A DNA stretch of 57,721 bases from Terriglobia bacterium (GTDB lineage: Bacteria; Acidobacteriota; Terriglobia; Acidiferrales; UBA7541). The position numbers were made by a program, and so were the translations under genes. The stretch lies in NCBI GenBank assembly GCA_020072805.1, contig JAIQGC010000020.1:1-57721 (forward strand), read 5' to 3'. Below the pieces are notes generated by a model that saw only the letters and a list, made by a program, of their open reading frames with translations, was not told the DNA's origin and ran no database searches. Shown in pieces: positions 1-57,721 of the stretch (its first letter is position 1; each line of letters starts with the position of its first letter).

Positions 1-210
1 AATGTGAAGTGTAAGCACATTTTCGCGGTTGAATTTAGCCAAAAAATGAAGGACCAGCTCAAGAAGAGCGTGACCGCCATCCAGGACAGCATTGACTTCC
101 TGCGGCTGGGCATCAAGTACATGCTCTTTGACCTCGAAGCGACCCGCCGGGAGAACGCCTACCTGCGGAAGATGCTCGAACAGGATTCGAACGGCAACAA
201 GGGCGAATAG
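1..210 (+). CDS. small coiled-coil hypothetical protein, possibly 5'-truncated
   Basis: The frame is open from the first base of the window, so the true start may lie outside; the first usable start inside is GTG at 4, giving 68 residues. The product is charged and helix-prone, with a heptad-like stretch over the C-terminal half (LRLGIKYMLFDLEATRREN), and has no signal peptide or recognisable domain. It points toward the 3' end of the truncated oxidoreductase on the other strand, and the two overlap if that frame is followed to its end. I do not recognise a family. It could be the end of a larger protein. Confidence 0.4.
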   Translation, partial: NVKCKHIFAVEFSQKMKDQLKKSVTAIQDSIDFLRLGIKYMLFDLEATRRENAYLRKMLEQDSNGNKGE

Positions 211-310
211 CCCGGACTCCCAAGCCAGGTGCGGGGCCTGCTGCGGCAGGACCGCCCCTTAGACCCATATTCGGCCGTTTGTGACGCATTTGTACCCCGT
301 AAACCTCGCA

Positions 311-344
311 CGTGAGCCCGGCGACACGCGTCGCCGGGCTCACG
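311..344. repeat. perfect 15-bp hairpin, 4-nt loop
   Basis: CGTGAGCCCGGCGAC at 311-325 is followed by ACGC and then its exact reverse complement at 330-344. There is no T-run on either side, so it is not a textbook intrinsic terminator. It lies between the small coiled-coil gene and the degraded end of the oxidoreductase, so a bidirectional terminator or a REP-like palindrome are both possible. Confidence 0.6.
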
Positions 345-430
345 CGTTCTGGCGCGCCCCCGGACACCTCGCGCGCCGGATTGAATGCGCAGGGCGAGCA
401 CATTTTGCCGGTCCCTGGCATGGGCTATCC

Positions 431-1076
431 GGAACAACCTCTTGCCGATCCGTCCGCTGCGGACGTATTCGCTGGCGCGGCGGAAATAGCCGCTGTATTC
501 GCTGCGCTGCTGCGTGCCGGCCTGGTAAATCCGGCCGTAGCGCCGGACTGCGGCCAGGACGGCCTGGCTCTCGCGGACCGTGACTGCCGTCGGCTTCTCG
601 CAGTAGATGTCTTTGCCGGCCTGGGCCGCCATGACCGCCATCACGGCGTGCCAGTGTGCGGGTGTGGCGATGAGCACGGCGTCGATGTCGGGGCGGTCGA
701 GGAGGCTTCGAAAGTCCACATAGGCCTCGCACGACCGGTAATTTCCCCTTCCGAAAACTTCGGCATAGTGCTGGTTGACCCGGAATTGAGCCTGCTCACG
801 GCGGTCGCGCCAGACATCACAGACCGCAAGCACCTGGACGTCCTCGCGGGCCGCGTAGCCGCCGGTGAGATAGGTCCATGCGCCGCCGAGAAGATGGCCT
901 CCGCCCTGCGTGCCGACGCCTATAAACCCCATGGTGATGCGATCGCTCGGCGCGGTTGCGCGATTCCGACCCAAGGCCGAGGCCGGGATGATGGAAGGTG
1001 CGGCGAGCGCGGCTCCGAAAATGCCAGCGCTTCGACACAGAAATTGCCGGCGTGTCAAAGTCCGTCTTTGTCTCAT
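431..1076 (-). pseudogene. Gfo/Idh/MocA-family oxidoreductase, N-terminal part only
   Basis: About 215 residues match the start of a secreted Gfo/Idh/MocA sugar oxidoreductase: a Tat-type signal (RRQFLCRSAGIFGAALAAP), a Rossmann start (MGFIGVGTQGGG), the ATPAHWH segment and the EKP motif (YCEKPTAVTV). After SGRIGK the reading frame stays open but the sequence no longer looks like the family, and neither other frame continues it, so the substrate-binding C-terminal domain is missing. The break is near 431. I read this as truncation by deletion or a sequence joint. Substrate unknown. Family members of this kind usually act on sugars or inositols with NAD(P). Confidence 0.7.
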
Positions 1077-1332
1077 GCTTTATCCCTCGCTGGGTTGATT
1101 ATAGGATGAAATCCTTACGCTTTGCCATAATCGGGGAGAAATATCTTAGGGATATGCGAGCTAATATCAACGTAATAATTAAAATGACCTCCCCGTTCGG
1201 GCGGCGCTTAGGCCGCCCGCAGCCCCTTCTCACTCTATTTATTGCGTTTGGACAAGGTTCTGTCGAGGAGTATCCCTGTCCGCAGAGACATCTTTGACAT
1301 CAATGGCTGGGGGGCGATATCATTCCATCGCG

Positions 1333-1348
1333 AAGCGAAGCTTCGCTT
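1333..1348. promoter_or_regulatory. 16-bp perfect palindrome upstream of the GH4 start
   Basis: AAGCGAAGCTTCGCTT is a perfect palindrome that ends 8 bases before the AAGGAGG ribosome binding site (1357-1363) of the GH4 gene. A site in this place could be an operator for a dimeric repressor or a translation-limiting hairpin. The rest of the gap from 1077 to 1371 is AT-richer than its surroundings and holds no gene that I can recognise. Confidence 0.4.
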
Positions 1349-1371
1349 TCGAACTCAAGGAGGGCACGATA

Positions 1372-2790
1372 GTGGCAAAGATCGCGATGATTGGCGCGGG
1401 AAGTTTAGTATTTTGCAAAACGCTCATGGCGGACATGCTCGCGACGCCGGCGCTCGCCGGCAGCGAATATCGCTTGATGGCGCTGACGCGAACGCGGCTC
1501 GACAAGATGCATGCCTTTATCCAGCGCATGATTAAAGACAACGGCGTAGAAGCGGCGGCGGTCGCTACGACGGACAGGCGCGAAGCGCTCCGCGGCGCCG
1601 ACTACGTCGTCGTCATGATTCAGGCGGGGGGCGTCGCCGAATTCCGCCAGGACTACGAGATCCCGCTTAAGTACGGCGTCGACCAGTGCATTGGCGATAC
1701 GATGGGACCGGGCGGCGTCTTCCGGGCCCTGCGGCACATCCCGGCGCTCCTCGAGATCGGCCGGGACATGCAGGAGCTCTGCCCTGACGCCATTCTGCTC
1801 AACTACGCCAACCCGATGGCCATGTGCTGCTGGGCTCTGGGCCGCCTGCCCGGCCTCCAATTTGTCGGCCTCTGCCACGGCGTTCAGACGACGATGGACC
1901 TCGTCGCAAGCTACGTGGGTGTCCCGAAGAACGAGATCGATTTTATCGCCGCCGGCATCAACCACATGGCCTGGTTCCTCAAGCTCGAGCACCGGGGCCG
2001 CGACCTCTACCCGGCGCTTAAAAAGAACTTCGAGAAGCCCGGCTTTTATGTTAACGAAAAGGTCCGGGGCGAAGTCCTGCGGCATTTCGGCTACTTCATG
2101 ACCGAGAGCACCGGCCACCTTTCCGAGTACCTCCCCTACTTCCGTAAGAACAGGAAGGCGCTTGACCTGTACTGCGACGAGCCCGCGTTCGGCGGCGAGA
2201 GCGGCGCCTATTACAAGTACTGCGCGATGCTCGCGGAGAAGTTTGCCAAGACCGACCCCCTGTCTATAGAGTCCACCAAACTTGGTCTACGAAGCGCCGA
2301 GTACTGCTCGCACATTATTGAAGCCAAGGAGACTGGTAATATTTTCCGCCTCAACGGCAATGTCCGCAACGATGGTTACATCACGAACCTGCCGGCGGGC
2401 TGCTGCGTCGAGGTGCCGATCTTCGTAGACCGGACCGGTCTGCACCCCACGGTCGTCGGCAGCCTCCCGCCGCAATGCGCCGCACTCAACATGACGAACG
2501 TCCTCGTCCAGGGCCTCACGGTCGAGGCCAGCTTTTCGGGCGACCCGGAACTTGTCATGCAGGCCGTGGCGCTCGACCCATTGACGGCCTCCGTGCTGAC
2601 TTTGAAAGAGATCCGTGACATGGCAGCCGAGATGCTCAAGGCCGAGGCGCGTTGGCTGCCGCAGTTCGCGGGGAAAAAGTTGCGGCCGGTCCCCACGATC
2701 GTGATTCCGAAAGACGTCAGGCGCCAGGAAGCCCCACTCGACCCGGCGCTGGCCATCGCGAACAGGTTCACGAAGCTCGCCCGGGCCTAG
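1372..2790 (+). CDS. glycoside hydrolase family 4 (alpha-galactosidase/alpha-glucosidase type)
   Basis: GH4 enzymes cleave alpha- (some beta-) glycosides by an oxidation-elimination route that needs NAD and a divalent metal. This 472-residue protein opens with the NAD-binding loop (MIGAGSLVF), followed by the family blocks GPGGVFRALRHIP, NYANPMA, GLCHGVQ with the metal-binding Cys and His region, and AGINHMAWFL. The start is GTG 1372, chosen because AAGGAGG lies 8 bases upstream and the preceding in-frame residues do not look like protein. The length is normal for the family. The closest general type is MelA-like alpha-galactosidase, but the substrate cannot be fixed from sequence. Neighbouring oxidoreductases fit sugar catabolism. 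Confidence 0.9.
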   Translation: MAKIAMIGAGSLVFCKTLMADMLATPALAGSEYRLMALTRTRLDKMHAFIQRMIKDNGVEAAAVATTDRREALRGADYVVVMIQAGGVAEFRQDYEIPLKYGVDQCIGDTMGPGGVFRALRHIPALLEIGRDMQELCPDAILLNYANPMAMCCWALGRLPGLQFVGLCHGVQTTMDLVASYVGVPKNEIDFIAAGINHMAWFLKLEHRGRDLYPALKKNFEKPGFYVNEKVRGEVLRHFGYFMTESTGHLSEYLPYFRKNRKALDLYCDEPAFGGESGAYYKYCAMLAEKFAKTDPLSIESTKLGLRSAEYCSHIIEAKETGNIFRLNGNVRNDGYITNLPAGCCVEVPIFVDRTGLHPTVVGSLPPQCAALNMTNVLVQGLTVEASFSGDPELVMQAVALDPLTASVLTLKEIRDMAAEMLKAEARWLPQFAGKKLRPVPTIVIPKDVRRQEAPLDPALAIANRFTKLARA

Positions 2791-2819
2791 CGAGGAAATG
2801 ACCAGTTCGACCCGGGCCT

Positions 2820-3182
2820 CTATTTCATTTTTCGATCCTGCCCCGGTCCGCCGGTGCCGTGAATCCGGGCCGCGGGCTCTCCGTCAATCCAAATCATCTC
2901 ATCCCCCTCATTCCAGCCTCCCCACTGATTCTGGAACACGGACAGGGTCACTCCGACAAAATGGCCGTCCCCCCGCGTTTCGAGGAAGACGTAATTTCCC
3001 TCCCCCGAGGTGTTGAACCAACGCGGGTCCCGGCGCGCCTCGGCGAAAAGTTCCAGGGTCGCTCCGGGTTTCAAGGTCCCGTGGTCATCGTTGCCTCCGC
3101 TCCGATCATAACTCGACGTGCGGCGCGATTCATAATCTCCCAGAGAAGCGCTTATCGTCATGCGGGGGAGCGCATGCGACAT
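2820..3182 (-). pseudogene. DUF2961-type protein remnant with internal deletion
   Basis: The frame starts with the DUF2961 N-terminal signature (SSYDRSGGNDD). It then jumps directly to the late part of the domain (RRDPRWFNTSGEGNY, GHFVGVTLSVFQNQ, GEGD-like NEGDEMIWIDGE) and ends at HGTG, where the family normally continues with a GTG(S/T)EDYF block. Roughly 150-200 central residues and the C-terminus are therefore missing. DUF2961 proteins are glycan-associated enzymes found with sugar oxidoreductases and GH genes, which matches the neighbours. I treat this as a broken gene; a very divergent short family member is less likely. Confidence 0.55.
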
Positions 3183-3188
3183 CCAATG

Positions 3189-3860
3189 CTAGGGGATGAT
3201 CTCCCAGACATCGACGTCCCCTCCCGGTTTCATCTTGACGGCGCCGGAGACGGTCCGATAGACGACCTCAGCCACCTCGGCGGGCGGCCTGCCCACATAG
3301 CCGGACAATCTGGTCGCCGTCTGGTCGGGGTTGACACAGCCGATTCGAAGGCGGCGGTGCTCTTGGGCGAGAGCTTGAGTGAAGCCCCGGACCCCGAACT
3401 TCGTGGCGCAATAGACTGACATTTGAGCATAGGCTTCCTCGCCCGCCGCGCTGGCGATGTTGATGATGCCCTTCCTGACGAAGGGGAGGAGAGCGGAAGT
3501 CATCTTGATCAGGCCTTCGAGGTTGGTTCTGATCTGCCGCTCAATATTCCGGCTGGTCTGCCTGCGAAAAGGGCTGAACGCGAGGACGCCCGCGTTGTTA
3601 ATGAGATAATCCACTTTCCGATACTTCCTTGCGATCTTTGTCGCAGCCGCCTTGATGCTCCGGCTATCCGTGACATCGAGGTGGAGGAGAAAGGTATCCT
3701 TGGCTCCCAGCCGGCGACACCGTCTTTGAGCTCTTTCTCCGCGCGCTTTTCCTCTGTAAAATGTGAGGATGACCTTAGCGCCTTCCCGGGCAAAACGATA
3801 GGCCGTCTCCCGTCCGATCCCCGAACTCGATCCCGTAATGAGAATAATCTGGCCTTTCAT
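3189..3860 (-). CDS. short-chain dehydrogenase/reductase (SDR)
   Basis: A complete 223-residue classical SDR. The cofactor loop TGSSSGIGRE is at about residues 9-18, the LDVTD acidic segment around 62, NNAG near 90, the catalytic Ser in NIASAAG and the YCATK Tyr/Lys pair around 150. It is a cytosolic NAD(P)(H)-dependent oxidoreductase of unknown substrate. It lies 29 bp after the HEAT-repeat gene on the same strand, and the DUF2961 remnant follows 6 bp later, so they may form one transcript. Confidence 0.85.
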   Translation of the reverse strand: MKGQIILITGSSSGIGRETAYRFAREGAKVILTFYRGKARGERAQRRCRRLGAKDTFLLHLDVTDSRSIKAAATKIARKYRKVDYLINNAGVLAFSPFRRQTSRNIERQIRTNLEGLIKMTSALLPFVRKGIINIASAAGEEAYAQMSVYCATKFGVRGFTQALAQEHRRLRIGCVNPDQTATRLSGYVGRPPAEVAEVVYRTVSGAVKMKPGGDVDVWEIIP

Positions 3861-3889
3861 CGACCCTCCTTGGATTCCAATCGTCGCCG

Positions 3890-5908
3890 TTATTTCGCCG
3901 CCTTTTTATCCAGTTCCTTCTTGATTTTGTCGACGGCGGCCTGGGCCTCTTCTTTGATGTCGCGGAACTCGACGAGTGACCGGGCGAATTCAAGAGCTCC
4001 GCCGCAGGAAAAATTTGGCAGCATGCCCAGGACAAGCTTCTTTTCTTCAGGCCTGTCCGCCAGGCCATAGGCCAGTTTCAGGTCCTTGATGGCCGCCTCG
4101 GGAGCGCGGAATTTCTCGAGTCCGATCATCCGCACATAGGCCTGGAGCGTCAAGATCTCATGGACATCGTTTTTCGTCGTTTCGTTTATCTGGAGGATAT
4201 CATCTTTGGCCGTAGCCGTCGGCCAGACGGCCAGTGCCCGAACGGCCGCATCGACGACGTCGGCGTTTGAATCGTTCAAAGCCTCGCGCAGGACCGGAAG
4301 CGCGCTGTCGTCTCCGATTTTTCCCAGGATGAGGAAGAGCATGCACTTATTTTTGATCTCCGTTTCTTTGTCCAGTCTCGCTTTAACCGCACCTGACCGA
4401 GCTAACGGATTGGCTATTTTTTTCGCGAGCGCGGAGATCGCATTTTCGACCTCGACCTGCTCCCGCTCATCGGCGGTCCTAAGCAAGAGGCCGAGCAGGC
4501 CCGGAATATCGGAAGGAGTGCCGACGAGCTTAAGGGCCCGCAGTGAATTCTGGCGAACCTTGGCGGAAGGAGAGCCTGTCTGTTTGACGAGCACACTTTT
4601 GGCGGCGAATATCCTCCGCTCTCCAATGCTCATGATGAGCTCGTTCAGAACGTCCTCCCCGGGCTCATTGGCAAGATACGAGAGCACCGCCTCATCCACA
4701 TCCCGACCTTTGAGCCCCCAGAGGCTGGTGCGCGCGGCTTCTTGCTCTTTTCCGCTGGATTTAGCCGCAGCCCCGGCCAGGAATTCGACGGTGGAGGCAT
4801 CGCCCGCTTTTTCGAGCGCTTTGAGTGCGGCGATGCGGACTCCCTCGAGCGGGCTCCGGGCTGCGCCCAGGATTGTGGGAAGGACCGTTCCTTTCGGATA
4901 ATCGGCTAGAACCGCCAGGAGTTGGACTTGGCTGGCTTCAGGAAGCCTGGGCAGGAGCGCGCAGACGGAAGCGATGTTCGAATTATTGAAAGCGCCTTTG
5001 ACCATTCCAATGGCCGGCCTATACATATTCTGGTCAGGGGCTTCCAACACGGAGAGAATAATTTTCGGGGCCTCGTCTCCGGCCGTGGCGATTTTTCCGG
5101 CCATGGCGGCGCCGCGAAGATCGGTGGGGAGTTTAAGCCCGAGCAAATGATTATATATTTCCGCTCCGGCCTCCATATTGTTGAGAGCCCTAAAACCCTC
5201 GGCGCACAGGAGAAGGCCGGATGCTATTTGGCCTTGAAGGTCGGGCTTGACTTTTCCCAGAGCTGCCGAAAGTACGCCGGCCGCTTCTTTGCCCGCGATC
5301 CGGCCGAGCGAAGTCACGGCCGCCGAGGCAGTCTCTTTTCTGGAATTCATGATCAATGGCCCGAGAGGCGCGACCGCCGCCTGGGTCTTTCTCTGTCCCA
5401 GTGAAAAAATAATACCCAGCTGGACTTCGCCCCTCGTGTTGGCCAGGGCCTTGAGCAGAGCTTTGTCGGCCGCCTCTCCCGGGATTTTTTCCAAGGCATA
5501 TCGGGCCATGTCCGAGCTGTCTTTTTGGGGGAGCATTTTTTCAAGAATGGGGACAGATTTCTCGGTGCCGATGATGCGCAACTGGCGGCAAACGGTCATC
5601 TTGGCGGCCAGAGACGCCTGCGTTTCGAGAAAAGCCGATAGCTTTTCTTCACAGGCTTGCCTGGATTCCGGGATGTCTTTAATCGCCTGAACATAGTTTC
5701 TGAGATCCCAAAGAACACCTTCGTTCTGTCCGTATTCATAATTGGATAGGCGCTTCAGGACGTCCTCAAGGCTCAACGGGCTCGACGCCTGCGGCGACCG
5801 TGCGGGGGGCATAGACGCAAATAAAGCGGGGAGAAGCAGCCATAAGCTCACGAGCACGATTCCGACGATCTTCCTTTTTTGGTCTGACATGTTTGTCCCT
5901 TTTTTCAT
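3890..5908 (-). CDS. exported HEAT-repeat protein
   Basis: A 672-residue protein with an N-terminal hydrophobic export signal (IVGIVLVSLWLLLPALFASM). Tandem alpha-helical HEAT-like repeats then run through most of its length (for example SVPILEKMLPQKDSSDMARYAL, split by repeated AL.AL.D patterns), with a lysine-rich end. Such proteins are scaffolds, not enzymes. Two starts are possible, ATG 5908 and ATG 5890; each has an AAGGGA-like site, and the second puts the signal peptide nearer the N-terminus. The gene follows the amber-split oxidoreductase by 11 bp on the same strand, so co-transcription is likely. Function unknown. Confidence 0.8.
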   Translation of the reverse strand: MKKGTNMSDQKRKIVGIVLVSLWLLLPALFASMPPARSPQASSPLSLEDVLKRLSNYEYGQNEGVLWDLRNYVQAIKDIPESRQACEEKLSAFLETQASLAAKMTVCRQLRIIGTEKSVPILEKMLPQKDSSDMARYALEKIPGEAADKALLKALANTRGEVQLGIIFSLGQRKTQAAVAPLGPLIMNSRKETASAAVTSLGRIAGKEAAGVLSAALGKVKPDLQGQIASGLLLCAEGFRALNNMEAGAEIYNHLLGLKLPTDLRGAAMAGKIATAGDEAPKIILSVLEAPDQNMYRPAIGMVKGAFNNSNIASVCALLPRLPEASQVQLLAVLADYPKGTVLPTILGAARSPLEGVRIAALKALEKAGDASTVEFLAGAAAKSSGKEQEAARTSLWGLKGRDVDEAVLSYLANEPGEDVLNELIMSIGERRIFAAKSVLVKQTGSPSAKVRQNSLRALKLVGTPSDIPGLLGLLLRTADEREQVEVENAISALAKKIANPLARSGAVKARLDKETEIKNKCMLFLILGKIGDDSALPVLREALNDSNADVVDAAVRALAVWPTATAKDDILQINETTKNDVHEILTLQAYVRMIGLEKFRAPEAAIKDLKLAYGLADRPEEKKLVLGMLPNFSCGGALEFARSLVEFRDIKEEAQAAVDKIKKELDKKAAK

Positions 5909-5919
5909 GGCCGATTCCC

Positions 5920-7245
5920 TTACGCAGGAAGCTGCCAGGGCTTGCGGTAGGAGCGGCTCAGCAGGCGCTCGGCTTCGGGGTCGCCGATGATTGTTTCAGT
6001 GGCGGGGTCCCAACGGATCTTCCGGCCGGTTTCGATAGCAATCACGCCGAGATGACCCACGCTGGCCGACCTGTGGGCGACCTCACACGGCGTGATCGTG
6101 AGCGCCCTGGATCTGACGCAGTCCAGGAAGTTCTGGTAATGATCCCGGCTTTTGTAAAGTCGGATCTCATTGGGGCCAATGACCTCGCTGGCGAGGTTAG
6201 CGGGTTGGGTCTCGAAGCTGCCCCGATCGACCCAGATCCAGCCGTATTCGCCGATCCATTTCGTACCGCCCTGGATTTCGGGGTAGCCTCCGGCGAGAAT
6301 GATGGGAGTCCCATCGGCATACTTGGCTTCGACCCAGTAGCGCATGGCGCTGTTATAAATTCCGCTGGCGGGGAATTCCCCTCGTCCCTGGATTTCGACG
6401 GGTCCGGAGGTATCAAACCCGAGCCCCCAGTGGGCGATGTCCAGATGATGACCAATCCAGTCCATGAGCTGGCCGCCGCCGAAATCCATGTTCCATCTCC
6501 AGTTCATATGGACGCGGGCTTTGCAGTAGGGGATGTAGGGCGCCGGCCCGATCCAAAAATCGTAATCGAGCTCCGGGGGAGGCGATTCGATGTTCCATTG
6601 GCCAAACGTCCGGGCGAAATCATAATGCCCTTCGGGCAGTCCAACTTCGACTCTCAGGATTTTCCCGATCCGGCCGTTGCGGACGAGTTCGCAGGCCTGG
6701 TGGAAATTGGCGACGGAGCGCTGCCAGCTGCCGGTCTGCCAGACGCGGCCGTAGCGATTCACGGCGTTGCACAGGGCGCGGCCCTCGGCCAGGCTGTGGG
6801 GGAGCGGCTTTTCGCCGTAGATATCGAAACCGGTGCGGGCTGCGGCGATGGACACGACGGCGTGCCAGTGATCGGGAACGGCGATTGATACGGCGTCGAG
6901 GTCCGGGCGCGTGTAGAGCTAGCGGAAATCGTGGTAGGTCGCACAATCGTTGTTCCCGTAGTGCTCGTTGACCATGTCCTGCACCTGCTTGAGATGGACT
7001 TTGTCGATATCGCAGACCGCGACCCACTGGACTTCGTCTTTTTCCATGAAGGCCTGCATATTGGGAATGCCCATCATGCCGAAGCCGATGCCGGCCATGA
7101 CGATACGATTGCTGGGCGCGACGGAGCCCGACTTACCGAGAGCCGATGCTCGGACGATCATAGGAAATCCTGCGACCCCGGCAATCGCGGCCGGAATGGT
7201 CTTGAGGAAATCCCTACGGCGGATTTTGGCGGATCTTTTGGTCAT
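5920..7245 (-). pseudogene. Gfo/Idh/MocA-family oxidoreductase interrupted by one amber codon
   Basis: Read through, this is a full-length secreted oxidoreductase of about 441 codons. It has a twin-Arg signal (RRRDFLKTIPAAIAGVAG), a Rossmann segment (AGIGFGMMGIPN), the VPDHWHAVV block, a GEKPLPHS motif in the EKP position, and the complete C-terminal domain with the NMDFGGGQLMDWIGHHLD region. A TAG at 6919-6921 falls between HDFR and LYTRPDLDAV, exactly where the paralogue at 431-1076 has a sense codon (FRSLLDRPDID). Everything else is intact. It is a recent nonsense mutation, a sequencing error, or a readthrough site; I favour one of the first two. Confidence 0.8.
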
Positions 7246-7283
7246 GATTAATCTACCTTTCTTAGACCGCGGTCTCCAAGACC

Positions 7284-7405
7284 GGGGTCAAACCTCAACA
7301 TTCAACATTTTAAGCTTCTTCCAAATTTATTTCTCGACAATAGTCCTCCACCATAATATTTATCCGATAATGACATAAAAATGTTGAAAGTTGAGGTTTG
7401 ACCCC
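7284..7405. repeat. 28-bp inverted repeat element (REP/RAYT-like)
   Basis: The left arm at 7284-7311 begins GGGGTCAAACCTCAACATTC. The right arm at 7378-7405 is its reverse complement with one mismatch in 28. The 66-bp centre is AT-rich, unlike the surroundings. Arms beginning GGGGTCA and ending in an AT-rich tip are typical of palindromic repeats mobilised by REP-associated tyrosine transposases; no transposase is present here. The element fills the gap between two same-strand oxidoreductase genes and could form a very stable RNA hairpin that ends or processes the upstream message. Confidence 0.7.
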
Positions 7406-7412
7406 ATTCATT

Positions 7413-8505
7413 TCAAATTAGTGGGGTGAGGCCCGGGATCGCCACAGGCTCGACCCGGAGCGGGCCGAAATCGTACTTCGGCGGCGTGAGGTCGAGCTTG
7501 GAGCTCGTCATCGCCCATTCCCAACTGATCGCCCGTCCCGTGTATGCGCTCATGCGGCCTACAATGGCGCACAGTGTGCTTTCGGCGATCCGCCGGCCTT
7601 CGTTCAGGGGCTTTCCGGCCCGGATGCTGGCGATGAGGTCCGCATGCTCCTGCACATAGGGATTGGGCTCGTCGCCGTCGAACTTCCAGAAGTTCGTGCC
7701 GTGAATCTCGCCATAGCCGAAGGCGTAGCCCTTTGTTCCGACAATCCGTTCCTCGACGCGGTCGGCGCAGCCGGGAATCTGCCGGCACATGCTCATCACC
7801 CGGACGCCGTTCGGGTATTCGAACTCAACGGCGAAGTGATCATAGATATTACCGTATTCGGGGGCCGTCCGCTGCTGCCGTCCGCCCATGCCCGTGACCT
7901 TGACGGGCAGGGAGCCGAAGGCCCAGTTCATGACATCGAGGTTATGAACGTGCTGCTCGACGATGTGGTCCCCCGACAGCCAGGTGAAATAGAGCCAGTT
8001 GCGGCACTGCCATTCCATGTCGGACATCTGCGGAGTTTTTTTCACGACCCAGAGGTCGCCCTGGTTCCAGTAACACTGGCCTCCGACGATCTCCCCGATC
8101 TCGCCGTTGTTGATCCGCTTCATCAGTTCCAAATAGCGCTGCTGGTGCCGGCGCTGCGTGCCCGCGACGATGGCCAGTCCTTTTTTCCTGGCCAACTCAG
8201 ACGAGGCGATCACTGACCGGACGCCCACGGGATCCACGGCCACCGGCTTTTCCATAAACACGTTTTTCCCGGCTTCGACGGCGGCTTTCAAGTGGATCGG
8301 CCTGAAACCGGGAGCGGCGGCTGTGACGATGAGGTTCACCTCCGGGCTGGCCGCGACCTTGAGATAATTGTCGAATCCGGTAAAGCACTTGTCCTTCGTG
8401 ACTTTGACCTTATCCGGATGGGCTTCCTTAATCCTTTTTAAGGAGCTGTCGATGCGGTCCTGGAAGAGGTCTCCCATGGCCACGACCTCGACGCCGGGGG
8501 CGGCA
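7413..8505 (-). CDS. Gfo/Idh/MocA-family oxidoreductase, 5' end missing
   Basis: About 360 residues of a Gfo/Idh/MocA oxidoreductase: APGVEVVAMGDLF from the second Rossmann strand, the VFMEKPVAVD motif, GTQRRHQQRYLELM, the HIVEQHVHNLD substrate-domain block and a normal C-terminus. The first 50-60 residues, with the signal and the GxGxxG loop, are absent. Upstream of about 8505 the sequence switches to a peptidase gene on the other strand that is also cut there. The loss is best explained by a sequence joint, so the real gene was probably whole in its source genome. Confidence 0.8.
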
Positions 8506-8515
8506 TTCATTACCC
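8490..8515. other. probable chimeric joint
   Basis: A minus-strand oxidoreductase lacking its N-terminus and a plus-strand M16 peptidase lacking its N-terminal half meet here, head to head, with no spacer. Gene style, strand organisation and repeats differ on the two sides. The exact base cannot be fixed because both frames are plausible for a few codons around 8495-8507. Confidence 0.75.
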
Positions 8516-8921
8516 CATGGGCGATGTCTTCGACTACAACGGCCCCATGCAGATGGTCACGCGCATCATGCACAAGCCGGAAATTTCCGACGCAGCCACG
8601 CTCGAGGAGTTTGATTCCGTCATCCGCGAAATTCAGGAGCACGGCCTGGCCGCGGACGAACTCGAACCGCTCAAAATCAAATTTCGCTCGGACTATTACT
8701 CCATGCTGGAGGGCGGCATGATGCCGCGCTACGGCCTGATGCACCTGCTGGCCTGCTTCACGCTCTTCGACGGCGACCCGCAGCTCGTCAACACCATCCT
8801 CGACGGTTTTCTGGCCGTGACCCGCGAGGAAGTGCAGGCCGCGGCGAATAAATATCTGCGCCGGGAAAAGCGCGCCATCGTCTTTCGCCAGCCCGCCTCC
8901 ACCGGAAAGGAGGCCGCATAA
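8505..8921 (+). CDS. M16-family metallopeptidase, C-terminal part (active-subunit type)
   Basis: About 138 residues of the C-terminal half of an M16B peptidase remain (DYNGPMQMVTRIMHKP, KIKFRSDYYSMLEGG, PRYGLMHLLACFTLFD). The zinc-binding HxxEH half lies beyond the joint and is lost. The first ATG inside is 8517, but the frame is sensible slightly upstream (HYPMGDVFDYNG), so this is a fragment and not a short gene. The stop overlaps the next start as TAATG, with GGAAAGGAGG just before it, so the two products were made together, as in two-subunit M16 proteases. Confidence 0.85.
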   Translation: MHYPMGDVFDYNGPMQMVTRIMHKPEISDAATLEEFDSVIREIQEHGLAADELEPLKIKFRSDYYSMLEGGMMPRYGLMHLLACFTLFDGDPQLVNTILDGFLAVTREEVQAAANKYLRREKRAIVFRQPASTGKEAA

Positions 8922-10297
8922 TGGCTACGGCTCCGCTCAACGACAAATGTCCCCTGGCGCCGCCGCTCTCCGCCGAACGACCCGTTCAGTGGCCCCGCCG
9001 CACGTACTCGCGCCTTTCGAACGGCATGGAAATCGTCCTCGCGGAATCCCGCGCTGTTCCTAAATTCACCGGCCAGCTCTTTTTCCGCGCCGGTAACGCG
9101 GCTCTCTCCGTCCGCGCCACCGGCCTTGCGGAAATGACCGCCGCGGTCGTGCGCACGGGCACCGCCAAACGCACCAGCCGCCAGATTGAGGAAGACCTGC
9201 GGCGCATCGGCGCCGACCTCTCCTCCGGCGCCGGCATGGACACCACCGCGCTCTCCTTCGATGGCCTCGCGGAATTTTCCGAGCCGCTTCTGGCCATGGT
9301 CAGCGAACTGGCCCGCGAAGCTTCTTTTCCCGAAGGCGAATTCGAACGCGAACGCCGTCACACGCTCGAATCCGTGCGCATCGAGCGCACCACGCCGAGT
9401 TTCCTGGCCGGTGAGCGCCTGCGCAAGACGCTCTTTGGTTCGCACCCCTACGCACTGGTTTCCCCCAGCGAAGCGCAAGTGCAGGCCTATCGCCTTGAAG
9501 ACCTCTCCGCGGCTTACCAGGAAATTTATTCTCCCGCGCACGCTCTGCTCGTGATGGTGGGCGATTTCCAGGCGGAAACCATGCTTCGCCAGATCGAAAA
9601 AATCTTCGGCGGCTGGACCGGCCGGAAACCCGCGGCGAAGACTTTTCCCGCGCCGCCCAAACTCCGCGGCCGCGGCGTTTCCCTGGTGCACGTCCCCGGC
9701 TCCGTGCAGACGCAGATTCTCTGCGGCTGCCCTTCCATTACCCGCAAGCATCCTGACTGGCTGCGCCTCGCGCTGACCAACAGCATCTACGGCGGGGCCT
9801 TCAATTCGCGCCTGGTGATGAATATCCGCGAGGACAAGGGCTACACCTACAGCCCGCGCAGTGGAGTGAACCCTCTGCGCGAGCACGGCTATTTTTCCAT
9901 CTCCGCGGCGGTACGCAACGAGGTTGTGGCTGCCTCGCTCGCCGAAATCTTCTACGAGATGGAGCGCATGCGCGCCCTGCCCGTTCCCGAAGCCGAGCTC
10001 GCCGACGCCATCAGCTATGTCAGCGGCGTCTTTTCCCTCGGCCTGGGCACGCAGAGCGGCCTGCTCAGCCAACTCGGCACCGTGGCCCTCAACGAATTGC
10101 CGGAAGATTACCTGGAGACTTATCGCGACCGTGTCCGCGCGCTGAGCGCCTCAGATGTTCTGTACGCGGCGCGCGGCTATTTCGATTCGGCCAACATGCA
10201 GATCACCATTGTCGGCGACCGCGCGCAGATCGAATCGCAGGCCGCCCTCTATGGCGAAGTCGCTGTTTACGACGCCCAGGGAAATGTTATACAGTAA
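8921..10297 (+). CDS. M16-family peptidase-like protein, zinc site lost
   Basis: A 458-residue M16B protein without a signal peptide. Where an active enzyme has HxxEH, this one reads GLAEMTAAVVRTGT, so it cannot bind zinc in the usual way. The substrate-binding Arg/Tyr segment (NIREDKGYTYSP) is kept in the C-terminal half. This is the known division of labour in heterodimeric M16 proteases: one subunit carries the zinc site, the other the R/Y pair. Translation is coupled to the upstream partner by a TAATG overlap. Likely role: non-catalytic half of a peptidase acting on peptides or misfolded protein. Confidence 0.9.
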   Translation: MATAPLNDKCPLAPPLSAERPVQWPRRTYSRLSNGMEIVLAESRAVPKFTGQLFFRAGNAALSVRATGLAEMTAAVVRTGTAKRTSRQIEEDLRRIGADLSSGAGMDTTALSFDGLAEFSEPLLAMVSELAREASFPEGEFERERRHTLESVRIERTTPSFLAGERLRKTLFGSHPYALVSPSEAQVQAYRLEDLSAAYQEIYSPAHALLVMVGDFQAETMLRQIEKIFGGWTGRKPAAKTFPAPPKLRGRGVSLVHVPGSVQTQILCGCPSITRKHPDWLRLALTNSIYGGAFNSRLVMNIREDKGYTYSPRSGVNPLREHGYFSISAAVRNEVVAASLAEIFYEMERMRALPVPEAELADAISYVSGVFSLGLGTQSGLLSQLGTVALNELPEDYLETYRDRVRALSASDVLYAARGYFDSANMQITIVGDRAQIESQAALYGEVAVYDAQGNVIQ

Positions 10298-10337
10298 GCG
10301 TCTCTTGCCGAAGTAGGTAAATGCGGGAGGTGCGCTC

Positions 10338-10757
10338 GTGGGGACCGTCACCGTCCGGACGAATTTCGCTCGTTCACGGAATCTTCGCAATGGGAGAGCA
10401 GTGTTGCTGCTCTCCTGCCTTCTGGCTTTTCTCGTGCTGCGCGCGGAAGCCACCACCAAAAAGCCTCCCCCGCAACCCGTGAACATCAACACCGCCACCG
10501 CGGATGAACTGCAGCAGGTTCCCGGCATCGGCCCCGTCACTGCCGAGAAGATCATTCACATGCGCCGAGCCTACGGGCGCTTCAAGCGCGTGGACGACCT
10601 CCTCTCCATCAAGGGCATCGGCCGCAAGCGCCTGGAAAAAATGCGCAAGTATCTGGCCGTCTCCGGCCCGCCCTCCGCTCCGGCCTCTGCCCCAGCGGAT
10701 AAGTCCACGCCGAGCAATGAAGAAAAGGCTCCGCCAGCCCCGCCCAGCTATCTTTAG
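10338..10757 (+). CDS. ComEA-like helix-hairpin-helix protein
   Basis: A 139-residue protein with an N-terminal hydrophobic segment (AVLLLSCLLAFLVLRAEA), then a ComEA-type DNA-binding module: VNINTATADELQQVPGIG and LLSIKGIGRKRLEKM form two helix-hairpin-helix motifs. A Pro/Ala-rich tail follows. ComEA proteins bind DNA at the cell surface during natural transformation, but many genomes carry ComEA-like proteins without competence. The GTG start at 10338 has GGGAGG 8 bases upstream. No other competence gene is nearby. Confidence 0.85.
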   Translation: MGTVTVRTNFARSRNLRNGRAVLLLSCLLAFLVLRAEATTKKPPPQPVNINTATADELQQVPGIGPVTAEKIIHMRRAYGRFKRVDDLLSIKGIGRKRLEKMRKYLAVSGPPSAPASAPADKSTPSNEEKAPPAPPSYL

Positions 10758-10833
10758 CTGACCAAACTCCTCACGGTGCTCCCGCGGTTCAACGCGGAGC
10801 AGGATGTAATTCCAGGGATTTTAAGGAATCCGG

Positions 10834-12018
10834 CTACAGCTGTTGGTGCGAGGAGCGCGGCGCGCCGGTGCGCAGGGGCACTTGATCGGCGATGCGCACG
10901 CCGTAGGCTTCCAAGGCGACCACTTTCTTGGGGTGGTTAGTGAGGATGCGAATGTCTCTCAGCCCGAGGTCGATCAGGATCTGCGCGCCGATGCCGCTCT
11001 CGTGCTGCACCAGGCGCTGATAGGCCAGCTCTCGGTCAATCTGCCCGCGCTCGTGGAAATGGATGCGCGGCAACGCGCCCGCTTCGACGGCGGCCGATTC
11101 GATGCCGAAGCCCCTCCCGGTGTGGTGCAGATAGAGCAACGCGCCGCGGCCCTCCGCGGCGATGGCTTCGAGAGAGCCGGCAATGATGTCGTGGCAGTCG
11201 CAGGCGGTCGAGCCGAAAATGTCCCCAGTGATGCAGTGGCTGTGCACGCGCACCAGCGGCGCCGGCGGGCCGTCGAGGTCGCCGCGCACCAGGGCTACGT
11301 GCTGGTCGTTATCCACGTCGCTGGCGTAGGCGATCATGCGGAACTCGCCGTGCCGGGTGGGCAGCACGGCTTCGGCAATGCGCCGCACGTAGCGCTCGTG
11401 CTGCATGCGGTAGCGGATCAGGTCGGCCACCGTGAGCATCTTCATCTGATGTGTGCGGCAGAATTCCAGCAGTTGCGGCACGCGGCTCATCGTGCCGTCT
11501 TCGTTCATGATTTCGCAGATCACTCCCGCCGAATTCATCCCCGCGATGCGCGCCAGGTCCACCGAAGCCTCGGTCTGCCCCGCGCGCACCAGCACGCCGC
11601 CATTGCGCGCGCGCAGCGGAAAAACGTGCCCGGGCCGCGCCAGGTCCTGCGGCTTGGTCTTGGGGTCGCAACTGGCCAGGATGGTGGTGGCCCGGTCGGA
11701 AGCGCTGATGCCGGTGGTGACGCCGTAGCGCGCGTCAATCGCTTCGCAGAATGCCGTGCCGTGCGCCGAGGTATTGATGGGCGACATGAGCGGGAGGTGC
11801 AGCTCGTCGCAGCGTTCCTCGGTCAGCGTGAGGCAAATGAGCCCGCGCCCGAACTTGGCCATGAAGTTGATCGCTTCGGGAGTGATTTTCTCCGCGGCCA
11901 TGGCCAGGTCGCCTTCGTTTTCGCGATCCTCGTCGTCCACCAGGACGATCATGCGTCCCTGGCGGAACTCCTCGAGAGCCTCTTCGACGCTGGCGAATTT
12001 GGGGGTGCCACTGCTCAT
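10834..12018 (-). CDS. ribBA: RibBA: DHBP synthase fused to a divergent GTP cyclohydrolase II domain
   Basis: Residues 1-205 are a canonical 3,4-dihydroxy-2-butanone-4-phosphate synthase ([45 protein letters not shown]), which converts ribulose 5-phosphate for riboflavin synthesis. The second half has the GCHII fold and the three zinc Cys ([15 protein letters not shown]). However, the usual VHSEC, RQEGRGIGL and (A)D.RDY motifs read [17 protein letters not shown] and VQHES. The Asp/Arg pair expected in the latter is gone, so cyclohydrolase activity is doubtful. Start ATG 12018 fits the domain start. No FMN riboswitch is visible upstream. Divergent from pntA. Confidence 0.85.
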
Positions 12019-12376
12019 ACTGTTGAAAATATAGCCGATAGGGAACGGGGAGGCAAGGATTCGTGCGAGCGGACCACGCCGGGCGGCCGGGACGCCCCAA
12101 GGGCAATGGCAGAGCCGTAAGGGCAGGGAACTCAGGCATCCGCGCAAGGGAAAAGAAAGCGAGCCTCGATTGTCGGCTGGATTTTTTTCCAATAAACGCT
12201 AGAATGTGTGTGTTGCAATTGGGGCAGGAATTTCCCCGGGTTTGTGCGAAGATCCTCCCGCTTCGCCGCCGCAGAAAATACGGCCGGCTCTCGATTCTGT
12301 TCCGCTTCGAGCAAATGCCTGCCGCGCAACACCGCCGGGCGGGCGCCAGCAGTCCAGCAGAAAGGAAACACACGGA

Positions 12377-13555
12377 GTGATAGTCGGCATACCGAAAGAA
12401 AGTTATCCGGGAGAGCGCCGCGTCGCGCTGGTCCCGATGGTGATTCCCAGCCTGACCAAGGCCGGCTTCGAGGTTCTTGTCGAAGCGGGGGCCGGCGTGG
12501 AAGCCGGTTATCCGGACGCAGCCTACGTCGAAAAGGGCGCGAAGATCGCATCCGACCGCGCCGCCGTCTTCGCCGCCGCGGACATTGTCGTGCAGATTCT
12601 CTGCTACGGCTCCAACGAAATCACCGGCAAGGCGGACATGCCCCTTCTGCGCAAGGGCCAGGTTCTGATCGGATTCCTGCGCCCGCTCGGCTCGCGCGAG
12701 ATCGTCGAGCAGATCGCCGCCACCGGCGCGATTTCCTTCTCCGTGGAGTTGATGCCCCGCACCACGCGCGCCCAGAGCATGGATGCGCTTTCCTCGATGG
12801 CCACCGTCTGCGGCTATAAGGCCGTCATCCTGGCCGCCGACACCCTTCCGCGCCTCTTCCCCATGCTGACCACCGCCGCCGGAACCATCACCCCGGCTCG
12901 CGTCCTGGTCATCGGGGCGGGCGTGGCCGGGCTGCAAGCCATCGCCACCGCCCGCCGCCTCGGCGCCGTCGCTTCCGCCTACGACCTCCGCCCCGCCGCC
13001 AAGGAGCAGGTGCAAAGCCTGGGCGGCCGCTTCGTCGAACTTCCCATCGAGGCGCAGGACGCCCAGGACGCCCGCGGCTACGCCCGCGCCCAGGACGAAA
13101 CCTTTTATCAGCGCCAGCGCGAACTGCTCGGCCGCGTGGTGGCCGAAAGTGATATCGTCATCACCGCCGCCGTTATCCCCGGAAAGAAATCTCCCATCCT
13201 GGTCACCGAGGAGATGGTCAAGGGCATGGCCCCCGGCTCGGTCATTCTGGACCTGGCCTCCGAGCGCGGCGGAAACTGCGAACTTACCGTGGCCGGAGAA
13301 ACCGTCGTCCGCCATGGCGTCACCATCATCGGGCGCATCAACGTGGCCAGCGGCGTGCCCTATCACGCCAGCCAGATGTACGCGCGCAACGTCACCTCCT
13401 TCCTGCTGCACCTGGTGAAGGACGGCAAACTGCAGTTGAATCTCGAGGACGAAATCACGCGCGAGACTCTTTTGACCCGGGACGGCGAAATCGTGCATGC
13501 CCGGGTTCGGGAATTTTTCGGCATGCCCGCGGCGGCCACGCCGGGGCGCGCGTAA
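12377..13555 (+). CDS. pntA: NAD(P) transhydrogenase subunit alpha part 1 (NAD-binding)
   Basis: This 392-residue protein is the soluble NAD(H)-binding domain I of the proton-translocating transhydrogenase (GIPKESYPGERRVALVP at the start, ARVLVIGAGVAGLQAIATAR dinucleotide fold, GGNCELT). It passes hydride between NADH and NADP on the inner face of the membrane, driven by the proton gradient. GTG 12377 is chosen because AAAGGAA sits upstream and VIVGIPKE is the normal N-terminus. It lacks the membrane segments, which are in the next gene, as in three-subunit enzymes. Confidence 0.92.
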   Translation: MIVGIPKESYPGERRVALVPMVIPSLTKAGFEVLVEAGAGVEAGYPDAAYVEKGAKIASDRAAVFAAADIVVQILCYGSNEITGKADMPLLRKGQVLIGFLRPLGSREIVEQIAATGAISFSVELMPRTTRAQSMDALSSMATVCGYKAVILAADTLPRLFPMLTTAAGTITPARVLVIGAGVAGLQAIATARRLGAVASAYDLRPAAKEQVQSLGGRFVELPIEAQDAQDARGYARAQDETFYQRQRELLGRVVAESDIVITAAVIPGKKSPILVTEEMVKGMAPGSVILDLASERGGNCELTVAGETVVRHGVTIIGRINVASGVPYHASQMYARNVTSFLLHLVKDGKLQLNLEDEITRETLLTRDGEIVHARVREFFGMPAAATPGRA

Positions 13556-13580
13556 TACGGAAGGCGGAGGAACGGGAGAC

Positions 13581-13877
13581 ATGCCAACAAACTTGATCGA
13601 CGGGCTGTTCGTTTTCATGCTGGCCGGCTTCATCGGCTTCGAGGTGATCCGCAAGATATCGCCGCTCCTGCACACCCCGCTGATGTCCCTCACCAACGCT
13701 CTCGACGCCATCGCCGTCGTGGGCGCCATCGTCCTTGTCGGCGAGGGCAAGAGCACCTTTGCCACCGTGCTCGGCACCATCGCCATCGTCGCCGCCACCA
13801 GCAACATCGTCGGCGGCTTTCTGATTACCGAGCGCATGCTGAGTATGTTCAAGACCAGCCGGCCGTCCAAGCCCTGA
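13581..13877 (+). CDS. pntAB: NAD(P) transhydrogenase subunit alpha part 2 (membrane)
   Basis: A 98-residue membrane protein with three hydrophobic segments (LFVFMLAGFIGFEVI, DAIAVVGAIVLVG, LGTIAIVAATSNIVGGFLI) and the LHTPLMSLTNA motif typical of the small transhydrogenase subunit. It forms part of the proton channel with PntB. ATG 13581 follows a GGAG site. It starts 25 bp after pntA and ends 19 bp before pntB, so the three form one operon. Confidence 0.92.
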   Translation: MPTNLIDGLFVFMLAGFIGFEVIRKISPLLHTPLMSLTNALDAIAVVGAIVLVGEGKSTFATVLGTIAIVAATSNIVGGFLITERMLSMFKTSRPSKP

Positions 13878-13896
13878 GGCGACACCCGACACGACC

Positions 13897-15294
<1,398 letters not shown>

Positions 15295-15323
15295 CCCGCC
15301 CTTCTTCGCAAAACCACCCGTAA

Positions 15324-15343
15324 GGGCACGGCATGCCGTGCCC
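15324..15343. terminator. 20-bp perfect palindrome between convergent genes
   Basis: GGGCACGGCATGCCGTGCCC lies between the pntB stop and the cusA stop and abuts the latter. With flanking TAA and CCTA it resembles a widespread acidobacterial palindromic repeat. A hairpin here could stop transcription from both sides, although there is no T-run. Confidence 0.55.
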
Positions 15344-18300
15344 CTACTCGTCAACGGCGGTCTCGCTCGAATGCCGCAGTGTCCCTCTCCGCAGCGCCCG
15401 CTCCTTCATCACCGCGAAAAACACCGGTACCAGAATCAGCACGTGAACCGTCGAGGTAATCATCCCGCCCACAATCGGCGCCGCGATGGGCTTCATCACG
15501 TCCGACCCGATCCCGGTCGCCCATAAAATTGGAATCAGGCTGGCTAGCACCGCCGAGACCGTCATGAACTTCGGCCGCAGCCTCTGCACCGCGCCCTCGA
15601 TTGTCGCCGCTTCGATGTCCTCATGCGCCAGCGGAACGCCCCGCGCGATGCGCCGGTCCAGCGCTTCGTGCAGATACACCACCATCACCACCCCGGTTTC
15701 CACCGCGATCCCGAACAGCGCAATGTAGCCCACCCACACCGCCACGCTGAAGTTGTAGCCCATCAGCCACTGCAGGATCAGGCCGCCGCTCATCGCGTAC
15801 ACCGTGGGAAAAATCAGCACAGCCGCTTCCGTCACCGAATGGAAAATCAGGTAGAGCAGAACGAAGATGACGAAGAACACCACCGGAAGAATAATCTTCA
15901 GCCGCTCCTTGGCCCGCAATTGGAATTCATACTCGCCCGACCAGTGATAATTGTAGCCGGGGGGAAGTCGCAGCTTCTCGCGCAAAATCTGGTCGGCGCG
16001 GCTGACGAAGCTGCCGTAGTCGTTTGTGTTCAGGTCCAGGTAGACGTAGCCGGTGAGCAGCCCGTCTTCGTCGCGAATCAGCCCCGGCCCGCGCGAGAAG
16101 AATACCCGCGCCACTTGCGAGATGGGAATCTGCGCGCCTGTGGCGGTCACGATTACCACGCTGCGCAGCCGTTCCACGCTGTCGCGGAAATCTCGGTTGT
16201 AGCGGACATTGATCGGATAGCGCTCCCGCCCTTCCACGTTTTCCGCGATATTCTCCCCGCCGATCCCGCTGCTCACCGCCCGCTGCACCTCCGCCACCGT
16301 CAGCCCGTAGCGCGCCGCTTCCGCGCGGTTCACCTCCACATTGATGTAGAAGCCCTCGGCCACGCGCTCGGCAAACAGGGAGCGCAGCTCGGGCATGCCG
16401 CTGAGTTCCTGCTTGACCTGCACGCCGATCTTCTGGATTCCTTCCAGATCCGGCCCCTGGACCTTCAGCCCTACCGGCGTTTTGATCCCCGTCAGTTCCA
16501 TGTCCAGCCGGCTTTGAACGGGCATGGTCCACGTGTTGGTGATGCCCGGAAACTGCAGCTTGTCGTCCATCTCCCGCAGCAGCTTTTCGTAGGTCATTCC
16601 CGCGCGCCACTGTTCCTTCGGCTTTAGCGTGATGGTGGTGTCGTACATGTCCAGCGGTGCGTTGTCCGTGGGGCTGTCCGACCGGCCCACCGTCCCGAAT
16701 ACGCTGGCCACTTCGGGAAACGAGCGCAGGATGCGGTCCTGCTGCTGCAGGAGTTGCCCGGCCTGGGTGATCGAGATGCTCGGCAGGGCCGTGGGCATGT
16801 ACAGCGTGGAGGCCTCGTAGAGCGGAGGCATGAACTGGCTGCCGATGCGCAGCGCCAGCGGCGCGGTCACCAGCAGGAACACCAGGTTCAGCAGCAGCGT
16901 GGTTTTGCGGTGGCGCAGACAGAAGCGCAGGATAGGTAGATACAGAGACTGGGTGATGCGCGAAAACGGATTGTCGCTTTCCGGGCGCAGCTTTCCCCGG
17001 ATGAAATAGAGCATCAGGATGGGCACCAGCGTAACCGCCAGGACCGAGGAAAATCCCACCGCCAGCGTCTTGGTCCACGCCAGCGGGCGGAACATCCGCC
17101 CCTCCTGCGCCTCCAGCAGGAACACCGGCAAAAAGGAAACCACGATGATAATCAGCGAGAAAAACAGCGCCGGGCCCACCTGCTTGGCCGCCACCATCAG
17201 CAGCTCCCGCTGCTCCCGCGGCGTCAGCGGACTTCGTCCCTCCGCCGCGCGCGTCCCTTGCTCCTCGGATAAATGACGATAGCCGTTTTCCACCATGACG
17301 ATCGCCGCATCCACGAGCACACCGATGGCCAGCGCGAATCCGCCCAGCGACATGATGTTCGAGCTGATCCCCAGAAAGTGCATGGGGATAAAGGACGCTA
17401 GCAGCGCGATGGGCAGCGTCAAAATCGGAATCAGCGCCGAACGGAAATGAAACAGAAACACGATGATCACCAGGCTGACGATGATGGCCTCTTCGATTAG
17501 TTTGTCTTGCAGTGTCTTGATCGAATCCCGGATCAGTTGCGAGCGATCGTAGCCCGCCAAAATCTCCACTCCCGCCGGCAACGAGGGCTGGATCTTCTCG
17601 ATCTTTTTCTTTACCCCGTCAATCACCGTTAGCGCGTTCATCCCGTAGCGCATCACGATGATTCCCCCGGCCGTTTCTCCCTCTCCATTCCATTCCGCCA
17701 CACCCCGCCGGATGTCCGGCCCGAAAGACACCGTGCCCAGGTCGCGGACCAGCACCGGCACGCCGTTCTTCGTGGCCACCGGCACGGTTTCCAGGTCCTG
17801 CAGCGAGCGCAGGTAGCCCAGCCCGCGGATCATGTATTCCGCCCCGCCCATCTCCAGCACACTCCCGCCCACTTCGTTGGTGCTCTCGCGCACCCGGTCG
17901 ATCACCGTCCCCATCGGGATGTTGTAGGCGCGCATCTTGTTGGGGTCCAGATTCACCTGGTATTGCTTGACGAATCCCCCGATCGAAGCCACCTCCGCCA
18001 CTCCCGGCACCGTTTCCAACTGGTAGCGAAGATACCAGTCCTGCAGGCTGCGCAGCTCCGCCAGGCTCAGCCGGTGCGAGCGGTCCACCAGCGCATATTC
18101 ATAGACCCACCCCGCTCCCGTGGCGTCCGGCCCGATCATCGGAAAAACATTCTTCGGCAGCCGCCCCTGGATCTGCTGCATGTATTCCAGCACCCGCGAG
18201 CGCGCCCAGTACAAATCCGTGCCGTCCTCGAACACCACGAACACGTAGGAATCGCCGAACATGGTCTGCGCGCGCACCGCCTTGACGTGCGGCGCCGCCA

Positions 18301-18520
18301 GCATCGTCGTCACGATCGGGTAGCTCACCTGGTCCTCGATGATGCTCGGCGGCTGGCCCTCCCACGGCGTGTGAATGATCACCTGCACGTCGGAAATGTC
18401 CGGCAGGGCATCGAGAGGAATCTGTTTGAGCGACCAGATCCCCGCCAGCACCAGTAGCAGCGTCCCCGTGAACACCAGAAAGCGATTCCGCGCGCACCAG
18501 TCGATAATCAGGGAAATCAT
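15344..18520 (-). CDS. cusA: heavy-metal efflux RND pump (CusA/CzcA family)
   Basis: A 1058-residue inner-membrane pump of the HME-RND type: a membrane start (IIDWCARNRFLVFTGTLLL), the DALPDISDVQVIIHTPW block, large periplasmic loops, and TM4 with GFALAIGVLVDAAIVMVENG. The late TM block WVGYIALFGIAVETGVVM is typical of CusA-like proteins. Such pumps export Cu(I)/Ag(I) or Zn/Co/Cd across both membranes using the proton gradient; the metal is not certain from sequence. Start ATG 18520 overlaps the cusB stop as ATGA, so translation is coupled. Confidence 0.93.
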   Translation of the reverse strand: MISLIIDWCARNRFLVFTGTLLLVLAGIWSLKQIPLDALPDISDVQVIIHTPWEGQPPSIIEDQVSYPIVTTMLAAPHVKAVRAQTMFGDSYVFVVFEDGTDLYWARSRVLEYMQQIQGRLPKNVFPMIGPDATGAGWVYEYALVDRSHRLSLAELRSLQDWYLRYQLETVPGVAEVASIGGFVKQYQVNLDPNKMRAYNIPMGTVIDRVRESTNEVGGSVLEMGGAEYMIRGLGYLRSLQDLETVPVATKNGVPVLVRDLGTVSFGPDIRRGVAEWNGEGETAGGIIVMRYGMNALTVIDGVKKKIEKIQPSLPAGVEILAGYDRSQLIRDSIKTLQDKLIEEAIIVSLVIIVFLFHFRSALIPILTLPIALLASFIPMHFLGISSNIMSLGGFALAIGVLVDAAIVMVENGYRHLSEEQGTRAAEGRSPLTPREQRELLMVAAKQVGPALFFSLIIIVVSFLPVFLLEAQEGRMFRPLAWTKTLAVGFSSVLAVTLVPILMLYFIRGKLRPESDNPFSRITQSLYLPILRFCLRHRKTTLLLNLVFLLVTAPLALRIGSQFMPPLYEASTLYMPTALPSISITQAGQLLQQQDRILRSFPEVASVFGTVGRSDSPTDNAPLDMYDTTITLKPKEQWRAGMTYEKLLREMDDKLQFPGITNTWTMPVQSRLDMELTGIKTPVGLKVQGPDLEGIQKIGVQVKQELSGMPELRSLFAERVAEGFYINVEVNRAEAARYGLTVAEVQRAVSSGIGGENIAENVEGRERYPINVRYNRDFRDSVERLRSVVIVTATGAQIPISQVARVFFSRGPGLIRDEDGLLTGYVYLDLNTNDYGSFVSRADQILREKLRLPPGYNYHWSGEYEFQLRAKERLKIILPVVFFVIFVLLYLIFHSVTEAAVLIFPTVYAMSGGLILQWLMGYNFSVAVWVGYIALFGIAVETGVVMVVYLHEALDRRIARGVPLAHEDIEAATIEGAVQRLRPKFMTVSAVLASLIPILWATGIGSDVMKPIAAPIVGGMITSTVHVLILVPVFFAVMKERALRRGTLRHSSETAVDE

Positions 18521-20070
18521 CACATGCCCCCTTCGGCGCTTACGCTGGTCTGCGTGGTAACCAGCACGCTTCCGTTTTTCACCGCCGTGATCGTGATCTT
18601 CCACGTGCCTCCGGAGGGCAGTTGCACCGTGCCTTCGTACACGCCCCCGCCCTTTTCCTCAAGCTTGCTCTCCACGTTTATCGCCGCCATGCCCATCTGC
18701 GGCATGCCCGGCATGAAGCTGCGCACGCTCACCTGCGCCCCGCCCACGCCCGCTCCGTCCGCCCCCGTCAGGTGCACGCGGTAGAGATTGCTTCCCTTGC
18801 GCGGCGTCGCCGGGTCCGTTGAAAAATGCGCCTGAACATTTTCCTGCGCCGCCTTCTCCGGCCCGGCCGTGGCCGCGGGCGCCGCGGGCGTGAGCGGCCC
18901 CATCAACGCCTGCAACTGGCTCTCCGAATCAATCAGGAAATTCGCCGCGGTGATCACCCGCTCGCCCGCCTTCACTCCCTTGTTCACCACGTAATCGCTT
19001 CCGGCCTGCTGCCCCAGCTCCACCTCGCGCGGCTCCAGCGACCCTCCTCCGTGGTCCACGAACACGATCGAGCGCGTCCCCGATTGCAGCACCCCGGACG
19101 CGGGAATCGTCAGATGCCTGCCCAGCGGCACGCTGACGCTCACGTTGACGAACATTCCCGGTTTCAGCAGCAGCCCCGGATTGGGAATCACCAGCCGCAC
19201 CCGCACCGTCCGCGTGGCCATATCCACCTGCGGCCAGATGAAATCCACGCGCCCGGAAAATTTCCGCCCGGTATAAGCGTCCGTGGTGATCACCACGGCG
19301 TTTCCTGGCTTGATCTGTCCGATGTCGCTCTGGAACACCGCGGCATAAACCCACACCGTCGAAAAATCCGCCACCGTATACAGCCGCGTATCCGGCTGCA
19401 CGTACTGGTTGGGCACCGCATTCCTCTCCGTCACGAATCCCGTCGTCGGCGAATCCACTTCCATCTCCTGCTCCACTTTCCCGTTCTTCTCCAGCTTCTC
19501 CAGTTCCCGCGCCGGTATCTCCCACCGCCGCAGCCGTTCCACCGCCCCTTCCAGTAGCGCATTCGACCCCGTGGCCACTCCGGGCACGTCGCTCTTTCCC
19601 AGCGTGGCCTGATTGCGCTTGGCGATCAGGTACTCCTGCTCGGTGGTGACCAGGTCCGGACTGTAAATCGTGAACAGCGGCTGGCCCTTCTTGATGTAGT
19701 CGTAGGTCGAATCCACGTAGACCTTCTTGATCCAGCCCGGATAGCGCAACTGCACGTAGGAAATCCGCCGCTCGTCCACTTCCACGTTGCCCACCGTGCG
19801 GATCTCGTTGCTTACCATTTTTTGCTGCACCACCGCCGTGCGCACCCCGATCCGCTGCAGCCGTTCCACGGGGATCTGCACCGGCGCCAGCTTCGCTTCC
19901 GTCACCGCCGCCGGCGGCCCGCCGCCTTGCTCGCCCATGTCCATGCCCGCTTCCATCGGCGCGGGCCCGGCTGGCTGCCGGCTGCCGCGCCACCAGTACA
20001 GTCCCAGTGTCGCCGCCAGCGCCATGCTCGTTGCCAGCATCGCGAAAAATGCCGTGCGATAGTTCTTCAT
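18520..20070 (-). CDS. cusB: RND periplasmic adaptor (CusB type) with C-terminal YtkA-like domain
   Basis: This 516-residue membrane-fusion protein links the pump to the outer-membrane channel. A single N-terminal membrane anchor is followed by a Met-rich segment (MEAGMDMGEQGGG), the barrel-sandwich and hairpin region, and a beta-barrel region ending with VNKGVKAGERVITAANFLIDSESQL. About 100 further residues (VRSFMPGMPQMGMAAINVES, with GTVQLPSGGTWKITI) resemble a YtkA/FixH-like periplasmic domain and hold a second Met cluster, possibly a metal-binding site. The stop overlaps the cusA start and its own start overlaps the cusC stop. Confidence 0.9.
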   Translation of the reverse strand: MKNYRTAFFAMLATSMALAATLGLYWWRGSRQPAGPAPMEAGMDMGEQGGGPPAAVTEAKLAPVQIPVERLQRIGVRTAVVQQKMVSNEIRTVGNVEVDERRISYVQLRYPGWIKKVYVDSTYDYIKKGQPLFTIYSPDLVTTEQEYLIAKRNQATLGKSDVPGVATGSNALLEGAVERLRRWEIPARELEKLEKNGKVEQEMEVDSPTTGFVTERNAVPNQYVQPDTRLYTVADFSTVWVYAAVFQSDIGQIKPGNAVVITTDAYTGRKFSGRVDFIWPQVDMATRTVRVRLVIPNPGLLLKPGMFVNVSVSVPLGRHLTIPASGVLQSGTRSIVFVDHGGGSLEPREVELGQQAGSDYVVNKGVKAGERVITAANFLIDSESQLQALMGPLTPAAPAATAGPEKAAQENVQAHFSTDPATPRKGSNLYRVHLTGADGAGVGGAQVSVRSFMPGMPQMGMAAINVESKLEEKGGGVYEGTVQLPSGGTWKITITAVKNGSVLVTTQTSVSAEGGM

Positions 20071-21482
20071 CGTATTTCTCCCGTCAGGCGCTCGATTCGC
20101 GCCACTGCGCTTTCGTGCTCCACCAGCGTTTGCTGGTAGGCCAGTTCCATGTGCTGGACGTCAAGCAGGGAATTGAGCAGCGTCTCGAAATCCGCCCGGT
20201 TGGCCTCGTACGCCGCCATCCCCGTTTGGAATGTCGCCTGCGATTGCGGGATCAGCCCTTCCCGGTACAATTGCGCCTGCTCTTCCGACGTGCGCGCCAC
20301 CACCAGCTGCTTCTTCAGCAGCGCCGCCGCTTCCTGCATTTGCGCGTCCTCTTCGATCCGCGCCCGCTCCACGTTGCTCTTCGCTTCCTTCAGCGCCGCC
20401 TGGCGCGGCCCGCGCCGCGGCAATTTCACCTCGAACGTGGCCATGTAGTAGTCGCGGAAATCGCCGCTCGTGTGCTGGTACGTGTAGGAGACCCCGAAAT
20501 CCGGCCGGAACTCCTTCTGCGCCATGCGCACTTCCGCCTGGCTCTTCCGCAGCATGGCCGTGCGCTCGCGCACTTCCGCGCTGCCCTCCTTCACCCGCTC
20601 CATCAGCGCTTCCCCCGCCAGCGGCAGCGGCGTAAGCGCCAGCGGCTCCGCCACGATGTCCGCGGAATCCTGCGCCCGCCGCACGATCCGTTTCAATTCG
20701 GCCTGCGCTTCCCCCGCCGCCTGCTGAATCATCGAAAGGTCGTAGAGATTCTTGGTGTGCTGCAATTGCGCCTTCAGGATGTCCTGTTGGTTGCCCTGCC
20801 CCACCCGGTAGCGCGCTTCCGTCACTTCGCTCACCTGCTTCAGAATTGTGTCGTGGTGCTCGTAGATCCCCCGCGCCTGCTGCAGATAAGCCAGCCGATA
20901 ATAAAGCTCCTTCATCCGCTCGATCTCACCCCGCCGCACGGCTTCGGTGCGTTCCTCCAGCACCCTCACTTCGCCATTCGCCACCTCCGCGCGCAGCTTG
21001 CGCTTTCCCGGGAACGGCAGTTCCTGCGAAGCGCCGAACCCGATATAGGCGAAATCACTGTTCGTGAAGCCGGCAAATGGCCGCGGGCTGCCGACGCTGA
21101 ATTGCTGCACCATGACCGTCGGGTCCGGCAGCGCCGAGACGCGCGGCGCCACGAACGCCGCCCCGCGCACCGCCTCTTCCGCCGCCTGAATATTCGGACT
21201 GTTCTTCCGCGCCTCCTCGATCAGCGCCGCCAGCGGAGTCGCCGCCGACGCGGGCGCCATCGCCATAGCCGCAGGCTGTCCCTCCGGCTGCTGCGCCTGG
21301 GCTTCCTGCGGCGCGGCGCTCAGCCCCCACGGCAGCGCCGCGGCTAGCAACAGCCCGCAGACGCCTCGCCGCAGCTTCCAGCCTGCAATCGCTCGCACGG
21401 CATTCTCCTCGCCCGCTTGCGTGCCAAGCCTCCCCTGCCTCTTGCCGAAAATTTCCAGGAAATCACAGTAAATGGAATTCAT
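20067..21482 (-). CDS. cusC: TolC-family outer-membrane efflux channel (CusC type)
   Basis: A protein of up to 471 residues with two outer-membrane-efflux repeats, long coiled-coil helices (for example LEERTEAVRRGEIERMKELYY) and the usual GxSQELPFPGKRKL region. ATG 21482 has GGAGGA 7 bases upstream. An in-frame GTG at 21398, with GAGGAG 6 bases upstream, would instead give a normal short signal peptide (GWKLRRGVCGLLLAAALPWG), so either start may be used. It forms the outer channel for CusA/CusB. The start of cusB overlaps its stop as ATGA. Confidence 0.9.
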   Translation of the reverse strand: MNSIYCDFLEIFGKRQGRLGTQAGEENAVRAIAGWKLRRGVCGLLLAAALPWGLSAAPQEAQAQQPEGQPAAMAMAPASAATPLAALIEEARKNSPNIQAAEEAVRGAAFVAPRVSALPDPTVMVQQFSVGSPRPFAGFTNSDFAYIGFGASQELPFPGKRKLRAEVANGEVRVLEERTEAVRRGEIERMKELYYRLAYLQQARGIYEHHDTILKQVSEVTEARYRVGQGNQQDILKAQLQHTKNLYDLSMIQQAAGEAQAELKRIVRRAQDSADIVAEPLALTPLPLAGEALMERVKEGSAEVRERTAMLRKSQAEVRMAQKEFRPDFGVSYTYQHTSGDFRDYYMATFEVKLPRRGPRQAALKEAKSNVERARIEEDAQMQEAAALLKKQLVVARTSEEQAQLYREGLIPQSQATFQTGMAAYEANRADFETLLNSLLDVQHMELAYQQTLVEHESAVARIERLTGEIR

Positions 21483-21522
21483 GCGTACTCCTCCGTACGT
21501 TTCGTTTCTGGAATGGCTCCCG

Positions 21523-21542
21523 CGCACAGGCGCACCTGTGCG
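21523..21542. promoter_or_regulatory. 8-bp hairpin between the Cys-rich gene and cusC
   Basis: CGCACAGG, loop CGCA, CCTGTGCG is a perfect hairpin between the stop of the Cys-rich gene (21567) and the cusC ribosome binding site. It has no T-run, so message processing or partial termination is more likely than a full stop. Confidence 0.35.
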
Positions 21543-21566
21543 GATTCAGAAAGATACGGAGGAAAT

Positions 21567-21935
21567 TCAGATTCTCAGGACGGAAATACTGGGGGGAGGA
21601 CTGCTGGGCGGCGAAAACGTTCCGCTATTGCCGAGGATAGAGCTTCCCTCGTCTTCAACAAGAGCCTGGGAAAAGAAAACTCCATCCGCATCCGGCGTCC
21701 ACACGGGCGCCGGCAACTCCGCGCGCACCGCCAAATACGGATCGTCTTGCGCCGAAATCGTGCAGCAGGAAGGCGATGCAGCCGCCAGCGCGCTTTCGCA
21801 CTCATGGCTCATCCGCCCCGGACAGGCTCCCCGCTCCAGCCCTGCCGGAACCTGCGCCATGGCGCACGCCATCACCGGGCCGGCAAGCAGTGCCAGCAAA
21901 GCAACGGAAGCCGCGAATCCACGAAGTTTACTCAT
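21567..21935 (-). CDS. small secreted Cys-rich protein heading the efflux operon
   Basis: A 122-residue protein with a signal peptide (GFAASVALLALLAGPVMA) and a short mature part holding Cys residues at CAMA, GACPGRMSHEC and SPSCC, with Met and His nearby. I do not recognise a named family. Its place as first gene before cusCBA and its soft-metal-type residues suggest a periplasmic metal-binding or metal-sensing helper; this is inference. The gap to cusC holds only a short hairpin, so one transcript is likely. The tail is Ser/Pro-rich. Confidence 0.6.
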   Translation of the reverse strand: MSKLRGFAASVALLALLAGPVMACAMAQVPAGLERGACPGRMSHECESALAAASPSCCTISAQDDPYLAVRAELPAPVWTPDADGVFFSQALVEDEGSSILGNSGTFSPPSSPPPSISVLRI

Positions 21936-22086
21936 TTCTGAATTCCAGACTACCCCTTCCCTTTATGGGACGCAAGAAGAACCTGCCTTGGTTGCTTTTC
22001 CTGCCACCTCGCCCAGACCCGCCTCGCCGAATTCCGCAGTCCGCATGGAAAGGGGGATTCCCTCCTGTTATTCTTCTAATGTTGGA

Positions 22087-22126
22087 TGGCGGCATGCCGC
22101 CAGTGTCTGCCGGCCTTCACGGCCGG
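22087..22126. repeat. two adjacent palindromes in the cus-glgP divergent gap
   Basis: TGGCGGCATGCCGCCA (22087-22102) is a perfect 16-bp palindrome. CCGGCC-TTCAC-GGCCGG follows about 8 bases later. They sit in the 215-bp gap between the divergent efflux operon and the phosphorylase and could be operators or a repeat element. No metal-regulator consensus is recognised. Confidence 0.4.
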
Positions 22127-22150
22127 AGCGTGGGCAGAAAGTGGAAGCAG

Positions 22151-23935
22151 ATGAAAGATTTCAGCGCAATCGAAACCGCCTTGCGTTCGATCGCCTATTT
22201 CACCATGGAGATTGCTCTGGAAAGCTCCATGCCCAGCTACAGCGGCGGCTTGGGCGTTCTCGCCGGCGATACCATTCGCGCCGGAGCGGACATGAAGGTG
22301 CCCATGGTCGCGGTCTCTCTCCTCTACCGCCAGGGCTATTTTTCCCAGCGCCTCGATGCCGAAGGCGCCCAGCTCGAAGAACCGGTCAACTGGCGCGTCG
22401 AGGATTTCCTCAAGGAAGAGCCCGCGCGCATCTCCATCACCATTGAAGAACGCGAAGTCGAACTGCGCTGCTGGCGCTATGACGCCAAAGGCGTCACCGG
22501 TTACAACATCCCCATTTATTTCCTCGACAGCGATCTCCCCTCCAACGACCTTTCCGACCGTCTCCTCACCGGCGGCCTCTACCGCGGCGACCGCCGCTAC
22601 CGCCTCTGCCAGGAAACCATTCTCGGCATCGGCGGCGTGCGCATGCTGCGCGCTCTGGGCTATTCCTCCCTCACCCGCTTCCACATGAACGAAGGCCACG
22701 CCGGCCTCCTCGGCCTCGAACTGCTCAACGAAGAAGTCAAAAAAGCCGGCCGCCGCTCTTTTAATGCCGAAGATGTCGAAAAAGTCCGCCAGATGTGCCT
22801 CTTCACCACGCACACCCCTGTTCCCGCCGGCCATGACCGTTTTCCCATGTCCATCGTTCACAAAGTCTTCTGCCACCGCGAGGATTTTCTCAACATGCAG
22901 GACGTCTTCTGCGCCAAGTTCCTTAACGAAGTTCTCCAGGAAAACCGCCCCTTCAAAACCATCGAAGAAGCCGTTCAGGCCGGCACCACCCTCAACATGA
23001 CCTATCTCGCTCTGCACCTCAGCGGCTACGTCAATGGCGTGGCCAAGCTGCACGGCGAGACCTCCCGCAAAATGTTCTCCGACCTGCGCATCGAGTCCAT
23101 TACCAACGGCATCCATGCCGTCACTTGGGCCGCCCCGGCCTTCCGCGAGCTTTTCGACCGCTACATTCGCGGATGGCGCGAGGATAATTTCAGCCTGCGC
23201 GGCGCCCTGGGCATTCCTTCCGGCGAAATCTGGAGCGCCCACGCCGCCGCCAAACACCGCCTCTTCGATCTCGTCCGCGTGCGCACCGGCCTCTCGCTCG
23301 ACGCCGAAGTCTTCACCATCGGCTTCGCCCGCCGCGCCACCGGCTACAAGCGCGCCGGCCTCATCCTCTCCGATCTCGACCGCCTCAAGGATGTCACCGC
23401 CAAATCCGGCGCTTTCCAGCTCATCTTCGCCGGCAAGGCTCATCCCGATGACAGCGGCGGCAAGGAAATCATCCGGGAAATCTTCCGCGCCAAAAAAGCC
23501 CTCGGCAAATCTCTGCGCATCGTCTATCTCGACGAATACAACATGGACCTCGCCGCCAAGCTCGTCTCCGGCGTGGATCTCTGGCTCAACACCCCGCAGA
23601 TTCCTCTCGAAGCCTCCGGCACCAGCGGCATGAAGGCCGCCCTCAACGGCGTTCCCAGTCTCAGCGTTCTCGATGGATGGTGGGTCGAAGGACACATCGA
23701 AGGCAAAACCGGCTGGTGCATCGGCGACCCCTCGCACACCCACGGCGAAAGAACCGACGGCAAAGCCGAGGCCGAATCGCTCTACCACAAACTAGAAAAT
23801 GTAATTCTTCCGCTCTTCTACAACCATCGCGAAGACTTCGTCTCCGTCATGCAGCACGCCATCGCCCTCAACGGCTCCTTCTTCCACACTCAGCGCATGC
23901 TCCAGCAATACGTCACCAACGCTTACTTCCGCTAA
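22151..23935 (+). CDS. glgP: alpha-glucan phosphorylase, short type (GT35)
   Basis: A 594-residue member of the short alpha-glucan phosphorylase group, which releases glucose 1-phosphate from maltodextrins or glycogen with pyridoxal phosphate. Seen: IAYFTMEIALESSMPSYSGG start, HMNEGHAGLL, ESITNGIHAVTW, GFARRATGYKRAGL, and the PLP-lysine block EASGTSGMKAALNG. It lacks the long N-terminal region of classical GlgP, as expected for this group. ATG 22151 fits the domain start, though its ribosome site is weak and the frame is open further upstream. Confidence 0.92.
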   Translation: MKDFSAIETALRSIAYFTMEIALESSMPSYSGGLGVLAGDTIRAGADMKVPMVAVSLLYRQGYFSQRLDAEGAQLEEPVNWRVEDFLKEEPARISITIEEREVELRCWRYDAKGVTGYNIPIYFLDSDLPSNDLSDRLLTGGLYRGDRRYRLCQETILGIGGVRMLRALGYSSLTRFHMNEGHAGLLGLELLNEEVKKAGRRSFNAEDVEKVRQMCLFTTHTPVPAGHDRFPMSIVHKVFCHREDFLNMQDVFCAKFLNEVLQENRPFKTIEEAVQAGTTLNMTYLALHLSGYVNGVAKLHGETSRKMFSDLRIESITNGIHAVTWAAPAFRELFDRYIRGWREDNFSLRGALGIPSGEIWSAHAAAKHRLFDLVRVRTGLSLDAEVFTIGFARRATGYKRAGLILSDLDRLKDVTAKSGAFQLIFAGKAHPDDSGGKEIIREIFRAKKALGKSLRIVYLDEYNMDLAAKLVSGVDLWLNTPQIPLEASGTSGMKAALNGVPSLSVLDGWWVEGHIEGKTGWCIGDPSHTHGERTDGKAEAESLYHKLENVILPLFYNHREDFVSVMQHAIALNGSFFHTQRMLQQYVTNAYFR

Positions 23936-23957
23936 CCAACATTCTTCCCAAATTCTT

Positions 23958-24110
23958 CTGTAGGGGCGGAGCTTGCTTCGCCCGCTGCTGCACGAATTCG
24001 CTTGCATCTTCAAGCAGTGTGCGCCGCTCTTCTGTAGCCGCCCTCTTCAGAGGGCGGGCCTTTCCATCTCGCTGGCGCAGACTTTTCCCCCTCCGTGAAA
24101 AATCCAGGCC
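23958..24110. repeat. dispersed acidobacterial-type repeat, copy A
   Basis: A 37-bp core at 24029-24065 contains the hairpin CGCCCTCT-TC-AGAGGGCG. It is identical to 46793-46829, and both copies are preceded by a second motif (GTAGGGGCGGAGCTTGCTTC here, GTAGGAGCGGAGTTTGCTCC there) and followed by CTCCGTGAAAAAT or CTCCGTGAGAAAT. Lies between glgP and the hisA stop. Function unknown. Confidence 0.75.
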
Positions 24111-24136
24111 AAGTCCGCAACTTCCCTCCGCCATTT

Positions 24137-24826
24137 TCACCGCAGCCGCTTCGTATACAGCGCCATCCCCACCGCCGCATCCATCCCCATCTTCTCCAGC
24201 GCCGCAATCTCCCGCCGCGAGCGGATCCCTCCCGCCGCGATGATCGGCAGGGAAGTCTGCTCCCGCAATTCCCGGAACCACTTCAGGTTCGCCCCGCTCA
24301 TCGTTCCCTCGCGGTCCACGTCCGTGCACAGAAATCCCCCGCACAGCGGCGCAAGCTCTTCCATCACCTCCGCCGGCCGCAGCGCCAGCCGTGTGCGCCA
24401 TCCCCGCACCGCAATCCGCCCGCGCAGCGTGTCCAGCGCCACCACGATCCGCCTGCGCCCGATGGCTGTCCTCAGCCGCCTCAGAAATCGTGTATCCACC
24501 GCACCGTCCCGGAACGCCGCGCTGCCCACGATCACCTGCGCCGCCCCCAGCTTCACCAGTTCCTTCGCGCGCGCCACCGTGCGCACCCCTCCGCCCACCC
24601 GCACGCGCATCCCGTAATCCCGCCGCGCCGCGCGGCACAGTTTCTTCACCCACTCCTCGTTCGCTCCTGTCCCGATCGCCGCATCCAGATCAATCACGTT
24701 CAGCCACGGGTGCCGCCGGAACCGCTCCAACAGCCCGAGCACGTCCGCAACCTCCAGCGCGCGCCGCCGCCCGTGCACCAGCTGCACGGCCTTTCCGTCC
24801 TGCAGATCGATGCATGGGATCATCAT
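24137..24826 (-). CDS. hisA: HisA-like phosphoribosylformimino-AICAR ribotide isomerase, divergent
   Basis: A 229-residue beta/alpha barrel for the Amadori-type isomerisation in histidine synthesis. The catalytic Asp segments are kept ([18 protein letters not shown] near the start, [12 protein letters not shown] near 170), as are the phosphate loops VGGGVRT and AGGIRS. The canonical loop after the first strand (QGDY with a following acidic run) is replaced by [14 protein letters not shown], and the protein is shorter than usual. It is the last gene of the his operon, and its start overlaps the hisF stop by 4 bp. Context makes HisA function very likely. Confidence 0.85.
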
Positions 24827-25584
24827 GTCAGGCGCACCGTCACTCCCTCCGAAGCAAGATATTCCTTCAACTCGCGGATCGGCTGAATTCCGTCATGAAA
24901 AATGGAAGCAGCCAGCGCCGCTTCCGCCTCTCCGCCCACGAATACGTCCAGAAAGTCCTGCGGCGTCCGCGCCCCGCCCGAGGCGATCACTGGAACGGGA
25001 ACGGCGTGCGCCACCGCCGCCGTCAAAGCGCAATCAAATCCGGTCTGCGTACCGTCGCGGTCGATCGATGTCAGCAGAATTTCCCCCGCTCCGCGCCCGG
25101 CGCCCTCCCGCGCCCACTCCACCGCATCCCTCGCCACGTCCTCCCGCCCTCCGCTCACCCGCACTGACCATCCTCTTCCCGCGCGGTACGCATCGATCGC
25201 CAGCACCACCGCCTGCGACCCGAATTCCGCCGCCAGTTCCGCGATCAGCTCCGGCCGCCGCACCGCCGCCGTGTTCACTCCCATCTTGTCCGCTCCCGCC
25301 CCGATCACCGCCCGCGCCTCTTCCAGCGTGCGGATGCCCCCGCCCACGGTGAACGGAATCGAAAGCTGCGCCGCCACGCCGCGGATCATTTCCAGTTGCG
25401 TGTCCTTGCCCTCCGGCGTCGCCGAAATATCCAGCAGCACAATCTCATCCGCCCCTTCGCCCTGGTAGCGCAGCGCCAGCTCCACCGGGTCACCCGCGTC
25501 CCGCAGGCCCTTGAACTTGACCCCTTTCACCACCCGCCCCTCGCGGCAATCCAGGCAGGGAATAATCCTCCGCACCAGGCTCAT
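24823..25584 (-). CDS. hisF: imidazole glycerol phosphate synthase cyclase subunit
   Basis: A 253-residue barrel that closes the imidazole ring using ammonia from HisH. Catalytic Asp residues are in [15 protein letters not shown] (about residue 11) and [13 protein letters not shown] (about 130); [15 protein letters not shown] and VIASGGA follow. ATG 25584 overlaps the hisH stop by 4 bp. The length is normal and nothing is missing. Confidence 0.95.
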
Positions 25585-26186
25585 TGCGCCGCCTCCAGAA
25601 AATTCCGCAGCACCCGCTCGCCCGTCGCTCCCGATTTCTCCGGATGAAACTGCACTCCGAAAATGTTCCGCCGCTCCACCGCCGCCGCGAACGCCATGCC
25701 ATGCGTGCACACCCCGGCGATCCCCTCCGCTTCAGCCCCCGGCGCGAACGAGTGCGCAAAGTAAAAACAGTCGCTCTCAGAAATTCCCCGCAGCAGCCGC
25801 GAACTGGCCCGCGGCGTCACCTGGTTCCATCCCATGTGCGGCCTCTTCACCGTCGGCGGCAGTTCCTTCACCCGGCCCGGAAAAATCCCCAGACCGCGCA
25901 TCTCCGGCGCCTCGTCACTTCCCGCGAAGAATATCTGCATTCCCAGGCAGATCCCCAGCACCGGAATTCCCTCAGCAATCCGCCCGCAAAGCGTTTCCCG
26001 CGTTCCCGCCGCCTCCAGCGCCCGCACCAGCGCCCCGATATGCCCCACGCCCGGAACGGCCAGCACCGTGGCCCGCCGCAGCGCCTCGCGCGTCGCAATC
26101 CGCTCCGTCTCCGCTCCCAGCCGCCGCAGCGCGCACTCCAGCGAAAATAGATTTCCCGCCCCGTAATCCAGCAACGAAACCTTCAT
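25581..26186 (-). CDS. hisH: imidazole glycerol phosphate synthase glutaminase subunit
   Basis: This 201-residue class I glutamine amidotransferase feeds ammonia to HisF. The nucleophile Cys80 is in [12 protein letters not shown], and His181/Glu183 are in [10 protein letters not shown]. The N-terminus [16 protein letters not shown] is typical. Start ATG 26186 overlaps the hisB stop as ATGA; its stop overlaps the hisF start. Confidence 0.95.
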
Positions 26187-26776
26187 AGCAGCCCCTTCGT
26201 GCTCGGCAGCAGCCGCTGCAGTTGCCGGTCCCGTGTCACCGCGAAGCGCAGCGCCCGCGCAAACGCCTTGAACATCGCTTCCACCTTGTGGTGCGCCGAG
26301 CGCCCGTAGCGGATCTCCACGTGCACATTGGCCCGCGCCGCCTGCGCAAACCCCTGAAAAAAATCCTCCACCACCGCGCTCTCCAGCTCCCCCACTTGCA
26401 CCGCTCCGATCGTTCCCCGGCATACGCAGTGCGGCCTTCCGCTCAGGTCAATCGCCGCCGCCACCAGCGTTTCGTCCATGGGCATCAGAAAATATCCCGC
26501 TCGCAGAATCCCTTTCTTGTCTCCCAGCGCCTCGCGCACGGCCTCTCCCAGCACGATGCCCAGGTCCTCCACCGTGTGGTGCTGGTCCACGTCCAGGTCC
26601 CCCTGGGCCTGCACCTCAAGGTCGAATCCGCCGTGCCGCGCGAATAGTTCCAGCATGTGGTCCAGAAATCGTATCCCCGTGCGCACGCTGCTCTTTCCGC
26701 GCCCGTCCAGATTCAGTGCCAGCCGGATGTCCGTCTCCGTCGTCTTCCGCTTCACTTGCGCCTTGCGTGCTTTCAT
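26183..26776 (-). CDS. hisB: imidazoleglycerol-phosphate dehydratase
   Basis: A 197-residue single-domain dehydratase without the phosphatase domain of the enterobacterial fusion. Metal-binding His/Glu motifs are present: FLDHMLELFARHGGFD, QHHTVEDLGIVLGEA and SAHHKVEAMFKAFARALR. The histidinol-phosphate phosphatase step must be supplied elsewhere. It starts 4 bp inside the end of hisD and ends 4 bp inside hisH. Confidence 0.95.
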   Translation of the reverse strand: MKARKAQVKRKTTETDIRLALNLDGRGKSSVRTGIRFLDHMLELFARHGGFDLEVQAQGDLDVDQHHTVEDLGIVLGEAVREALGDKKGILRAGYFLMPMDETLVAAAIDLSGRPHCVCRGTIGAVQVGELESAVVEDFFQGFAQAARANVHVEIRYGRSAHHKVEAMFKAFARALRFAVTRDRQLQRLLPSTKGLL

Positions 26777-28038
26777 AGCCTCACCTTTACGGCCTGCTCG
26801 TGCGCCGTCAATCCTTCCGCTCGCGCCAGCGCCATCGCCGCCGGACCCAGCCGCCGCGCGCCCGCCCTCGTAATCTCCTGCACACTTATGCATTTCACGA
26901 AATCCCGCACGCTCAATCCCGCTCGGCTGCGCGCCCATCCCGCCGTCGGCAGCACGTGATTGCTTCCGCTCGCGTAATCCCCAAACGGCTGCGCGCTGTA
27001 GTCGCCCAGAAACACCGTTCCCGCCGAGCGCACCTCCGCAAGCGCTTCCTTCGCCCGGCCCACCAGGCTCAAATGCTCCGGCGCAAACCGGTTGATGAAT
27101 CCCATCGCCGCTCCCCGCGAGGCCGCAATCACGATGGCTCCCGTCTTCGCCAGCGAACGCCCCGCCGGATTGCCCTCGGGCAGACGCGCGCACTGCTCCC
27201 GCAATTCCTCCGCCACCGCCCGGCCCAGCTTCGCCGACGTCGTCACCAGGATGCTCACCGCGTCCGCCGCGTGCTCCGCCTGCGCCAGCAAATCCGCCGC
27301 AATCCATTGCGCATTCCCGTCCTCCGCGTAAACCACCGCCTCCGTCGGCCCCGCCGGCAGATCAATCGCGCAGTCCGCGCTCACAATCTGCTTCGCCGCC
27401 GTCACATAGCGGTTGCCCGGCCCGAAAATCTTCTCCACCGGACGAATCGTCCGCGTGCCATACGCCAGCGCCGCAATCGCCTGCGCCCCGCCCGCCCGGT
27501 ACACCTCGCGCAATCCCAGCAGGGAAGCCGCCGCCAGCACATTCACGCTCGGCCGCGGGCAGCTCACCACGATCTCCGCGACTCCCGCCATCTGCGCCGG
27601 TACCGCGGTCATCAGCAGCGTCGAGACAAGCGCCGCCCCGCCTCCCGGCACGTAGCAGCCAATGCGCTCGATGGGCCGCACTATCTGCCCCACGCGCACG
27701 CCGCTTTCAGGTTCGATGCTCCAGCGCTCCGGCATCTGCTCCCGCGCCACCCGCCGGATGTTCCGCGCCGCCTGCTCGATGGCCCGCAAAATTTCCGGCT
27801 GCGCCTCCCGCTCCGCCGCGCGCATCTCCGCCGCGCTCACCTTCAGGGTCTTCGCGCTCACCCGCACCCGGTCCAGCCGCTCCGTCCATTCCACCAGCGC
27901 CTGGTCGCCCCGCCGCCGCACGTCCCCGACGATGCGCTCCGCCGCGCGCAGCGCCTCCGGATCGCTCCGCCGCCGCCCCTCCAGCAGCGTTCGTTCGCTT
28001 CGCGCATTCAGTTGGAGTGTCCGCATCAGTGTCCCCAT
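26773..28038 (-). CDS. hisD: histidinol dehydrogenase
   Basis: A protein of about 421 residues that carries out the last two NAD-linked oxidations to histidine. Seen: ERIGCYVPGGGAALVSTLL, KIFGPGNRYVTAAKQIV, DLPAGPTEAVV, FAPEHLSL and the late GDYSAQPFGDYASGSNHVLPT, split here by family convention into substrate and zinc regions. Both ATG 28038 (TGATG overlap with hisG) and GTG 28041 (GTGA overlap) are possible starts. All conserved blocks are intact. Confidence 0.95.
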   Translation of the reverse strand: MGTLMRTLQLNARSERTLLEGRRRSDPEALRAAERIVGDVRRRGDQALVEWTERLDRVRVSAKTLKVSAAEMRAAEREAQPEILRAIEQAARNIRRVAREQMPERWSIEPESGVRVGQIVRPIERIGCYVPGGGAALVSTLLMTAVPAQMAGVAEIVVSCPRPSVNVLAAASLLGLREVYRAGGAQAIAALAYGTRTIRPVEKIFGPGNRYVTAAKQIVSADCAIDLPAGPTEAVVYAEDGNAQWIAADLLAQAEHAADAVSILVTTSAKLGRAVAEELREQCARLPEGNPAGRSLAKTGAIVIAASRGAAMGFINRFAPEHLSLVGRAKEALAEVRSAGTVFLGDYSAQPFGDYASGSNHVLPTAGWARSRAGLSVRDFVKCISVQEITRAGARRLGPAAMALARAEGLTAHEQAVKVRL

Positions 28039-28910
28039 CACGGCACGATCTTATTCAGCGGATATTCCACGATCCCCTCCGCTCCCGCCGATTTCAGTTT
28101 CGGAATGACATGCCGCACAAACTCTTCGTCCACGATCGTGTTCACTGCCACCCATTCCGCGTCGCTCAACGTGGACACCGTCGGATTCTTCAGCGCCGGC
28201 AGCACCCCCAGCACTCCCGCCAGGCTCTCCCTCTTCACGTTCAGCATCAGTCCCACCTTGCTCCTCGCCGCGATGGCCCCTTGCAGCAGCAGCACCATGT
28301 TCTCCGCCTTCTCCCGCTTCCACGCGTCCGCAGCCGCTTTGCGGTTCATCACGAACACCGTCGCCGATTCCATCACCGTATCCACAATCCGCAGCCGGTT
28401 GGCCCGCAGCGACGACCCCGTCTCCGTCACCTCCACAATGGCGTCCGCCAGGTGTGGCACTTTCACCTCCGTCGCTCCCCAGGAAAACTCCACCCGCGCC
28501 TTCACCCCGTGGCTCGCCAGGTATTTTTCCGTTATCCGCACCACTTCCGTGGAAACCACTTTCTCTTCCAGGTCGCGCACCTCGCGCATCGGCGAATCCT
28601 CCGGCACCGCCAGCACCCAGCGCACCGGCGTCAGCCTCTGCTTCGAGTAAACCAGCTCGGCAATCTCCGCCACGTCCGCCGACGTCTCCACCACCCAGTC
28701 CCGCCCCGTGATCCCCGCGTCCAGCGCTCCCGTTTCCACGTACCGCGCCATCTCCTGCGCCCGTACCATCAGGCATTCGATCTCCGCATCGTCAATCCCC
28801 GGAAAATAGCTCCGTGAATTCATCGTCACCCGCCACCCCGCCCGCGCCATCAGCTCCAGCGTGGCCTCCTGCAAACTCCCCTTGGGTATCCCCAGCTTCA
28901 TCCGCTTCAC
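28038..28910 (-). CDS. hisG: ATP phosphoribosyltransferase, long form
   Basis: This 290-residue enzyme catalyses the first step of histidine synthesis. The length and C-terminal region ([20 protein letters not shown] and the following ACT-like domain) mark the long, feedback-inhibited form, so no HisZ is needed. The N-terminus reads [19 protein letters not shown] 28910 is preferred over ATG 28901 because GGAGAG lies 5 bases before it and it forms a GTGA overlap with the hisI stop. It is regulated at enzyme level by histidine and, from the upstream sequence, by attenuation. Confidence 0.93.
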
Positions 28911-29293
28911 TGGCTCTCTCCTTTTCCATAAACCTTCTCCGGCGAAAACGCCCGCTCCTGGCTCACCCGCAGGCTCCCGTCCTCCTCCACCCGCCGGTAA
29001 AAACACGTCCGGAACCCTTCGTGGCACACCCCCGGCCCCTGCGCCTCGACGCGCAGCAGCAGCGTGTCCTGGTCGCAGTCCACGCGCATCTCCCGCACCA
29101 CCAGACGGTGCCCGCTCGTCTCCCCCTTGCGCCACAGCTTCTTCCTTGTCCGGCTGTAGAACGTCACTTCGCCGCACTTCCGCGTCGCCGCGTACGCTTC
29201 CTCGTTCATGAACCCCACCATGAGCACCTCTCCCGACGCCGCGTCCTGCACCACCGCCGGCAGCAGTCCCTCCAGCTTTTCAAAATCCAGCAT
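28907..29293 (-). CDS. hisI: phosphoribosyl-AMP cyclohydrolase
   Basis: A 128-residue zinc enzyme opening the purine ring. The Cys ligands are in [11 protein letters not shown] and [16 protein letters not shown], and the substrate block is [18 protein letters not shown]. There is no fused HisE domain. It is the first gene of the operon: ATG 29293 has GGAGGGA 7 bases upstream, directly after the U-run of the attenuator hairpin. The next gene starts inside its stop codon. Confidence 0.95.
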
Positions 29294-29307
29294 GGTAAAT
29301 TCCCTCC

Positions 29308-29346
29308 AAAAACAAAAATCCCGCCTGGCGTTTTTCCGCCGGCGGG
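29308..29346 (-). terminator. his attenuator terminator
   Basis: On the minus strand, CCCGCC-GGCG, a GAAAAA loop and CGCC-A-GGCGGG form a hairpin with one bulged base, followed by ATTTTTGTTTTT. This is an intrinsic terminator placed between the His-rich leader and hisI. Its U-run ends at the hisI ribosome binding site. Confidence 0.85.
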
Positions 29347-29401
29347 CTGATTGAGTGCTCTTGCTATCGTGCTATTTCGCTATGCACACCTCAGCAGCCG
29401 C
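29342..29401 (-). promoter_or_regulatory. possible antiterminator pairing
   Basis: The leader segment at 29395-29401 (GCGGCTG on the minus strand) can pair, with one bulge, with 29342-29349 (CAGCCCGC), which includes the 5' arm of the terminator. A ribosome stalled at the His codons would leave this pairing free. Separately, TTTCGCTATG at 29375-29384 and its exact reverse complement at 29449-29458 bracket the leader frame. Confidence 0.5.
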
Positions 29402-29451
29402 GGATTGTGTCCGTGGTGATGATGGTGCTGCCGCTGTGTCTGCAGTGCCAT
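29380..29451 (-). CDS. hisL: histidine operon leader peptide
   Basis: A 23-codon frame starting ATG GCA CTG CAG and reading MALQTQRQHHHHHGH, then NPRLLRCA and TAG. It has five consecutive His codons and a sixth two codons later, the hallmark of an attenuation leader. Slow translation at these codons when charged His-tRNA is short would stop the terminator at 29308-29346 from forming. There is no Shine-Dalgarno site, but the predicted transcription start is only about 5 bases upstream, so near-leaderless translation is likely. It is far too short for ordinary gene finding. Confidence 0.85.
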   Translation of the reverse strand: MALQTQRQHHHHHGHNPRLLRCA

Positions 29452-29462
29452 AGCGAAACGCC

Positions 29463-29491
29463 AGATTACAGGGAATCTCGCCGCCAGTCAA
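29463..29491 (-). promoter_or_regulatory. putative his promoter
   Basis: On the minus strand TTGACT (29491-29486) is followed after exactly 17 bases by TAATCT (29468-29463). The -35 is good and the -10 is weak. A start about 7 bases downstream would fall near 29456, just before the leader ATG at 29451. Confidence 0.5.
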
Positions 29492-29703
29492 TGCCTTACG
29501 ACGACCGTCTCCATTTCCCCCGTTCCGGTACTCCGGTACTGGACGGCCCAACGATTTTCCTTCCACAGCTACGGTACGGTTCCGCTATGGCGTTTTCCCG
29601 CCTCCCGCGTAGAATATCCCTCGGAAGCTGGAAGGGAATGCCTCTTGTCCTGCGCAACCCAGGAGGCCATCCGGCAAAACGCGAAGAAGGACAGGCCCAC
29701 GAC

Positions 29704-30084
29704 ATGACCACGAACATGACTCCCCCCGTAGCGCGCTCCGTATCCCGCGCCGAACGCCGCGGCACGCGCCGCTGCAAAATCACCCAAATGCTCTTTGCCC
29801 GCCCCTCCGATCCCGACCTCGACCACTTCGAGGATTTGCGCCCCACCCTCAGCGTCTCCCGCAACGGCGTTTATTTCGAAACCGCTCTTCCCGCCTATCA
29901 GCTGGGCATGCGCCTCTTCATCACCTTGCCCTTTTCCAAGGAGCCCACCGCCATCAACCGCGAATATCTCGCCGAAGTCGTCCGCGTCGTAGACCGCCCC
30001 GAAAGCCGCTACGGCATCGGCCTCAAACTCCTGATGGAAATGGGCGGCAGCGCCACTTTCAGCGGCACCTCTATCCAGCGCTAA
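29704..30084 (+). CDS. PilZ-domain-like protein
   Basis: A 126-residue cytosolic protein with an Arg-rich N-terminus (SRAERRGTRRCKI), a beta-rich core (TLSVSRNGVYFETALP, GMRLFITLPF) and VVRVVDRPESRYGIGLKLL. This matches the layout of single-domain PilZ proteins that bind cyclic di-GMP through an RxxxR and a later (D/N)xSxxG-type motif; here SVSRNG fills the second position. The frame is open upstream to 29407, so the start is uncertain; ATG 29704 fits the domain. Divergent from the his operon. Confidence 0.65.
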   Translation: MTTNMTPPVARSVSRAERRGTRRCKITQMLFARPSDPDLDHFEDLRPTLSVSRNGVYFETALPAYQLGMRLFITLPFSKEPTAINREYLAEVVRVVDRPESRYGIGLKLLMEMGGSATFSGTSIQR

Positions 30085-30140
30085 ACCGCCATTTGCGCAC
30101 ATCTGCCAACAGCCCCACCGCCCGATCTCTTGCTTTGGTG

Positions 30141-30162
30141 GCACAGCCATTCCTGGCTGTGC
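30141..30162. repeat. 9-bp hairpin, dispersed-repeat type
   Basis: GCACAGCCA-TTCC-TGGCTGTGC is a perfect hairpin between the PilZ gene and the strong terminator. The motif has the look of a short intergenic palindromic repeat. Confidence 0.5.
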
Positions 30163-30194
30163 GCCTTTCCCCCGCCTGAAAAGCTTTGCCAAAA

Positions 30195-30233
30195 CAGAAA
30201 GGGCGTCCCGATTAAATCGGGACGCCCTTTCTG
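30195..30233. terminator. bidirectional intrinsic terminator
   Basis: An 18-bp perfect stem (CAGAAAGGGCGTCCCGAT and its complement) has a TAA loop, with A/T-rich stem ends on both sides giving CCCTTT in each direction. It lies between the convergent PilZ and TPR genes. Confidence 0.85.
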
Positions 30234-30268
30234 CGTTTGGGGTTGGAGGAGAACTCGTTCTTCCGTTG

Positions 30269-30730
30269 CTACCTCGCGCTAAAAAGTTGCAATGTCCGGT
30301 GCCGCAGCACGCCCAATTGCCGGTTCAGCGGATGCTGCCGGCTCAAAAATCCCAGCACCGGCGACCGCCGCCGGATCAGCCGGCTCAGCGCGATATTCAG
30401 CCGCACATCCCGGTGCGCATACTTCAATCCGCTCTCCAGCGCCTCCACGGCGTCATCCCGCCGCCCCGACTGCGAATACACTTCCGCCAGATTCAAATAC
30501 AGCTGTGCCTGGTTTCTCTTCATGCGCACCGCGCTGTCGCACAGCCGCTCCGCCTCGCCCCATTTCTTCTCCGAGCGGCCCATGGCCACGCCCAGATAAG
30601 ACATGTAATAGGGGTTGTTCTTCTCCAACTCCACCGCCCGCTGGATATGCGTCAGCGCCTTCGTCGGGTAATTGTCGCGTAGAAATGTCAGACCTTGTTT
30701 GAACTCGCGGAATGCTTCCGTCTCGACCAT
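30269..30730 (-). CDS. TPR-repeat protein
   Basis: This 153-residue protein has about three tetratricopeptide repeats (FREFKQGLTFLRDNYPTKAL, PYYMSYLGVAMGRSEKKWGE, AQLYLNLAEVYSQSGRRDDA) and a basic C-terminal tail. It is a protein-interaction scaffold with no signal peptide. ATG 30730 is chosen for its AAGGAG site 6 bases upstream. Converges with the PilZ gene across a strong terminator. Role unknown. Confidence 0.8.
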   Translation of the reverse strand: MVETEAFREFKQGLTFLRDNYPTKALTHIQRAVELEKNNPYYMSYLGVAMGRSEKKWGEAERLCDSAVRMKRNQAQLYLNLAEVYSQSGRRDDAVEALESGLKYAHRDVRLNIALSRLIRRRSPVLGFLSRQHPLNRQLGVLRHRTLQLFSAR

Positions 30731-30959
30731 GCCTGCTCCTTGGGGGGACGCCCAGGAAATTGTGCGGAGTCTGCTCTTGGTCTTCGATTTCGTCGCCCGC
30801 AGCACCCGCCGGACCGCTCACTGGCGTATCCGGACTCCACTACTGCAACCAAGCTATCGTGGGGTTGCCTGCAAATCTACTGACCGGGCGACCAGTCTTG
30901 GTACAGCGGCACCGGCGGCTCAGTCCGCCGGAAAGGTACAGGTAGCCACCCGTCTCCGC
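30731..30959. other. structured intergenic region without a gene
   Basis: This gap downstream of glyA has a 7-bp GC hairpin (CCGGCGG-CTCAGT-CCGCCGG at 30911-30930) flanked by two GGTACAG repeats (30899-30905 and 30934-30940). A second hairpin GCAACC...GGTTGC lies at about 30844-30867. It may be a structured RNA or untranslated region; I could not match it to a known riboswitch family. Confidence 0.35.
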
Positions 30960-32267
30960 CTATCGCCCCGCCCCGCCCTGCGCCGCCGCGGGCACCCGCC
31001 GCGGATAAATCGGGAAGCGCTGCGCCAGTTCAGCCACCTGCCCGCGCACCTTCTGCTCCACCGCCGCATCGCCTATGTGCGTCAATATCTCCGTAATCCA
31101 CGCCCCGATCTTTTCCATCTCCGCTTCGCCCATTCCCCGCGTCGTGATCGAAGGCGTTCCCAGCCGTATTCCCCCTGCCTTCATCGGCGGCAGCGGATCG
31201 AACGGTATCGAATTCTTGTTCACCGTGATCCCCGCGCGGTCCAGGGCCTTTTCCGCGTCCGTCCCGGTGATCCCCCGCGGATGCAGCTCGATCAGGAACA
31301 GATGATTGTCCGTTCCTCCCGTCACAATCCGGAATCCGCCCCGCGCCACCGCCGCCGCCATCGCCCGGGCATTCACCACCACCTGCTTCTGATACTCCTT
31401 AAAGCCTGGCTCCATCGCTTCCTTCAGGCACACCGCCTTCGCCGCGATCGTGTGCACCAGCGGCCCTCCCTGCGTCCCCGGAAACGTAATCCGGTCCAGG
31501 TCCTTGGCGAACGCGCTCCGGCACAGCACCATTCCCCCGCGCGGTCCCCGCAGGGTCTTGTGCGTCGTCGTGGATACAAAATCCGCGTGCGGCACCGGAC
31601 TCGGATGCACCCCCGCGGCCACCAGTCCCGCGATGTGCGCCATGTCCACGAAGAACAACGCCCCCACCGCCCTGGCGATCTTCCCCATCCGCTCGAAGTC
31701 GATCACCCGCGAATACGCGCTCGCTCCCGCCACGATCATCTTCGGCTTGTGCTCCTGCGCCAGCCTTTCCACTTCCTCGTAGTCAATCGTCTCCGTGCTC
31801 TGCTTCACCCCGTAGGCCACGAACCGGTACATCTTTCCCGAAAAATTCAGCGGATGCCCGTGCGTCAGGTGCCCCCCGTGCGCCAGGTTCATCCCCAGCA
31901 CCGTATCCCCCGGCTGCAACACCGACATGTACACGGACACATTCGCCTGCGTCCCCGAATGCGCTTGCACGTTGGCGTGCTCCGCCCCAAAAAGTTCCTT
32001 GGCCCGGTCAATCGCCAGTTGCTCCGCCTGATCCGCGTATTCGCACCCGCCGTAATACCTCTTCCCCGGATACCCCTCCGCGTATTTGTTCGTGAAGATC
32101 GACCCCATCGCCTCCAGCACCGCCTCCGAGACCAGATTCTCCGACGGGATCAGCTCCAGCCCGGTCGCTTGCCTCCGGGCCTCGTGCCGTAACAGCTCCG
32201 CAATCTGCGGGTCCACCGCATCCAGCTTTCTCTCCATCCGTTCATTCGCTGCTGTCGTCTGGCTCAT
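30960..32267 (-). CDS. glyA: serine hydroxymethyltransferase
   Basis: A 435-residue PLP enzyme that converts serine and tetrahydrofolate to glycine and methylene-THF. Seen: [39 protein letters not shown], the PLP-lysine block [14 protein letters not shown], and [10 protein letters not shown]. The length is normal. ATG 32267 ([11 protein letters not shown]) is the likely start; an upstream in-frame ATG lacks protein-like sequence. It lies after rpiB on the same strand, separated by a repeat-like gap. Confidence 0.95.
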
Positions 32268-32338
32268 GTCCCGTTGGCTCCTGGCTTGGTCAGGCTCTTT
32301 AAAAGCTATCTCATAAATATCCGCGCTGCTAACAAACA

Positions 32339-32395
32339 TTGTCATTCCGAGCGAAAGGCCGAGGTTTTCATCGGCCCGCAGCCGAGGAATCTCTC
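32339..32395. repeat. GTCATTCCGAGCG-type intergenic repeat
   Basis: The stretch begins GTCATTCCGAGCGAAAGGCC and ends CCGAGGAATCTCTC. This is the form of a very common dispersed repeat in Acidobacteriota and other bacteria. It fills most of the rpiB-glyA gap. The short palindrome GAGGTTTTCATCGGCC lies inside. Only one copy is seen in the window. Confidence 0.5.
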
Positions 32396-32869
32396 TTATT
32401 TCCCGTGCTCTTCCACTTCTATCCGCGTAATCTTATCAATCCGCCGCTGGTGCCGCCCCCCCGCATACTCCGTGCTCAAAAACGCCTGCACCATCTCGAT
32501 AGCTGTCTCCGCCGTCACAATCCGCCCGCCCAGCGCCAGCACGTTCGCGTCATTGTGCTCCCGCGAAAGCCGCGCCGTCACCACGTCATGCGCCAGCGCC
32601 GCCCGTATCCCCGGCACCTTGTTCGCCGCAATCGATATCCCGATCCCGCTCCCGCACACCAGTATCCCGTATTCGCTCTTCCTCGCCGCCACCCTCTCTC
32701 CCACCGCCAGCGCATAGTCCGGATAGTCCACCGACTCCTCCGACCACGTTCCCGTGTCGTCCACGCTATACCCGTTCTCCTCCAGAAATTTGCGGATGGA
32801 TTCCTTCACGGGATATCCCGCGTGGTCCGCACCCATCGCTATCCGCGGCTTGCCTGTATTTTCGTTCAT
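32396..32869 (-). CDS. rpiB: ribose-5-phosphate isomerase B
   Basis: A 157-residue RpiB/LacAB-family sugar-phosphate isomerase: [14 protein letters not shown] at the N-terminus, [14 protein letters not shown], the catalytic Cys in [17 protein letters not shown], and [15 protein letters not shown]. It interconverts ribose and ribulose 5-phosphate in the pentose phosphate pathway. ATG 32869 is the natural start. Upstream of glyA on the same strand. Confidence 0.93.
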
Positions 32870-33031
32870 GGAGAATCTCTCCGCGGATTCTATCGGACTG
32901 CGCCACCCCGCGCAATCCGCACCTCCTCGTCCAACCGCTCCTTCATCTTTTCCGCCCTTTGTTGACACCCCCCACGCTCTCCGCTACGCTGACCCTCTTG
33001 CATTGAAAGCTTGATTCCCAGCCGGAGAAAC

Positions 33032-33823
33032 ATGGGCTCATTGCGGAATTTGCAGAAAAACTGGGAGATCCTGGCCCAGGAAGATCCTTTATGGGCCATT
33101 TGCAGCGATCCGCAAAAGCGCAATCGCCAATGGAACGAGGACGAATTCTTCGCCACCGGCCGGCAGGAAGTGGAGAAAGTCCTCGCTCACGTTCGTTCTC
33201 TCGGACTTTATCCCGATGCCTCGCTCCCCGCCCTCGATTTCGGCTGCGGCGTCGGCCGTCTGACCCGCGCTCTCAGCGCCCATTTCTCCGAATCCTGGGG
33301 CGTGGACATTTCCCCCACCATGATCGAGCGCGCCAGGGAATTCCATCGCGATAATCACCGTTGCCGCTTCCTGGTGAATCCCACCAGCCGTCTCGAACAG
33401 CTTTCCGGCGGCTATTTTGGCTTCATTTACACCAGCATCGTCCTCCAGCACATTGACCCCAAACACGCCCGCGAATATCTCGCCGAACTTCTCCGCGTCT
33501 TGCGCCCCGGCGGCATTCTCGTCTTCCAGGCCGTGGACCGTTACAAGGCCGGTTTGCTCCGCCGCCTCCGCGGCCGCCTTGCCCTGCGCAGCCGCATCCA
33601 ATTGCTCCTCGGCATGGATATCTCCTCCGAACGCCGCGTGCGTATGCATTGTCTCCCCGAAAAAATTATCCGCCGTGTGGTCGAGCAAGGGCGCGGCCGC
33701 ATCGTGGATATCCAACTGACCAATTCTGTGGAACCCTCCTTCAATGGCCATCTCGCCTATCTCGATCAGGAACCCGCCGAAAACTATGTCAGCAGGCAAT
33801 ACTGCGTTCTCAAAGCCGAATAA
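33032..33823 (+). CDS. SAM-dependent methyltransferase
   Basis: A 263-residue class I methyltransferase. Motif I is LDFGCGVGRLTRAL (about residues 68-80), followed by WGVDISPTMIERAREF, YTSIVLQHIDP and LRVLRPGGILVFQ. The N-terminal 50 residues (NWEILAQEDPLWAICSDPQKR) are typical of a group that acts near glycan or small-molecule genes. The substrate is unknown. ATG 33032 has GGAG just upstream; a TTG at 33011 is in frame but less likely. Confidence 0.85.
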   Translation: MGSLRNLQKNWEILAQEDPLWAICSDPQKRNRQWNEDEFFATGRQEVEKVLAHVRSLGLYPDASLPALDFGCGVGRLTRALSAHFSESWGVDISPTMIERAREFHRDNHRCRFLVNPTSRLEQLSGGYFGFIYTSIVLQHIDPKHAREYLAELLRVLRPGGILVFQAVDRYKAGLLRRLRGRLALRSRIQLLLGMDISSERRVRMHCLPEKIIRRVVEQGRGRIVDIQLTNSVEPSFNGHLAYLDQEPAENYVSRQYCVLKAE

Positions 33824-33998
33824 CCCGCCCCTCCTCCTTGCCCCTTCTGCGCCCTCTACCCTGAAAATCCGGTTTATGCTGGGCTTGCGGTGAGAGGCAC
33901 ACTGTGTCCGCGCATCTCCCGGCGGCGCACACCGAGCCCGCTTTGCTGGCGCACTCAAATAAAAAAGAAAAGGGATGCAGGGCGTAATCTTGCACGCA

Positions 33999-36900
33999 TC
34001 AATGCTGCGCGGCCAGTTCCAGCGCCAGTTCGCGCAGGCGGCGAAGGTCCAGCTTGCCGGTGCCCAGATAGGGAAGCTGCGCGATATGGAAAAAATGGTC
34101 GGCGCGGGGTTTCCACAGGGCGGGAAGGTCGGCCTTGGCGAGCAGTTCCTGGCATTCGCGCAGTTTTTCCTCGATCAGCGTGTGCAGCACGACCAGTCGC
34201 TCGCCTTTTTTCTCGTCGGGGATGGCGGTGACGGCGAAGGTCTGCTCGCTCGAACGGGCCAGCTCGTGCAGCTTGTCCTCGACGTGGATGTGCGGAACCA
34301 TCTCGCCGCCGATTTTGCTGAAGCGGCTCAGGCGGTCAGTGATGCGCAGGAAACCGTCTTCGTCCACGGTGGCGATGTCGCCGGTGTTATACCAGCCATT
34401 GCGGAGAACTTCGGCGGATTTTTCCGGGCGGCCGAGATAGCCCTGCATGATGTTGGGGCCGCGCACGAGCAGCAGGCCGGGCTGGCCCGCCGCGACGGGC
34501 TGGCCGTTTTCCGGGTCCACGATGCGAATGCCCACGCCGGGCAGGGGATGGCCGATGGTGCCGCGCTTGGCGCCCACCTGGCGGAAAAAAGCGGCGCGGA
34601 AATCCAGCGTATTGACGGCCACGGCGGGGGAACATTCGGTGCAGCCGTAACCTTCGTGGGGACGCAGGCCGAAGTGGTCCTCGAAAGCCTGCGCGATACG
34701 CTCGGGAAGTTTTTCCGCGCCGGCCAGCACGAAGCGCAAGCTGCCAAACTCTTCTGGAGTGCGGCGGCGAGTGTAAGCGTTGAGGAACGTGGGCGTGGCC
34801 AGAAGCATGGTGACGGCATGCTGGCTGACCAGCGCGCCGATGGCGCGGGAATCCAGCGGATTGGGGTGATAGACCACGCCCAGGCCGGTGACGACGGGCA
34901 AACAAAGGGTTCCGGTGAAGCCGAAGGAGTGGAAGAAGGGCAGGATGCCGAGGATGCGGTCCGCGGGATGGAGCAGAACGGCCTGGTTGAGCTGCTCGGC
35001 GTTGGCGGCGACGTTGAAGTGGGTGAGCACGACGCCCTTGGGGTCGCCCGTCGAGCCGCTCGAGAAAATGATGGTGGCGGTGTCTTCGAGCGTGGTGCGG
35101 CGCGGCGCGCCGGCGAATTGCTGCATCCAGCGCGCTGGAACGAACAGAGCGGTGAAGAGAGCGGTGGCGCGTTCGAGCAGGCGCGGAGCGGCGGCGAGGT
35201 CTTCGAGGTAAAGAATTTCGCCGGGTGGCTGCAGGTGCACCTTTTCCAAAAAGACGCGCGAGGTGAGGATGGTCTTCAGCCGGCACTGTTCGGCGCAGGA
35301 GGCCAGCGTCGAGTTGGTGACGGTGTAATTCAGATTCACGGGAACTTTTCCCAGAAGCAGCGCGGCCAGATTGGCGAGCGCGCCGGGAATCGAAGGAGGG
35401 AGCAGAATGCCGACCATCTCCTGTCCGCTCCAGGGAGCGCCCAGGCGCCGCGCCAGAAAAAGCGATTTCACCAGCGCGGCGAAGAAATTCAGCCGCGGCG
35501 TCTGCCCATCGGCCATGGCGAAACGCAGCGGATGGCGTCGCGCGGTCTGGATGAAGGAGCGCGTGAGTGTCTTCATGAGCGGGCGGCGGCGCAGAAAAGC
35601 GTCCACGCCGAGATTCTGCACGCTCTGGCGGACTTCCTGCGCGGTGGCCGTGGCGGGAAGCGGCGCGCCAAACGTGACGCGAATGGGATAGGGAATTTTG
35701 CGCGGCCATTTCCAGAAGAAACGGCCGCCGGAAAAGCTGAAAATCGAGCCCCAGATGCCGTCGAGGTGCACGGGCACGACGGGAACGTCCACGCCTTTCA
35801 GGAAGCGTTCCATGCCGCGGCGGAAGGGGAGCAACTGGCCGATGCGGGTCACCTGCCCTTCGGGAAAGATGCACACCAGTTCGCCGTTGCGCAGGGCTTC
35901 GGTGGCTTCGCGCAGGGAATGGATCATTTCGCGGGGGCGCTGCTGCGAGGAGATGGGAATGACGCCGAGAATTTTGGCGAAGGGTTTAATGAGCGGGTGC
36001 TCGTAGGCTTCCTTGTACATGAGGAAGCGCACAGGCCGGTCGGTCGCGGCGATGACGAAGGCGGCGTCGGCCATCGAGCCGTGATTGGGCGTGAGCAGGG
36101 CGCCGCTGTGCGCGGGAACGAATTCGCGGCCCTGGATGTCCAGGCGATAGAGCGTGTGCGTGGCGAACCACAGCAGCAGGCGCAGGAGCGAATCGGGAAG
36201 GAGAACGACGACGTAGGCTGTCGCGCCCAGCGTGGCCGCCGCGGCCCAGAAGAAAATCGCCGCCGGGCCCAGGCGCGCAAAGTGAGTGGCGAGATAGTAG
36301 GCGGCGGAAGCTCCGGCGATGCCCACAAAGGAGAGGAGATTGGCGGCGGCAATGATGCCGCCCTTGTGGCGCACGTCGGGGCGGTGCTGGATCAGGGCGT
36401 TGATGGGCACGATGAAAAATCCGCCGGAGAAACCGAGAGCGGCGAGGATCAGCAGGGCGTGAGGGAAGGAGAGCCCGGGAAGCGAGAGGAGAAACCCGAA
36501 GCCGGTCATGCCCAGGGCGCCCAGGGGAATCAGTCCGTATTCGATTTTTCCGCCGGAGAGATAGCCGGCGGCGAGGCTGCCAACGCCGATGCCCACGGCG
36601 ATGGCAGCCTGCAGCATGCCGTTGTGCGTGGCGTCCAGATGGAGAACGATCTTGCCGTAAAAGATGATGGTGAACTGCAGCAGCGCGCCCAGAAACCAGA
36701 AATAGGTGTTGCCCAGGACGGCCAGCCAGAGCACGCGGTCGGCGCGGGCCAGGCGCGTCTGCGACCGGAGGTCGCCGAGGATATTGAAGCGGAATGTGCG
36801 GGCAGGGTCGGCGGCGGGCATGCGGCTGATGAAAAACGCGGCAGCCATCCCGGCGAAGGAGAGCGCCAGAAAAATAAAGCCGGAGAATGTCTGGTGGCCG

Positions 36901-37406
36901 GCGAACGTGTCGGCCATGAAAGCTCCGGCGACGCTGCCGGCGATCACCGCGAGAAACGTGCCCAACTCGAGCACTCCGTTGCCCCAGGAAAGTTTTTCCT
37001 GCGGGAGCAGCTCGGGGAGCAGACCGTACTTGGAGGGGCCGAAGAGAGCGGCCTGGGTGCTGGCGAAAAAGACGGCGGCCATGGCCAGATGCAGGCTGTC
37101 GCGGGCGAAAGCCAGGATGGCCAGGAGCATGACCGCGATTTCGAAGACCTTGGTCCACAGCGTCACGCTGCGCTTGCTGAAGCGGTCGGCGAGATAGCCG
37201 CCGGTCATGGAAAAGAGCAGGAAGGGAACCGAGAAGAGCGCGCCGACCACCAGAACCTTGCTGTCCTCCTCGCCGGGCTTCAGGTGCATGGCCAGAATGA
37301 GGAAGGTGACCAGATTTTTCAGGCCATTTTCATTGAAGGCGCCCTGAAACTGGGTGACGATCAGGCCCCAGAATCCGCGCCGCCATTGCCTTTCCCGTTC
37401 GGACAT
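33999..37406 (-). CDS. aas: three-domain lysophospholipid transporter / acyltransferase / acyl-ACP ligase fusion
   Basis: A 1135-residue fusion. Residues about 10-400 are an MFS transporter of the LplT type (RRGFWGLIVTQFQGAFNENG). About 430-620 is a PlsC-like acyltransferase with NHGSMAD around 441 and FPEGQ around 515. About 640-1120 is an AMP-forming ligase with SSGSTGDPKGV near 785, YGCTECSP near 920 and YNTGDIATVDEDG near 1005. Together they would import lysophospholipids and re-acylate them with fatty acids activated on ACP. In E. coli this is two genes, lplT and aas. ATG 37406 fits the transporter start. Confidence 0.9.
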   Translation of the reverse strand: MSERERQWRRGFWGLIVTQFQGAFNENGLKNLVTFLILAMHLKPGEEDSKVLVVGALFSVPFLLFSMTGGYLADRFSKRSVTLWTKVFEIAVMLLAILAFARDSLHLAMAAVFFASTQAALFGPSKYGLLPELLPQEKLSWGNGVLELGTFLAVIAGSVAGAFMADTFAGHQTFSGFIFLALSFAGMAAAFFISRMPAADPARTFRFNILGDLRSQTRLARADRVLWLAVLGNTYFWFLGALLQFTIIFYGKIVLHLDATHNGMLQAAIAVGIGVGSLAAGYLSGGKIEYGLIPLGALGMTGFGFLLSLPGLSFPHALLILAALGFSGGFFIVPINALIQHRPDVRHKGGIIAAANLLSFVGIAGASAAYYLATHFARLGPAAIFFWAAAATLGATAYVVVLLPDSLLRLLLWFATHTLYRLDIQGREFVPAHSGALLTPNHGSMADAAFVIAATDRPVRFLMYKEAYEHPLIKPFAKILGVIPISSQQRPREMIHSLREATEALRNGELVCIFPEGQVTRIGQLLPFRRGMERFLKGVDVPVVPVHLDGIWGSIFSFSGGRFFWKWPRKIPYPIRVTFGAPLPATATAQEVRQSVQNLGVDAFLRRRPLMKTLTRSFIQTARRHPLRFAMADGQTPRLNFFAALVKSLFLARRLGAPWSGQEMVGILLPPSIPGALANLAALLLGKVPVNLNYTVTNSTLASCAEQCRLKTILTSRVFLEKVHLQPPGEILYLEDLAAAPRLLERATALFTALFVPARWMQQFAGAPRRTTLEDTATIIFSSGSTGDPKGVVLTHFNVAANAEQLNQAVLLHPADRILGILPFFHSFGFTGTLCLPVVTGLGVVYHPNPLDSRAIGALVSQHAVTMLLATPTFLNAYTRRRTPEEFGSLRFVLAGAEKLPERIAQAFEDHFGLRPHEGYGCTECSPAVAVNTLDFRAAFFRQVGAKRGTIGHPLPGVGIRIVDPENGQPVAAGQPGLLLVRGPNIMQGYLGRPEKSAEVLRNGWYNTGDIATVDEDGFLRITDRLSRFSKIGGEMVPHIHVEDKLHELARSSEQTFAVTAIPDEKKGERLVVLHTLIEEKLRECQELLAKADLPALWKPRADHFFHIAQLPYLGTGKLDLRRLRELALELAAQH

Positions 37407-37574
37407 GATCGCGCCTTGCCTCCAGGATGTCTTGGTCCTGGCCAGCATAGCGGGATTTCGCCAAGGGAGAAGAGAAATGGCGGGGCGCCGGGCATAAAGG
37501 TTACGGGAGCAGACGGAGGCATGGGAGGAGCGGTGCGCGGGCCATCTGCCTTGCGAAAAAATGCTTTGCGAAAA

Positions 37575-37617
37575 AACGGGGCGGCGCCAGCCCTTCCCGC
37601 TGATGCGCCGCCCCGTT
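37575..37617 (-). terminator. intrinsic terminator overlapping the usp stop codon
   Basis: GCGCCGCCCCGTT and its exact complement (13-bp stem, 17-nt loop) precede TTTTTT on the minus strand. The 5' arm includes the first two bases of the stop codon of the stress-protein gene, so termination is immediate. Confidence 0.85.
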
Positions 37618-38503
37618 ATCCTCCCGGGTGGAAATCACTTATGAACGGAAACCGGCTGTGCGTGGCCAGCCCGCCTCCCGCGTGCGCGCCCATCACGATG
37701 AGATCGCTGTTCTTGTCCTGGGCTACGCGCAGAATCTCATCCGCGGGGGAACCGAAGCGCACCTCGAATTCCGGTTCGCACCACAGTGCCGTGGCGGTGG
37801 GGACCGCCCTCTCCAGGCCGGCCAGCAGTTCGGCGCGCAGCGCGGCGCCGTCGCGGCCGGTGGGCTCGACGTGGCGGTCCAGGACATTCAGGATGGTCAG
37901 GTGCGACTGATATTCCTGGGCCAGCGAGAGAGCATAGGCCGCCGCGCGTTCGGGCGGGTGTTCAAGGTCGGTGGCGAAGAGGATGTTCTTCCAGACTGCC
38001 GAACGCGCCAATTCGCCGGAGAATCGCGGCCCCACGGTCATCACCGGGCATTCCGCCCGGCGGAAGATCTCTTCCGCGCCGGAGCCCAGGAAAAACTTCT
38101 CGACCTTTTTTGCACCGTGCGTGCCCACCACCACCATGTCAATCTCGTACTTGCGCAGCAGTTTCTCGATGGTGGGCCACAGGAAACCTTCCTCGAGAAT
38201 GACCTCGTGAGGGATGCCGCGCATGCGCCCGGAGATGAGGATCTCGGCGAGACGCTCTTCGCTGGCCTGCCGCAAGGTTCCCTGGGTGGTCACGGCCGCG
38301 TCGGGGGGCACGAAAGCATAGGCACCGGGGGTGAGGACGTGGGCCAGATAAATGCGCGAGTCGTAGAGGCGGGCGATGGTCAGGGCATAATCCAGAGCGT
38401 TATCCGCGCTGGGTGAGAAATCGGTGGGGACCAGAATGTTCCCCAGGGCAACTCGTGCGATTTTCGGTGCCGTCTTGGCGGCGGGTTCTTTCACGGTTTT
38501 CAT
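37616..38503 (-). CDS. tandem universal stress protein, short C-terminus
   Basis: A 295-residue cytosolic protein with two UspA domains. The first is complete, with the ATP-loop pattern VVVGTHGAKKVEKFFLGSGA and CPVMTVG end. The second starts at WKNILFATDLEHPPERA and runs to DLIVMGAHAGGG, but the last 25-30 residues, including the usual CPVLTV strand, are replaced by ATHSRFPFISDFHPGG before the stop. ATG 38503 has GGAGG 6 bases upstream. The truncation may be natural decay. Role: stress survival, ligand unknown. Confidence 0.85.
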   Translation of the reverse strand: MKTVKEPAAKTAPKIARVALGNILVPTDFSPSADNALDYALTIARLYDSRIYLAHVLTPGAYAFVPPDAAVTTQGTLRQASEERLAEILISGRMRGIPHEVILEEGFLWPTIEKLLRKYEIDMVVVGTHGAKKVEKFFLGSGAEEIFRRAECPVMTVGPRFSGELARSAVWKNILFATDLEHPPERAAAYALSLAQEYQSHLTILNVLDRHVEPTGRDGAALRAELLAGLERAVPTATALWCEPEFEVRFGSPADEILRVAQDKNSDLIVMGAHAGGGLATHSRFPFISDFHPGG

Positions 38504-39183
38504 TTGGGCCTCCCGGACGCAACGCCTGGGCATGCTGCAAGATGGCCGACGAAGAGTGGGGAGCATGCGGCATGCCGCGCTGAAGGCGTTTTTTCGTTGA
38601 AAATAAAGCAGATGGGGGAAGACCAAAAAGGGTAACTGGGCAATTTGCGCCACTTCGCGCAACTTCTTGCGTCAACTTCCTCACAATGGAGGGTTTGGAG
38701 AGAGCGGGGCGCAATCGGGGGCGAAAGCTTGCCGAAAATGAGAAGGCAGCGGCACGCTTTGGCATGGAGCCCGTGTCCCCGGGCCGGTGCATCATGATTA
38801 CGATGCCCCTGCGATCAGCCGAAAGCGGCCGCTGCCTGACTTAGAGAGCCGGACCCTAGCTCGGAGGATTTCCCTGTCCCCCGGGGTCCGCTCCGTTATC
38901 TCTTGGCTTGCGGTCCATAGAGGGGGGAAGCAAGGCAGGGGCCATTGCGGAAACGAACGCGGAAAAAATAAGCCGCGATTTCGCCGCAGGTTAGCGTGGG
39001 GAGGCCGGGCAGCCGCGGGGGAGCGCTCATGGGAATGAGGAATCTGGCGCGGGCCATGCGGGCCATGCGGGCCATCTGGCGCAGTTCTTCCTTGACGCGG
39101 AGGAAAGCCACAGGCTAGAAACTAAAGAGGGGACGGGGGAAGTTTCAGGCGCCGGCTGGCGGAAAGGGAAATAGGGCTCGGGA
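38504..39183. other. 680-bp gap, no gene recognised
   Basis: No reading frame here looks like protein. Upstream of the stress-protein gene there is a dyad TTGCGC-N6-GCGCAA at 38645-38662 next to TTGCGTCAA, a possible operator. Around 38850-38890 GGACCC and GGGTCC can pair across about 28 bases. Nothing matches a known RNA family that I can name. Confidence 0.4.
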
Positions 39184-39555
39184 ATGGGATTCAACAGGAA
39201 AGAATTACTGGACCGTTTGCGCATGGAAATTTTGGTGCTGGAGCGCGGCGGATACCGGCCCTCCCCGCACCAGCCGCATGAGCGGCCGCGGTTGCTGCGG
39301 GACTCGGTCGGCTGCCTGAATTTTGCGCTGGACCAGAAGCAGGAGCCTTGCAGCTTATGCGTGCTGATGGAGTTCGTGCCCGCGGAATTGCGCAACAAGC
39401 CGGATCCCTGCCGGCTGATCCCTCTCAACGCGGCGGGGGACACGATCACTTCGCTCGAAGCTCGCGGGCGGCATGAAGAGGCGGAAGCGATGCTGCTGGA
39501 ATGGCTGCGGCGCACGGTAGCGCACCTGGAAGCGGAGGAGCCGGAAGAAGAGTAG
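39184..39555 (+). CDS. hypothetical protein with a CxxC motif
   Basis: A 123-residue acidic cytosolic protein, not recognised. It has Cys at GCLNFAL, CSLCVLMEFV and DPCRLIPL, which could bind a metal, and a Glu-rich helical tail (LRRTVAHLEAEEPEEE). Codon pattern and the clear stop before the convergent response regulator support a real gene, although its ribosome binding site is weak. Confidence 0.6.
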   Translation: MGFNRKELLDRLRMEILVLERGGYRPSPHQPHERPRLLRDSVGCLNFALDQKQEPCSLCVLMEFVPAELRNKPDPCRLIPLNAAGDTITSLEARGRHEEAEAMLLEWLRRTVAHLEAEEPEEE

Positions 39556-39570
39556 CCGGACTGGCGGCGG

Positions 39571-41037
39571 TCAGGCGGTTGCCGGGGCGGCCTGCTCGTC
39601 ATCGTCGGGATGGGTGAGGCCGAATTTCTTCATTTTATAGCGCAAGGCGTCGCGGCTGATATCCAGCAGTTTGGCCGCGCGCATCTGATTGCCTCCGGCC
39701 TGGCGCAGGGCCATCTCCACCAGGGCATGCTCGATATCCTGCAGCGAGGTGCCGCCATCGGGAATGCTCAGCGCGGGCAGGCGGCGCGAACCGGCGAAGG
39801 AGGTTTCGCCGGCGGGCGCGGGAAAGGCGGAAGCGGAGGTGCCCGGGCCGGTGTGGCTGCCGGAGACGGCGTGCGGCAGATAGTTGGGGCGCAGCAGGGA
39901 ATCCTCCTCGAGGATCATGGCGCGCTCGATGGCGTTCTTCAGTTCGCGGACGTTCCCCGGCCATTCGTTTTCCAGCAGCAGGCGGCGGGTTTCCTCGGTC
40001 ATGCCGCGGACGGACTTGCGGAATTTGCGGTTGTAGTGGTCCAGGAAGAAATCGGCCAGGGGCAAGATGTCGTCCTTGCGGTCGCGCAGCGGCGGAATAA
40101 AAATCGAGATGATGGCCAGGCGGTAGTAGAGGTCCTGGCGGAAATGGCCTTCGCGGACGGCGCGTTCGAGGTCGCGGTTGGAGGCGGCGATGACCCGCAC
40201 ATTCACCTGAAAATCGCGCACCCCGCCCACCCGGCGCACCACCTGGTCCTCGAGCACGCGCAACAGCTTGGCTTGCAGCAGCGGGGAGAGTTCGCCGATT
40301 TCGTCGAGGAACAGCGTGCCGCCGTCGGCCACCTCGAAGAGGCCTTTCTTCAGCGCCTTGGCGTCGGTGAAGGCGCCGCGCTCGTGCCCGAAGAGTTCCG
40401 CTTCCATCAGGTTTTCCGGAATGGCCGAGCAGTTGATGGCCACGAAGGGGCGGTCGGTGCGCGCGCTGTCGTAGTGGATGGCCTTGGCGATAAGGTCCTT
40501 GCCCGTGCCGCTCTCGCCCTGAATCAGGATGGTGGAGGCTTCGCTCGCGGCGATCTTGCGCACGAACTTCATCAGCTCGGTCATCTTGCGCGATACGCCC
40601 ACCACGTCGTGATAGCCGGTGCGCCGGCGCATTTCCGAACGCAGCGATTCCACTTCCGTGCGCAGGGCGTTGGCTTCCGCGGCGTTCTGCACGGTCACGG
40701 AGAGTTCCTCGAAATTCAGCGGCTTGGTGATGAAATCGTAGGCGCCCAGGCGCAGCGCCGCTTTCACTTCCTCCAGTTGCGGGTCCGCGGTCATCATGAT
40801 CACCGCCGAGGTGTCCCCGGCCTGCTTCAGTTTCTCGAGCACCTCGATGCCGCTCTGGTCGGGAAGGTGCACGTCCAGCAGGATCACGTCGGGGGTCTCC
40901 GCCGCGGCCAGGCGCAGCGCCTCTTCGCCGCCCGGAGCTTCCAGGGACTGGAAGCCGTACTCCGCGCATTTCTGCGTGAGCGACCAGCGCACCAGTTTTT
41001 CGTCGTCCACAATCAGCACTTTGCGCTTCAGCATCAT
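39571..41037 (-). CDS. sigma-54-dependent response regulator (NtrC family)
   Basis: A 488-residue activator: receiver domain with phospho-acceptor Asp55 (VILLDVHLPD), AAA+ domain with GESGTGKD at 174-181, the sigma-54 contact loop GAFTDA at 221-226 (one change from GAFTGA) and FLDEIGELS, then a Fis-type helix-turn-helix near the end (QMRAAKLLDISRDALRYKMKKFG). A linker of about 30 residues rich in Gly/Ser/Ala precedes the DNA-binding part. It is translationally coupled to the histidine kinase upstream. Target genes unknown. Confidence 0.93.
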   Translation of the reverse strand: MMLKRKVLIVDDEKLVRWSLTQKCAEYGFQSLEAPGGEEALRLAAAETPDVILLDVHLPDQSGIEVLEKLKQAGDTSAVIMMTADPQLEEVKAALRLGAYDFITKPLNFEELSVTVQNAAEANALRTEVESLRSEMRRRTGYHDVVGVSRKMTELMKFVRKIAASEASTILIQGESGTGKDLIAKAIHYDSARTDRPFVAINCSAIPENLMEAELFGHERGAFTDAKALKKGLFEVADGGTLFLDEIGELSPLLQAKLLRVLEDQVVRRVGGVRDFQVNVRVIAASNRDLERAVREGHFRQDLYYRLAIISIFIPPLRDRKDDILPLADFFLDHYNRKFRKSVRGMTEETRRLLLENEWPGNVRELKNAIERAMILEEDSLLRPNYLPHAVSGSHTGPGTSASAFPAPAGETSFAGSRRLPALSIPDGGTSLQDIEHALVEMALRQAGGNQMRAAKLLDISRDALRYKMKKFGLTHPDDDEQAAPATA

Positions 41038-42161
41038 CCCTCCTCGACCAGCGCCGCCAGCGGCGCCGCAGCCGGGCCGGCCTTGCCCTGGAGCGGCAGA
41101 AAGACTTCAAAACACGTCCCTTTACCCGGCTCGCTGCGGACTTCAATTCTTCCTCCGTGCGATTCCACGATGCCCCGCGTCAGGGGCAGCCCCAGACCGG
41201 TGCCTTCCTGGCGCGTGGTGAAGAACGGACGAAAAATCTTGGAAAGATTCTCGCGGGAGATTCCGCGTCCCGTGTCGGCCACCCGGATGACCGCGCAGCC
41301 GTCCTGGTTTTCCAGGCGGATCTCGATGCGCCCCGCCTGCGGGATGGACTGAATGGCATTGAGCAGCAGATTCAGAGTGACCTGCTGAATTTGCACGGGG
41401 TCGTGCACCACCTCGGGCAGCTCCGGCGAAGGCCTGAAATCGATTTCGATGGGCCGCGAGCGCACCTGCGGGCCGGCCAGCAGCACCGCCTGCTCGATGG
41501 TGTCGTTCAGATCCGCGCGATGAAATTGCGGAGGCCGCGGCCTGGCGTAGGCCAGCAGATCGCTCAAAATGGACTGGATCTGGCGAATTTCGGAGTGCAC
41601 GTCGCCGAGCACGTTTCGGCTTGCGCTTCCCGCGGGCAGTTCCTTGCCGATCACTTCGATCACCCCGGCGATGCCCGCCAGAGGATTGCGGATCTCATGC
41701 GCCAAGCCCGCGGCCAGTTCGCCTAGCGTGGCCAAGTGCTCGGCGCGGGAAAGCTCCTGGCGGTGCAGGCGCTCGATCTCCGCTTTGTTTTCTCGCAACT
41801 GCCGCACCATCTGATTGAAGTGGCGGCCCAGCTCTCCCACGTCGTCGTCGCGCCGGGCGAATCCCACCTGGGCATGCAGATCCCCGGCCTGCACCCGCTG
41901 AATCGTTGTTTTCAGCTCCCGCAGCGGTTGCTCGATCAGCACCGCCAGAACCGCCATCACCACTCCGCAGGTAATCGCTGCTCCGGAAGCCGCCACCACC
42001 AGAATCCACCGCCCGCCTGGCGACGGCTGCCCCAGAGCGATGAATTGGAAGATAAACAGCCCGAGCACTAGGACTCCCGCGACGGGGAGGATGGCCTTCA
42101 ACCGCCACTGGAGACGCTGGGCGAATTTGGGGACGCCGGGCAAGTCCATGTATTTCACCAA
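41034..42161 (-). CDS. sensor histidine kinase
   Basis: This 375-residue membrane kinase has two membrane helices (ILPVAGVLVLGLFIFQFIALG and ILVVAASGAAITCGVVMAVL, each under 25 residues) separated by only about 8 residues, so there is no periplasmic sensor domain. A HAMP domain, the HisKA His155 in AHEIRNPL, and an ATPase domain with N, G1 (DTGRGI) and G2 (GTGLGL) boxes follow. Likely senses a membrane or cytosolic cue and phosphorylates the adjacent NtrC-type regulator, whose start overlaps its stop by 4 bp. Confidence 0.92.
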   Translation of the reverse strand: MVKYMDLPGVPKFAQRLQWRLKAILPVAGVLVLGLFIFQFIALGQPSPGGRWILVVAASGAAITCGVVMAVLAVLIEQPLRELKTTIQRVQAGDLHAQVGFARRDDDVGELGRHFNQMVRQLRENKAEIERLHRQELSRAEHLATLGELAAGLAHEIRNPLAGIAGVIEVIGKELPAGSASRNVLGDVHSEIRQIQSILSDLLAYARPRPPQFHRADLNDTIEQAVLLAGPQVRSRPIEIDFRPSPELPEVVHDPVQIQQVTLNLLLNAIQSIPQAGRIEIRLENQDGCAVIRVADTGRGISRENLSKIFRPFFTTRQEGTGLGLPLTRGIVESHGGRIEVRSEPGKGTCFEVFLPLQGKAGPAAAPLAALVEEG

Positions 42162-42342
42162 CAGAACCAGAACAAAGCCGCTTTACATCACCCTTGAAAA
42201 TTCATTCTATCATTGAAGCGGGGCTGGGACGGTATTTAGTCACGGCCCCGCCGGGCGCGGCTTTGAACCACAGCCTCCCAGCACTTTTGACGCCAACCCG
42301 GTTCGCGGTATCCTTGAAGCGTTTCCCCTTATTGGAGGCAAT

Positions 42343-43329
42343 GTGCTGCAACGACGTCTTGGCAAGAATGGTCCGGAAGTCTCCGCCCTGGGCCTGGGCT
42401 GCATGGGCATGTCCGAATTCTATAGCGGCCGGGATGACGCCGAATCCACCGCCACGATTCACCGCGCGCTCGATCTGGGCATGAACTTCCTGGATACGGC
42501 GGACATGTACGGCGTGGGCGCGAACGAGGAACTGGTGGGGCGGGCGATTCGCGGCCGGCGCCAGGAAGTTTTCCTGGCCACGAAATTCGGCAACATGCGC
42601 GGCGCGGACAAGAGTTTTCTCGGCGTGAACGGCAATCCCGAATACGTGCGCGCCTGCTGCGACGCCAGCTTGAAGCGCCTGGGCGTTGAGCACATTGATC
42701 TCTACTACCAGCACCGCGTGGATCGCACCGTGCCCATCGAGGAGACGGTGGGCGCGATGGCTGATTTGAAGAAGGCCGGAAAGATCCGCCACCTCGGGCT
42801 TTCCGAAGCCGCCCCGGCCACCATTCGCCGCGCCCATGCCTTGCACCCCATTACCGCTCTGCAGACCGAATATTCGCTGTGGACCCGCGACCCGGAGGAT
42901 GGCCTGCTCGCCGTGACGCGCGAACTGGGGATCGCCTTTGTGGCCTACAGCCCGCTGGGACGCGGCTTTCTCAGCGGCCAGTTCCGCCGCGTAGAGGACT
43001 TGGCCGAAGACGATTACCGCCGGCATTCGCCGCGCTTTCAAGGCGAAAATTTTACCCGCAATCTGCAACTGGTGACCCGCGTGGAAGCGATCGCCAAGGA
43101 AAAAGGCGCGACGCCCGCGCAGATCGCCCTGGCCTGGCTCCTCGCGCAGGGGCCGGACATCGTGCCCATTCCTGGAACGAAGCGGCGGACGTATCTGGAG
43201 CAGAATGCCGCCGCTTTGGCGATTACGCTATCCGCGGAAGATCTGAAACGGATTGACCAAGCCGCCCCCAAGGGAGCCACAAGCGGCCTGCGCTATCACG
43301 AAAACGCCATGAAAACGGTCAACGGATAG
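42343..43329 (+). CDS. aldo/keto reductase
   Basis: A 328-residue NADPH-dependent reductase. It starts [23 protein letters not shown] and carries the catalytic tetrad region: DTADMYG (Asp, Tyr), LATKFGN (Lys) and DLYYQHRVD (His). [14 protein letters not shown] is the cofactor loop. Substrate unknown; the closest general type is the AKR13 group. GTG 42343 follows GGAGG closely. Followed by a methyltransferase after 10 bp. Confidence 0.92.
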
Positions 43330-43339
43330 GAGGCCGCGG

Positions 43340-43906
43340 ATGAACGGCCTCGAAAACTGGTTCTGCAATTCCTCGCTGTGGCGCGGCGCAACCCGCAATC
43401 GGCTGCTTCCCTGGCTCACGGCCGGAGCCGCTCTGGGCGATCACCTGCTCGAACTCGGCGCGGGCTTCGGCGCGGCCACCCCCGAATGGAAAAAACGCGT
43501 CGCCCGCGTCACTTCGCTTGAATACAGCGGGAAATCGATGAAGTGCCTCGCGGAGAATTGGCAGGGGGATAATGGCGGGGCCGTGCGCGGAGATGCCTCC
43601 GCGCTGCCTTTTCCGGACGGCACATTTTCTTCCGTCGTGGCCATCCTGATGCTTCATCACCTGCTTACACCGGAAGCGCAGGACCGCGCCTTTGCCGAAG
43701 TTCGCCGCGTTCTGCGGCCCGGCGGCGTCTTTCTGGTCTTCGATATGGCGGAGAGCTGGATGGGCCGCGTGGTGCATATCCGCAGCACATTCGTCCCGGT
43801 CCATCCCGCGGAGGCGCGGAAGCGCCTGGCCGCCGCGGGTTTTGCGCGCGTCCAGGTGGATTTCTTTCACGCCACCACGTTTCGCATCCTGGCCGCGCGC
43901 GGCTAG
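43340..43906 (+). CDS. small SAM-dependent methyltransferase
   Basis: A 188-residue class I methyltransferase with motif I LLELGAGFGAATP, DASALPFPDGTFSSVVAILMLHHL and RRVLRPGGVFLVFDMAES. It lacks any extra substrate domain. ATG 43340 has AGGAGG upstream, and the gene follows the aldo/keto reductase closely, so they are probably co-transcribed. Substrate unknown. Confidence 0.85.
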   Translation: MNGLENWFCNSSLWRGATRNRLLPWLTAGAALGDHLLELGAGFGAATPEWKKRVARVTSLEYSGKSMKCLAENWQGDNGGAVRGDASALPFPDGTFSSVVAILMLHHLLTPEAQDRAFAEVRRVLRPGGVFLVFDMAESWMGRVVHIRSTFVPVHPAEARKRLAAAGFARVQVDFFHATTFRILAARG

Positions 43907-43971
43907 CGGTCCGCGGTATTCCTGCGACGATAGGCAGTTAATTGTTTTCCGGAATTGCCGTGCGGTTGGGA

Positions 43972-45147
43972 TTATCCGCCGTTCAAGCGTCCCAGTTCGG
44001 ATCGCGTCTGAATGACCCGCAGAATCGAATCGCGCGAAACCATGCCCACAATGTGCGTTCCGCCTTCCTCGTCCGTGGCCATCACCGGCATCTGATTGAC
44101 GTCCGCGGAAAGCAGGCGTTCCAGCAATCCCAGCAGCGGCTCATCGGCCATGGCCAGCAGGATGGATTCGCGCGGGAGCATGGCCGCCTGCACGGACGTA
44201 CTGTCCCATTCCTCGCGCGGCACGGCGTTGAGCGTGTGCACATTCATCATGCCCAGCAGGCGGTCGTCGGCAATGACCAGATGGCAGCGCCGCCCGGTGC
44301 GCAGGGCCTCCGCGCCGTAGTCTTGCAGCGTGATTTCCCGGCCCACGGTGGGAATTTCGTTGCTCATCACGTCGCGCGCGCGCAGCCCGCCCAGGGTTTC
44401 GCGGATGGTGATCTGGGCCACGCTTTCCTGCGCCGCGGTCAGCAGAAACCAGCCGATGAACGCCAGCCACAACCCCGCCTCCCACCGCCCCTTCAGCGGT
44501 GGCCAGGCTCCGGCGATGATCAGGGCGCCGGAGAGGATCAGGGCGTAGGCGATGAGCTTGCCCGAGGTGGCCGCTACGCGCGTGGCCCGGACAAAATTCT
44601 TGGTTATGCCCCAGACGATGGCGCGGAAGATGCGCCCGCCGTCCAGAGGAAAGCCGGGAATGAGATTGAACACCGCCAGCATCAAATTCATCTGAGCCAG
44701 CCAGCCGGCCACCGCCACCACCACCTCATTATTGGGAAAAAGATAGAGCGCGGCGGAGAAGGCCCCGAACAGAAAGAAGCTGGCCAGGGGCCCGGCGATG
44801 GCGATATTGAACTCGTGCAGGGCGCGCGAAGGTTCGCGGCCGATGCGGGCAATCCCCCCGAAGACAAACAGGGTGATGGAGACGACCGGAATCTTGTAAC
44901 GCAGCGCGATGACGCTGTGCGCCAGTTCATGGAAGAGGACCGAAGAGAAGAACAGCAGGCTGGTGAGGATTCCCGTCACCCACTGCTTTTCGTCGCCCCA
45001 TTGCGGGTGCTGCTGGTTGTATTGGGCGAAGAGCGAGAGCGTAATCAAAACAAAAATGATGGCCCAACTGGCGTGCAGATAGATCGGTATCCCAAAGATG
45101 CGGGCGATCTGTAAGCCGGGCTTTGGCGGCATGCCGATTTTCCTCAA
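43972..45147 (-). CDS. M50 site-2-type metalloprotease with CBS domains
   Basis: A 391-residue membrane protease. The zinc motif HELAH is at about residues 73-77 and the third ligand is in NLIPGFPLDGGR near 165, set in about six membrane helices. The C-terminal 160 residues hold a CBS pair (ARDVMSNEIPTVGREITLQD and VNQMPVMATDEEGG), which usually binds adenine nucleotides and may gate activity. This matches the SpoIVFB-like group that cleaves within the membrane. Substrate unknown. Confidence 0.92.
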   Translation of the reverse strand: MRKIGMPPKPGLQIARIFGIPIYLHASWAIIFVLITLSLFAQYNQQHPQWGDEKQWVTGILTSLLFFSSVLFHELAHSVIALRYKIPVVSITLFVFGGIARIGREPSRALHEFNIAIAGPLASFFLFGAFSAALYLFPNNEVVVAVAGWLAQMNLMLAVFNLIPGFPLDGGRIFRAIVWGITKNFVRATRVAATSGKLIAYALILSGALIIAGAWPPLKGRWEAGLWLAFIGWFLLTAAQESVAQITIRETLGGLRARDVMSNEIPTVGREITLQDYGAEALRTGRRCHLVIADDRLLGMMNVHTLNAVPREEWDSTSVQAAMLPRESILLAMADEPLLGLLERLLSADVNQMPVMATDEEGGTHIVGMVSRDSILRVIQTRSELGRLNGG

Positions 45148-45359
45148 TTCTCCCTACTACGATACACCGTTTTGTGCAGCCGCGGGGCAATAGACCCATC
45201 CGGGGTTCCCGTCTGGTTTGATGCCGCGGGGCCACGGTGTGTGTGCCGTGCCACGAAACGGCCTGGCTTTGTTAATTATAACGCATTTATTTGCAATGCT
45301 TTAGCCGTGGCCCCGCGCTTGCCATTCTTCTTTTCAGCAAGCAACTAGCGGAGGCGGCC

Positions 45360-46034
45360 ATGCGGCGAGCGACACGGAAGAGTGAGGGCCAGGCAAACGG
45401 AAAAATGCGGCAGGTTCTTGCCGCAGCGGCGGTCATGCTCATGGCCGCGGCGCGGGCGCAGGCACAAAGTGCCGCGCCGCCGCCCGAAGCCCAGCCCGGC
45501 ACGAGCGCGACGCAGACTCCCGCGGCGTCGGTGGTGGTGCGGAAAATCCTGGTGAGTCTGCCGGAGCGCAAGCTGGCCGTGGTGGAAGACGGCAAAGTCG
45601 TGAAGATCTACCGCGTGGCCGTGGGCAAGCGCTCGACACCTTCGCCCGTGGGCGAGTTCCAGGTGATCAACCGCGTGGCCGGGCCCTCCTACTATCAGCC
45701 GGGGCTAGTGGTGCCCGCGGGCCCGGAAAATCCGCTGGGCACGCACTGGATCGGCATTGACAGCAAAAAGATCGGCATCCATGGAACCAATCAGCCGCGC
45801 TCGATCGGGCGGCGGGCTTCGCACGGCTGCATCCGCATGAAGAATGAGGACGTGGCCGAACTCTTCGCGCGCGTGCGCGTGGGCGATGCTGTGGAAATCC
45901 TCGCCGAGCACACCACGGAGACGGCGCAAATCTTTGGCGCGGCGGCCCCCGCGGTGCTGACCGCGCAAGCCGCTCCTGCCGCGCAAACGAAATTGACCGA
46001 AGCGCCGCGCGAGACGGCTGCGGCGGCGCAGTAA
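45360..46034 (+). CDS. L,D-transpeptidase (YkuD domain)
   Basis: A 224-residue exported protein. The signal region is MRQVLAAAAVMLMAAARAQA, followed by an Ala/Pro linker and a YkuD domain with IGIHGTNQP and the active-site block SHGCIRM (Cys about residue 156). Such enzymes make 3-3 cross-links in peptidoglycan or attach proteins to it. ATG 45360 follows GGAGG; an in-frame ATG further downstream would put the signal nearer the N-terminus. The tail is Ala/Thr-rich. Confidence 0.9.
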   Translation: MRRATRKSEGQANGKMRQVLAAAAVMLMAAARAQAQSAAPPPEAQPGTSATQTPAASVVVRKILVSLPERKLAVVEDGKVVKIYRVAVGKRSTPSPVGEFQVINRVAGPSYYQPGLVVPAGPENPLGTHWIGIDSKKIGIHGTNQPRSIGRRASHGCIRMKNEDVAELFARVRVGDAVEILAEHTTETAQIFGAAAPAVLTAQAAPAAQTKLTEAPRETAAAAQ

Positions 46035-46079
46035 GAGAACGGCAGGAAAAATACGGACGGATGGAAAAGGAGAAGAACT

Positions 46080-46247
46080 ATGGAAACAATTCTCAATTTC
46101 GCGGGGCTGGTGATTTTCACTCTGGCGGCCGGGGCTCTCGCGGTCTTCATGGACTGGCTGCTGCTGCGCGCCGCCTTTCGCGCCATGCGCCCGCTAAAGT
46201 CGATGGCCGCCGCGCGCAATTCCCGCGCGGAAGGATTCGGGCGCTGA
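46080..46247 (+). CDS. 55-residue membrane protein
   Basis: ATG 46080 has AAGGAG 7 bases upstream. The product has one membrane helix (LNFAGLVIFTLAAGALAVF) and a basic cytosolic tail (RAAFRAMRPLKSMAAARNSR). It follows the L,D-transpeptidase by 45 bp and precedes another small membrane protein by 28 bp. No family recognised. Confidence 0.6.
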   Translation: METILNFAGLVIFTLAAGALAVFMDWLLLRAAFRAMRPLKSMAAARNSRAEGFGR

Positions 46248-46275
46248 TGGCCTGAAGCGAAAAGGAGAAACCGCG

Positions 46276-46512
46276 ATGCTGGCGCTGAAATATTTTCTGA
46301 TGCTTGCCGGGCTGGCGCTCTTTGGCAGTGCCACGGCGCTCATGGCCTATGACGTCTATCTCGCCGCGCAACTCCACGTGCTGCTGCGGCAGCAGGTCCG
46401 GCGGACGGCTTCCGTTGGCGTGGCGCGGATTCCGCCGCGCGCGCCGGCGGCAAACGCGGAGAACGGGAAGATTGCGGAAAGCGCGGGCGCCCAACCGCGC
46501 CGCGCCGCATGA
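46276..46512 (+). CDS. 78-residue membrane protein, possibly the start of a larger family
   Basis: ATG 46276 has AAGGAG 8 bases upstream. One membrane helix (FLMLAGLALFGSATALMAY) is followed by DVYLAAQLHVLLRQQ and a disordered Ala/Pro tail. The N-terminus resembles the leading segment of larger acidobacterial membrane proteins of the SPFH type, so this may be a truncated relative. Evidence for that is impression only. Confidence 0.5.
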   Translation: MLALKYFLMLAGLALFGSATALMAYDVYLAAQLHVLLRQQVRRTASVGVARIPPRAPAANAENGKIAESAGAQPRRAA

Positions 46513-46560
46513 GTTTCGTGCCGCCTTCGGGCGGACACGACTACGCCGGCCAAAACCCTG

Positions 46561-46645
46561 CGGGTGGCTTGCTCGGCAGCGCAAGAGAAGATGACAGGGA
46601 CCGCCGCCCCTGCTTCCTCCGGAGCGTTGCCGGGCAAGCCACCCG
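46561..46645. repeat. 22-bp inverted repeat element, MITE-like
   Basis: CGGGTGGCTTGCTCGGCAGC starts the left arm (46561-46582), and 46624-46645 is its reverse complement with 2 mismatches in 22. The centre is 41 bp. It lies in the gap between the small membrane protein and the oxidoreductase stop, with no transposase. Confidence 0.6.
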
Positions 46646-46697
46646 GCTGGCGGACTCACATACATAATTAACCCGCATTTCTCACAAGACTCGCGCA

Positions 46698-46868
46698 GTA
46701 GGAGCGGAGTTTGCTCCGCACGCCGCCCCAGCAGCGCGATTGCCCGTTATCGTCACGCTGTGATTTTTTCTCCCGCCGAAAAAACTCCCGCACTTCTGTA
46801 GCCGCCCTCTTCAGAGGGCGGGCCTTTCCCCCCAGCCAAGCGCGGACCTACCCTCTCCGTGAGAAATG
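46698..46868. repeat. dispersed acidobacterial-type repeat, copy B
   Basis: The 37-bp core at 46793-46829 is identical to 24029-24065, with the same flanking motifs in the same order. Spacing between the two motifs differs slightly from copy A. It abuts the 3' end of the flavin oxidoreductase gene. Confidence 0.75.
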
Positions 46869-46877
46869 CGGATTAAT

Positions 46878-47987
46878 TCAGCGCTGCACGGGTTCGCGCA
46901 GGCCCAGGCGCTCCAGGCGCGGCAGCACTTCGTCGCGGAAGTAGGGAAGTTCCTTTACGTAGTTCACGAACGCGATCGTCGTGCCGATAAACCCCGCTTG
47001 GCTGATCTTAGCCATCTCCGCCGCCACGTCGTCCGGCGAACCGATCAGCGGATAGACGCCGTGGCCGCCGACGAACCGCTCGCGAAACAGTTTGAAGGCC
47101 TCCGGCGGGAAGGACTGCGCGTGCAGCCCCTGCATCTTCATCAGGTATTCGGCTGCGGGGATGTCGCCCATCTCTTTGGTGTAGTAGTCGTGATACTCGA
47201 CGGCTTCCTTTTTCGTGGGGCGCACCACCACGTACGACGTCGTGAACACGTCAATCGCGCGCTGAAAACCAGCCGCGGCCGCCTTGATATCCACTACGTC
47301 TTTGGCGCCCTTTTCCAGGTCCGTCAGCACGGTAAACAGAAAATCGCAGTTGCGCGCTCCGAAGCTGCGCCCCGCTCCGGAGGAGCCTGCGTTCATCACC
47401 ACGGGCCGCCCGCCGTAGGGCTTTGGTTCGCCGATCACGTCGCGCAGATGGAAGTACTGTCCGTCGTAGTTGAAGGGAGCCTTCTCCGTCCAGATTTTCT
47501 GGATGACGTCCCACCACTCCTGGCCGTAGTCGTAGCGCTTGTCGTGTTCAAGCTGCTCCATGCCGAACATGTCGAATTCGTCCTTGTTCCAGCCGCACAC
47601 GATGTTCAGCCCGAAGCGGCCCCGGCTGATGTGCGAGGTGGTCACCATCTGCTTGGCGGCGAAGATGGGATGCACCATGGGCGCGTGCACCGTGCCGAAT
47701 ACGCTGATGTTCCGGGTGCTGGCCAGCAGCCCGCAGGCCCACGTGATGGTCTCGAGCGTGCTCCCCTGAAAATTGGATTCCCCGCCGTAGCCCTTCCAGC
47801 GCGCGATGGGCAGCAGAAATTCGATTCCCGCTTCGTCGGCCATTTGCGCCAGCTTCAGATTGTTTTCCCAGGAGGCATCCCAGCGTTCGGGAACTTTCGT
47901 CACCGCCATGCCGCTCGAGCAGTTGGGCGAAAAAATGCCCAGCTTGAGTTTGTTGCGGTTGAACATGGATGTCTTCGGCTGGCTCAT
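46878..47987 (-). CDS. LLM-class flavin-dependent oxidoreductase
   Basis: A 369-residue luciferase-like monooxygenase using reduced flavin. Seen: KLGIFSPNCSSGMAVT, FLLPIARWKGYGGESNFQ, SRGRFGLNIVCGWNKDEFDMFG, RYDYGQEWWDVIQKIW and RPVVMNAGSSGAGRSFGAR. The pattern is close to the alkanesulfonate/RutA pyrimidine monooxygenase side of the family, but no partner flavin reductase or rut gene is nearby, so the substrate is open. ATG 47987 is the natural start. Confidence 0.88.
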   Translation of the reverse strand: MSQPKTSMFNRNKLKLGIFSPNCSSGMAVTKVPERWDASWENNLKLAQMADEAGIEFLLPIARWKGYGGESNFQGSTLETITWACGLLASTRNISVFGTVHAPMVHPIFAAKQMVTTSHISRGRFGLNIVCGWNKDEFDMFGMEQLEHDKRYDYGQEWWDVIQKIWTEKAPFNYDGQYFHLRDVIGEPKPYGGRPVVMNAGSSGAGRSFGARNCDFLFTVLTDLEKGAKDVVDIKAAAAGFQRAIDVFTTSYVVVRPTKKEAVEYHDYYTKEMGDIPAAEYLMKMQGLHAQSFPPEAFKLFRERFVGGHGVYPLIGSPDDVAAEMAKISQAGFIGTTIAFVNYVKELPYFRDEVLPRLERLGLREPVQR

Positions 47988-48123
47988 GAGGGCGTAATCC
48001 TCCCGGGGAATATTGTGCTGCGCGACCGCTGGATTATACGGAGAATGGAGCAAAATGCGAATGGAACTTTTTCCCGCGCGCCGCGCGCTTGCGCAGCCGT
48101 GATACACTCGGCACTTAACCGCC

Positions 48124-49173
48124 GTGAAGCGCAATCTCCATCGCCCCGTGCACGCGAACGCTGCGCTCGTTCTGGCGCTGCTCGCTGCGCTGTTTGTCTT
48201 TCCCCGCGCGTCCCGTGCCGATGCCCTCGAGGACGCCGCGCGGACGCTCGCCGCCAAAGTCGCCGCCATTCCCCGCCTTCCCGTTTCCGCGGCGCTGGCC
48301 TGGGAAAATCGCTCCTCGCTGTCGGAATCTCAATCCGCGGTTCTGCGCCGCGCTCTCACTTTGGCGCTGGCCGGCGGCCGCCTCCTTCTTGTCGAGAACG
48401 CCTCCGTGCCCGTGTTGCGCGTGACCCTCAGCGACACTCCCGCGCATATTCTCCTGATCGCCGTCCTGCAGCCCGCCGAGGCCGAAGACGCGATCCTGCT
48501 GGAATTGGACCGCGCCGCGTTTCCCGCCGACCAGGATTTTTCTCTCGCGGCCCGCATCGAGAGGCAACTGCTCTGGCGGCAGCCGGAGCCGCTTTTGGAC
48601 GGAATCGAATGGGCCGAAGGCGCGAACCAGGAATCTTTTCTTGTTCTGCTCACGCGGGATTCTCTTCTCCGCGCTCGCTCCGCGAAGGATGGCTGGCGCT
48701 CCGCAATGAGCGGAGCGGGCGTCACGGACAGCGCCCCGCTGCCCGCTTCGCTCCTGCTTCCCTGGCCGCGCGAAGGCGAGGCGGGATTTGCCGCCGTTTC
48801 CCCGGCGCTTCCGACGCAGTTGAAAATTCGCATGAACCGGAAAGCGTGCAGCGTAGCGCTGGGCGAGAAACTAGGCTTGAGTTGCGATGGAGAGGCCGGC
48901 GGCGCAAAGCCCGATCCGGTCATCGCCGCTCCCTGCACCCGCGCCAGCTACCGCCTGCTCACCGGCGGCGGAGACCACAACGAGAAGGATTGGATTCAGG
49001 CGGTGGAATCGGTGGCCGGCGAAGGCAGCAGGCTCACCCCGCGCCTGGAAATGCCCGGACCGGTTCTCGCACTCACCGTGCGGCCGGAAGGGAATTCGGC
49101 CCTCGCCATCGTCCGCAATCTTCTGACGGGAGACTATGAGGTCTATCGCATCACATTGGCTTGCGGGAATTAG
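48124..49173 (+). CDS. secreted protein of unknown function
   Basis: This 349-residue protein has a signal peptide (NAALVLALLAALFVFPRASRA). Near residue 54 a segment (LPVSAALAWENRSSLS) resembles the TolB-like/lipoprotein style of fold, and two Cys pairs near the end (RKACSVALGEKLGLSC and APCTRAS...TLACGN) could form disulfides. Not recognised as a family. Start GTG 48124. The next gene begins 38 bp inside it, so it belongs to the solute-binding protein and two-component operon. Confidence 0.6.
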   Translation: MKRNLHRPVHANAALVLALLAALFVFPRASRADALEDAARTLAAKVAAIPRLPVSAALAWENRSSLSESQSAVLRRALTLALAGGRLLLVENASVPVLRVTLSDTPAHILLIAVLQPAEAEDAILLELDRAAFPADQDFSLAARIERQLLWRQPEPLLDGIEWAEGANQESFLVLLTRDSLLRARSAKDGWRSAMSGAGVTDSAPLPASLLLPWPREGEAGFAAVSPALPTQLKIRMNRKACSVALGEKLGLSCDGEAGGAKPDPVIAAPCTRASYRLLTGGGDHNEKDWIQAVESVAGEGSRLTPRLEMPGPVLALTVRPEGNSALAIVRNLLTGDYEVYRITLACGN

Positions 49174-50653
49174 CCTTCTCGCGCTTTCCGCCGCCGCTCC
49201 GCTCGAGGCCGCGCGACAGCCGCGCACCGGCGGAACCTTGCGCGTCGAAATGAGCCGCTCCGCTTCCGCGGACCCGCGCTCTTGGCGCGCCGGCACGGAG
49301 GAAGCCGCCACCGGAGCCCGCCTCGCCGCTCTGCTCTTTGACCGTCTCGTCGATCTCGACGACTACGGGCGCATCCAGCCGCGCCTGGCCGTCGCTTGGG
49401 CGCATGACCCCGCTTTTCTCCGCTGGCGCTTCACCATCCGCGCCGGCGTCAAGTTCTCCGACGGAGCTCCGCTCACCCCCACTGAAGCCGCCCTCGCACT
49501 GCGCCCGCTGCTCGCGGCTTCGCGGCAATTGAGCGTAGAAGGCGATGCGCTGGTGATTCAATCCGTCTCGCCCATGCCGGACTTGCTGCTCGAACTCGCC
49601 GCTGCCCCCTATTTCGTCTGCCGTGCGATGCCCGGCGGCGCGCTTGCCGGTACCGGCCCCTTTCTGCCCGGCGCAACTCCCGCGGCTGCGAGCGCGAACG
49701 GCGCTGCTGCAAATTTTCCCGACGCGACGGCACGCCTTATTTTCCGCGCCAATCCGGACGCCTGGTCCGGCCGCCCGTATGTGGACGCCGTGGAAGTGAC
49801 CTTCGGCGTGCCCGCGCAGCGCCAGTTTTACGATTTGCAGATGGGCCTTGCCGACATCGTCGAGCTGACCCCGGACCTCGCGCTCCGCGCGGCGCAGGGC
49901 GGCTTGCGCACGTGGACCTCCGCGCCGCTCACCCTTTACGCCCTGCTGTTCGATGAATCGCTTCCCGCAGCGGCCGACCCGCGCCTCCGCGAAGCTTTTT
50001 CCCTCTCGCTCGACCGCGCCTCCATGGCCGGGGTGTTGCTGCAGAAGCAAGCCGAACCCGCTTCCACCCTTTTGCCGCAGTGGCTCTCCGGTTATGCTTT
50101 CCTTGTCGCACTGGAAACCAACATGGACCGCGCCAAACAGTTACGAGCCGCCCTGCCCGCGAATTTTGCCAGCTCCGCCGAACCCCTGCGCCTGCGTGTA
50201 GACGCGCCCGGCGATATGGCCCGCCTGCTCGCCGATCGCGTAGCCATCAACGCGCGCCAGGCCGGACTGCAGGTCAAAGTGGTCAACCGCGCGGGAGCCT
50301 CGGGCGCAACTCTCGCTCCCGATTCGGCGGCGGAACTCCGCCTGGTCTCCTGGCGCTATTCCGCGCTGCTGGCCGGCGCCGAACTGGATTCGCTCGCCGC
50401 CGGTCTCGGCCTTGCGCGCGCCACCGCGGCAGCCGGCGCAAACTCCGCGCAACTCTTGGCCATCGAACGGCGCATTCTCGGCGAACACGACGCCGTCCCC
50501 TTGGTCATTCTTCTCGAATCCACCGGCCTCGCCGCGCGCGTGCACGACTGGATGCCTGCCCGCCGGGGTGACTGGCGCCTGGCCGATGTCTGGCTGGATG
50601 CGCCGGAACCGCCGTCGCCAGCGCCGTTGAAGCCGGCCGGAGCGCAGCCATGA
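49136..50653 (+). CDS. family-5 extracellular solute-binding protein
   Basis: A 505-residue periplasmic protein of the peptide/nickel-binding SBP family 5: signal peptide (HWLAGISLLALSAAAPLEA), TGGTLRVEMSR, LLFDRLVDLDDYGRIQPRLA, WRFTIRAGVKFSDGAPLT, and DPRLREAFSLSLDRASMAGVL written across the conserved hinge. No ABC permease or ATPase is next to it. It overlaps the preceding gene by 38 bp and the following kinase by 4 bp, so it may deliver a signal to that kinase instead of feeding a transporter. Confidence 0.85.
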   Translation: MRSIASHWLAGISLLALSAAAPLEAARQPRTGGTLRVEMSRSASADPRSWRAGTEEAATGARLAALLFDRLVDLDDYGRIQPRLAVAWAHDPAFLRWRFTIRAGVKFSDGAPLTPTEAALALRPLLAASRQLSVEGDALVIQSVSPMPDLLLELAAAPYFVCRAMPGGALAGTGPFLPGATPAAASANGAAANFPDATARLIFRANPDAWSGRPYVDAVEVTFGVPAQRQFYDLQMGLADIVELTPDLALRAAQGGLRTWTSAPLTLYALLFDESLPAAADPRLREAFSLSLDRASMAGVLLQKQAEPASTLLPQWLSGYAFLVALETNMDRAKQLRAALPANFASSAEPLRLRVDAPGDMARLLADRVAINARQAGLQVKVVNRAGASGATLAPDSAAELRLVSWRYSALLAGAELDSLAAGLGLARATAAAGANSAQLLAIERRILGEHDAVPLVILLESTGLAARVHDWMPARRGDWRLADVWLDAPEPPSPAPLKPAGAQP

Positions 50654-52518
50654 ACTTCCGCACAAAACTCTTCCTGATCTTTTTCCTGACCGTGGGCGCT
50701 TCGGTGACCGCGATGGGCTGGGGCGTGGAGCGCTACACGCGCGACGCCTTCGAGGAAGCCGAAGCGGCGCGCACCAGCGCGCTGGTGGCGCAATTCCAGA
50801 AGGAGTTCAGCCAGCAGGGCGAGGAGGTCGTCAACCGCGTGGAAAATATCGCCGGCGCGGACGCTACCGTGACCATGGCCATGAGGCTGGCCCAGCCCAA
50901 CGCCGATGCCACCATCTACGTGCATGACGCCATCGGCGCGGCCCAGGACCACGGCCTCGATTTCATGGAGTTCGCCCAGTACGACGGCGCCATCGTCTCC
51001 TCGGCGCAGTATCAGGCCCGCGTCGGCTACAAGAATGAATGGATCGGCGCGGCGCAGGACTGGGGCTCCTCCGACGCCTTCCTGAAGAAAGAGGAATTGC
51101 CCGACGGCGTCGCCCTATCGCTCACCGCCGTGCGCACGGTTGCCGTAGGCGATAAAAATCTTTACGTCATCGGCGGGCGCCGCCTCGACGAAAGTTTTCT
51201 CGCCTCCCTGGTGATGCCCGCGGGAATGCGCGCCATGCTCTACCGCAATCTCGAGCAGGGTTTTATTCCCTCGGCGCTTTCCGGCCCCGCGGGAAAAATC
51301 GAACAAGCCGAAAAGTTCGGGCCGCTCATCGAGGACATGCAGAAAAATCCCCGGCAAATTGTCGAGACGCTGGAATGGTCCCGCGACGCCGCCGATGCGG
51401 AAATCTTCCATGCCATTCCCCTGCTGGGGCGCAACAAGGAACTGCTGGCCGTCCTGCTCGTCGGCAGCCCCCGCCGCGATCTGGTCCTGCTTCTGCGGAG
51501 GATTCAGCAGATTGCCGTGCTCTCCGGCGCCGGCGCCCTGCTCATCGCCCTGCTGGTCACCTGGTGGGTTTCCGCGCGCATCACCCGCCCCGTGGTCAAG
51601 CTGGCCGAAGGCGCGCGCGCCGTGGCCGCGGGCGATTGGGAAGCGCGCATCCAGCCCGGCGGCGGCGGCGAAATTCGCCAGATGGGCGAAGCCTTCAACG
51701 AAATGACCCGCACGCTAGCCGCGCAGCGCGAGCGTCTGGTGCAGGCTGAACGCGTGGCCGCCTGGCGCGAACTGGCCCGCCGCCTGGCCCACGAACTGCG
51801 CAACCCCCTCTTCCCCCTGCAGATCACCCTGGAAAATCTGCAGCGCGCCCGCTCGCTTTCCCCCGAGCAGTTTGGCGAAGTCTTTCAGGAATCCACGCAG
51901 ACCATGCACGCCGAACTGGCCAATCTCAACACCATCGTTGGCCGCTTCAGCGACTTTTCCAAAATGCCCGCGCCGCAGCTCCAGCGCACTAATATCAACG
52001 ACGCCGTGCGCAACGCCGTTCGTCTCTTCGAACCGCAGTTCAGCGCCGTGGGCAAGCCGGTCATTACCCCGGAGTTTTATTTGGACGACGCGCTTCCGGA
52101 AATCGACGCCGACCCCGACCTCCTCCACCGCGCGCTGCAGAATCTGGTGCTCAATGCCCTCGACGCCATGCCCGCCGGCGGCGCGCTCAAGCTGCGCACC
52201 TTTCCGCTGGACAAAGGCGTGTGCATCGAAGTCTCCGACACCGGCCAGGGACTTACTCCCGAAGAGTGCCTCCGCCTGTTCACTCCCTATTACACCAGTA
52301 AGCAGCACGGCACCGGCCTGGGTCTGGCCATTGTCCAGTCCGTCGTCAGCGATCATGGCGGCACCATCAGCGTCAGCAGCGAACCGGGTAGCGGCTCCAC
52401 CTTTCATATCGAGCTTCCTCTGCGCCCGCCCAACTATCCCGTCATTCCCGGCGGCGATGCGCCCGAGCCGGACTCGTCTCCCTCCGGCCATGACTCCGGC
52501 CCCGAGAAAAATTCCTAG
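50650..52518 (+). CDS. NtrY-like sensor histidine kinase
   Basis: A 622-residue kinase: membrane helix 1 (KLFLIFFLTVGASVTAMGWG), a periplasmic domain of about 250 residues, helix 2 (IAVLSGAGALLIALLVTWW), HAMP, HisKA with His381 in RRLAHELRNPLFPLQ, and ATPase domain with DTGQGL and GTGLGLAI. The HELRNPL(F/T)P box is typical of NtrY-like kinases. The start overlaps the solute-binding protein stop, and the cognate sigma-54 regulator begins 20 bp later. Confidence 0.93.
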   Translation: MNFRTKLFLIFFLTVGASVTAMGWGVERYTRDAFEEAEAARTSALVAQFQKEFSQQGEEVVNRVENIAGADATVTMAMRLAQPNADATIYVHDAIGAAQDHGLDFMEFAQYDGAIVSSAQYQARVGYKNEWIGAAQDWGSSDAFLKKEELPDGVALSLTAVRTVAVGDKNLYVIGGRRLDESFLASLVMPAGMRAMLYRNLEQGFIPSALSGPAGKIEQAEKFGPLIEDMQKNPRQIVETLEWSRDAADAEIFHAIPLLGRNKELLAVLLVGSPRRDLVLLLRRIQQIAVLSGAGALLIALLVTWWVSARITRPVVKLAEGARAVAAGDWEARIQPGGGGEIRQMGEAFNEMTRTLAAQRERLVQAERVAAWRELARRLAHELRNPLFPLQITLENLQRARSLSPEQFGEVFQESTQTMHAELANLNTIVGRFSDFSKMPAPQLQRTNINDAVRNAVRLFEPQFSAVGKPVITPEFYLDDALPEIDADPDLLHRALQNLVLNALDAMPAGGALKLRTFPLDKGVCIEVSDTGQGLTPEECLRLFTPYYTSKQHGTGLGLAIVQSVVSDHGGTISVSSEPGSGSTFHIELPLRPPNYPVIPGGDAPEPDSSPSGHDSGPEKNS

Positions 52519-52538
52519 AGTTCGGAAAGGCACACCGC

Positions 52539-53930
<1,392 letters not shown>

Positions 53931-53976
53931 ATGTTTTTCATTGCTATTGCAGGAGCCGGGAAAAAGCGCTCCCGCT

Positions 53977-55389
53977 TTAGGGCACCGCCGTCGTGCGCAA
54001 TCCCTGCCGCTTGGGCGCATTCCAGGCCAGATCGCCGCGAAAATATTGCAGGATGCCGCGCAGCCTCCAGAACATGTGCATCTGGCGGTACGGGAAATGC
54101 TCGAGAAAACAGTAGCTCAGCAGCCGCACCACGTCTTGCCAGTCGTTGTAGCGCTTGTACGTAAGTTCCTCTTGCAGCACCGCGCCGATGGAAATCACCG
54201 TGGCAAACGCGTAGCCGAAGACCAGAAACTGCAGAAAAAATTCCCGGCTCAGCACCCCGGCCCAGAGGGCCAGCCCGATGGTGACAAACCCGCCCAGTTC
54301 GATCACGGGAGACAGAAATTCGAAGAGCCACGCGTAGGGTAGCGCGAACCACCCGATCCGTCCGTAGCGCCGCCGGAAAAGCATGTCCCGGCTTCGCCAC
54401 AGCGCGTCCAGCAATCCCTTTTGCCAGCGCGCCCGCTGCCGCCCCAGCGAATGCAGGTCCGAAGGCACTTCCGTCCAGCACACTGGGTCGGGCACGAATT
54501 GAATGTCGTAGTCCGCTTTTTTCTCCAGCAGGTGCCGGTGCATCCGCACCACCAGATCGAAATCCTCTCCAATCGCCGCCGCGCGGTAGCCTCCCACGCT
54601 GCGCACGATATCCGTTCGAAACAGCCCGAAGGCTCCCGAAATGATCGTCATCATGTTCGCGCGGGCCCACGCCTCTCTCCCGATCAGAAACGCGCGCAGG
54701 TATTCCACCACCTGAATCACTTCAATCCCCTTGCGTGGGAGCCGCACCCGCCGCAGCCGCCCCGCTTCAATCTCCGAACCGTTGAGCACGCGCACGATCC
54801 CGCCCACGCACACCACCCGCTTGGGGTCGGTCAGCACCGGCAGCATGATGCGCAGCAGCGCGTCGCGCTCCAGCACCGAATCCGCATCCACCACGCACAC
54901 GTAGGGCGAAGTGGCCGCGTTCAGCCCGGCATTGACGGCGTCCGCCTTGCTCCCCGCGGAGTTCTTGTCCACCACCAGCAGCCGCGGATCCACCCTGCTT
55001 CGGTAGAATTCGCGCACCCGCGCGCACGGCACTTGCGGCACGTACACCACGCGCACCGGACGAAGTTGGAACTCTTCCCGCAGCTCCCGTAAGGTGCCGT
55101 CCGTCGAGCCGTCATTGATGACGATCACTTCCAGTTCCGGATAATCCAGATCCAGCATGTTGCGCACCGACACGCGAATCGATTTCTCCTCGTTGTGCGC
55201 CGGCGTCAGGATGGTCACCGGCGGCGCCAGCGGCGTGTCCTTTAGCCAGCCCGCCGGGGAACTGCGCAGGCCGTGCTGGTGCTCCGCGCTGGTCTTTAGC
55301 GCGATGATCAGCATCACCAGATACGCCAGGTTGCAGGCCAGGTAATAGTGGAAGAGGATCCGGTTGGCAATCTCGAGGAAATGAATCAT
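53977..55389 (-). CDS. membrane glycosyltransferase family 2 (NodC/PgaC-like)
   Basis: A 470-residue processive-type GT2 enzyme: N-terminal membrane helix (LACNLAYLVMLIIAL), catalytic domain with DGSTDGT at 93-99, DAD at 168-170, GED at 274-276 and QRARW at 318-322, then three or four C-terminal membrane helices. All four motifs of polysaccharide synthases such as NodC, PgaC and cellulose synthase are present, so it probably makes a beta-linked exopolysaccharide. The start ATG 55389 overlaps the stop of the HEAT protein gene. Confidence 0.92.
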   Translation of the reverse strand: MIHFLEIANRILFHYYLACNLAYLVMLIIALKTSAEHQHGLRSSPAGWLKDTPLAPPVTILTPAHNEEKSIRVSVRNMLDLDYPELEVIVINDGSTDGTLRELREEFQLRPVRVVYVPQVPCARVREFYRSRVDPRLLVVDKNSAGSKADAVNAGLNAATSPYVCVVDADSVLERDALLRIMLPVLTDPKRVVCVGGIVRVLNGSEIEAGRLRRVRLPRKGIEVIQVVEYLRAFLIGREAWARANMMTIISGAFGLFRTDIVRSVGGYRAAAIGEDFDLVVRMHRHLLEKKADYDIQFVPDPVCWTEVPSDLHSLGRQRARWQKGLLDALWRSRDMLFRRRYGRIGWFALPYAWLFEFLSPVIELGGFVTIGLALWAGVLSREFFLQFLVFGYAFATVISIGAVLQEELTYKRYNDWQDVVRLLSYCFLEHFPYRQMHMFWRLRGILQYFRGDLAWNAPKRQGLRTTAVP

Positions 55390-56618
55390 GGGCGGGCAGC
55401 CGTGCGGAGCGGCGCATGCTGGGCGAGGCCCGGCAGTTCCACCGGCAGCTTTCTTGTGTGCAGCACGTTCAGCAATTTCTCCGCCTCTTCCTTGTCGGTC
55501 CACCGCGCGCTTTCCAGTTTCGCCTCCAGTTGTTTCTCGAGGCCCGCGTTTTCCAGCGCCGTCAGGTAGGCGTGCAATCCATACAGGTCTTGTAGCGCGA
55601 CCGCCTGGCGGAAGACCGCCGCCATTTCGCTTTGGAAATTCATCAGCGCTTCGGCCGCCCGCAGGCGCACCAGCCGGTTCGAATCCGTCAGGCCGCGCAG
55701 CAGGAAGGGAATCGCGCCAGGGACAGGAAGCTTGCCGAGACTCACAATGGCGCGCAGGCGCACAAACCATACGGCGTCCCGCGCCAGTTCGCCCAGGGTC
55801 TCCAGTTCCAGGTCCGATCGGGCGTGCGAGAGAGCCCGTGCCACCGCCGCCCGCAACTCGTCCAAATCGTCTCCCGCGAATTCCAGAAGCTCCTCGCCCA
55901 TGGACGGCATGGCGATTTCTCCCAGCACCCGGCCGATGATTTCCCGCACCGCTTTATCGCCGTGCCGGATATACGGCAGCAACAGCCCCGGCAACTCCGC
56001 GCAGCATTGGATCAGCGCGCTTTGCAGCGGCAGCGCCGGCACCGTTAGCCCGCATTCCCCCAGCCACAGAAGAATCTCCTGCGCCGCCTCCGGAGACGCC
56101 ATGCGCCCCAGCCCGCGCAGCGCCGCCAGCCGTGTCTCCTGATCCTTGTCCCGCAGCCCTTCCCCCAGCGCTGGAATTCCTTCGGCCGCCCGGTTTCGCC
56201 CCAGCAGCACAAGCGCCTGCCGCCTCCTCCATCCCCGGTGATTGCGCGCTTCGAAAATGCGCTTGGCCACCAGCCCGCTGGTACGCAGGAAGTTCAGCAG
56301 GCGCAAGGACTCTTCCGGTCCCGCCGCTTCATACGCATCCAAAGCCATGTCCTCCACAATCTGCCGGGCAACATGGTTTGTGCGCCACGTGCCATAGGGA
56401 ATTTGTCCGGAAATCAGGGCCTTCCAATTTCGCCGGAATTCGAACACGCGCGCGTCGCGCTCCGCGAAATACCTCTTACGGTAGGCCCGCCGCAATAATA
56501 TGAATCCCAGCAGCAAGCCGTCCGCGATGACCGCAGCAACGATCGCCTTCACCAGCAGCCCGGCTGTGCCCCATCCGGAAAATCTCGCTAATGCGGTTGC
56601 CATGCCTGTTTTCAACAC
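55386..56618 (-). CDS. membrane-anchored HEAT-repeat protein
   Basis: A 410-residue protein with one N-terminal helix (LLVKAIVAAVIADGLLLGFIL) and then about eight HEAT repeats (for example AAEGIPALGEGLRDKDQETR and AVWFVRLRAIVSLGKLPVPG). It is translationally coupled to the glycosyltransferase by a 4-bp overlap and is probably a scaffold for it at the inner membrane; this is inferred from context. ATG 56618 or 56603 may be the start. Confidence 0.85.
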   Translation of the reverse strand: MLKTGMATALARFSGWGTAGLLVKAIVAAVIADGLLLGFILLRRAYRKRYFAERDARVFEFRRNWKALISGQIPYGTWRTNHVARQIVEDMALDAYEAAGPEESLRLLNFLRTSGLVAKRIFEARNHRGWRRRQALVLLGRNRAAEGIPALGEGLRDKDQETRLAALRGLGRMASPEAAQEILLWLGECGLTVPALPLQSALIQCCAELPGLLLPYIRHGDKAVREIIGRVLGEIAMPSMGEELLEFAGDDLDELRAAVARALSHARSDLELETLGELARDAVWFVRLRAIVSLGKLPVPGAIPFLLRGLTDSNRLVRLRAAEALMNFQSEMAAVFRQAVALQDLYGLHAYLTALENAGLEKQLEAKLESARWTDKEEAEKLLNVLHTRKLPVELPGLAQHAPLRTAARP

Positions 56619-56944
56619 GCAGCTTCTCTCCCGCTCCGCCTGCCGGCCCCGTACTCTTCTCAGTTCGAAGATGCAGGGAAAATCACCAGGAATTTATTGG
56701 TGCAAGAAAGGCTCCAATGACCCAGCGAACTGTTGCTCTGTTTCCATTTCTAAGAGACCTGAATTGTTGAAGTTACGGACTTGCACAAAGACTGCAATGA
56801 AAGCATGTGTCACGAATTGGCACAGATCTCCTCCCGCGTTCCGTTTCGGAACCCGCCCTGCGTTTTATGTCTCCATCTCCTTCCTGCCCACGCTCTTTTC
56901 TGTCTTCCTCCTTCCCGCCCATTTCGCGGTAGTATTCAATTGCG

Positions 56945-57050
56945 ATGGCTTCTCTCCTTACTCTGCTTCCGGCTTCTCTCGCCGCTGCCGCGGGTGTTGT
57001 GGCCTACGGCGCGGCCTATCCGCAGTCGCAGCTTTTCGGCCCCACCCTGC
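56945..57050 (+). CDS. polysaccharide deacetylase, N-terminal fragment
   Basis: About 35 residues remain: MASLLTLLPASLAAAAGVV, then AYGAAYPQSQLFGPTL. The membrane start followed by SQLFGPT is the usual lead-in to an acidobacterial NodB-like polysaccharide deacetylase whose catalytic domain (TFDDGP) would follow. The sequence is cut at about 57050 by a joint. It is divergent from the GT2/HEAT operon across a 326-bp gap in which I see no gene. Confidence 0.55.
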
Positions 57051-57110
57051 GCTGCACGCCATCGCCGCGGCAGCGGCTGGCAAGCACATGCTGGTGGAGA
57101 AGCCCCTGGC
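57045..57110 (+). other. fragment of a Gfo/Idh/MocA oxidoreductase gene
   Basis: One frame reads LHAIAAAAAGKHMLVEKPLA, the classical EKP block of the family, but only about 20 codons are present. Both sides change abruptly to unrelated sequence, so this is a piece joined in, not a gene. Confidence 0.65.
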
Positions 57111-57313
57111 GCTGCGGGTCCACGTGGTGGCCGACCACCCATGCGCCGGCCAGGGGGACGCTGTCGCCGCCGAGGGTCACGCGCAGGGCGCGGCCCGCCT
57201 GCTGGATGCGCTGGATCAGGCCGCGCATCAGCTCCACGAATCCGTGCTGATACTTGGGGAAGGCTTTGGCGAACTCCAGCGTGCTGTGCTGCATCTCCAC
57301 ACGGGCGCGGGTC
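57110..57313 (-). other. unidentified coding-like fragment
   Basis: The minus strand reads a protein-like stretch (STLEFAKAFPKYQHGFVELM, RALRVTLGGDSVPLAGAWVV). I do not recognise the family. It sits between two fragments of other genes and has no natural ends. Confidence 0.35.
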
Positions 57314-57721
57314 AGCGAGCAGAACCGCTTCAAGTTCGACGCCGACCAGTTCTACCTCAAGTCGGCGGGCGAGATGGCCGCGGCGTTGGGCGAGTACCCC
57401 GAAGCGCTGGAGAACACGCTGCGGATCGCGGACCTTTGCGACCTGGACCTGGATTTCTCCAAGCGCTTCGCGCCGAAATTCACGCCGCCGGCGCACAAGA
57501 CCGTGGACGAGTACCTGCGCGAGCTGGTCTACGCGGGGGCGCAGGAGCGGTACGGCCCGGTCACGGAGGAGCTGCGCGAACGGATCGACTACGAGCTGGG
57601 CGTGATCAAGGAGAAAGGGTTCAGCGGCTACTTCCTGATAGTCTGGGATTTCGTCAAGTACGCCCGCGAGCACGACATCCCCGCGGTGGCCCGCGGCAGC
57701 GGGTGCAGCACGGTTGTCGGC
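57314..57721 (+). CDS. dnaE: DNA polymerase III alpha subunit (DnaE) fragment, open at window end
   Basis: 136 codons of DnaE: QNRFKFDADQFYLKS, EYPEALENTLRIADLCDLDL, KTVDEYLRELVYAGAQERYG, and the palm start GYFLIVWDFVKYAREHDIP with ARGSGCSTVVG at the edge. It begins mid-protein (the PHP domain is missing) at a joint and runs off the window. The GSGCSTVVG ending looks more planctomycete-like than acidobacterial; that is an impression only. Confidence 0.85.

Follow-up and report, generated by a model that had tools for sequence, protein, structure and literature searches.

A probable histidine attenuator with a predicted near-leaderless leader peptide gene precedes the his operon in Acidobacteriota

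The region upstream of the his operon in the window (the whole 57,721-nucleotide stretch of DNA that was analysed) very probably contains a ribosome-mediated transcription attenuator that would switch the operon on when histidine runs short. This assignment is supported by sequence comparison, which covered the leader peptide gene, its run of His codons, the terminator, the conservation of these elements, the complementarity between leader and terminator region and the spacing of the promoter. In the mechanism that we infer, transcription would begin a few bases 5′ of the leader AUG, and a ribosome, needing no Shine-Dalgarno sequence, would load at the 5′ end of the RNA as it emerges. A shortage of charged His-tRNA would stall this ribosome within the His-codon run and leave the last leader codons free to pair, as predicted, with the spacer and the 5′ arm of the terminator; the resulting antiterminator would prevent the terminator from forming and permit readthrough into hisI-G-D-B-H-F-A. 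When histidine is plentiful, the ribosome would reach the stop codon and mask the last leader codons, the 5′ arm would remain free, and the predicted terminator would end transcription just before hisI.

Read 5′ to 3′ on the minus strand, the region is composed of a promoter, a 23-codon frame, an intrinsic terminator and hisI, and a base-by-base check agreed with the coordinates given here. The promoter features a −35 hexamer TTGACT (29486–29491), which in many loci of the same genus is TTGACA at the corresponding position, and, after a 17-nt spacer, a −10 hexamer TAATCT (29463–29468) located 11 nt 5′ of the leader ATG and assigned from the sequence and from the spacing in relatives. Based on the −10 spacing, transcription is predicted to start within 29452–29460, at about 29456, which would leave an untranslated stretch of about 5 nt lacking a Shine-Dalgarno core. 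The hisL-like leader peptide gene encodes MALQTQRQHHHHHGHNPRLLRCA in 23 codons followed by TAG (29380–29451; ATG at 29451, stop codon at 29382–29380), and its frame recurs in relatives. His occupies codons 9–13 and 15, so that the run of five, the proposed stalling site, spans 29413–29427 and the sixth His codon lies at 29409–29407. The last leader codons, TCCGCGGCTGCTGAGGTGTGC (29384–29404), would provide the 5′ strand of the antiterminator, and its predicted 3′ strand consists of GCACTCAATCAGCC together with the terminator 5′ arm (29335–29358). The terminator stem-loop CCCGCCGGCG-GAAAAA-CGCCAGGCGGG (29320–29346) is followed by a T-rich run (29308–29318) that directly adjoins the hisI ribosome-binding site GGAGGG (29302–29307). 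The preliminary description of this DNA, which had listed a promoter-like pair, a 23-codon frame with five plus one His codons and a terminator whose U-run reaches the hisI ribosome site, was thus correct in each of these elements.

The window promoter matches 8 of 12 consensus bases, with only 3 of 6 in the −10 hexamer, and the threshold of our generic scan was 9. This generic promoter and terminator scan of the window reported neither the leader promoter nor the leader terminator; both were recognised by reading the sequence and comparing relatives. The RNA corresponding to 29460–29290 has a folding energy of −63.2 kcal/mol (z −3.8 versus shuffles). We also observed an inverted repeat, TTTCGCTATG / CATAGCGAAA, which pairs the start region of the leader with its stop region (29447–29459 and 29375–29384), and a near-copy of this leader repeat, GTTCCGCTATGGC, at 29579–29591, upstream towards a divergent PilZ-like gene.

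All genes of the operon lie on the minus strand in the order hisI-hisG-hisD-hisB-hisH-hisF-hisA. The first structural gene, hisI (28907–29293, ATG at 29293), encodes phosphoribosyl-AMP cyclohydrolase (Pfam PF01502) and is followed by hisG (ATP phosphoribosyltransferase, 28038–28901; PF01634 and PF08029 on 28038–28778, start taken at 28901), hisD (histidinol dehydrogenase, 26773–28041; PF00815) and hisB (imidazoleglycerol-phosphate dehydratase, 26183–26776; PF00475 on 26183–26773, start taken at 26776). The glutamine amidotransferase subunit encoded at 25581–26186 (PF00117) was named hisH by its position. Both of the last two genes match PF00977; by start and position we take 24823–25584 to be hisF rather than hisA and 24137–24826 to be hisA rather than hisF. 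No hisC is present between hisD and hisB, where there is no space for it. A search of the genome for hisE (PRA-PH) returned two short matches of 25.4 and 24.5 bits (cut-off 21.3) within one frame of another contig (G000:C126:26459–27079), which are possibly MazG-like, and no clear hisE, though the genome is given as 99.8% complete. Since the PRA-PH matches sit on another contig, the operon is without hisE. The different gene order noted in the preliminary description was borne out, as were the absence of hisC between hisD and hisB and of hisE from the operon.

Within the same genus, hisI was detected in 31 of 36 genomes, and all 30 loci that were fetched contain a His-rich upstream frame in which four or more of eight neighbouring codons are His. 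In a wider genome scan, of which the best 80 of 568 loci were analysed, the leader preceded hisI in 62. These comprise 55 of the 59 Bryobacterales- or Acidobacteria-type loci (L032–L089 and L091) and seven of the remaining 21, among which the Planctomycetota, Lentisphaeria and Methylomirabilis loci lack it. In the former set, eight codons hold only three His in L033 and L054, and no His-rich leader is recognisable upstream of hisI in L051 or L083. Three loci titled Acidobacteria (L100, L107 and L110) showed no leader within the upstream DNA searched, which extended up to 900 nt and, for L107, to 580 nt. His operons with this leader also appear under the titles Bordetella parapertussis (L068) and Acidimicrobiia (L093 and L101); because L068 and L101 duplicate stretches placed in this phylum (L113 and L136), those two titles look wrong.

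Across a sample of the phylum, hisI was detected in 183 of 297 genomes, from which 60 regions were picked to span families. The leader was found before hisI in 34 of these, namely in every one of the 34 regions with the order hisI-hisG-hisD; L137 and L167, where hisI-hisG is present and hisD is out of view, are without it. Among the regions that begin with hisG or hisD, one (L149, family f21) contains a leader before hisG. In another, L168, a frame with four His lies before hisD. The addition of 19 further regions, mostly from families already known to carry leaders, gave a leader in all eight hisI-first loci. In the hisG-first family f21, it precedes hisG in nine of the ten loci with the operon start in view (L149 and eight of the added regions). 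It was not found in L249, and L250 and L257, in which the operon start is out of view, were left out of this count. The leader thus precedes the first his gene, whichever gene that is, and the f21 arrangement appears to apply one principle to a second operon layout, whether through descent or through convergence. By eye, the hairpin after the leader in several of the f21 loci (L149, L248, L251–L256 and L258) is of a different, GACGC / GCGTC type followed by a T-run. Five loci duplicate others, leaving 122 distinct among the 127 with a leader, so the counts from different sources overlap slightly.

An intrinsic terminator was identified between leader and hisI in 123 of the 127 loci with a leader, or 119 of the 122 distinct ones, in a search that included the T-run; the loci where none was found are L063, L109, L141 and L143, of which L109 is the same stretch as L141. 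Where a terminator was identified, the stem begins 18–49 nt 3′ of the leader stop codon, and between 5 and 120 nt separate its end from hisI. Over the 30 rows of the genus alignment, 98.7% of the cells for the eight terminator pairs are paired, and one of these pairs shows 8 double-sided changes. L051 retains a terminator before hisI, and this locus is possibly a decaying attenuator. As judged from these comparisons, the genus and the Bryobacterales-type loci have conserved the layout of leader, His run and terminator, which is also seen again in several other families of the phylum. Loss of the leader frame or the terminator in relatives had been named as what would overturn the attenuator reading, and both proved to be conserved; the accompanying guess that the system is widespread in this group was right. 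The conservation also bears on a reading in which the hairpin controls translation, its stem blocking the hisI ribosome-binding site until a leader ribosome opens it. The adjacency of T-run and GGAGGG in the window would suit such a device, but the ribosome site lies outside the stem, and a T-run that is kept together with a stem-to-hisI distance as variable as that above fits termination better than site blocking. We consider translational control improbable.

The length of the peptide and its non-His residues vary widely among families, and what is kept is the His run, the position ahead of the first his gene and the ability to pair with the terminator. This pattern argues against the His-rich frame being a functional small peptide, for instance one that binds metals, or part of a trans-acting RNA, with a terminator that merely ends a small transcript, as does the presence of the frame before hisI or hisG according to which comes first. 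Histidine-rich peptides can bind metals, and a leader peptide that acts in trans, peTrpL, is described in PMC7298713, which lend this explanation some plausibility; on balance we regard it as very unlikely.

A run of five consecutive His codons, CAYCAYCAYCAYCAY, occurs four times in the 3.98-Mb genome, and its two matches in the window compare with a mean of 0.00 in 100 shuffles. The second window match (15677, plus strand) is antisense inside a 1086-codon frame, its own frame being a 359-codon open stretch, and the remaining two fall within open stretches of 286 and 1004 codons in another frame; none of these three sites resembles a short free-standing frame before a gene. That the His run and terminator arose by chance, or that the terminator is a leftover of an upstream gene, could be argued from the commonness of GC-rich hairpins with T-runs (the generic scan gave 1 terminator-like site against 1.9 in shuffles), but it is contradicted by the conservation over many loci and by the rarity of such His runs in this genome. 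Moreover, the upstream neighbour, a PilZ-like gene at 29704–30084 on the plus strand (21.0 bits, just below the Pfam cut-off of 22.5), is divergent, so the terminator is not obviously part of another same-strand gene. We give this explanation almost no weight.

No Rfam family matched the window at threshold, and at E values up to 10 only two matches appeared, both of E about 6. The His_leader family (RF00514) matched neither the region in the window (L002) nor any of 12 relative loci; E. coli hisL scored 131.6 bits in the same search. The T-box family was likewise without a match in the window or in these 12 loci, whose sole Rfam match is one tRNA elsewhere. T-boxes regulate his genes in other phyla, as described in PMC9413887, but given these searches, control of this operon by a T-box or another described riboswitch is scarcely credible.

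The switch proposed for the attenuator depends on the complementarity of the last leader codons to the spacer and terminator 5′ arm. We restricted folding to the RNA up to the terminator loop and assumed a ribosome footprint extending 13 nt past the first base of the A-site codon. Under these settings, across 119 distinct loci, a median of 0.79 of the terminator 5′ arm was paired upstream with the ribosome on a middle His codon, compared with 0.12 once it had reached the stop codon. Shuffled leaders still pair with the GC-rich arm (mean 0.59, median 0.61). The arm pairing exceeds the mean of its own shuffles in 112 of the 119 loci, with energies averaging z −2.1, and only 40 loci are equalled by at most 2 of 40 shuffles. 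The corresponding values for the window are 0.67 on the middle His codon, 0.04 at the stop codon and 0.44 for shuffled leaders (energy z −2.6), and 6 of 40 shuffles reach its arm pairing. When the last 24 leader nucleotides were set against the targets of other groups of loci, the foreign target was better in 31% of comparisons on average (Wilcoxon p 1e-8), versus 52% (p 0.65) for the preceding 24 leader nucleotides used as a control. By group, the own target ranked at 0.315 in A (same genus), 0.329 in B (mostly other Bryobacterales-type) and 0.340 in V (other families of the phylum); it was not preferred in T (same class), with a rank of 0.515.

In the genus alignment, the antiterminator helix, which we defined by hand from a duplex prediction, is paired in 89.6% of cells compared with 32–49% in slid versions. 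Its pairs with double-sided changes (2) are not above shuffles (1.5), and RNAalifold on a genus alignment did not recover it. Given no excess of covariation in the genus, the switch is argued from exclusivity, complementarity and folding order, not from pair-by-pair covariation. Equilibrium folding of the full-length RNA favoured the terminator in most loci whatever the ribosome state (medians 0.93–0.98), with no discrimination between states, and the switch must therefore turn on which structure folds first as the RNA is transcribed. The antiterminator is predicted to be mutually exclusive with the terminator, and to be masked by a ribosome that has reached the stop codon but not by one stalled on the His codons. 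Together with the conservation of leader and terminator, this predicted exclusivity lends support to ribosome-mediated attenuation as suggested in the preliminary description.

In a joint search for −35 and −10 elements, 109 of 121 distinct leaders (24 of 30 in group A, 52 of 56 in B, 17 of 18 in T and 16 of 17 in V) had the end of the −10 box 7–11 nt 5′ of the start codon, compared with 3–9% in single-base shuffles. With a simple search for the −10 box alone, the distances were scattered in groups A, T and V; the narrow range came from the joint search. Transcription usually starts about seven nucleotides past the −10 box, which would leave an untranslated stretch of approximately 0–5 nt. A four-base Shine-Dalgarno core was present before only 2 of 122 leaders, that of the window being among those without it, as opposed to 62 of the 122 hisI genes of the same loci. 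Based on the short distance from −10 to ATG and the missing Shine-Dalgarno core, the leader is probably translated from a leaderless or nearly leaderless transcript.

The proposed attenuator resembles that of the his operon in E. coli and Salmonella (hisL) in its short frame with a His run before the first his gene, in the intrinsic terminator that follows and, as we infer for the acidobacterial leader, in control by ribosome position. Several features set it apart. In E. coli hisL, the sequence TAGGTT, read by eye as the −10 box, ends about 38 nt before the ATG, in contrast to the 7–11 nt of the acidobacterial leaders, which mostly (120 of 122) lack a Shine-Dalgarno core. The predicted acidobacterial antiterminator uses the last codons of the leader itself, unlike that of E. 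coli, and most of the loci begin with hisI, whereas the E. coli operon begins with hisG. The claim that this system follows the same logic as enterobacterial hisL consequently holds for leader, His run and terminator, and does not extend to a start codon about 0–5 nt from the predicted transcript end, to the lack of a Shine-Dalgarno core or to the missing His_leader match. A probable leaderless or near-leaderless start is the distinctive trait of the acidobacterial attenuator.

Outside Proteobacteria, candidate his attenuators that combine a His-leader peptide, a terminator and an antiterminator were described in a 2022 study for the Bacillus cereus group, Peptostreptococcaceae (with Lutispora) and Erysipelotrichales (PMC9413887). 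These Firmicutes candidates belong to another phylum, and we liken them to the acidobacterial leader by their description, not by sequence; no word in the main text of that study begins with “acidobacteri”. The nearest parallel to the predicted start is the trpL attenuator of Sinorhizobium meliloti (rnTrpL), described as leaderless with its leader ATG at the 5′ end of the transcript (PMC7298713), and alike in the near-5′-end ATG, terminator and antiterminator. It differs in sensing Trp, in belonging to Alphaproteobacteria and in having its 5′ end reported, whereas ours is deduced from promoter spacing. Among the literature matches listed, which mostly excluded subscription journals, there was no prior report of an acidobacterial his attenuator. 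The mechanism of attenuation is already known; the phylum, the sequence and the near-leaderless design appear undescribed in the literature searched.

When the RNA between the predicted start and the terminator loop was folded without a ribosome, more than half of the arm was paired upstream in 45 of 56 group B, 16 of 18 group T, 23 of 30 group A and 6 of 15 group V loci. In the window this pairing was only 0.15 because the leader start region pairs with the stop region through the inverted repeat described above, and the window is accordingly predicted to be off by default. These differences among groups predict that the default in the absence of translation may differ between lineages. The E. 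coli his attenuator is off by default without a ribosome. We tentatively raise the possibility, which on present comparisons we hold to be somewhat doubtful, that this is an old and widespread attenuator of Acidobacteriota acting from a leaderless transcript, in many lineages on by default without a ribosome, opposite to E. coli. If so, the operon would be on unless a ribosome completes the leader, and translation from a bare 5′ end would serve as a timing device.

Comparable leaders for other amino acids were sought in 25 near genomes per search, and no Trp-, Leu- or Val/Leu/Ile-rich leader clearly recurred before trpE (21 loci), leuA (23) or ilvB (18), a rough negative since the upstream flank was set as the first 1500 bases of each locus, so that genes close to contig ends may be misplaced. 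Single frames passed the filter at three leuA loci (L195, L203 and L204), at one ilvB locus (L221) and at several trpE loci. The trpE frames included a recurring Trp-containing one, MFLAQGIAQWEIWT..., which takes the form MF(L/V)(A/P)QG(I/V/F)AQWE(I/L/M)W with two Trp and lies about 70–250 nt before the trpE match in L172, L173, L175–L177, L180, L185 and L192. Instead of a leader, this frame may be the tail of an upstream gene.

Gene callers may overlook so short a leader, and Rfam did not find it, so that building a covariance model on these loci would close a gap in annotation. Across several families of the phylum, the layout brings together a probable sensor, its mechanism and its target pathway. 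It would also allow attenuation to be tested on a leaderless or near-leaderless transcript, and thereby bears on how quickly a first ribosome can follow RNA polymerase when no Shine-Dalgarno sequence is there to recruit it.
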